IMG/VR virus record: IMGVR_UViG_3300043436_000589
Span: 1 to 29,734 of that record
Source of the DNA: a virus
DNA length: 29,734 nucleotides
Reading direction: 5' to 3' (one strand)
The position numbers and the translations under genes are program-made. Positions 1-29,734 of this stretch are shown here, one piece after another; the stretch's first letter is position 1, and the number at the start of each line of letters is the position of its first letter. Under the pieces are notes generated by a model. It did no database searches and was not told where the DNA came from. It was given only the letters and a program-made list of their open reading frames with translations.

Positions 1-49
1 CCTCTTTGTTCTTGAATTATTTCTTTCAAAAATTCTACTGCTGTTTTCA
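1..49 (-). CDS. Redundant 5' fragment of the 29460-29684 gene
   Basis: This is the first 16 codons of the small gene that is complete at 29460-29684, starting with ATG at 49-47 and reading MKTAVEFLKEIIQEQR. It is a second copy created by the terminal overlap, not a separate gene. The only difference is the outermost base of the contig. Confidence 0.85.
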
Positions 50-100
50 TTCTATTCTGATTTAAAGGTTTCTAAATTAATGTATCCATCAAAGTTTAAA
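2..100. repeat. Terminal direct repeat, left copy (99 bp)
   Basis: Bases 2-100 are identical to 29636-29734; base 1 (c) differs from base 29635 (t). The repeat carries the start of the 29460-29684 gene and the 3' end of the 52-258 gene, so joining the ends restores both. A 99-bp exact overlap is typical of a circular contig closed at assembler k-mer length, so the real molecule is probably circular or circularly permuted with a unit of about 29,634 bp. Confidence 0.93.
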
Positions 101-258
101 ATCTTCATATCTTTTCTATCACATCTAATTGCAAATTCAGCATATTCTTGTGCTTGTTTGGATTCCATCTCTTTGGCTTTGTCATAAAAAACTTTAGGAA
201 CATTAATACCCTCTAATATTAATTCCTCATATAACCACTCTACTGCTGTTTGTTTCAT
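52..258 (-). CDS. Small early protein, paralogue of its upstream neighbour
   Basis: A 68-residue, charged, probably cytosolic protein of unknown function. Its N-terminus (MKQTAVEWLYEELI) closely matches that of the gene transcribed next across the circular junction (MKTAVEFLKEIIQE at 29460-29684). Both also share a K-E-M-E segment near the middle, so the two are tandem paralogues. Such short TAVEWL-type proteins are common in phages of Flavobacteriia, by my recollection of the family. The ATG overlaps the stop of the pentapeptide-repeat gene, which suggests translational coupling. No catalytic motif is visible. Confidence 0.75.
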   Translation of the reverse strand: MKQTAVEWLYEELILEGINVPKVFYDKAKEMESKQAQEYAEFAIRCDRKDMKILNFDGYINLETFKSE

Positions 259-791
259 AGTTCTTTTTTAAATGTTAATAAATATGCTTTATATGCATTA
301 TATACCGCTTGTATTTGTATAAAATCATCATTATTTCTTGGTGTTTCAATGATTTCTTCACTTTCAAAAAAAATATCCCATTCTTCAATACTTCTTTTCT
401 CACATCCTATATGTATCAGTCCATCAGTTATTCCGTGACTCCATTTGCAATACATAGGTACTTTAATTGAACCGCTTAGGTCTGCATCTCTTAGGTCTGC
501 ACCGTTTAGGTCTGCACCGCTTAGGTCTGCACCGCTTAGGTCTGCACCGCTTAGGTATGCACCGCTTAGGTCTGCATTTCTTATGTATGCACCGCTTAGG
601 TCTGCATCTCTTAGGTCTGCACCGTTTAGGTCTGCACCGCTTAGGTCTGCACCGCTTAGGTTTGCACCGTTTAGGTATGCACCGCTTAGGTATGCACCGC
701 TTAGGTATGCACGTTCTCCTCCTTTTTCATTTAATAACCATTTTTTGTGTAAATCTAAAATGATTTGTAAATCTTCTGCTGTTTTTTTCAT
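255..791 (-). CDS. Pentapeptide-repeat protein
   Basis: A 178-residue protein in three parts. Residues 1-26 form a helical head starting MKKTAEDLQIIL. Residues 27-107 hold about sixteen tandem A(D/Y/N)L(S/N/R)(G/D) pentapeptides, which should fold as a right-handed quadrilateral beta-helix. A non-repeat tail (about 108-178) contains the IGCEKRSIEEWDIFF segment often found after such repeats in phage proteins. Pentapeptide proteins can mimic DNA or bind gyrase, but nothing here fixes the partner. The ATG overlaps the upstream stop as ATGA. The repeat DNA has expanded recently: 70 bp are duplicated exactly. Long open frames on the other strand here are only mirrors of the 15-bp repeat. Confidence 0.92.
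   Translation of the reverse strand: MKKTAEDLQIILDLHKKWLLNEKGGERAYLSGAYLSGAYLNGANLSGADLSGADLNGADLRDADLSGAYIRNADLSGAYLSGADLSGADLSGADLNGADLRDADLSGSIKVPMYCKWSHGITDGLIHIGCEKRSIEEWDIFFESEEIIETPRNNDDFIQIQAVYNAYKAYLLTFKKEL
471..660. repeat. Exact 70-bp internal duplication within the pentapeptide repeats
   Basis: Bases 471-540 and 591-660 are identical, at an offset of 120 bp (eight pentapeptide units). They are built from a 15-bp unit of the form accgcttaggtctgc. Perfect identity at synonymous sites indicates very recent segmental duplication or gene conversion. The array spans about 465-710 and stays in frame throughout. Confidence 0.95.
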
Positions 792-1003
792 ATCTCTTTC
801 TTTAGTTTCTCAATATAAAGAGTAGCATCCATCAGCTCCTCCTGCAAATGGTTAAGCCATCCTATTAAATCCACGTCTTTACGGTCTAAATTAGTTCCGT
901 ATTTTTTTATCCCTCTTTTACTTCGTTCGTGGTATTTAGTCATAACGGAAATTAAAATAGTGTCTTCGTGTTTAATTGGGTCTTGGTCGTGTGTTATGTT
1001 CAT
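788..1003 (-). CDS. MazG-like small protein
   Basis: A 71-residue protein whose segment KRGIKKYGTNLDRKDVD followed by LNHLQEELMDATLYIEKL resembles the helical core of phage MazG-like or dATP/dGTP pyrophosphohydrolase-type proteins. The E-E-x-x-D pattern is where those enzymes bind metal, but the protein is only a single-domain remnant in length. If active it would hydrolyse nucleotides, fitting its place in the replication block. The stop overlaps the next start (ATGA) and the start overlaps the previous stop. The assignment rests on motif resemblance only. Confidence 0.6.
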   Translation of the reverse strand: MNITHDQDPIKHEDTILISVMTKYHERSKRGIKKYGTNLDRKDVDLIGWLNHLQEELMDATLYIEKLKKEI

Positions 1004-1191
1004 TTGTTTTCTTTTTCTAATTCTTCAATTTTAGCCTTATAAAAATATATTTCGGATTTTAGTTGTTGAATTTCTTTATTAAACTTCCTTAGTTGGTCTT
1101 CGTGTCTATTTACCCGTTCTTTGTAATAAACCGAACTTTCAATAGCTTTTTCGTATTTATCTAAGATTACTTCTATAACTCTTTGCTTCAT
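1000..1191 (-). CDS. Small coiled-coil protein
   Basis: A 63-residue, highly charged protein. From about residue 28 to the end it shows heptad-like spacing of L and I among K and E residues, predicting one long coiled coil. There is no enzyme motif, signal peptide or membrane segment. It overlaps both neighbours by 4 bases, inside the recombination operon between the YqaJ nuclease and the MazG-like gene. Function unknown. Confidence 0.7.
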   Translation of the reverse strand: MKQRVIEVILDKYEKAIESSVYYKERVNRHEDQLRKFNKEIQQLKSEIYFYKAKIEELEKENK

Positions 1192-1859
1192 AATGTTTGC
1201 ATTAATAGGTTATAGTATTCTCTACATAGTTCGACACGTTCTTTTATTTGCTCTATTACGGATTCGTCTTTTTGCACAAACCAATATTTAACCCTGCGAT
1301 TCTTCGGAATGTGGCTAAACTTATGCTTCGCTTCGATTTCTTCGCGTAGTTCCTGCGATTCGTCTATTAAATGAAATTTCCAATGCGCTCTACGTATTTC
1401 GTCTTCTACCATTTCGCTTGGAGTGTCTATAAGGCAATAAGCTAAAATAGATTCATTTTTACCCGTTAACCACATATACCCTTGAAGTTGGTAATAATAA
1501 TCTTTATTAGGTAATTCCGTTTCGAACCACGGAAAAGTTGAAGCATCCCAAGAACTTTTAACGTCTATTAATACTTCGTCCGTGTTTACGTCGGGAGTTC
1601 CTGTTATCCAATCGTTTGTAAAGTGTTCGTCGTTCTTGTAAATAAACTTAAAATTTAAGACGTCGTTAACTAGCGCAATCGATTCTTCTTCGACTTCGTT
1701 TCCTTTATCCGTATAACGTGAACTAAATTCTTTTCGGATTCCGTACTTTTCTTTTAATACAATTTCTTCTACGTAGGACTTAGCCGTTTGCGATAGGACT
1801 TCCCCCGACTTGCGGGGGTTAGTCATTATCTTACCAATTTGAGAACATCGGACTTTCAT
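1188..1859 (-). CDS. YqaJ-family (lambda exonuclease-like) nuclease
   Basis: A 223-residue protein with the YqaJ/SXT-Exo nuclease core. GTPD ends at Asp90, followed by LIDVKSSWD (Asp99, Lys101) as the PD-(D/E)XK metal site. YYYQLQGYMW then gives the Gln/Tyr motif around Gln124, and Glu residues near 55-59 lie in the expected upstream position. The family resects double-stranded DNA ends from 5' to 3' to leave a 3' strand for an annealase. The ERF annealase gene lies immediately upstream with a 4-base overlap, so the two form a phage recombination pair like Red exo/beta. The N-terminal RCSQIGKIMT also fits the family. Confidence 0.9.
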   Translation of the reverse strand: MKVRCSQIGKIMTNPRKSGEVLSQTAKSYVEEIVLKEKYGIRKEFSSRYTDKGNEVEEESIALVNDVLNFKFIYKNDEHFTNDWITGTPDVNTDEVLIDVKSSWDASTFPWFETELPNKDYYYQLQGYMWLTGKNESILAYCLIDTPSEMVEDEIRRAHWKFHLIDESQELREEIEAKHKFSHIPKNRRVKYWFVQKDESVIEQIKERVELCREYYNLLMQTL

Positions 1860-2374
1860 ACGTTTTCAATTAATTTGGTTTGACCTTCCGTTAACTCAAA
1901 ATTTTCAATTAATTGTTCCTTGGTGTATTTACCTTCTGCAATCATTTCTAACGCTTTACCTAATCTTTTGTTATCAATAGTAGGTCTTTTCTTTATTTGT
2001 TCGCCCGAAGCGTCCGTGTCTTTGTCCGTAACCAATCCGAGCGCGGAACTTAAAGCGTATCTACGAAAGTAAGTAACACCACTTCCAAAACTTTGATAGT
2101 CGTTCATACCTTTTAATTCAACCTGCGGAATAGCCACCTTTGATTCTAACGTTTCGCCACTTTCAACGTGGAAAATAACCGTAGCAATATAATCGATTCC
2201 TTCTTTAGTATCGAGTAACTGAGTGAATCCTAATCCGTGTTTTTTTAATAGCGGGTTAACTACTTCAAAAATCTTTGGTAAATCTGCGTAAGAATAACCG
2301 TAGCCTTGCGTCCCTTTGTGAATTACAGGAACCTCTTGTTGGAAGGCTGCCAACGACTTAAATAAATGTTTCAT
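1856..2374 (-). CDS. ERF-family single-strand annealing protein
   Basis: 172 residues from the ATG at 2374. The first part (KGTQGYGYSYADLPKIFEVV, GLGFTQ, YFRRYALSSALGL) is the ERF superfamily core, which forms rings on single-stranded DNA and promotes annealing. The C-terminal 40 residues are a short helical tail. I chose the internal ATG because a longer reading from 2401 would start inside the promoter: the -7 box is at 2399-2406, so the transcript begins just downstream. The partner is the overlapping YqaJ exonuclease gene. Confidence 0.88.
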   Translation of the reverse strand: MKHLFKSLAAFQQEVPVIHKGTQGYGYSYADLPKIFEVVNPLLKKHGLGFTQLLDTKEGIDYIATVIFHVESGETLESKVAIPQVELKGMNDYQSFGSGVTYFRRYALSSALGLVTDKDTDASGEQIKKRPTIDNKRLGKALEMIAEGKYTKEQLIENFELTEGQTKLIENV

Positions 2375-2398
2375 AGCGTATAAATTTTTAATTACATA

Positions 2399-2425
2399 CA
2401 AATATAATACTTTTTATATTACAAA
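2399..2425 (-). promoter_or_regulatory. Candidate Bacteroidota promoter before the ERF gene
   Basis: On the minus strand, TATATTTG at 2406-2399 matches the TAnnTTTG -7 box, with TTTG at 2425-2422 upstream. The 15-bp spacer is shorter than the usual 17-23, so the -33 element is weak. Its place 25 bp before the ERF ATG supports a separate transcript for ERF and YqaJ. Confidence 0.6.
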
Positions 2426-2447
2426 ATAAATTTTAGGTAATTTTTTT

Positions 2448-2831
2448 TTATATTTTTTTTCCTTCTTCGATATTTATTAGCGTGTAGGTCTTTTCGATAG
2501 GCGATATATTTTCAAAGTCCGTTGTTTGTGGCATTCGGTTATCGGTTATCCAATTTGGTTTTATGTTGCGTAAATCGAACGCAAAGATTCCGTTTGGAGT
2601 TGAGTTTATGTAAATCGGTTTTTCGTCTTCTTCTACGTAGCGTTGTATCATATCTACGTACTTTATCTTTTCGAGAATTAAGTTTGCGTAGTGTCTTCTT
2701 CTGCATTTTAATTCGATTCGTGTTTTTGTACTTGGTGAATAACAATCCCACTTTGAAAATTGGTTCGTGCTTTGTTCTAAGTCGGGGAAGTAATTTTCCT
2801 TTAGGTAATTAAATAATACTGATTCATTCAT
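2448..2831 (-). CDS. Small PD-(D/E)XK-like protein, possible nuclease
   Basis: A 127-residue protein. KWDCYSPS followed by TRIELKCRRRHY gives Asp29 and Glu40-x-Lys42, the D...ExK pattern of the restriction-endonuclease fold, with basic residues just after it as in DNA-binding nucleases. It lies between a NinG-like nuclease and the ERF annealase, a typical position for a recombination or junction-processing enzyme. No further motif identifies a subfamily. The start follows an AAAACGCT leader shared with several genes here. The fold is inferred from one motif. Confidence 0.55.
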   Translation of the reverse strand: MNESVLFNYLKENYFPDLEQSTNQFSKWDCYSPSTKTRIELKCRRRHYANLILEKIKYVDMIQRYVEEDEKPIYINSTPNGIFAFDLRNIKPNWITDNRMPQTTDFENISPIEKTYTLINIEEGKKI

Positions 2832-3343
2832 AGCGTTTTTATTTTTTGTTTATAGGTTTCTATTATTTCTTTGAGTTCTTCGCGTGTATACTTTCGTGTT
2901 TCGTGTGCTTTGGCGTGGAGTTCTATTAATTTATCCGCGCCTATTCTTTTTTGTATTCCTATTTGGTAGTTTAATAAATTACCGTGTTTATGCTGATTAC
3001 ACGTTACGCATTGTCCGTGAACGTTATCTTCGTCGAAAGTAACGGATTTGTGCCCACCACTACTAAAATAATGTCCTGCGTCAAACTTTGAACCGAGTTT
3101 AGAACCACAACTTACGCAAGGTTTATCCTTATCTCGAAGCCTTATGTACTTGTTAAACACTACTTGGGCAAGTTTAGTTAGTTCTTGAATTGTTTGAAGT
3201 TCGTCTTTTAATACTTTTTTCTTCTTCTTCCATTGTTTTTCCTTTTCAGATTCTACCCAAACACGGACGCAATCAGTATCAAAGCAAAATTTTTGATTAA
3301 ATCGAACGGGAGTAAATTCGTTTTTGCAGTTCTTACACTTCAT
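2828..3343 (-). CDS. ninG: NinG/Rap-like recombination endonuclease
   Basis: A 171-residue protein. A four-Cys zinc cluster opens it (Cys3, Cys6, Cys20, Cys25). A basic helix KEKQWKKKKKVLKDELQ follows, then a NinG-type core with C-V-S-C-G at 76-80, DAGHYFSSGGH at 88-98 and CVTCNQHKHGN at 112-122. This is the pattern of lambda NinG (Rap), a structure-specific nuclease that resolves branched recombination intermediates. The downstream ERF, YqaJ and PD-(D/E)XK-like genes make it part of the recombination set. The length is close to the family's usual 200. It overlaps its neighbours by 1-4 bases. Confidence 0.88.
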   Translation of the reverse strand: MKCKNCKNEFTPVRFNQKFCFDTDCVRVWVESEKEKQWKKKKKVLKDELQTIQELTKLAQVVFNKYIRLRDKDKPCVSCGSKLGSKFDAGHYFSSGGHKSVTFDEDNVHGQCVTCNQHKHGNLLNYQIGIQKRIGADKLIELHAKAHETRKYTREELKEIIETYKQKIKTL

Positions 3344-3633
3344 TACTCGTAATTTAATGCTTTGTTTATGGCTTCTAAACGCTTGTTTTCCGTGTTTAAG
3401 TCCAAGTTAACTAGTTCTAATCGGTAAGCGTTTTGGCGCAGCGCTCGGTATTCTTGTTCTAACTGATTCCAATAAATTTTACATTCGTTTATATGCTCTA
3501 AGGTTTCTTCCATTGAATCTATTAAGTCCGTTCGGTTATGGTTCTTTGCTTTTATTTCGTTCAAACTTCCTTGAATCTTTAAGTAAGTGTGCGATAAAAG
3601 AACCTGCGCTCGTAGTGTTGTAAAATCGTCCAT
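3343..3633 (-). CDS. Coiled-coil protein of unknown function
   Basis: A 96-residue hydrophilic protein with heptad-like segments over about residues 20-92 (DSMEETLEHINECKIYWNQL, then LNTENKRLEAINKALN). It has no enzyme motif. The start codon overlaps the stop of the RecA/DnaB-like ATPase by one base and its own stop overlaps the ninG start, so it is translated with the replication genes. A helicase accessory role is possible but only by position. Confidence 0.7.
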   Translation of the reverse strand: MDDFTTLRAQVLLSHTYLKIQGSLNEIKAKNHNRTDLIDSMEETLEHINECKIYWNQLEQEYRALRQNAYRLELVNLDLNTENKRLEAINKALNYE

Positions 3634-4523
3634 TATTTTGATTTAGCGTATTTTTTAATTAATGTGTTTCCGTGTTGTTCTTGCTCAAAGTAAACTAATT
3701 TTTCTTTGTCGAAAAAGATTTCGTGTTTTCCTATCTTCCCGTTTGAACGTGGTTTAATCTTGTTAAAATATAATTCCGCTTTATAATAAGTTGGGTCTTC
3801 GCGATGAACCGTTATCATACATTTGCCCGAATTAAACCATTCCGAACCACCTTTTAAATCGTAAGGTACGGGTGCGCTTCGTTTTCCGTTTTCCTTTTCA
3901 GTTAACTTCGGGTGAATAATTGTATGTAAGTGTAAATCGTTATCTTCGGCTATTTGGTTACGATACGGAAGAACGAACTCCAAATATTGAGCGTAACCAC
4001 CGAAATCGTTGTAAGGGTGGTTTAAATCCTTCCAAGAATCTATCGAAGCGGTTTCAAGTCCTTCGTCTTTTTTTAGTTGCACCGCGTAATCCCAAAATTC
4101 AATCGGTGTCATTTTGGCTTTGATATCGCTTCGCGTTAGTACCTTAAAATGGTGCGTTATCCAATCAATAGCTTGTAAAATTTCATCGTCAGTAATTACA
4201 TTGTAATTATTAGGGTCAAAACTTTTACCCGTTTTCTTGTTAATTAAATCTGCGATAATTTCTACGTTTGAACCTACGTCGGGAAAATAAACTAAATGTT
4301 TCCAACCATAAAAACGGCTTGTATTCATTAAACATTCCATAAGTACCTGCGTTTTACCCGACATAGGAAACCCCGTCCAATCCGTGCAATTCCCTAAACT
4401 CATTGAATAGTATTCGTCCATTCCTTCGAAGCCTAAGTATTTACCTTTTTCGTGGTAATTGTTTCTATACCTGAATAAATCGTCTATTACTTCGTGTGCT
4501 TTTGTTACTTTAAATCCTTTCAT
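3633..4523 (-). CDS. RecA/DnaB-fold ATPase, probable replicative helicase
   Basis: A 296-residue protein with a clear P-loop, GFPMSGKTQ at residues 51-59, and a Walker B-like segment ETASIDSW around Asp162. HTIIHPKL near 200 is the position of the sensor or H4-type strand in RecA/DnaB proteins. It lacks the N-terminal primase-binding domain of full DnaB, so it resembles the compact helicase/RadA-like ATPases of small phages. The upstream DnaD-like gene (probable initiator or loader) and downstream coiled-coil and NinG genes fit a replisome role. A RadA-like recombination helicase is the alternative. Confidence 0.8.
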   Translation of the reverse strand: MKGFKVTKAHEVIDDLFRYRNNYHEKGKYLGFEGMDEYYSMSLGNCTDWTGFPMSGKTQVLMECLMNTSRFYGWKHLVYFPDVGSNVEIIADLINKKTGKSFDPNNYNVITDDEILQAIDWITHHFKVLTRSDIKAKMTPIEFWDYAVQLKKDEGLETASIDSWKDLNHPYNDFGGYAQYLEFVLPYRNQIAEDNDLHLHTIIHPKLTEKENGKRSAPVPYDLKGGSEWFNSGKCMITVHREDPTYYKAELYFNKIKPRSNGKIGKHEIFFDKEKLVYFEQEQHGNTLIKKYAKSK

Positions 4524-4535
4524 ATTCGTTTTTAA

Positions 4536-5201
4536 TTATCGCCAACAAAATGTATTCTCGGCAGTTTGTTCTTTAGGTAGCCATTCGGATTTGAATCCGC
4601 TCCAATTCCGCTCAACACAATTTTTGAGTATAAAATTAGGACTATTTTCGTTTTTATTTACTTCGCGTATAAATCCGTTAAACGCAGTTTCTGTGTTTGT
4701 AGCCTTTTTAACCTTGCGTACTTGAATCCAATCTTTAACAAGTTGTTCCTCGAATCCATAAGAAACCATAGAATCATAAAAATTAAATGTATTATTCTTT
4801 TCATTCTTATTATTCTTATCATTCTTGTTTGTTGTTAGTTGTTTGTTAGTTGTTTGTTGATTGTTTGTTAGTTGCTTGTTAGTGTCTTCGGTTTCGTCTT
4901 GGTAACTATCATATTTACAAATAGTTACGGTGGTAAATTTGTTTGTTGATTTTACTTCGATTTCGTTTGTACTTTCTAACTTTTTCAAAAGTGTTCTAAG
5001 CGTTTGTAAACTGATTCCTGTATCCGAAGAAATCTTACCTAAAGACGAAATAAATTCACCTCGTTTAACTTCCATACCTTGCCAACTTGCGTCTTTGTGA
5101 TTCGCTTTTAATAGCAAATAAATAAATAGGTGTACCGCTTCGCTTTTGTTAAACCATTCCCAATCTAAAAACTTTCGGTGTATTTTAATCCAACCGCTCA
5201 T
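4536..5201 (-). CDS. DnaD-like replication initiator / helicase loader
   Basis: A 221-residue protein in three parts. Residues 1-95 (SGWIKIHRKFLDWEWF, GEFISSLGKISSDTGIS) form the winged-helix N-terminus typical of phage replisome organisers. A Gln/Asn/Lys/Thr-rich linker follows over about 105-140, whose DNA is a run of near-repeats of gttagttgtttgtt. A helical tail with VKDWIQVRKVKKATNTETAF resembles the DnaD/DUF-type C-terminal domain. It lies directly upstream of the ATPase gene and downstream of a DnaA-like gene and a structured intergenic region, as expected for an initiation module. Confidence 0.75.
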   Translation of the reverse strand: MSGWIKIHRKFLDWEWFNKSEAVHLFIYLLLKANHKDASWQGMEVKRGEFISSLGKISSDTGISLQTLRTLLKKLESTNEIEVKSTNKFTTVTICKYDSYQDETEDTNKQLTNNQQTTNKQLTTNKNDKNNKNEKNNTFNFYDSMVSYGFEEQLVKDWIQVRKVKKATNTETAFNGFIREVNKNENSPNFILKNCVERNWSGFKSEWLPKEQTAENTFCWR

Positions 5202-5371
5202 CCTTTTACAGGTTTAATTTTTTCAAGAATACTAACAAATTGATAAAATTCTTCGTAGCTTAATTCGGCTTCTTGGCTATTAATTTCAATTACTGCCTTT
5301 TTATCTTTTTCATTAACAGTAACAAAAATTTCGCAATTTTCAAAAACAATTTTTTGTTGTAAGTAAATCAT
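5198..5371 (-). CDS. Small acidic protein (57 aa)
   Basis: Found by translating the gap. The ATG at 5371 opens a 57-codon frame reading MIYLQQKIVFENCEIF to KIKPVKG, ending in a TGA that overlaps the ATG of the DnaD-like gene (ATGA). It predicts a short beta-strand section followed by an acidic helix. The precise 4-base coupling and the absence of any alternative in 170 bp make it credible. Function unknown. Confidence 0.72.
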   Translation of the reverse strand: MIYLQQKIVFENCEIFVTVNEKDKKAVIEINSQEAELSYEEFYQFVSILEKIKPVKG

Positions 5372-5395
5372 AACTTAAATTTTTAATAAATAAAA

Positions 5396-5475
5396 AACCC
5401 CACTAACTTCGCAGGGTCTCACGTCCACGTCATTAGCAGGGTTAATAACTTCTTTATGTTCTATATTGTGAGACC
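5396..5475 (-). ncRNA. Structured intergenic element, pseudoknot-capable, with U-tract
   Basis: Read on the minus strand, two stems interleave. GGTCTCAC (5475-5468) pairs perfectly with GTGAGACC (5422-5415). AACCCTGCTAA (5443-5433) pairs with TTAGTGGGGTT (5406-5396) as 11 bp if two adjacent G-U wobbles are allowed. The order 1-2-1'-2' is that of an H-type pseudoknot, and 5397-5392 reads TTTTTT, as in an intrinsic terminator. A TAnnTTTG box lies just upstream. It could be a small RNA, an attenuator, or, as DNA, an origin element beside the DnaA-like gene. A 35-codon frame (5375-5482, starting MVRSHNIEHKEV) also runs through it and might be translated instead. Confidence 0.55.
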
Positions 5476-5486
5476 GAACCATAGTA

Positions 5487-5494
5487 CAAATATA
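5487..5494 (-). promoter_or_regulatory. TAnnTTTG -7 box before the structured element
   Basis: TATATTTG on the minus strand matches the Bacteroidota -7 consensus, with transcription expected to start near 5480-5482, about where stem one begins. No good -33 TTG lies 17-23 bp upstream; a TTTG is only 11 bp away. This makes it a weaker candidate than the boxes at 6793 and 28753. Confidence 0.5.
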
Positions 5495-5499
5495 ACTAT

Positions 5500-5907
5500 T
5501 TAATTCAAATTATGTTCTTCGTAAATAAAATTTATTTGATATTCACCTCTTCGCATTCGTTCCTGAATATTCTCCAAATCCCTTAATTTACCTGCACTTT
5601 TAACGTCTAAATAAAGGTCATTAAGAGAACGCGTTATTTTGTAATTATTCATTTCAGCGCGTAGGTGTTCCGTGTCGTTGAAGAAGTGTCTATCGTTTAT
5701 TGATTCCCACAAATTAGCGTTATTAAATGCGTGTATACAAGTCGCGTGGTTTAGTCCTAACATTTCGCCGATTTCTATATAACTGAATCCGTAATGGCGC
5801 ATTAACTTGATTAGGTAACCCCGTTGATTAACGTACTTCCGTTTTCTGCTACGTTTGCGTAAATCGTTATCTTCGATTAGTGTGGTAAATTTATTTTTTA
5901 GTTGCAT
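5500..5907 (-). CDS. Stand-alone DnaA domain IV-like DNA-binding protein
   Basis: A 135-residue protein without an ATPase domain. Residues 18-64 resemble the C-terminal DNA-binding domain of DnaA: a basic first helix, RGYLIKLMRHYGFSYIEIGE, then GLNHATCIHAFNN at 51-63, which parallels the DnaA signature DHTTVxHA that contacts the DnaA box. The remaining 70 residues are charged and helical. It probably recognises the phage origin or competes with host DnaA. The structured intergenic region lies just downstream and the DnaD-like initiator two genes on. The domain call is from the motif; the role is inferred. Confidence 0.75.
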   Translation of the reverse strand: MQLKNKFTTLIEDNDLRKRSRKRKYVNQRGYLIKLMRHYGFSYIEIGEMLGLNHATCIHAFNNANLWESINDRHFFNDTEHLRAEMNNYKITRSLNDLYLDVKSAGKLRDLENIQERMRRGEYQINFIYEEHNLN

Positions 5908-6049
5908 TGATTTTAATTATTAAAGGTTTCCAAATGTCAAGTACCAAAATAGCGTGGTTAGTGTCGTAGGCTTGAACTATCGTTGTTGTTCTTTTGCGTT
6001 TGGATTTCGGGGTTTCCTGCATCCAATGAGTTATAGCGTATTCTTTCAT
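5891..6049 (-). CDS. Small basic protein (52 aa)
   Basis: Found by translating the gap. The ATG at 6049 opens MKEYAITHWMQETPKSKRKR, followed by TTTIVQAYDTNHAILVL, to a TAA at 5891. It overlaps the start of the DnaA-like gene by 17 bases. The alternating hydrophobic strand after a basic turn looks like a real small beta-rich fold. It also overlaps the 3' part of the 5958-6185 frame by 92 bases, so one of the two may be shorter or not expressed. Confidence 0.58.
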   Translation of the reverse strand: MKEYAITHWMQETPKSKRKRTTTIVQAYDTNHAILVLDIWKPLIIKINATKK

Positions 6050-6185
6050 TTTTTATTTTTATAATGTTACAATAATGGTTAAAATCAAAGTGTCCGTTTT
6101 TATGTATGGCACCCCCGCCACTTACCCACCAACGAACTTGGTCTAATAAATCAATATTCCCTTCGTGAATCTTTTCCGTTTTCAT
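5958..6185 (-). CDS. Small hypothetical protein (75 aa)
   Basis: The ATG at 6185 lies 35 bases inside the upstream gene. The first half (LDQVRWWVSGGGAIHKNGHF) looks protein-like. The last 30 residues (rich in N, S and Q) overlap the better-looking 52-aa frame at 5891-6049 and may be a read-through tail. Function unknown. Confidence 0.5.
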   Translation of the reverse strand: MKTEKIHEGNIDLLDQVRWWVSGGGAIHKNGHFDFNHYCNIIKIKNERIRYNSLDAGNPEIQTQKNNNDSSSLRH

Positions 6186-6462
6186 AAGCGTTTTGTAATT
6201 TATTGTTATAGTTTTCTTGGGTTATTTCTACGTGTAAATCCGAGTTATATAAATCGTTATAGATTTCGTTTGCGATTAATTGTAAATCAGAATCGTTAAG
6301 CAAGTGTTCTAATTCGATTTCTAAATCGTTTCTAAATGCGATTGCCGTGCAAATTGTTACGATTAAATCGTTGTCTTCGTCTACTGATAACTCGAAGGTA
6401 CATTCTCCTTCAAAAGTTTCTGCGTAAAAATACGCTAACGGGTAATGAGTTTCTACATTCAT
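6151..6462 (-). CDS. Acidic hypothetical protein (103 aa)
   Basis: A soluble, strongly acidic protein, e.g. FELSVDEDNDLIVTIC and NDLEIELEHLLNDSD. It predicts a beta-sheet first half and helical second half. The charge would suit a DNA-mimic or antirepressor-like inhibitor, but I see no family signature. The start overlaps the TGA of the small membrane protein gene (ATGA). Confidence 0.7.
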   Translation of the reverse strand: MNVETHYPLAYFYAETFEGECTFELSVDEDNDLIVTICTAIAFRNDLEIELEHLLNDSDLQLIANEIYNDLYNSDLHVEITQENYNNKLQNAYENGKDSRREY

Positions 6463-6596
6463 AAAATAATAAAATAAGCGATTAATAAAAGTGAAATAAA
6501 AAGCGTTCCGAATAGTAGCAGAAAATCGCGTATCGCGATAAGCAATAATTTTCCTTCGTTGTCTAATTGGTTGTAAAAATTTTTAAATCGTTTCAT
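6459..6596 (-). CDS. Small membrane protein (45 aa)
   Basis: Found by translating the gap. The ATG at 6596 opens a 45-codon frame that overlaps the upstream stop by 14 bases and ends in ATGA with the next start. Residues 1-16 are polar (MKRFKNFYNQLDNEGK). Residues 17-45 are almost wholly hydrophobic, broken by IRD, giving one transmembrane helix with a cytosolic basic N-terminus. Early phage membrane peptides can affect superinfection or host physiology, but nothing shows that here. Confidence 0.68.
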   Translation of the reverse strand: MKRFKNFYNQLDNEGKLLLIAIRDFLLLFGTLFISLLLIAYFIIL

Positions 6597-6759
6597 TTTG
6601 TTTGTTTAAATTCATTAAAAAATATTCCGTTTCTTGCAAAGCCGTAGCTATTTGCTTGTCTGATGCTTCAACTAATAATCTTTCGATTAAGCAAGTTAAT
6701 GCTGTTGGGTTGTTTTCCTGTTGCTTGATAAAGTCAAGTGCTTTTTTAAATGTTTCCAT
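6583..6759 (-). CDS. Small helical protein, first gene of the replication block
   Basis: 58 residues from the ATG at 6759 (METFKKALDFIKQQEN). Longer readings start at 6789, or with TTG at 6795. The -7 promoter box at 6793-6800 puts the transcript start at about 6786-6788, so those starts would be untranscribed or leaderless. The chosen ATG follows AACAAAACGCT, a leader seen at other starts. The protein is an amphipathic helical bundle with no known motif. Confidence 0.65.
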   Translation of the reverse strand: METFKKALDFIKQQENNPTALTCLIERLLVEASDKQIATALQETEYFLMNLNKQNETI

Positions 6760-6792
6760 AGCGTTTTGTTTTTGTTCGTGAATAATCATACG

Positions 6793-6824
6793 CAAATATA
6801 AACACTAAGTTTCAATCCACCAAA
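6793..6824 (-). promoter_or_regulatory. Promoter of the replication/recombination block
   Basis: TTTG at 6824-6821, a 20-bp spacer, then TATATTTG at 6800-6793 on the minus strand. This fits the Bacteroidota TTG-N17-23-TAnnTTTG promoter well. It lies between the metallophosphoesterase terminator and the first replication gene. Confidence 0.78.
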
Positions 6825-6927
6825 CTTTTGAACAAATTTTTTTCACTTTTCAATAATTTATAATGATTCTAAATAAGAAATAAGCATAGAAACTTACGGA
6901 AAGCCTAATAAAATAAGCCTATAAACG

Positions 6928-6949
6928 AAAAAAGGGGTATTTCTACCCC
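6928..6949 (-). terminator. Intrinsic terminator after the lysis/phosphoesterase genes
   Basis: Minus strand: GGGGTA, loop GAAA, TACCCC, then six T. The 6-bp stem is closed by a stable GNRA tetraloop. It separates the late transcript from the replication promoter. The remaining gap sequence (6825-6927) is A/T-rich and holds no gene that I can see. Confidence 0.88.
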
Positions 6950-6974
6950 CTAATTAAAAACGCTATGCGCAAAC

Positions 6975-7841
6975 TTACAACGGAAATTTGAAACTATCTA
7001 TATTCTTTTGGATTGCGTTATCAACAACTTTCGCCTCGATTTTAAGAATGCGTCCCCCAAGTGGTTTTGGTGGTGCTCCGCGTTCAACGTGCCAACCATA
7101 CGCCCCTTCGCCGTATTCTTCTTTATAAGTTCCTGTTAACATTAAATGCAGTTGCTTTTGTTTAATTGAATAACCCGCTTTAGAGTTGTGGATAATTGTT
7201 TCTCTAACATCGTTACGGCTTGAATTTTCGTGAATATGCCCCATTGTAAACACGTCCATATCTTCGTACATTTCGAGCGCTCGCGTAAGGTTTAACGCTC
7301 CTTTTGTAACTACACCACCACCACCACTTCCGTGGTAATATTTTACTTTAGTTGATACGCCTACATTCGAATGGAATGATTGTTTAATAATTATCCAACC
7401 GCCATAACCACCCGTTTGAACATTAGAACTACATTTATAATTAAGTAGGTCTACGAATCTTTGGAGTAAATCCGTTTCTTGGTATTTTATTATTCCCGTT
7501 TCGTGGTTACCGTAGCCAATTACTTTAATGATATCCGCGTAAGGTTTAAACCATTCCGAAGCCGTTTCGACAATTGAATCTAAATATCTTGCGTTGTTGT
7601 GTTCTTGCCTAATGTCCGATTTGTTGCGGCGATTATCCCCGCGTCCTTGCATTAAGCAAAAGAAATCCCCATTGATAATTACGGGAATGTTATTCACTAA
7701 ACAAAAATCTAAATGTTTAGCAAGTAATTGTCTATCACATTTAGGGTTATCCCAATGTAAATCGCTAAGCATAGCTACGTGAACTTGTTTGCCGTCAAGT
7801 TGCAGTTCGTGGACGTTTCGTCCGTGTTTAATTAAATTCAT
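6975..7841 (-). CDS. Metallophosphoesterase
   Basis: A 288-residue calcineurin-like phosphoesterase with the full metal-binding motif series in order: SDLHWD (Asp27, His29), NGDFF (Asp59), GYGNHE (Asn112-His113), YYHGSG near 170 and MGHIH near 198. These bind two metals for phosphodiester or phosphomonoester hydrolysis. The substrate cannot be told from sequence; relatives include Mre11/SbcD-like nucleases and nucleotide phosphoesterases. It is the last gene before a terminator and follows the lysis genes, which is odd for a DNA-repair enzyme. It may act late, on DNA ends or nucleotides. Confidence 0.85.
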   Translation of the reverse strand: MNLIKHGRNVHELQLDGKQVHVAMLSDLHWDNPKCDRQLLAKHLDFCLVNNIPVIINGDFFCLMQGRGDNRRNKSDIRQEHNNARYLDSIVETASEWFKPYADIIKVIGYGNHETGIIKYQETDLLQRFVDLLNYKCSSNVQTGGYGGWIIIKQSFHSNVGVSTKVKYYHGSGGGGVVTKGALNLTRALEMYEDMDVFTMGHIHENSSRNDVRETIIHNSKAGYSIKQKQLHLMLTGTYKEEYGEGAYGWHVERGAPPKPLGGRILKIEAKVVDNAIQKNIDSFKFPL

Positions 7842-7845
7842 AACG

Positions 7846-8313
7846 TTAAATTTGCCCGAAATATCGGAAGAATAATCGAACCCGTGAAATAAAAGTGCTA
7901 TTTAATACGAATCTAAGAACGAATCCAACTACAAAAGCGACTAAAACTACCCACCAATTTGTGCGATATTTTACGACTTGAGTAGCCTTCGCGGTTTTCC
8001 ATTTCGTTTCTCCTTGTATTTTTAGTGTCTTGACGCGTTCTTTATAAGCTATTCTAGTTTGCCACTTCGTTTTAGGCACGTAAACATTCTTAAAAAACAC
8101 CACGGAGTCTTTAGTTGTTATAAACTTTTCCCAAAAGATAGTATCGTTTTTAATAACGGGGAACGAATCCAAAGTAGTTATACGTATCGTGTCGCTATCG
8201 TTAACAACCTTTAAGCCGTGTTTAAGCGCTTTTTTATAGTGGTATTGTGCTTTGCGTTCACTTGAACACGAAAGTAGCGTTAAAACGCTTAAAATCGCTA
8301 TTAAATATTTCAT
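7846..8313 (-). CDS. Candidate u-spanin (lipoprotein with C-terminal membrane helix)
   Basis: A 155-residue protein. Residues 1-16 form a lipoprotein signal with lipobox TLLSC (Cys16 would be lipidated). Residues 17-118 are periplasmic, beta-rich and basic. Residues 119-137 (WNWW-like start, VVLVAFVVGFVLRF) form a transmembrane helix, followed by a basic tail. One protein anchored in both membranes is the layout of unimolecular spanins such as T1 gp11, which fuse inner and outer membranes at the end of lysis. It directly follows the amidase with a 4-base overlap, completing a holin-endolysin-spanin set. Function is inferred from topology and place. Confidence 0.78.
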   Translation of the reverse strand: MKYLIAILSVLTLLSCSSERKAQYHYKKALKHGLKVVNDSDTIRITTLDSFPVIKNDTIFWEKFITTKDSVVFFKNVYVPKTKWQTRIAYKERVKTLKIQGETKWKTAKATQVVKYRTNWWVVLVAFVVGFVLRFVLNSTFISRVRLFFRYFGQI

Positions 8314-8966
8314 AAACTTTCAAGCATTTTAATCATACGTGGACACGGGTAAATATCGGCTTTATCTTTTCTTACGGAGTTGTGGGTAAAGATTCCTTTT
8401 TCGCCGTCAAAAGCTGCCTTATCTAAACTCCAAATTTCTTTACGGTATTCTTTGGGAATGTCATACGTTTCGCAAAGGTATACAATTAACTGCCGTGTAG
8501 ATTCTATTTGTGCGTCCGTGTATCTATACCAATGCTTGTAACCTTTGTACGGAGTTTCTAACGTTGTAACGTAAGACGGGTTAACAACCCCGCCCACGTA
8601 GTTATAAAATTTGCCGTTCTTTTCTTTGAGCATTCCCCAATTACAAACTTCTATACCTACGCTTAATTTGTTTAGGTTCTTATATTTCGAACCCATTCGA
8701 GTAAAATCTTCGGAATCAATACCCAAGTGCCACGCCCAATGTTTAGAAGAAAAACATTGAACGATAGTCCCGTTTTCTCCAACCACAAACGCCGTTGCTA
8801 TTTGCGAATCGTTACTATTCCAAAAACGAGCAACTCCTTCCGCGTTTCCATTACCCGCCGTGTGGTGTAAATAGATTTGTTTTTTCTCGGAGTTTTCTTC
8901 GAAGAATTGTCCTTTTTTTAGTCGGTGTTGGACTATATTTTGAATATCTAATTTATTTAAACTCAT
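8310..8966 (-). CDS. Endolysin, N-acetylmuramoyl-L-alanine amidase (Amidase_2)
   Basis: A 218-residue protein. IYLHHTAGNG (His34/His35), WAWHLG at 78-82, VGIEVCNWG (Glu106) and FTHNSVRKDKADIYPCP (His195, Lys202, Cys208) are the zinc-ligand and catalytic elements of T7-lysozyme/PGRP-type amidases. These cut the bond between MurNAc and L-Ala in peptidoglycan. There is no signal peptide, so release depends on the holin encoded just upstream (14-base overlap). No separate wall-binding domain is present, as usual for phages of Gram-negative hosts. Confidence 0.92.
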   Translation of the reverse strand: MSLNKLDIQNIVQHRLKKGQFFEENSEKKQIYLHHTAGNGNAEGVARFWNSNDSQIATAFVVGENGTIVQCFSSKHWAWHLGIDSEDFTRMGSKYKNLNKLSVGIEVCNWGMLKEKNGKFYNYVGGVVNPSYVTTLETPYKGYKHWYRYTDAQIESTRQLIVYLCETYDIPKEYRKEIWSLDKAAFDGEKGIFTHNSVRKDKADIYPCPRMIKMLESL

Positions 8967-9372
8967 CCCATTCTTGCTTTTTTGCAGTTATAAACTCTTT
9001 AAACGATTTTAAAACGTCTCTTTTTGTTACGTCGTAATAACTTTCATTAATACTTTTTAACTCCGTGAAAACGCAATAAAACGTAAAAGCCTTGGTTAAG
9101 ACTAAATCAACTTTTACAAATAATCCTATTAAATCTTCAAGAACGTATTTCTCAAGGAAGAATACACAAACTATTGCACCCGTATAAAGCAAGGTTTTTG
9201 AAATTGTGCGCTTAAATCCGCTTGAACGTAATTGGAACTTTAACTTTTTACTTCGCCATATCCCTGCGCATAAATCAACCCAAATAAAAAGAATTGTTAT
9301 AGTAACCATTCCCTTAACAGGCGCAAGAATCGAAAGTAGCGAAATTAAAAGTAAAAGTAGTTTAGTTTTCAT
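8953..9372 (-). CDS. Holin
   Basis: A 139-residue membrane protein. Hydrophobic helices lie at about residues 3-20, 22-40 (MVTITILFIWVDLCAGIW), 60-77 (TLLYTGAIVCVFFLE) and 83-102, with basic stretches between (RSKKLKFQLRSSGFKR) and a charged cytosolic tail. Three to four helices plus this size match the Bacteroidota phage holin family. It would open the inner membrane to release the endolysin encoded next. The layout (small membrane protein, holin, amidase, spanin) supports the call. Confidence 0.82.
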   Translation of the reverse strand: MKTKLLLLLISLLSILAPVKGMVTITILFIWVDLCAGIWRSKKLKFQLRSSGFKRTISKTLLYTGAIVCVFFLEKYVLEDLIGLFVKVDLVLTKAFTFYCVFTELKSINESYYDVTKRDVLKSFKEFITAKKQEWDEFK

Positions 9373-9529
9373 TGTGGTAAAAGTTCAATAGTTCGAATGC
9401 TAAATAAGCGCCGTAACTAACTGCGAATAGTTTGTAAAAAATATAGGGTGCTTCAAAAATAGTAAATACTATTCCCGTAAAAGATAGTAGGTAATAAAGC
9501 AAAGATAATCCGCGTAAGTGGTTAAGCAT
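9362..9529 (-). CDS. Small membrane protein next to the holin (55 aa)
   Basis: Found by translating the gap. The ATG at 9529 overlaps the preceding stop by 8 bases and the TAA at 9362 overlaps the holin start by 11. It reads MLNHLRGLSLLYYLLSFTGI and is hydrophobic to about residue 50, probably two short transmembrane helices. A position directly before the holin suggests an antiholin or second holin, but this is only inference. Confidence 0.7.
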   Translation of the reverse strand: MLNHLRGLSLLYYLLSFTGIVFTIFEAPYIFYKLFAVSYGAYLAFELLNFYHNEN

Positions 9530-9722
9530 ACAAAGAGTTTAAGAAGTCATTTATATTCTCGTAAGTTTCTTCATTAATTGACATCGAAGTATCGCAAAGA
9601 ATTAATCCTTTGTCGGTTGGAACGTGTGCTTGTGTTTCGGTTAGAATTTCCGCTTCTCCTTCGAAAATATATTCGAGTTCGCGCATTACGAACCCGCCTT
9701 TAATGGTTGTTAGATTAATCAT
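9522..9722 (-). CDS. Small acidic protein (66 aa)
   Basis: A soluble acidic protein (RELEYIFEGEAEILTE, ETYENINDFLNSLYA) with no motif I recognise. It overlaps the tail-appendage stop by 8 bases and the small membrane protein start by 8, so it belongs to the same transcript. An internal ATG (MRELEYIF) at residue 13 is a possible alternative start. Confidence 0.68.
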   Translation of the reverse strand: MINLTTIKGGFVMRELEYIFEGEAEILTETQAHVPTDKGLILCDTSMSINEETYENINDFLNSLYA

Positions 9723-10320
9723 ATATTTGAACTATTACGCGTTTATGTCCTAAATTGTCGGGTGAAGCCGTTGAATTTTGAACGGCAAAAATTAAATAAT
9801 AATCAATTGATGGATTAAAAGGAACTAATAAGATAGCGCCCGAAGTTAAATCCGTAGAAATTGAATTAGCAGCCGTGTAACAATTTAGATTTGTTCCGTC
9901 AAAAAATAAGTTTCTTTCAAAGCGTTGAATATAAACGCTTGTTCCCATACCCCCCGCCGAACCTAACGAAGTCGCACCTGTTAAACTATTTGAAGTGTTT
10001 ATATAAAAACGTGGAATTGAATTCGTTGAACCTGCTGTTTTGGTTAACAAGTTACGAACGTAAATAGAATTGTTTGTTACTAAAGTTCCCGCAGGAATCA
10101 AAACGGATGCGCTAATTTGAATAGCCGTTCCCGTTAAGTTCAAACCGTTAACGCTTGCAAGTGTTCTCGGATTTACACTTGGAACGGGAATAGCGTTAAT
10201 AATTTCTTCGCCCGTTATGGATTTAGATTCGTAGCCATCGGGAGTTGTTACCGAAACTTCAAGCAAGTCCGTTGCTTCAAGATTAGAACCCTTTGGGGTT
10301 AGTTCACTTATTTTAATCAT
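9715..10320 (-). CDS. Tail appendage / fibre-like structural protein
   Basis: A 201-residue protein. The N-terminal ISELTPKGSNLEATDLLEVS is a short helix-strand motif common at the start of virion appendage proteins in Bacteroidota phages (by recollection). The rest is a beta-rich, Ser/Thr/Asn-rich domain with no enzyme motif, suitable for a trimeric fibre tip or receptor-binding domain. It lies last in the structural block, before lysis, where host-range proteins often are. Its start overlaps the TGA of the upstream WG-repeat gene (ATGA). Confidence 0.6.
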   Translation of the reverse strand: MIKISELTPKGSNLEATDLLEVSVTTPDGYESKSITGEEIINAIPVPSVNPRTLASVNGLNLTGTAIQISASVLIPAGTLVTNNSIYVRNLLTKTAGSTNSIPRFYINTSNSLTGATSLGSAGGMGTSVYIQRFERNLFFDGTNLNCYTAANSISTDLTSGAILLVPFNPSIDYYLIFAVQNSTASPDNLGHKRVIVQIYD

Positions 10321-10490
10321 TGTTCTTTTCCGCTTATGTTAGTTTGACCCGAATAACTTAAAAATTGGCTTATTCCCCAACCAACATTATTACTTGCTGC
10401 AGCTTGTCCCCAACCGACATTATTATTTATTGCGGCTTTACCCCAATCCGTGTATTCCATATCTCTATCTCTATCTCTATCTCTTTCCAT
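10317..10490 (-). CDS. Small WG-repeat protein (57 aa)
   Basis: Found by translating a 236-base gap. The ATG at 10490 starts MERDRDRDRDMEYTDWGKAA, followed by two NNVGWG units (INNNVGWGQAAASNNVGWG) and SYSGQTNISG, ending in a TGA that overlaps the appendage start as ATGA. The N-terminal Arg-Asp run comes from a four-copy 6-bp tandem repeat; an alternative ATG (MEYTDWG) sits just after it. Small proteins with NNxGWG repeats recur in the structural regions of flavobacterial phages, to my memory. Probably a virion component. The 10491-10556 remainder holds nothing but a small CGCC/GGCG hairpin. Confidence 0.75.
   Translation of the reverse strand: MERDRDRDRDMEYTDWGKAAINNNVGWGQAAASNNVGWGISQFLSYSGQTNISGKEQ
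10461..10484. repeat. Hexanucleotide tandem repeat (ATCTCT)x4
   Basis: Four exact copies of atctct, read on the minus strand as AGAGAT, encode alternating Arg-Asp at the start of the WG-repeat gene. The unit is a multiple of three, so copy-number changes would alter length but not frame. Confidence 0.92.
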
Positions 10491-10556
10491 TTTCTAACTT
10501 TTTAAGTAATAATTTTAACTTAATTATGTTCGCCTTTTTTGGCGTATAAGGTTTTT

Positions 10557-11057
10557 TTAAATTACCCATCCCATATAATTTGAATCCGAGTTCGGGTAAA
10601 TGTCCGAATTACTATTCGTATAGTATTCGGGGAATGTATTACCACTGAAAGCCATATATTGTATAAAACGCTCCGTGTAGTTTTGCGCTAAGTAACGTTG
10701 TTTTTCTATTAAGAAGTCCACTTCGTTTTTATCTACGTTAGAAGCGTTTTCGCTTGAATGCTTAAAGATTCCTTTGTTTGCGATTGTGTAGGCTTGAAAA
10801 GGCAAGAATTCAACCATTGCCCAATGGATTAACATAGGCTTCAAATATGTTTCCACTAAATCTAAATACGGATTCGTCAACGTTCCTGCTACAATATCCG
10901 TTTTTATTTTGTCTAGTAATTTCGTTCCCGTGTATTGTTGAATGTGAATATCTTGCGCCACTTTAATCCATTGAATAAAAGTGTCCGTGTCCATATTCCC
11001 GTTGGTAGCGGTAAACCGAACTAAATCGTCTCGTGTTATTAATAATGCTTCTGCCAT
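10557..11057 (-). CDS. Head-tail connector (gp6-like)
   Basis: A 166-residue, mostly helical protein: LLITRDDLVRFTATNGNMDT, then FIQWIKVAQDIHIQQYTG, and a long helix LDLVETYLKPMLIHWAMVEF. Helical proteins of this size just after the portal are head-completion adaptors (HK97 gp6 / SPP1 gp15 type) that bind the portal and seal the head. The start overlaps the portal stop by one base. The assignment comes from helix pattern and place. Confidence 0.7.
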   Translation of the reverse strand: MAEALLITRDDLVRFTATNGNMDTDTFIQWIKVAQDIHIQQYTGTKLLDKIKTDIVAGTLTNPYLDLVETYLKPMLIHWAMVEFLPFQAYTIANKGIFKHSSENASNVDKNEVDFLIEKQRYLAQNYTERFIQYMAFSGNTFPEYYTNSNSDIYPNSDSNYMGWVI

Positions 11058-12859
11058 TATCTAGGGTTTATAAATCCTCGGTTAGGCATATCGATTGGTC
11101 GAGTGCTTACGAGTGCATTGTTTTTAATTTTATATCCAAATTTTTCCGCTTTTGCTACGGCTATTTGTTTTGCTTTTGGAGAATTAACGTCTATTCCGAA
11201 ACGTGAATCAAACTGCGCGTATACTTGTTTATTCCAACGGTGGTGGCAATTAGCACCCCCTTTATATAACCAAATATCGTAAGTTAAATTTCCGCCTTTG
11301 CCGAAACCTATTGTACGTCCTTCGGAGTTGGTGTAGAATCCGTTAACTACGCTTTTACTCATACGCAAAATATCTTCTTTACGATAAATCTTTTTAGAGT
11401 TTTTCATTAACTTACAAAATGGACGCGTCTTACCACTTTTCCCGCCGTCTTCGCCTTCATAAACATATCTAGTAATAAACTTAACACCGTCGATAACTTC
11501 GTCTTGCTCGGACTTTGCGTTAGGAAAAGCAATTCCCGTGTTTACTAATTCAACCAAACGTGAGAATAAAGATTTTTCTCCTTTAAGGGTTTTGTTTTCT
11601 TCTTCGTCCGTGTCGTAGTCTACGGGTGCTTCGTCTATCAATAACCAATCTTCTTGCGGTTGTTCTCCGAATTCCTGTAACGCTAACGCGATTTGTTCTT
11701 CAACGCTTTGGGATTTTAATTCGGTTGCATCCGCTCCCGTTTCTTCGGTTACTTGTTCTTCGGTTGTTGCGTTTTCTAAATCCGTAAATTCAAGTGGTTT
11801 AAGAGTTCTAAAGAATAACTTTAACGCTACTCCATTAAACGCTAATACCTTGTCAAACGCTTCTAAGATTTCGTCTTGAAACGGCTTAATAATCATATTA
11901 TTAAACAAGATAAACGAGTTTTGCAATTCGTCTGCGTTACTTGAGAATCCGTTAGCCGAAGCAATACCAAAAAGTAATGGACTTGTTACGTTATGACCAA
12001 GCATTATTTTGCGTAAACATTCTTCCGATAGGTAGGTGTAATGGTCGGGCGCATCGTTTAATGGAATATCGTCTACCGTTGTTTTTGATTCTTGGTTAGC
12101 ATTAAACGCTACGATAACTTTTTGTCCTTTAGAACCCGTTAAACGGCTTAAAACCTTTTGGCTTATTAAGTCTTGTTGTTCTTCCGAAGGAACTCCGTTG
12201 TTAAAGTTAACTACTTTAGTTCCGCTGAATCCGTTTTGAACTTCATTAATTAGATAGTCGCTTACTTCTTCTTCAAGAACGGCATAGGGAATTGCGCCTT
12301 GGTAGTCGGGAAAACTATAATATTTCATCGAAGGCGAATAAGGCTTAACAAATAAGATTTCAATTTTCTCTTTTGAGTGTCCGAATGCAGGAATTCGCAT
12401 AGGTGGGAATTTACGTACTTCTGCCCAATTATCTGAATAATAATAACCCGTTATTTCGCCTTTATCGTTGCATTTTTCAGCGCGTAAAAGGTTCACGGGT
12501 ATATGATAAGCCTTTAGTATTTTATCGTGTTTATCGTTGTAATGAATCTGCATAGCAAACTGCCCGAATAGTTTTCTATCGAATACCATTTTACGAACGC
12601 AATCCGAACTAAACAAGGTCATCATTTGCGCGTATTCGTTAGGTTTACGCGAAGCATCTAAGGCGCTTAATCCTTTTCCGTATATCAAACGAGTAACATT
12701 ATTTATAATCGCTCCATTGGTTGTTGAGTTTGTATATCTATCTACAAGATAGTCAAAGTAATCGTCATTTTCTCCCCAACCTACCCAAGCATCGCGTGTA
12801 TTTTCTTGCAATACGGGTTGTTGGTATTCTGCTAATTGTAAAACGTGAACGTTATTCAT
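11057..12859 (-). CDS. Portal protein fused to a MuF-like C-terminal domain
   Basis: A 600-residue protein. Residues 1-360 form a portal: an N-terminal AWVGWGENDDYFDYLVDRY, a stem/clip region (PFQDEILEAFDKVL at about 326-339), and the NVTSPLLFGIASANGFSSNA loop at 290-309. An acidic linker rich in Glu, Gln and Thr spans about 361-425. Residues 430-600 hold TRPFCKLM (Cys482) and YKGGANCHHRW (Cys538, His539, His540), the Cys/His pattern of MuF-type head morphogenesis proteins. Portals usually lie upstream of a separate MuF gene, so this is a fusion. Its role is to be the DNA entry ring plus a minor capsid function. Confidence 0.83.
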   Translation of the reverse strand: MNNVHVLQLAEYQQPVLQENTRDAWVGWGENDDYFDYLVDRYTNSTTNGAIINNVTRLIYGKGLSALDASRKPNEYAQMMTLFSSDCVRKMVFDRKLFGQFAMQIHYNDKHDKILKAYHIPVNLLRAEKCNDKGEITGYYYSDNWAEVRKFPPMRIPAFGHSKEKIEILFVKPYSPSMKYYSFPDYQGAIPYAVLEEEVSDYLINEVQNGFSGTKVVNFNNGVPSEEQQDLISQKVLSRLTGSKGQKVIVAFNANQESKTTVDDIPLNDAPDHYTYLSEECLRKIMLGHNVTSPLLFGIASANGFSSNADELQNSFILFNNMIIKPFQDEILEAFDKVLAFNGVALKLFFRTLKPLEFTDLENATTEEQVTEETGADATELKSQSVEEQIALALQEFGEQPQEDWLLIDEAPVDYDTDEEENKTLKGEKSLFSRLVELVNTGIAFPNAKSEQDEVIDGVKFITRYVYEGEDGGKSGKTRPFCKLMKNSKKIYRKEDILRMSKSVVNGFYTNSEGRTIGFGKGGNLTYDIWLYKGGANCHHRWNKQVYAQFDSRFGIDVNSPKAKQIAVAKAEKFGYKIKNNALVSTRPIDMPNRGFINPR

Positions 12860-13184
12860 ACATTATAAAGTCGTTAGTTGTTTGGTTGCTTATGTATTGC
12901 CCGTCGTTAACCGAGAATGTGCCTATTGGTTGATTAGTGCAAAACATACGCTCTTTTAATAGTATATTTCCTAATGCGTCTTTGAATACTGCCCAATAAA
13001 ATTGGTTTTCTTTAGTTGGGAATTGTGTTATCAGTTGCCAAGTGTAATCTCCATAAACAAATGTACCCGTAACAACTTGAGTTACGTTCGTGTTTTCTCC
13101 CGTTAACTCCAAAGTTGCAGGAACTCCGTATCTTGGAATAAAATGTATTGTTTGACCTATATTGGATTCGTTAACTACTATCAT
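12852..13184 (-). CDS. Small beta-rich structural protein (110 aa)
   Basis: I start at the ATG at 13184 (MIVVNESNIGQTIHFIPRYG). The longer frame from 13259 would run through the terminator at 13219-13241 and reads unlike a protein there. The sequence is all beta in pattern (ATLELTG, GTFVYGDYTWQLITQFPT), with length and placement between tail tube and portal typical of a virion decoration or head-tail joining protein. Function not identified. It overlaps the portal start by 8 bases. Confidence 0.72.
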   Translation of the reverse strand: MIVVNESNIGQTIHFIPRYGVPATLELTGENTNVTQVVTGTFVYGDYTWQLITQFPTKENQFYWAVFKDALGNILLKERMFCTNQPIGTFSVNDGQYISNQTTNDFIMYE

Positions 13185-13218
13185 ATTTATATAACTCTTA
13201 TTCCGTGTTTTTGTGCAT

Positions 13219-13241
13219 AAAAAAAGGGGTGTTGCCACCCC
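13219..13241 (-). terminator. Intrinsic terminator after the tail tube gene
   Basis: Minus strand: GGGGTG, loop GCAA, CACCCC, then seven T. It lies between the tail tube stop and the start of the 110-aa gene, with no new TAnnTTTG promoter after it, so it probably acts by partial termination. Confidence 0.9.
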
Positions 13242-13264
13242 CTTAACGTTATGAAACAAAGTTC

Positions 13265-13828
13265 TTAGTTATTTACAACCGTTGGATTGTTCAATAAAGC
13301 AACTAAAGTTGGTTCATCAGTACAATCTAGGAAGTTAGCAGGAACGGCTTCTTGACCTGTAAAGGTAAGTTGGTATCCGTTGTAATCTCCTAATGCAGTT
13401 CCGCTATTGATAGAACCCGCAGTAACATCCATTCCGCGAACTAATCCCGCAATAAAGAATTGGTTAGCGTTTGTTTGAACGATAATGTTCGGACGTCCGT
13501 AAGCCAATAATTTAACTTGCTTATGAGCAATCGCATCTTGTCTTTTTAATTGTACCGTTAACACTTGTTCGAAGAATGTAGTTCCGTTATCACGTGAACT
13601 TGTAATTGTAGTGTCGAAAGTGTTTGCGCCTTTTAATTCAAACTTATAAATGTTTGATGCTAAAGGTAAAGAAATACCCGTAATTACGTCCTCTAAACCT
13701 ATTGCAGTATCGTAAGTAACGTCTACGTAAGGGTCGTACATTCCGTAGTTAAGTACGTAAATCGCTTGGATTCCCGAAATTGAATCCTTACATTGCTCTA
13801 ATCTTCCGTGTGAAATATCGCAGCTCAT
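13265..13828 (-). CDS. Major tail tube protein
   Basis: A 187-residue, largely beta protein. The segment KLLAYGRPNIIVQTNANQ, then GLVRGMDVTAGSINSGTALGDYNGYQL and FTGQEAVPANF, is typical of tail tube proteins in Bacteroidota siphophages. Hexamers stack to form the tail tube around the tape measure. A Cys-containing N-terminus (MSCDISHGRLEQCKDSISG) is conserved in that group to my memory. High expression is implied by its own terminator and A/T-rich leader. The gene lies between capsid and portal, away from the other tail genes. Confidence 0.78.
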   Translation of the reverse strand: MSCDISHGRLEQCKDSISGIQAIYVLNYGMYDPYVDVTYDTAIGLEDVITGISLPLASNIYKFELKGANTFDTTITSSRDNGTTFFEQVLTVQLKRQDAIAHKQVKLLAYGRPNIIVQTNANQFFIAGLVRGMDVTAGSINSGTALGDYNGYQLTFTGQEAVPANFLDCTDEPTLVALLNNPTVVNN

Positions 13829-13852
13829 AATTTTATTTTTTTAATGTTTAAC

Positions 13853-13883
13853 AAAAAAAGGGTGGTAGTTTAATCCACCACCC
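13853..13883 (-). terminator. Intrinsic terminator after the major capsid gene
   Basis: Minus strand: GGGTGGT, 10-base loop, ACCACCC, then seven T. It lies in the 77-bp gap between the capsid stop and the tail tube start. No promoter box follows, so tail tube expression depends on read-through. Confidence 0.9.
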
Positions 13884-13905
13884 CTTTATATTTTGGTTAG
13901 GTTGA

Positions 13906-14850
13906 TTATCCGTAAATTACGATATCTTCAATAACTCCGTAAGTAGCACCCGCAGCCATTCGCATAACTACACGTACGTTGTCATCTCCTAAAGTTGCAG
14001 AAGTATCAATTACTCTAACTTCTTGAGTGTCGCTTAACAAAGAACAACCGAAGTAAAGGTTAGAAGTAGTTGTAATCATCATTGAATCCGCAGCAAGTCC
14101 GTTAGCCATAAAGATTGGCAATCCGTTGAAAGATAACGCGCCGTTTGTGTACCACATTGAACCTTGGTTGTTATAACCCGCGTTAGCAAGTGAACCCGCA
14201 CCCGCAGCACCAAAACCACCTAATGCAGCAACGTAAGCCTTAGCAACGTTTTGAGAAACGTAAATTTTTAAGTCAGGCTTTCCATAAAGAGCGGCAGGGA
14301 TAGCGTCGTATGCTAATTGCATTTGAGCAATAACGTTAGATGAAGTAATAGCAACTCCCGAAATGTTTTGAGCAACAGGAAGGTTAGGGTCTGCTTGAGC
14401 GGTTGTAAACAACCCGTCAAATTGTCCACTTGTCGCAGAATTTCCTCTCCAAATAGAAACCTCGTTAGCAGCCGCAACTTTTTCAGCAGCATAAGCGATT
14501 AAATAATCAGCAAAAGATTTTGGCAAAGTGTCGAAAGAAGAATAACCCATTTCGATTGATTGCCAAGTTGAATGGAATTGAGACTTACAAAAAGTCAAGT
14601 TAACTTGTAGGTCTTTTACTTCCAATACACGCTCGGTTAAATCTACGGTAGACGTCGGAGTAAAGTCGCAAGTCGCGTCTTTAAGAATGTCGTTAGATTC
14701 TACACGTTGAATAACGGCTTTGTACTTTACGTTAGGCATAACGGTTACACCGCCACCTTCGATAGTTGGTGCGCTTAATAAAGCGGCAGAAACATACTTA
14801 CCCGCCCATTGACCTGCGTAAGATGTTGTAATGTTAGTGTTTGTTGGCAT
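13906..14850 (-). CDS. Major capsid protein (HK97 fold)
   Basis: A 314-residue protein, Ala/Gly/Val-rich and without long charged stretches. The N-terminal arm (1-60) leads to a P-domain-like helix FADYLIAYAAEKVAAANEVSIW at about 112-133. An A-domain follows (ALYGKPDLKIYVSQNVAKAY, GGFGAAGAG), then GLPIFMANGLAADSMMITT, the usual late strand-loop. It assembles the icosahedral shell on the scaffold encoded just upstream. The ATG follows a strong A/T leader of repeated TTAAA and the gene ends at its own terminator, both signs of high expression. Confidence 0.85.
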   Translation of the reverse strand: MPTNTNITTSYAGQWAGKYVSAALLSAPTIEGGGVTVMPNVKYKAVIQRVESNDILKDATCDFTPTSTVDLTERVLEVKDLQVNLTFCKSQFHSTWQSIEMGYSSFDTLPKSFADYLIAYAAEKVAAANEVSIWRGNSATSGQFDGLFTTAQADPNLPVAQNISGVAITSSNVIAQMQLAYDAIPAALYGKPDLKIYVSQNVAKAYVAALGGFGAAGAGSLANAGYNNQGSMWYTNGALSFNGLPIFMANGLAADSMMITTTSNLYFGCSLLSDTQEVRVIDTSATLGDDNVRVVMRMAAGATYGVIEDIVIYG

Positions 14851-14865
14851 TTTAATTTAATTTAA

Positions 14866-15465
14866 TTAATTATACATTTTTGATAAAACGGAATCCATAA
14901 TTCCGCGTGGTGCTTTAGAACCGATTTTATTAAATTCGGTTTTAGCTTCATTCTCGGGGTTAAATGCGATTGGCTCGGGTGTTTCGCTAAGTTCGGTTGC
15001 TTCTAATGCAACTTCGTCAACTTTGGAAAGTTTAGCTAATTCGCTTTTTAACGCTTCGTTTTCTTCTTTAAGTTTTTCCATTTCGCTAAAGAATGTTTCT
15101 TTAACAATGGATTCGATAGTTTTCTTTGGAGTAGATACAGGTGCGCTCATTTCTTCCTCGGGCATAGGCTCGGTAGTTTCTTCCTCTACTTCTTCTTCAA
15201 CTTCTTCTACTTCTTCTTCCTTTTCTTTAACTTCGGAAATAATACCTTCTTCAACGATAACAAGAATTCTTCCGTCTTCTAATTCGTATTCTCCAACGGG
15301 AACGGCTATCTTTTGTTCGTCTTCAGTTACGACAAAAACTTCTTTACCCGCTTCGAACGAATCCGCCTCGATTTTGGTAACTCCGTCACCCATTAACATT
15401 TGCTCTAACTTAATTTCGTTAGATAACAATGCTTTGATTTTTTCTAGTAGTGTGCTATTTTTCAT
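14866..15465 (-). CDS. Scaffold-like acidic coiled-coil protein
   Basis: A 199-residue protein. Residues 1-70 include VGEYELEDGRILVI, a short beta domain. Residues 75-110 are a Glu-rich stretch. Residues 115-150 are a coiled coil (SEMEKLKEENEALKSELAKL). A C-terminal tail ends in KAPRGIMDSVLSKMYN, a likely capsid-binding helix. This layout and the place immediately before the capsid gene mark it as the internal scaffold, presumably removed by the XkdF-like protease. The start leader AAATAAACACAAATG is nearly the same as that of the next gene upstream. Confidence 0.75.
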   Translation of the reverse strand: MKNSTLLEKIKALLSNEIKLEQMLMGDGVTKIEADSFEAGKEVFVVTEDEQKIAVPVGEYELEDGRILVIVEEGIISEVKEKEEEVEEVEEEVEEETTEPMPEEEMSAPVSTPKKTIESIVKETFFSEMEKLKEENEALKSELAKLSKVDEVALEATELSETPEPIAFNPENEAKTEFNKIGSKAPRGIMDSVLSKMYN

Positions 15466-15488
15466 TTGTGTTTATTTATAATTTATTA

Positions 15489-15896
15489 TTAAAAAACATC
15501 GTTAGGCTTTTTATAACCGTCTAAAGCCTTAACTAATTCTTTTCCGTTTTGTATTTCTTTTCTTAATGCAACAACTTCGGGTACATTGTTTATTTCTAAT
15601 CCTAATTGTTTTGCAGCCTTTTCAAAATCAGCAAGTCTTGCGGGCGCTTCATTGTTCGCCCATTTATAAATCGCATTTCTTTCATTCATTAATGCCGTAT
15701 ATGCTTTATTTGCTTCCGCTACTTTTTGCTCAAAAATATTTGCTACTTTATCGGCTGAACCTTCCGAACCTTTTATAATTTTTATAGCTTCTAATAAATC
15801 TTTAATTGAAGCCAACTCGACTTCGTGCGTACCTAACTCAGTTTTTTTGGCTTGGATTTCGTCCGCTTTATTGATTTTGTTTAGAATATTATTCAT
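15489..15896 (-). CDS. Tandem paralogue B, helical structural protein
   Basis: A 135-residue, wholly helical protein. It is clearly homologous to the gene just upstream (15902-16303). Both begin with an I-x-x-K-I-N motif, share KTELGTHE(V/I)ELA near residue 18 and end with FEKxAKxLGL(E/D). Length and place between protease/Cys-rich genes and scaffold suggest a minor head or scaffold accessory protein. No enzyme motif is seen. The leader AAATAAACACAATG repeats that of the scaffold gene. Confidence 0.75.
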   Translation of the reverse strand: MNNILNKINKADEIQAKKTELGTHEVELASIKDLLEAIKIIKGSEGSADKVANIFEQKVAEANKAYTALMNERNAIYKWANNEAPARLADFEKAAKQLGLEINNVPEVVALRKEIQNGKELVKALDGYKKPNDVF

Positions 15897-15901
15897 TGTG
15901 T

Positions 15902-16303
15902 TTATTTATTTAATGCTTTAATAATTGTATCTAATTTTTTTAAATATTGAGCATTTTTTTCGAATGTTTTTTCAGTTTGTGCGTATATGGGATTCATTGA
16001 AGCATCTAAGCCTAATTCTTTTGCTTGTTTTTCAAACTCTGTTAATTTAGAAATAATCTTATTTCCATTTTCACTAACTACTCCGTAAATATCTAAACTA
16101 CGTTTTTGAATTACGTTTTTTTCCTTCATTAAATTGTCAAAATTTGAAATAACTTCTTGTATTGATTTTTCAAATGTTTTAGAATCGTTTACGTATTTAT
16201 TTAAATCGTCGTTTAAAGCCAATTCAATTTCGTGTGTACCTAATTCCGTTTTTTTAGATTGGAAATCGCTAACTCGATTTATTTTGTCTAAAATTGTTTT
16301 CAT
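15902..16303 (-). CDS. Tandem paralogue A, helical structural protein
   Basis: 133 residues from the ATG at 16303 (MKTILDKINRVSDFQSKKTE). A longer frame reaches 16510, but that part lies inside the Cys-rich gene in another frame and looks like noise. The ATG matches the paralogue's start exactly. It shares KTELGTHEIELA and FEKQAKELGLD with the next gene. Base composition of the pair is more A/T-rich than the capsid or tail genes. The function is unknown, but duplication implies two non-identical subunits or neofunctionalisation. Confidence 0.75.
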   Translation of the reverse strand: MKTILDKINRVSDFQSKKTELGTHEIELALNDDLNKYVNDSKTFEKSIQEVISNFDNLMKEKNVIQKRSLDIYGVVSENGNKIISKLTEFEKQAKELGLDASMNPIYAQTEKTFEKNAQYLKKLDTIIKALNK

Positions 16304-16340
16304 ATCTATATAATTAAGGTTAAAAAGTTTTGTTGCATTT

Positions 16341-16550
16341 TTAGTTACCTCCCGTTCCCGAATTTGTCGTGGTATAGGTTGTTGGAACGTTAGTAGTTCC
16401 GCTTCCTTGTGTTTGGTCGTAAGTGCTTCCGATACCTTGGTTTTGTAAATCTCCGTTGCAGCATTTACGGTTATAAGTTCCGTCTTTACATAGGCACCCA
16501 CGTTTACCACCCCTTGGACTGCTACGCTTTTCGTTTCCTAAATTTTTCAT
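16341..16550 (-). CDS. Small Cys-rich protein (69 aa)
   Basis: The sequence holds GKRGCLCKDGTYNRKCCNGD, with four Cys in a C-x-C...C-C pattern that may bind a metal, followed by a Gln/Thr/Ser/Gly-rich tail (TNVPTTYTTTNSGTGGN). Small proteins with a GCLC-x-DGTY-x-x-x-CC motif recur in structural regions of Bacteroidota phages, by my recollection. The ATG overlaps the TGA of the 44-aa gene (ATGA). Its second half overlaps a meaningless extension of the next frame. Confidence 0.75.
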   Translation of the reverse strand: MKNLGNEKRSSPRGGKRGCLCKDGTYNRKCCNGDLQNQGIGSTYDQTQGSGTTNVPTTYTTTNSGTGGN

Positions 16551-16681
16551 CCTTGACCCCGATTTAGTTTTTTATAATTCTTTGACGTTTTAAGTTGGCT
16601 TGTTTTAGATTTAGCGTGTACATTTGGGCGCTTAATCTTCGGCTTTTGAACGTGGTTAGAAGTTGCAACTTGTTTAGCCAT
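16547..16681 (-). CDS. Tiny basic protein (44 aa)
   Basis: Found by translating the gap. The ATG at 16681 lies 8 bases inside the protease gene's end, and the TGA overlaps the ATG of the Cys-rich gene. The core reads KPKIKRPNVHAKSKTSQLKT and the end NYKKLNRGQG. About a third of residues are Lys or Arg, and there is no acidic residue. The pattern KRPxVHAK...RGQG recurs in small proteins beside protease or scaffold genes of Bacteroidota phages, to my memory. A nucleic-acid-binding or capsid-internal role is plausible. Confidence 0.78.
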   Translation of the reverse strand: MAKQVATSNHVQKPKIKRPNVHAKSKTSQLKTSKNYKKLNRGQG

Positions 16682-17258
16682 TGATACCTAATAAGTTTTT
16701 AAGTTCGTTTATTATTTCGGTGGCTTCGTCTTCTTCGCTACTCATTTCGAATTTATCCGCGAAGTAACCTTCGATTGAAAAGCCTTTTACTTTGCCTTCT
16801 TTAACATCGTTCCAAACTTCGTCGTTGTTTACTTTCATCGAAATCATCCACGTACCTTTGGGTAATGAAAATCCGTAAAGGTTTGATTTGTCCTTCTTTT
16901 CGTCTTCGATTATCCACGACTCAACCACGCTTAAACCCTTTAACTTTTTCTCGTGTTCGTAAGTCGCGTTGTTTTGGTTCGAGCGCATTAAAAACAATTC
17001 ACTTGCTTTTCGGATAGTATCTTCGGAAAAGTAAATATAGTATTCTTCGTTCTTTGCGTTGCGTCGGTAAATTTGTTTATTCGGAACTAAAGCCGCACCC
17101 ATAAGAATCCGTTTCTCCGTGTCAACTTCTTTGAGTTCGATTTCGTGTTTATTTAACGCTACAAAGTTTTCTTCGATTGCAGGGGATTTAACAACGCTTA
17201 CTGCGTCTATTCCGCTTTGCTCGTCGTTTTCGTCTATTATCAATTCAATGATTCTCAT
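16674..17258 (-). CDS. XkdF-like prohead serine protease
   Basis: A 194-residue protein. It opens IIELIIDENDEQSGIDAVSVVKSPAIEENF, cited here only by pattern. ATYEHEKKLKG (His102) and VKGFSIEGYF (Ser161) are the His and Ser motifs of XkdF/peptidase S78-type capsid maturation proteases. A segment rich in Glu and Asp ends the protein. It would cut the scaffold and perhaps the capsid N-terminus. It lies after the tape measure and before the tandem pair, scaffold and capsid genes, so the head module starts here. Confidence 0.85.
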   Translation of the reverse strand: MRIIELIIDENDEQSGIDAVSVVKSPAIEENFVALNKHEIELKEVDTEKRILMGAALVPNKQIYRRNAKNEEYYIYFSEDTIRKASELFLMRSNQNNATYEHEKKLKGLSVVESWIIEDEKKDKSNLYGFSLPKGTWMISMKVNNDEVWNDVKEGKVKGFSIEGYFADKFEMSSEEDEATEIINELKNLLGING

Positions 17259-17279
17259 AACGTAATAATTTAATTTGTT

Positions 17280-19550
17280 TTAAAGTGTTGCGTTTTGTAT
17301 TCGGTTTCTATCTAAACTTTGCGCCGTTGTTACTTGTCCACTAACTACGTAGGCTTGGGTAGGTTGTTGTTGAAGTTGTGCAAGTTGGTTTAGTCCGTTA
17401 TTACCTACGACGTTAAACGAAGGCGCTTGAGTTCCCCCCGACATTCCGCCACCTACCGAACCACCACCACCACTACCACCCGCACCCGTAGAACCACCAC
17501 CTTCAAACTTTTGTGTAGCAATTTTAGCAACGTTAACTAATCCCGAAGCAATAGCCAACCCCGCCGCAACAGCACCACGAACGGGAGAAGAAGGGTCGGG
17601 AACGGGAGTAAACTGCGATAAATAAGCCGCGTTTGCGCTTGTGTAAGTATCAACCAATGCAGTTGCTATGTTCGCCGCTTTTTTAATTGCAAAGGCGCGT
17701 TTAGCTTGTTTCTCTGATTTCTTCCCGAACATTTCCGTAATGTCCGAAATAATACTTAGTCCTTCTTTTGCAAAACCCGCATTTCTTTGGATTGCTTCTT
17801 GTCTTCGCGCTTTATCTTCGTCGTCGAATTTCTTGTTAGTATCGGCAATTTGTTTGCCGTACTTTTCTTCCATTAACGCTTTTTGCTTTTGGTAATCTTC
17901 TTCGCTTATTGTTTTCGCGTCTAACTGATTATTCAAAGCAAGTAATTCAGAATCGTAAGCAAGGTCGATTATTTCAAGTTCTTTAGCGCGTCCTTCTTTC
18001 ATCGCGTCTATCCGTAATTGACGGGAGTTCCTTTCAACCTCATACGCCGCCGCATCCGCTTCGCGCATTTTTTGTAAAAGTTCCGCATCTTTTTCGGCTT
18101 GTGCTTGTTTTTCTAAATCGTCGTATTTTTTATTTATATCTAATTCATCTTGTTTTTGTCGGTTAATTAAATCCGTTGTATCAACACCCGCTTTTTTAGC
18201 AGCGTCTAATAAATCTTTGTATTTATTTTTTGATTCTTGTAATTCTTTTTCCCTTGCGTCCGTTATTCGTGCTTGTCTATCCGCTTCCAACGCTTTTAAA
18301 TAATCGTCCATCGAAGTGTCAACTTCTTTTTTATCCTCTACCGTTGCTTTGCCCGATTCTTTTTTCAAGTCGCGTATTTCTAATTCAGTTCCTGCGATTT
18401 CGCTTTTTGTTTGCGCTAAACCTTTTTTCATTTCTTTAATTGCGGCGTCGGATTCTTTAGCTATTCCTTCGGGGTCGAATACCATTTTAGATAATCCATC
18501 CGCTGCATATTCGCGAAATTCAGTTAAATAACTATTTATAGTTTTATATTTTATTTCATCTGCGCCAACCGCTCGTAATCCTGCGTTAATGGTTAACATT
18601 GTAGCATCAACCAAACCGCCTAAAATTCGAAAAGGTAAAATAATACCTTCGATTTGCATTGTTAAATATCCTTCTAATAAACCTTTATTTCGTTTAGCGG
18701 CGTCAACTTCTAATTTCTTTTTCTTTTCGGCTAACGCGATTTCTTTTTCTTCTTCTTTGGCTAAAACTTTTAATTTACCTTGGCGAATTTTTAAAATATC
18801 TTCTTCCGATTTTCCTTGAAGTCGTAATGAGTTTTCTTGAAGGTCGAATAATTCCACCTCGCTTTGTGCGTTTTCTACCTGTTGATGCGATAATTCTAAG
18901 TTCTTTTCCATTTCGCCGCTTACCCCACCAACAGCGGCTTTAATATCGTCCCAATAGGCAACAACCGCACCCAATGCAACTACTAATAAACCGATTCCCG
19001 TTGCGGCTATACCCGCACGAATTCCACTTAACGCAGTTTTACCCGACAATCCAACTGCCTTCCAAACGGGACTAAGTGCGGAAGTCGCCTTACCCGCTAA
19101 CGAACTTTCGGAAGATAAACTTTTAAAGGTATCTTTTGCAACCGTGCCTAATTGCTTAAATGAATCTTTGGCTTCCATTAAACCTTGGAAACCTTGAGAC
19201 AAAGCCATAGCGCTTTGAACCTTAAGCATAGTTTCTTCAACGGCTGCGGATTCAACACCTACTAAACCCATTGCACCTTGAACCGCGGAAAACCCGTCAA
19301 GAACCCCACCAAAAGACTTGCTTAACGCATCAAATTTAGCGTCGGGATTAAATGAGTTTACTAAATCGTTAGTAAATCCGATTTGGTCTTTTAATTCCGC
19401 GGCGGCTTTAGCGGCGGCAATTGCTTCGTCTGAAGTTTCTCCATACGCTGCGGAAACCTTTTGTAATTCTACAACCGCTTCTTTATATTGTGCTTTTAAA
19501 CTTTTAGAGTTGTCTTGTATCTCAAGTTCAATAGTTCTTTTTTCTGCCAT
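17280..19550 (-). CDS. Tail tape measure protein
   Basis: A 756-residue protein, the second longest here. Residues 1-60 are helical and Ala-rich. Residues 177-200 form a hydrophobic segment (IRAGIAATGIGLLVVALGAV). Long charged coiled coils run through about 215-600 (KKKLEVDAAKRNKGLL; DLEKQAQAEKDAELLQ). A Gly/Ser-rich stretch (STGAGGSGGGGSVGGG) comes near 690-710. This is the tape measure pattern; at about 1.5 A per residue it predicts a tail a little over 100 nm. Its start overlaps a small gene by 23 bases. Confidence 0.88.
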   Translation of the reverse strand: MAEKRTIELEIQDNSKSLKAQYKEAVVELQKVSAAYGETSDEAIAAAKAAAELKDQIGFTNDLVNSFNPDAKFDALSKSFGGVLDGFSAVQGAMGLVGVESAAVEETMLKVQSAMALSQGFQGLMEAKDSFKQLGTVAKDTFKSLSSESSLAGKATSALSPVWKAVGLSGKTALSGIRAGIAATGIGLLVVALGAVVAYWDDIKAAVGGVSGEMEKNLELSHQQVENAQSEVELFDLQENSLRLQGKSEEDILKIRQGKLKVLAKEEEKEIALAEKKKKLEVDAAKRNKGLLEGYLTMQIEGIILPFRILGGLVDATMLTINAGLRAVGADEIKYKTINSYLTEFREYAADGLSKMVFDPEGIAKESDAAIKEMKKGLAQTKSEIAGTELEIRDLKKESGKATVEDKKEVDTSMDDYLKALEADRQARITDAREKELQESKNKYKDLLDAAKKAGVDTTDLINRQKQDELDINKKYDDLEKQAQAEKDAELLQKMREADAAAYEVERNSRQLRIDAMKEGRAKELEIIDLAYDSELLALNNQLDAKTISEEDYQKQKALMEEKYGKQIADTNKKFDDEDKARRQEAIQRNAGFAKEGLSIISDITEMFGKKSEKQAKRAFAIKKAANIATALVDTYTSANAAYLSQFTPVPDPSSPVRGAVAAGLAIASGLVNVAKIATQKFEGGGSTGAGGSGGGGSVGGGMSGGTQAPSFNVVGNNGLNQLAQLQQQPTQAYVVSGQVTTAQSLDRNRIQNATL

Positions 19551-19713
19551 TTTTCTTTTGTCTTTGTATTTTAAACTCCCTAATCGCTTGTTTGTAGTTC
19601 GCGACTACTCCCGTGTGTAGTTGGTATTTACCTTTTGCGATTTCTATATATTCGTGTTCGCCTACGAAATCCGCTACTTGTAAAAGGCTTACTATTTGAT
19701 TTATGTAACTCAT
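19528..19713 (-). CDS. Small tail protein (61 aa)
   Basis: Reads MSYINQIVSLLQVADFVGEH, ending in a basic run REFKIQRQKKNGRKKNY that overlaps the tape measure start by 23 bases. Its start overlaps the stop of the large tail-tip gene by 4. A small protein directly before the tape measure could be a tail-tip or assembly factor, but there is no family signature. Confidence 0.65.
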   Translation of the reverse strand: MSYINQIVSLLQVADFVGEHEYIEIAKGKYQLHTGVVANYKQAIREFKIQRQKKNGRKKNY

Positions 19714-22088
19714 ATTCTTAATATTACTATTTCGCTATATTCAACATTTCCGTTTTGATAAACGTATTCACAACGCACGCTAATTACGTCATTTCTTCCT
19801 TCGGTTTCTAATTGTACCCCCGCTTCGGTTATTCTTAAATTACTATCTTCGGTTGCTCTATCTATATCCCCAATTACAGGCGGCAAACTTATTCTAATCG
19901 TTTGAGATGAACTTATGGAACTTGGCGTAATAATTACCCCCGTTGTTGGCGAAGTAAAGTTAACTAAGGTTGCAAAATTTGGTAGCGTAATTGGAACGGT
20001 TACGTCTTCTTGAGACGGGCTTGTTTGAATTACTCGAATTGGTAAAACGGGCATAAAATCGTTTAGCAGTTGGAAACTAGTTTCTCCCGTTACTAAATTC
20101 GTTTTCATTTCGTTGATTAGGTAACGCTTGTCTCGAATAATTAACCTATCATTTAATTGAAGGCTTGTAAGAATTGAGACGGGTAAATTTGCCTTAATGC
20201 TTGTTAGCCTATTTTTAGGATTAAATAAGTTAGTCAAGTAAGGAAAATAATACGTAGCAAATATGCTTTGTTGAATCGGTGTTAACCAATAAGACGAAGT
20301 TTCGGGCGCAAAATTTGTCGAATACTTTATTCCGTTATCCGTTAAATCTTGTCCGAACATTGTATAATCATTTGTTTGAAATAAAGAACTTCCATCCGTA
20401 AAATGTATATGGTCTGCTAAATTTACCCCGCCATATCTATATAATAAACAAGGCTTCGGTATATAAGGCGCGTATGCTTGGTCAAGTGAATAACCTACTT
20501 GTAAACCCGTTGGAACTCCCGAATCAAAGAATTGATTAAATAAAAGATTCTCGAATGGAACTTCGATAGTAAATTCCCCGCCGTCGTAGGGATATTGGTA
20601 TTCCGTGTTTCCGTATTCCGTTAAACCTTGCTCAAAGAACGCCTTGTTCATTAACGAGTTTGATTGTTGGAATTTAAATCCGATTTTCTTATATAGTTTT
20701 ACGCGGTCTATTCCTATTTCGGTTTTGTCCGTGAATTCGGTTATGTCTATAATCGCTCCCGACGAATACCAATCGTCTAAAGGGATAATCGTATATTCAT
20801 TTACGCCCGTGCCATAACACGTTAAGTTAAATTGCTTTAATATCCCTGCGATAAAATCTTGTACCTTCATTTGTGGCGCTAATTGCGCTAAGTCGGTAAA
20901 CGCCGAAAGGTTTAAAGTAATGTTTGAATAGCGAATGTACTCAGTAACAGGAATTGGATTAGTGGACGTTATATAAGTTACTTCATATTGTATTTCGGAA
21001 TCAAACGTTAACGGAAAATTAGAACGAATATAAAACTCCCAAACATCGTTTAAGCCTTGAACATTTGGCACAAAAGCAAGTCCATAAATAGCCGCTCCCG
21101 TTCCTTGTGTTGTAGAAAATAACGTTCCGTTTCTATACGTATCAATCCAATAAGTTGTGGTAGGAGAACTTACCGAAGTAACGTCCAACGTTATTACGTG
21201 TTGAAGCCAAACAGCGCCGTTAAAAAACGGTGTGGTAATTTGGTTTAACGAAGAATCAACGTAAAAATTAAGCGGGTATGTAGGAATGTATGAACTTATG
21301 ATAGTATCAAAGTCAAGTTGTTTAGGTTGTCCACTGAATTCAAAATCGTTTTTATTCTTATACCAAAGATACGCTTGAGTAAATTTTGGGTCGGTTAAAA
21401 ATGCGCCGTTAAAAGTTACTCCGTATTGTAAACCGATAATATCAAAAATAGTTTTTACCCGTAATGCAGGGAATAATTCTCGGTAATCTATTGCCCCCGT
21501 ATTCGTGTGTATATCGTTTGAACTCGAACCTAAAAACGGAACTAACCAATTAGGAACGTTGGCAACAGGAGCGGTGGATAAATATTCCCAAATTCGATTA
21601 GAAGTAATTAGCGGGTAAGACACGTCGAAATCGATTGCCGTAGTTCTTATTCGATTAAAAACTTCGGTAAACGTGTAATCGTGGTTAACGCTTGAATAGT
21701 CAAGGTCGCTTAATAGGTCTTCGCCTACTAAATCTTTAAGTGTTGTAACATCCCCGTAAAAAGTAATCGTATACGAGTCGGGTTGTCCGTTTTTTAGTTG
21801 CGACTTTTCCATTTGGATTTTACCCCTACGGAAAAAAGACATATCGATTTCGATATAGCCGTCTAAGCGTTCTTGGTAGTTAATTGAACTATTTACTGCG
21901 TTTTCGTAGAAATATTCCCAAATTGCATTATTACGTGAGCTCGTAGGAATTGTAAACGATTGCGAAAAGTCCGTAAACGTTTTGCTAATATCTTGAATGT
22001 TTTGAATAGTAGAATTTACTTCTATCGTTTCGTCTGAGAATAAATCTAACTCTCTACCTTCTACAAATATTCGAACTTGTCTTTTCAT
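19710..22088 (-). CDS. Tail tip / baseplate protein (large)
   Basis: A 792-residue protein, the longest in the window, beta-rich with many aromatic and Asn residues. The N-terminal QVRIFVEGRELDLFSDETIE, then IQDISKTFTDFSQSFTIPTS, is a start I associate with distal-tail proteins in Bacteroidota phages. The middle carries IPLDDWYSSGAIIDITEFTD and the C-terminus ends in Ig-like strand patterns (DNLRITEAGVQLETE-like). Size and neighbours fit a hub or tail-tip protein. No lytic or depolymerase motif is visible. The start overlaps the previous stop by one base. Confidence 0.72.
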   Translation of the reverse strand: MKRQVRIFVEGRELDLFSDETIEVNSTIQNIQDISKTFTDFSQSFTIPTSSRNNAIWEYFYENAVNSSINYQERLDGYIEIDMSFFRRGKIQMEKSQLKNGQPDSYTITFYGDVTTLKDLVGEDLLSDLDYSSVNHDYTFTEVFNRIRTTAIDFDVSYPLITSNRIWEYLSTAPVANVPNWLVPFLGSSSNDIHTNTGAIDYRELFPALRVKTIFDIIGLQYGVTFNGAFLTDPKFTQAYLWYKNKNDFEFSGQPKQLDFDTIISSYIPTYPLNFYVDSSLNQITTPFFNGAVWLQHVITLDVTSVSSPTTTYWIDTYRNGTLFSTTQGTGAAIYGLAFVPNVQGLNDVWEFYIRSNFPLTFDSEIQYEVTYITSTNPIPVTEYIRYSNITLNLSAFTDLAQLAPQMKVQDFIAGILKQFNLTCYGTGVNEYTIIPLDDWYSSGAIIDITEFTDKTEIGIDRVKLYKKIGFKFQQSNSLMNKAFFEQGLTEYGNTEYQYPYDGGEFTIEVPFENLLFNQFFDSGVPTGLQVGYSLDQAYAPYIPKPCLLYRYGGVNLADHIHFTDGSSLFQTNDYTMFGQDLTDNGIKYSTNFAPETSSYWLTPIQQSIFATYYFPYLTNLFNPKNRLTSIKANLPVSILTSLQLNDRLIIRDKRYLINEMKTNLVTGETSFQLLNDFMPVLPIRVIQTSPSQEDVTVPITLPNFATLVNFTSPTTGVIITPSSISSSQTIRISLPPVIGDIDRATEDSNLRITEAGVQLETEGRNDVISVRCEYVYQNGNVEYSEIVILRI

Positions 22089-23173
22089 TAGATAACGTTA
22101 TTTATAAGGTCGGTTGAACTTTCGAATTCAAGAACGTAATTGATTTGTTTCGTGTTTATGTTCTTTTGTTTGTCAATGTCCTTCGTTTTCATTTTAACGG
22201 GCATTCCGTTTAATAAGATTCGTTCGCTTAAAAGTAGTTGTTGAAGGTTACTTGAAAAATTTTCGTCTACCCAACCCGTGTTAACTCGGTAAGACAAAAT
22301 ACCATTCGTGTTAAATGTTTGGCGTTGATTTAAGTTCGTGTTGTAACTTGCAAACGGACTCGAGAATTCTTGCATCAAATTAAACTCGGTTGCAGAAGTA
22401 GACAAGTTTTCGTATGAAGCCTTGAACATAAATTCACGCTGCCACGCTCCGTACTTGTTTATAAAATCTATTACAACGGGAGTATACAAACATTCTTCCA
22501 TAGGGTAGAACGTGGATTCCCAAGCAACCGCAGAACCTAATTTAATTCGTAATATATTACCCGTTAAATAATACGCGGGTCTTACTCGGTAAAGATTATA
22601 TACATTATCGGAAGTAATCGTGTATGAATGCGTTAAACCCGTTTGTAATTGCTCGTATTCAACCGTGTAACCCGTTGGTAAAAAAGCCGTAAAAGTTCCT
22701 GCCCTACGAAGTTGATTACTCAAAGGACTTACATTCGGGTCTAACCAATAGTAATAATTTTTTTGTTCGAGGTGGTAATCTTCCAACTGCATTGGGTTCA
22801 TACCTTCCGAATAATATCCGTACCCGTCAAACGCTCGGTACGTAAACGTGTCTAATAAAACGTACGTACTTAAAACTAACTTGTAACGCTTTACATTTAC
22901 CATTGTATATTGTTCCGTACTAAGTAATGCTCCATTTAAAGAATAGTTGTTGTTAAATGAGTCGTGGCTTATATGCTCAAGTAAGTACGGAGAAATGTTA
23001 TAAAGCGTTTGTAGGTTGTTACTTGCAGGAATTAATTTCTCAAGTGTGTAACTTGGCGAAGTTGGAACGGGTGAACCATTTTGATAAATGTAAAGTTCAA
23101 CCTTACTTCCGCTTTGTCCTGTTTCGTTAATATCAATTATAAATGGGGAACGTGCATAAATATTAGTAGCCAT
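22088..23173 (-). CDS. Tail structural protein, probable distal tail component
   Basis: A 361-residue, Tyr- and Asn-rich beta protein. RSPFIIDINETGQSGSKVEL opens it. Paired Tyr-rich segments (RAFDGYGYYSEGMN, EQKNYYYWLDPNVSP) and VIDFINKYGAWQREFMFKAS follow. No catalytic motif. It overlaps the gene before by 11 bases and the large tail-tip gene by 1. The two probably form the tail tip together; which one contacts the receptor cannot be told. Confidence 0.7.
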   Translation of the reverse strand: MATNIYARSPFIIDINETGQSGSKVELYIYQNGSPVPTSPSYTLEKLIPASNNLQTLYNISPYLLEHISHDSFNNNYSLNGALLSTEQYTMVNVKRYKLVLSTYVLLDTFTYRAFDGYGYYSEGMNPMQLEDYHLEQKNYYYWLDPNVSPLSNQLRRAGTFTAFLPTGYTVEYEQLQTGLTHSYTITSDNVYNLYRVRPAYYLTGNILRIKLGSAVAWESTFYPMEECLYTPVVIDFINKYGAWQREFMFKASYENLSTSATEFNLMQEFSSPFASYNTNLNQRQTFNTNGILSYRVNTGWVDENFSSNLQQLLLSERILLNGMPVKMKTKDIDKQKNINTKQINYVLEFESSTDLINNVI

Positions 23174-23696
23174 AATTCTTAAAATTTTCTTTCATTATTG
23201 TATCGAATGTTTCTTGTGCTTCAAGTCCATAAGCGTCTATCATTTCGTCGGGTAATTTCTTGAATGCTTGTTCAAATGGTTTAGTAAAAAACATCGAAGG
23301 CTTTATTCCTTTTTGCCAAATTGAACGCGTTATAATCATTGCCGTAGCGTCGCGGCTTATATATCTTCCCTTCTTGTCTCGGAATTGGATTCCGCGTTGT
23401 CGAACCCATTTTTTAATACCTTCAGTTAACCCGCCTTTTTTTCCGCTACCCGAACCAAATCTAAACCCGCTTAAACTTCTTCCGAAGCGAACACCCTTAA
23501 CGCCTTGGTCTTGATAAAATCCGTATTCTTCCATTTCGAAAAAGAAACGAATTGAGTTAGGCATAACCTTCATTTCTGCAACTAAGGAATCAGACAATTT
23601 ACCCGAAACATTCTTTTTACGTAAGTTACTTTGCGCCTTTGATATTACATAGTCGCGGAATTCTTCTAAGGCTTTTTGTTGGAGTTCCTTTTCCAT
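23163..23696 (-). CDS. Tail completion protein (HK97 gp10-like)
   Basis: 177 residues from the ATG at 23696 (MEKELQQKALEEFRDYVI); the longer reading starts with TTG at 23702. After a helix come ASGKL-like basic strands (NVSGKLSDSLVAEMKV, RFFFEMEEYGFYQDQGVKG) and a basic loop rich in Gly, Ser and Arg. YGFYQDQGVKG resembles the conserved E-YG-x-x-x-x-G motif of HK97-gp10/minor tail proteins that join head and tail. The ATG overlaps the upstream TAA (TAATG). Confidence 0.75.
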   Translation of the reverse strand: MEKELQQKALEEFRDYVISKAQSNLRKKNVSGKLSDSLVAEMKVMPNSIRFFFEMEEYGFYQDQGVKGVRFGRSLSGFRFGSGSGKKGGLTEGIKKWVRQRGIQFRDKKGRYISRDATAMIITRSIWQKGIKPSMFFTKPFEQAFKKLPDEMIDAYGLEAQETFDTIMKENFKNYGY

Positions 23697-24151
23697 TAAC
23701 AACGTGTCATATCGTTAGGGAAGTCAACATCGAATGTCATTGCCCAACCTGCTAAATAGTTTTCAAATCGTTCTATAAAAGGTTCGCACGTAGGCGCTCC
23801 GTTTAGGTGGTATAAGTTATCCCATATGTTTCCGTGTTTAAGCATCTCAAAACAACGGTTCAATACTGCTAATTGCGTATTAAGCACGTCGATTTCGTTA
23901 TCGCTTGTCTCAAACTTTGTAGTCGGTTCTTCTTTACGTTGGCTTACGTTATCCATTGCCATAAGCGTAACATTAGCAGTCATTACGTTGTCATTAAACG
24001 TAACTTGGTTTACCATAATATGAACCAACGGGAATAAGTTTTGTTTACCTAGGTCAACGTTAAATATCGAACCCTGCGTAATGGTGTTTACCAACGGGTC
24101 GGAAGTAAAGTGAGTGTTAAGTTCGTTTAGTAAAGAGTAATATCCGTTCAT
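23696..24151 (-). CDS. Tail terminator-like protein
   Basis: A 151-residue protein. GYYSLLNELNTHFTSDPLVN leads into strand-rich IFNVDLGKQNLFPLVHIMVN, then VLNTQLAVLNRCFEMLKHG, and ends in an FDVDFPNDMTRC strand. This helix-strand order and size match gpU/tail terminator proteins, which cap the tail tube and join it to the head. Its ATG overlaps the stop of the frameshifted chaperone product (ATGA), evidence that the -1 frame is really translated. Confidence 0.65.
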   Translation of the reverse strand: MNGYYSLLNELNTHFTSDPLVNTITQGSIFNVDLGKQNLFPLVHIMVNQVTFNDNVMTANVTLMAMDNVSQRKEEPTTKFETSDNEIDVLNTQLAVLNRCFEMLKHGNIWDNLYHLNGAPTCEPFIERFENYLAGWAMTFDVDFPNDMTRC

Positions 24152-24911
24152 TTTGTTTTCTTTTTAAGTTCCATTACTTCGATTTCGTTCTTTTCGGCTT
24201 CGAAGGATAAATAGGTAAGACATTTAAATAATCCGTATTTAGTAACTTCGTCGTATTTCGTAATGTCTCCTTTAGCGAGTCCATAGATTGAACTATACCA
24301 TCCCCACTTTTTTCCAAACTGAGTTCTTGCGTCAAAGTCAAGGATTCTTCCTTCTTCATCTTTGTTAGTTCCTTCTCCATAAAGTTTAGGGTAGCGCTTA
24401 ATAACTCGCTTCCTAAAGTCCAAAAAAAAACCGATGAACTGATTGCTACGTCCAAAGGTGCGAACTTCATTAAATCGCAGAATTCAGACGCTCCTGTGTA
24501 TTCTGCTATCTCATATTTGTCTCCGTGTTTACGTATAATTGGTCTATACATAACCGCCATTGCTTTATGGAAATCGTCCCACTTCGCTAAGTAGTTATCT
24601 AAATCAACATATTCTCCGAAACTGATATTCTCAAGGTTAGGAATAAACCCGAATTCGATTTCGCCTATTTTAAACCGTTGTTTAAACTTTGGTTTCTCCG
24701 AAAAGATTTTATTGAAGTGAACTACTAAATCGTTAACGCTTGTTAACTTCATTCTAACCACGTCTTTTAATTGTATACCACAAAATATTTCTATCATTTT
24801 CTGCGCTACAAATTCTTCGTCGTTCGAGTTATCTCGCATCTTCAAGAATTCTTGGTAGTGCTTTAGTGGGATTTCAGTAATGTTAGTTGGTATTGTTAAA
24901 TCTAACTTCAT
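24148..24911 (-). CDS. Predicted -1 frameshift product (GT-like), 254 aa
   Basis: Slippage at TTT TTT (24428-24423) joins residues 1-163 of the zero frame to 91 residues in the -1 frame, starting LDFRKRVIKRYPKLYGEG. It continues through DARTQFGKKWGWYSSIYGLA and ECLTYLSFE-like helices to a TGA at 24148. The -1 frame has no credible start of its own: its first TTG is part of the slippery site. GWYSSIYxLAxGDITKxxEV-type segments are found as ordinary tail-gene products in other Bacteroidota phages, to my memory. The stop overlaps the next gene's ATG. Confidence 0.75.
24174..24911 (-). CDS. Tail assembly chaperone-like protein, zero-frame product (G-like)
   Basis: A 245-residue soluble protein. 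Residues 1-163 are shared with the frameshift product and include PLKHYQEFLKMRDNSNDEEF, FGFIPNLENISFGEYVDLDN, DDFHKAMAVMYRPI and EFCDLMKFAPLDVAISSSVFF. After Phe163 the zero frame continues 82 residues as a charged helical tail (WTLGSELLSATLNF, then ELTKMKKEESLTLTQELSLE) to 24174. In lambda the equivalent pair G/GT helps the tape measure assemble. The gene lies between terminase and tail genes. The chaperone role is inferred from the frameshift layout and position, not from a family signature. Confidence 0.78.
   Translation of the reverse strand: MKLDLTIPTNITEIPLKHYQEFLKMRDNSNDEEFVAQKMIEIFCGIQLKDVVRMKLTSVNDLVVHFNKIFSEKPKFKQRFKIGEIEFGFIPNLENISFGEYVDLDNYLAKWDDFHKAMAVMYRPIIRKHGDKYEIAEYTGASEFCDLMKFAPLDVAISSSVFFWTLGSELLSATLNFMEKELTKMKKEESLTLTQELSLEKSGDGIVQSMDSLKETLRNTTKLLNTDYLNVLPIYPSKPKRTKSK
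24385..24429 (-). promoter_or_regulatory. Programmed -1 ribosomal frameshift signal
   Basis: The heptamer T TTT TTT (24429-24423, inside nine T between GG and GG) is in the zero frame as X XXY YYZ. After a 5-base spacer (TGGAC) comes a stem-loop. TTTAGG (24417-24412) pairs with CCTAAA (24390-24385), and inside it AGCG (24410-24407) pairs with CGCT (24396-24393), leaving a 10-base loop. Slippery run, spacer length and stem all match known frameshift sites. A homopolymer sequencing error is the alternative, but both downstream frames are open and look coding. Confidence 0.78.
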
Positions 24912-24921
24912 ATTTATTAAA

Positions 24922-25104
24922 CTATTTATTCGTGTTTTTGTAATTCACTACGTGTTCGTGCGCCTTCATTAGCATTTCGAAGTGCGCAGTAAAACGTGCC
25001 ATATTGTTAAATACGATTCTAACGCGTTTGCCCGTTCGTTCGTATATGTAAGATTCAACACGTGAAATCATTACCTGCATATCGTTGGTTTTATCGTATT
25101 GCAT
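24922..25104 (-). CDS. Small basic protein (60 aa)
   Basis: Its ATG at 25104 lies 14 bases inside the terminase gene. The sequence MQVMISRVESYIYERTGKRV, then RIVFNNMARFTAHFEMLMKA, predicts two helices and a strand with net positive charge. It sits between terminase and chaperone-like genes. I do not recognise a family. Confidence 0.65.
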   Translation of the reverse strand: MQYDKTNDMQVMISRVESYIYERTGKRVRIVFNNMARFTAHFEMLMKAHEHVVNYKNTNK

Positions 25105-26251
25105 AGCTTCCGTAGGTTGCGCCTATTCCTAAAGTTTCCATTTCGTGATAACGTAGCGCGTCTATTGCGTGGTTATTAAAATCAATTGGCTTGTTTAATC
25201 GTCTTCCCGTCTTATCCGTGTCCCAAATATACGAACGAAGTTCTTTGATTAAATCAACGCTTTGATTAGTTATTAAATATTCTTGGCGTTGCATTACGTC
25301 TATTCCGTAGTTAATTGAATCCTTACCCTTGGTTACTCCTTTAATCGTTATTCCTAAGCGTCTTATTTCTTCGATTGATTTAGGTTCTGAAGAATCTGCA
25401 TATACTATTACGTTTTTTGGTAGGCGCTTCGCTATATCGCTATTTACTAAGCCGTTTTGGTAAACAATTTCGTTTACTATTCGTTGGTTATTGTATGCGT
25501 AAACTTCGACGATAGCCGTAGGGTCATTCGTATAACCGAAGTCAAGTCCGATTCCTAATAACCGTGCTTCCTTTGGAATCGTGTCTATTGTTTTCCAATT
25601 ACTAAACACAACGCCTTCTAACATTCCTAATTGTCCTTCGCCGTAAACCTTCCACCAATTCGCCCAATAACTAGACGTCTTTGCTTTGTCGCGGTTCTTT
25701 TCTATTTGCTCAACTATCGAATTGTCTAACGCTTCGTTATCCTTGTATGTAAGAATTAAGAAGTCGGAGTCGGGTTCGTCTTTAAGTTCGGTGTGTACCC
25801 AAAATTCGTTAGCAGGGTTAAAGTCCAAATAAACTTCCTTTCGTGTTCGTATAGCCAACTCGTTATAAGCGTCAAAGGTTACGTTGTTGCATTCGTTAAT
25901 ATAGAGAATGTCGCGACGCGCTCCACGAAGTTTACTCGAGTCATCTGCTGAAAAGAATTCGATTACGCTTCCGTTGGCGAACTCATAACGAAGTAAAGAT
26001 TTGTTAAACCTATCTTCAATATACCTACCCGTCCATTTCATTATTTTTAGGAAGTCCTTTAACGCACCCCGTCTTAAATGGGGGATTGTTTCCGCAACTA
26101 CGCTTATTTCAATTCCGTGTATTGATAGTGCCTTGTTAATTAAGACCGCTAAAATTGAATAAGTTTTAGAAGCCGAAGTACCGCCCTGAATAATCTTAAC
26201 GCGGTTCTTAAGTCCGAGTACCTTATTCGTTGCTGTTGTCCTCTTGAACAT
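25091..26251 (-). CDS. terL: Terminase large subunit
   Basis: 386 residues from the ATG at 26251 (MFKRTTATNKVLGLKNRVKI); the longer frame to 26308 lies over the small-subunit gene and lacks family resemblance. The ATPase half has Walker A QGGTSASKT at 22-30 and Walker B DILYINE with Glu120 as the catalytic carboxylate. The RNase H-like nuclease half has GLDFGYTNDPT (Asp237), VYADSSEP (Asp286) and NHAIDALRY (Asp364). It packages DNA through the portal and cuts concatemers. PBSX-type/Terminase_3 is the closest type. Overlap with terS of 29 bases is normal. Confidence 0.95.
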   Translation of the reverse strand: MFKRTTATNKVLGLKNRVKIIQGGTSASKTYSILAVLINKALSIHGIEISVVAETIPHLRRGALKDFLKIMKWTGRYIEDRFNKSLLRYEFANGSVIEFFSADDSSKLRGARRDILYINECNNVTFDAYNELAIRTRKEVYLDFNPANEFWVHTELKDEPDSDFLILTYKDNEALDNSIVEQIEKNRDKAKTSSYWANWWKVYGEGQLGMLEGVVFSNWKTIDTIPKEARLLGIGLDFGYTNDPTAIVEVYAYNNQRIVNEIVYQNGLVNSDIAKRLPKNVIVYADSSEPKSIEEIRRLGITIKGVTKGKDSINYGIDVMQRQEYLITNQSVDLIKELRSYIWDTDKTGRRLNKPIDFNNHAIDALRYHEMETLGIGATYGSYAIR

Positions 26252-26552
26252 CGGGGAATAAAGGAATTTCGATATTTGTTTGTTCGATTTGCTGAACGGG
26301 TGCGCCATAACCGCTATCCATTAACGCTTTGTAAGCATTTACGTCTCCTTCACGTGCTTTTTTAATTAGCGCCAAGGTCATTAAATCCTCTTGGCTCATT
26401 GTTTCGTTCTCGCCTGTAATTGGATTCTTTAATGATTGATTAACTTCTAACCAACGTCGCGCGATTGTACTTCGGTTCTTACTTCCTTTTGGTCTTCCTG
26501 CGGGGTTTCCGCTTTCGCCTTTCTTAAATGGTATTAAATCTTCTTTGCTCAT
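26223..26552 (-). CDS. terS: Terminase small subunit (DUF5681-type)
   Basis: A 109-residue protein. FKKGESGNPAGRPKGSKNRS is the DUF5681 motif found in small terminase proteins. A helix-turn-helix-like section follows (ARRWLEVNQSLKNPITGE, SQEDLMTLALIKKAREGDVN), then a proline-containing acidic tail. It would bind the packaging site and hand DNA to TerL, encoded next with overlap. The ATG follows a 16-bp gap after the methyltransferase fusion. Confidence 0.85.
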   Translation of the reverse strand: MSKEDLIPFKKGESGNPAGRPKGSKNRSTIARRWLEVNQSLKNPITGENETMSQEDLMTLALIKKAREGDVNAYKALMDSGYGAPVQQIEQTNIEIPLFPDVQEDNSNE

Positions 26553-26568
26553 TCTGTTTTTGTTCTGT

Positions 26569-27825
26569 TTATTCTATTTCTATACTTGGAAATATATTTT
26601 TAATTTCTTTTGTATTTCCCTTATAAAATACTAAAACATTTTGATGACATTTACCAACTTTTCTTTGTTTCATAAACCTTCCTACTCTTTGCGGTAGCGT
26701 ACCCAAACTTTCTATTAAAATTAATTCATTATATAATTTCATTCCGTTTTTAATAAAAATACGTTTAATGTCTTCTATAAAATTATAATAGTATCCGTCT
26801 TTATCTCGTACGTCTCCAACTGTAATAACTGCAAATCTATTTTCCTTTAAACATTTTACGGCTTTATTAAATGCATCTTCTATTATTTCTATAAATTCCT
26901 CATACGTTTCTTGGTTGCTCGCATCGTTTTCTAAATCTGAATAAACTTCCAAATCAAAATAAGGTGGACAACTAAATAATAAATCTTGTGAATTTTCTTC
27001 AATATAGTTTAATACATTTCTTCCATCATCACAAATATATTTAGCATTAAACCCTTTTACTCTTTGATTATTTAATTCGGCTTGTTCTTTTCTTAATTCA
27101 ATACCTGTAAAATTATTTCCTAAATAACTACTAACATAACCAAAAACCGTATCACCTGCAAAACAATCAAACGTATTACAATTTTCAAGTCCAAACCATT
27201 TATTTGTAATTTCGGCTAAAACGGGGTCAAGTATTGAAACGCTTGGCATTTCATTCATTACGGATTTTTCACTACTATTTGAATTGTGTAATGTATTTTC
27301 TCTACTTTCTCCAAAATCTTGAATTAAATTTTTCCAATTTTTTTTACGCTCAATCCAATAACCTTGTCTTGTATCTAAAATTGAAAAAGGAGGAATAATA
27401 AATTTTTCTTGTAATTTTTCGTGTGCTATTACTTCTTTATCTTCTTCTTGAACGCTTAAATCAACAGGTAAATCTAATCCCCATTCTTCGAGTTTATCTA
27501 CTTCCCATTCGTTTGCTAAACTATCCCAATCCCATTCTCCGAATCCTACGTTATCCTTTACTATAAATTCGTCTTTTTGTTCCTCCGTAAGGTCGTTCGC
27601 CCTAACTATTGAAACTTCGGTATGTCCTGCTTCTTTAAGCGCCTTAAAACGCATATTTCCGCCTAATATAATGTTATTCTTGTCCACTACTATTGGACGA
27701 AGTTCTAACATTTGTGGAAAGTCCTTAATTGATTTGACTAATTTCTTAAATTTTTCGTCTTTAATTAGTCGTGGGTTTTTTGGGTTCGGTTTAATTTCCG
27801 ATATCTTAACCTTCAACACTTCCAT
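26569..27825 (-). CDS. ParB-like / DNA methyltransferase fusion
   Basis: A 418-residue protein. Residues 1-95 are a ParB/Srx-like domain: ISEIKPNPKNPRLIKDEKF, VVDKNNIILGGNMRFKALKE. A linker follows with PPFSILDTRQGYW at 145-157, a motif seen in phage methyltransferases of this layout. The catalytic part has motif I FDCFAGDTVFG (219-229) and motif IV SCPPYF (285-290), giving an N6-adenine or N4-cytosine methyltransferase. The target is unknown. It lies just before terS, so it may mark DNA before packaging or protect it from restriction. The methyltransferase part looks more A/T-rich and poorer in CG than the ParB part. Confidence 0.88.
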   Translation of the reverse strand: MEVLKVKISEIKPNPKNPRLIKDEKFKKLVKSIKDFPQMLELRPIVVDKNNIILGGNMRFKALKEAGHTEVSIVRANDLTEEQKDEFIVKDNVGFGEWDWDSLANEWEVDKLEEWGLDLPVDLSVQEEDKEVIAHEKLQEKFIIPPFSILDTRQGYWIERKKNWKNLIQDFGESRENTLHNSNSSEKSVMNEMPSVSILDPVLAEITNKWFGLENCNTFDCFAGDTVFGYVSSYLGNNFTGIELRKEQAELNNQRVKGFNAKYICDDGRNVLNYIEENSQDLLFSCPPYFDLEVYSDLENDASNQETYEEFIEIIEDAFNKAVKCLKENRFAVITVGDVRDKDGYYYNFIEDIKRIFIKNGMKLYNELILIESLGTLPQRVGRFMKQRKVGKCHQNVLVFYKGNTKEIKNIFPSIEIE

Positions 27826-28198
27826 CTTGTTCGGCTTTATAAATTACGTAAAGTTGGTTTAATTTGTTTACGATTTCACGTAGACACGAACCGCACGAAG
27901 TTGGTTGTTGTTTTTCGTGTAAAACTCTATTGTAAATCTTTAATATTTCGCGTTGCTCACTTGGAGTAACGCTACTTCGCCCACGATTATAAAAAGTGTC
28001 TAAATAGGAATATTCGTCTTCCGTTAGGCATTCGGGTTTTTTATAGCGCCAAAGTTCGTTTAGCTTTGCTTTACGTTCTTCGCATCCGCAATCTTCGCCC
28101 ATTACCCACTTAGCAACCTTTGCTATTCCTGTTGCTTCTAAAATATTTTCGACGGTGTCGCCTAATCCTTCTGCTTGTTTTTTTCTTGGTCTTGCCAT
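27806..28198 (-). CDS. Cys-rich protein upstream of terminase (130 aa)
   Basis: A basic start MARPRKKQAEGLGDTVENIL is followed by GEDCGCEERKAKLNELW, a helical middle, and SCGSCLREIVNKLNQLYVIY near the end. The two C-x-C / C-x-x-C pairs, about 60 residues apart, could form one zinc site. Proteins with a GLGDT...GEDCGC pattern recur beside terminase genes in flavobacterial phages, to my memory. A DNA-binding role is possible. It overlaps the methyltransferase fusion by 20 bases. Confidence 0.75.
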   Translation of the reverse strand: MARPRKKQAEGLGDTVENILEATGIAKVAKWVMGEDCGCEERKAKLNELWRYKKPECLTEDEYSYLDTFYNRGRSSVTPSEQREILKIYNRVLHEKQQPTSCGSCLREIVNKLNQLYVIYKAEQDGSVEG

Positions 28199-28205
28199 AA
28201 CTTAT

Positions 28206-28736
28206 TTATTTAATTAATTCAAAATCTTCGTTTTTGTAGTCCGTGTAATCTTCTCCAACGGCTATTCTTATCTTTTGTTTGCAGTTCTTTAACGTATTGA
28301 AAATAGAACTCGAACTTATTTTAGTTTCGGCTGCAATATCTCTTATGCTTAAATCCGTGTCTCGGTAGAGTTCAAATAACTTTTGGTCATACCAATGCCA
28401 AGAATCGACTTCGTTTTCTATCTTACCCAATATCTTTAAGTAGGCTTCGTGTTTATCTAGTTGGCTCGGTTCGTCTTTTATTTGTATTGCTTCGATATCA
28501 AAGCCTTCAAACTTTCCTTTATTACGAATAGCATAAAGATACATATTACGTAAAGTGAAATACATAAAGCCTTTATTGATTTGCCCATTTGTTATTACGT
28601 TTTCGGGTTTAGTGTATTTATAGAGTCGAAGGTAACATTCTTGCACAAGGTCTTCAGCGTATAAATCTTCGCCAAAACTCTTTACTAATTTTACCCATTC
28701 TTTGTGGTCTTTTGCCACGTCTTTAAGCCATTCCAT
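28206..28736 (-). CDS. Sigma-70-like factor, probable late gene activator
   Basis: A 176-residue protein. Region 2-like AEDLVQECYLRLYKYTKPEN (about 24-73 with YFTLRNMYLYAIRNKGK) contains the D-L-V-Q-E core that binds the RNA polymerase clamp. Region 4-like YDQKLFELYRDTDLSIRDIA, then TKISSSSIFNTLKNC (115-151), is a helix-turn-helix for -35/-33 recognition. This is ECF-type domain content. It is the first gene after a terminator and a promoter, heading the late block, so it could redirect host RNA polymerase to late genes. A DNA-binding terminase accessory is the alternative. Confidence 0.75.
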   Translation of the reverse strand: MEWLKDVAKDHKEWVKLVKSFGEDLYAEDLVQECYLRLYKYTKPENVITNGQINKGFMYFTLRNMYLYAIRNKGKFEGFDIEAIQIKDEPSQLDKHEAYLKILGKIENEVDSWHWYDQKLFELYRDTDLSIRDIAAETKISSSSIFNTLKNCKQKIRIAVGEDYTDYKNEDFELIK

Positions 28737-28752
28737 ACGCTTAGTTTGTTGT

Positions 28753-28781
28753 CAAATATAATGATTAATTTTTAATCACAA
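28753..28781 (-). promoter_or_regulatory. Promoter of the late block
   Basis: TTG at 28781-28779, an 18-bp spacer, then TATATTTG at 28760-28753 on the minus strand, matching the Bacteroidota TTG-N17-23-TAnnTTTG consensus. It lies just after the early terminator and 17 bp before the sigma-like gene. Confidence 0.8.
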
Positions 28782-28789
28782 TATAAAAT

Positions 28790-28816
28790 AAAAAAAAGCC
28801 ACCTTATTCGGGTGGC
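28790..28816 (-). terminator. Intrinsic terminator ending the early genes
   Basis: Minus strand: GCCACC, loop CGAATAA, GGTGGC, then eight T. The TAA stop of the 71-aa early gene lies in the loop, so gene end and terminator are superimposed. The late promoter's -33 element begins 9 bp further on. Confidence 0.92.
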
Positions 28817-29019
28817 AATCCATTGTAAAAACGATAAACAAATGCGTCTAACTTTTTTGCAGTTTCTAAACTTACGGGTTTACCGAGTAAGAACCTATCT
28901 AAATTGTATTGATGCATTTTGTGTCCTCGTTCTTTGATTTCGGTTACTATTTGATTCCGTGTTTTTGTTTCTAGAATCTTGCGTAAGTAACCTCGTAAGG
29001 AGTAGTCGTCTATAAACAT
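28804..29019 (-). CDS. Small probable DNA-binding protein (71 aa)
   Basis: 71 residues from the ATG at 29019 (MFIDDYSLRGYLRKILETKT); the longer frame starts with TTG inside the upstream gene. RNQIVTEIKERGHKMHQYNL, then DRFLLGKPVSLETAKKLDAF, resembles a lambda-Cro/C1-type helix-turn-helix with a recognition helix around HQYNLDRFL. It may regulate early or late transcription. The gene ends in the loop of the terminator. Confidence 0.68.
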   Translation of the reverse strand: MFIDDYSLRGYLRKILETKTRNQIVTEIKERGHKMHQYNLDRFLLGKPVSLETAKKLDAFVYRFYNGLPPE

Positions 29020-29020
29020 A

Positions 29021-29257
29021 TTAAAAAGGTAAATCGTCTTTTTCAATTATTTGCGTGTGAACTTGTTTCGGGGATTCGTTCACGTATGGTTCGGAAAATG
29101 AACACGAAAAGTATTTAGTTCCTTTCGAAGATTCTTTAAGCCAAAGTGCTATTTCCATTTCTTTTCCGTTTACGTTTACTTTTCCTCGGTAGTCGGGTTG
29201 GTTACCTTGTTTCTTGTCGTTCTTAAAAATTGCTCCCGTGTTGTTTTTTGTTTCCAT
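29021..29257 (-). CDS. Small beta-barrel-like protein (78 aa)
   Basis: Reads NNTGAIFKNDKKQGNQPDYR, then GKVNVNGKEMEIALWLKESS, then KYFSCSFSEP. This resembles the DUF736-like small beta proteins of phages, with the pattern GxLFKNxKKxxxxPDYxG and alternate strands, similar in size to an OB fold. Single-stranded nucleic-acid binding is possible but unproven. The ATG has the leader AAATAAATAACAAATG. Confidence 0.75.
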   Translation of the reverse strand: METKNNTGAIFKNDKKQGNQPDYRGKVNVNGKEMEIALWLKESSKGTKYFSCSFSEPYVNESPKQVHTQIIEKDDLPF

Positions 29258-29260
29258 TTG

Positions 29261-29482
29261 TTATTTATTTAAATTTATTTCGTGTTCTTGTAGGCTATTA
29301 AAAAACGTTTCTCTTATGCGTTCAACCATATTAAATTCGTCTTCGTTTAATTCTTCGTATTTCCATAGCTTACGTAGTTCCGCTTGCATTTCCCAAAGAA
29401 CGTTTAACATTGCTTGTCCTTTTGTAGCGCAATAATATTCCACTTCTTCGTCGGGTAAGTTAAATGTTAGTTTTGCTTTCAT
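29261..29482 (-). CDS. Small early protein (73 aa)
   Basis: I start at the ATG at 29482 (MKAKLTFNLPDEEVEYYCAT); an earlier ATG at 29545 lies within the preceding gene. The N-terminal KxKLTFNLPxE strand and LWEMQAELRKLWKYEELNED helices match a small protein family common in early regions of Bacteroidota phages, to my memory. Function unknown. It overlaps the preceding gene by 23 bases. Confidence 0.75.
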   Translation of the reverse strand: MKAKLTFNLPDEEVEYYCATKGQAMLNVLWEMQAELRKLWKYEELNEDEFNMVERIRETFFNSLQEHEINLNK

Positions 29483-29684
29483 AGGTTTCGTTATAGTATT
29501 CTTGTGAGGTAATAAGTTCGTTTTGTATGCCTTTATTCCATCCATTAGTGTGAGCCTTAATTATCTGCTCTCTCTCCATCTCTTTGGCTTCTCTACAATA
29601 ATATAAGATAGTTCTTAAATCTGTATCACCATTTTCTCTTTGTTCTTGAATTATTTCTTTCAAAAATTCTACTGCTGTTTTCAT
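29460..29684 (-). CDS. Small early protein, paralogue of the 52-258 product
   Basis: A 74-residue protein opening MKTAVEFLKEIIQEQRENGD, with CREAKEMEREQIIKAHTNGW in the middle. It shares its first helix and the K-E-M-E segment with the gene that precedes it across the junction. Charged and helical, no enzyme motif. The ATG is 2 bases after the neighbour's stop once the ends are joined. Such genes often occur in groups in flavobacterial phages. Confidence 0.78.
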   Translation of the reverse strand: MKTAVEFLKEIIQEQRENGDTDLRTILYYCREAKEMEREQIIKAHTNGWNKGIQNELITSQEYYNETYESKTNI

Positions 29685-29734
29685 TCTATTCTGATTTAAA
29701 GGTTTCTAAATTAATGTATCCATCAAAGTTTAAA
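29636..29734. repeat. Terminal direct repeat, right copy (99 bp)
   Basis: Identical to bases 2-100. Positions 29686-29734 are the 3' end of the 52-258 gene and 29636-29684 the 5' part of the gene at 29460. Removing one copy gives a seamless circle. Confidence 0.93.

Follow-up and report, generated by a model that had tools for sequence, protein, structure and literature searches.

The window analysed here, the whole of a 29,734-nucleotide stretch of viral DNA (IMG/VR record IMGVR_UViG_3300043436_000589), carries on its minus strand a gene in which an open −1 frame overlaps the zero frame from a run of nine T onwards, raising the questions of whether one gene yields two proteins at this point, which machinery would change the frame, and what the two proteins would do. 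A sequence-only reading had proposed a programmed −1 frameshift in a tail-chaperone gene, and its coordinates agree with ours: T_TTT_TTT is found in frame on the minus strand, the −1 ORF lacks an ATG and ends in a stop overlapping the next gene's ATG at 24151, and the two predicted products, of 245 and 254 aa, have residues 1-163 in common (Table 1).

Table 1. Features of the recoded gene and its neighbours, in window coordinates
Feature	Position	Strand	Remarks
Zero-frame ORF	24174..24911	−	245 aa short form; N domain = residues 1-163; PHROG 32199
−1-frame ORF	24148..24423	−	91 codons; conserved KWGWY helical domain of the predicted 254 aa long form
Nine-T run (T9)	24422..24430	−	9 T in 159, 10 T in 47 of 206 sequences
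Slip heptamer T_TTT_TTT	24423..24429	−	codons Phe162 and Phe163; in frame in 206/206
Dual-coding stretch	24174..24423	−	−1-frame synonymous sites suppressed in three subgroups
Possible stem 3' of slip site	24385..24417	−	present in window, not a conserved element
Next gene, 151 aa	23696..24151	−	PHROG 30964; ATG overlaps −1 stop
Terminase large subunit	25091..26308	−	PF17288 and PF04466 above cut-off
Tape-measure-like protein, 756 aa	17280..19550	−	five PHROG tape-measure families, best 2e-20

Conservation of the T run among relatives

Scanning IMG/VR with the zero-frame protein returned 43 loci. Scans with N-part and −1-part alignments extended this by several hundred; the 80 best hits of each scan were read. 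Once duplicates had been removed, 206 distinct sequences contained both parts; they come from many independent metagenomes, from bacterial MAGs (three relatives) and from the isolate phage P12024S. In every one of the 206 the C part lies in the −1 frame with respect to the N part, with T_TTT_TTT in frame at the join. The run consists of nine or ten T and is never shorter than nine; its recurrence in an isolate and across many metagenomes of independent origin means that sequencing error does not explain it. Two observations had been named in advance as fatal to the proposal, reads with eight or ten T in the run and relatives in which the two parts are separate genes lacking a slip site; the relatives instead have nine or ten T throughout, and all retain the in-frame slip site. 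The 4-base overlap of the −1 stop with the next ATG recurs in 149 of the 206.

On a tree of 200 of these sequences, the eight core positions of the run show no change at all, compared with 29-58 changes at each of the ten third positions just upstream. TTC accounts for 642 of the 1,923 Phe codons elsewhere in the N parts and for none at the two slip codons. The slip site is thus kept across related phages beyond the needs of the residues it encodes, and the comparative evidence bears out the −1 frameshift at the T run, conserved in all 206 relatives, and shows that the recoding event in this gene is real and selected. The group of phages with this recoding is a large one, with hosts that are probably Bacteroidota.

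T9 runs are depleted in the window, with 2 observed and 17.5 expected from composition. Runs of at least seven T, counted over the whole window on either strand, number 32 against 97.5 expected from dinucleotide content, about three-fold rarer.

Two frames over the same bases

The longest −1-frame open stretch in twelve other genes of the window is 54 codons. Under random synonymous recoding the −1 frame of this gene stays open with P=0.004, and the chance of the window's zero frame remaining open over its present length is P=0.0003. Each third position of the −1 frame is a second position in the zero frame. Change at degenerate third positions of the −1 frame inside the overlap, set against change at single-coded third positions of the N part, was 4.3 vs 7.9 in one subgroup (p 2e-6), 6.4 vs 17.4 in a second (p 8e-10) and 5.2 vs 11.1 in a third (p 1e-11), the p values being one-sided and the sites not fully independent. 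Constraint at synonymous sites, suggested earlier as one way to probe this stretch, is therefore found there, with change about half as frequent, or rarer still, inside the overlap. In a distant group with an earlier zero-frame stop, the rate rises past that stop (10.4 vs 6.4, p 0.02). Because −1-frame synonymous sites are suppressed and the opening of the zero frame is so improbable by chance, both frames are selected, and the claim that the same 250 or so bases code twice is upheld as true dual coding.

The full length of the zero-frame tail is not needed, because the zero frame stops early in two members of the family: within 28 codons of the slip in P12024S, and no more than ten codons after it in locus L268, where the −1 frame goes on and the arrangement is the classic short overlap. 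The Gly-x-Gly conservation of the zero-frame tail may in part be the shadow of Trp-Gly-Trp codons in the other frame. At one further locus (L098, 2371-2496) the −1 frame meets a stop after some 42 codons and the zero frame continues for 90, either through an error or as a true loss.

Predicted structures separate the two C-termini, both of which the sequence-only reading had judged to look structured. That judgement survives for the −1 domain only: it is modelled as a set of helices with pLDDT 71-84 from residue 31, preceded by a loose linker at 19-26 (five models of varying quality), while the zero-frame tail has a mean pLDDT of 43-66 beyond residue 170. The N domain is modelled at a pLDDT of about 85. 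Because a straight translation of the window does not yield the fused 254 aa product, its two halves were folded apart.

How the frame would be changed

That the −1 ORF is expressed alone from an internal start, or that the arrangement is an assembly error or a decayed gene, we regard as hardly credible. Separate expression would be favoured by the codon of the −1 frame at the slip, which is TTG in 121 relatives (the window included), and by the annotation of P12024S, which gives two genes. However, the slip codon is TTA or TTT in the other 85, and 48 of the 206 lack every kind of start codon over the first 20 codons of the −1 frame, so internal initiation cannot be the general route; an ATG in this frame near the join occurs in only three relatives. 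We rejected an internal start for the family on these counts. Assembly error is contradicted by the nine or ten T found throughout independent metagenomes and the isolate, and gene decay by the purifying selection on both frames.

The frameshift signal had been called complete, with a stem 3' of the heptamer. The slip site is in frame, the spacer is 5 nt as claimed and the stem folds as drawn (TTTAGG 24417-24412, AGCG 24410-24407, CGCT 24396-24393, CCTAAA 24390-24385), but the stem is not conserved. Within the near group its pairs vary by wobble or loss only; in the wider family many are broken and the slip site is retained, and no compensatory changes in stem pairs were found across the relatives. 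Its stability in the window is unexceptional (z −0.40 over 52 nt, −1.79 over a hand-picked 37 nt), the 40-60 nt downstream of the slip in the relatives show no consistent excess in mean folding z over control segments, and Rfam gave no match. With pairs that break without compensation and ordinary stability, the stem-loop was rejected as a conserved stimulator. The TTTAGG arm does look fixed, probably because it must encode Leu-Gly and Phe-Arg at once.

We consider it slightly better than an even bet that one gene here gives rise to two tail-assembly-chaperone-like proteins by a ribosomal −1 slip. Ribosomes that keep the zero frame would make the short form of 245 aa, and a fraction would slip one base back on T_TTT_TTT, with tRNA-Phe on both codons, to yield the long form of 254 aa, in which the shared residues 1-163 are followed by the KWGWY helical domain. 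We lean towards the ribosome as the slipping machine because the phage tail-chaperone slips that have been tested are, to our knowledge, all ribosomal. A further reason is that phage tail genes include ribosomal slips that seem to need no stimulatory structure (PMC5009743); P2-type ribosomal slips take place on T6G, T7G or T7C (PMC3931495).

The serious rival is transcriptional slippage, to which we give a tentative place clearly short of even: RNA polymerase would stutter on T9 or T10 and put one U too many (or two too few) into some mRNAs, which, when translated normally, would give the same 254 aa fusion as a ribosomal slip. The ribosomal nature of the tested tail-chaperone slips speaks against it, and we know of no report of programmed transcriptional realignment for a phage tail chaperone. 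What makes it serious is the run itself, always nine or ten T, together with a silent change that is never seen. Two-tRNA slippage would permit T_TTT_TTC too, and where Trp or Tyr follows, a C in place of the last T of codon 163 alters neither product, leaving Phe in frame 0 and turning TTG or TTA into CTG or CTA (Leu) in the −1 frame; it never occurs in the 200 sequences. This invariant, doubly silent T would fit a requirement for homopolymer length as well as or better than it fits a ribosomal slip. Homopolymers of at least eight are typical of programmed transcriptional realignment (PMC3711429), and the lack of conserved RNA structure, the floor of nine T in all 206 sequences and the depletion of other long T runs in the window point the same way. 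However, the flanking T's are partly forced by the coded residues (Val, Leu or Ile before, Trp, Tyr, Leu or Phe after), and on the ribosome UUU could just be more slippery than UUC. A more far-reaching version, in which a large, undescribed group of phages of Bacteroidota relies on polymerase slippage at a conserved T9 or T10, in place of ribosomal frameshifting, for its tail chaperones, with some 55-90 codons selected in both frames and a functional short-form tail, strikes us as rather unlikely. Because the T is doubly silent yet invariant, the choice between ribosome and polymerase is directly testable.

Known systems resemble this locus in part. Like lambda gpG/gpGT, it has a −1 slip within a small gene lying ahead of the tape measure in the tail region, a long form that would gain a domain from an overlapping ORF without its own start, and apparently no need of a stimulatory RNA structure (PMC5009743). 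Unlike lambda, it has a pure T run in place of lambda's heptamer, a zero frame that continues for 82 codons rather than ending near the slip, and several genes before the tape measure; no sequence similarity to gpG/gpGT was found. With P2 E/E+E' and its P2-like relatives it shares a T-rich slip and a −1 ORF that lacks a ribosome binding site and runs into the beginning of the following gene (PMC3931495), but the runs there are of 6-7 T (PMC3931495) against 9-10 always found here, and the overlap is 37 nt in P2 against 250 nt. Programmed transcriptional realignment is matched in the conserved homopolymer of more than eight, in the lack of conserved structure (PMC3711429, PMC5009743) and in a product identical to that of a −1 ribosomal slip.

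The protein family and its likely role in the tail

A PHROG search places the zero-frame protein in PHROG 32199, together with proteins of Nonlabens phages P12024S and P12024L (genes 38/39 and 40/41, respectively), which have the same N part and, unlike the window, a zero-frame tail of only about 25 residues. P12024S, at 28% identity, has the same T9 at the same residue with a −1 continuation. Its gene 39 is annotated from an internal ATG, and the −1 frame is open back to T9; gene 39 is thus the tail of a −1 ORF that reaches T9, and genes 38/39 are one recoded gene. In current annotation the P12024S pair (L045 9001-9695) and the P12024L pair (L283 1501-2195) stand as separate hypothetical genes.

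More distant counterparts were reached through one of the matches of the N-domain model, which in fold searches resembled only uncharacterised phage models. These are proteins of Duneviridae (PHROG 25418; Flavobacterium phages FPSV-F7 and laban6-1, Cellulophaga phage Ingeline), with profile homology from the N domain through the join but no frameshift, each being one continuous ORF of 293-301 aa. The profile of the fused product aligns to them across the join and on into the C part (probability 96%, pairwise E 2.4e-9). That of the zero-frame product aligns only as far as ten residues beyond the join, and the C part by itself gave no significant match. Alignment of the fused profile through the join supports, without proving, the fused form as the authentic full-length protein. 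Homology between the downstream 151 aa gene and its Duneviridae counterpart was not detected, so synteny with Duneviridae is positional only. Since Duneviridae have the single long ORF, the presumed ratio of short to long product would not be universal in the family. In Flavobacterium phage 6H, gp10 (L282 9900-10927) is annotated as 191 aa followed by an unannotated gap where close relatives (FPSV-F7) have one ORF of 293 aa; 6H seems to have a frame-breaking difference near its T6 run, through mutation or sequencing error.

The short and long products are most likely tail-chaperone-like proteins. By analogy with lambda gpG/gpGT, binding to the tape measure would fall to the domain common to both forms, and the domain of the long form would recruit tail-tube subunits. 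The tail-chaperone label given by the sequence-only reading holds for the architecture and for the tape-measure-like gene, which lies 4.6 kb downstream as predicted and is recognised by PHROG match, and it is favoured by a weak match to a PHROG tail-protein family (PHROG 166) in 20 of 63 members, best E 1e-5; it finds no backing in chaperone folds or families, as neither Pfam nor PDB sequence or fold searches gave a match to a known tail chaperone, and PDB searches with both models gave no credible match of any kind. Little sequence is shared among known tail chaperones (PMC3931495). That the recoding is real but yields, in two lengths, some other head-tail or neck factor is, in our estimate, improbable. 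Its case is the missing family or fold match, the several genes that separate the recoded gene from the tape measure, and the Duneviridae, which make one long ORF only. Against this, the gene has the architecture, the size and the genomic surroundings of a tail chaperone, the weak PHROG match is to a tail protein, and in phage Ingeline the single-ORF counterpart lies three genes before the annotated tape measure. Assignment of PHROG 166 to the T4 gp26/gp51 family failed, T4 gp26 and gp51 falling in PHROG 150.

The frameshift device itself is already known. New are the length of the dual-coding overlap, a long T run that is invariant and has no conserved stimulator, and the family itself; a literature search, with most subscription journals outside its scope, found no paper on this recoding. 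The proposed role offers a testable function for a protein family that has no annotated role and counts hundreds of members in viral metagenomes. The gene pairs annotated in isolate phages P12024S and P12024L are recognised as one recoded gene, frameshifted and single-ORF relatives are paired, and the overlap stands as a clear example of a tailed phage in which a long stretch is under selection in two frames.

No major tail protein was identified in the window. Its genes between 11057 and 26308 have an unusual order, from the terminase through tail-like genes to the tape-measure-like gene, then a protease (16674-17258), with the portal (11057-12859) last. At 26569-27825, a ParB-like N-terminal domain and a DNA methyltransferase domain occur in a single protein.
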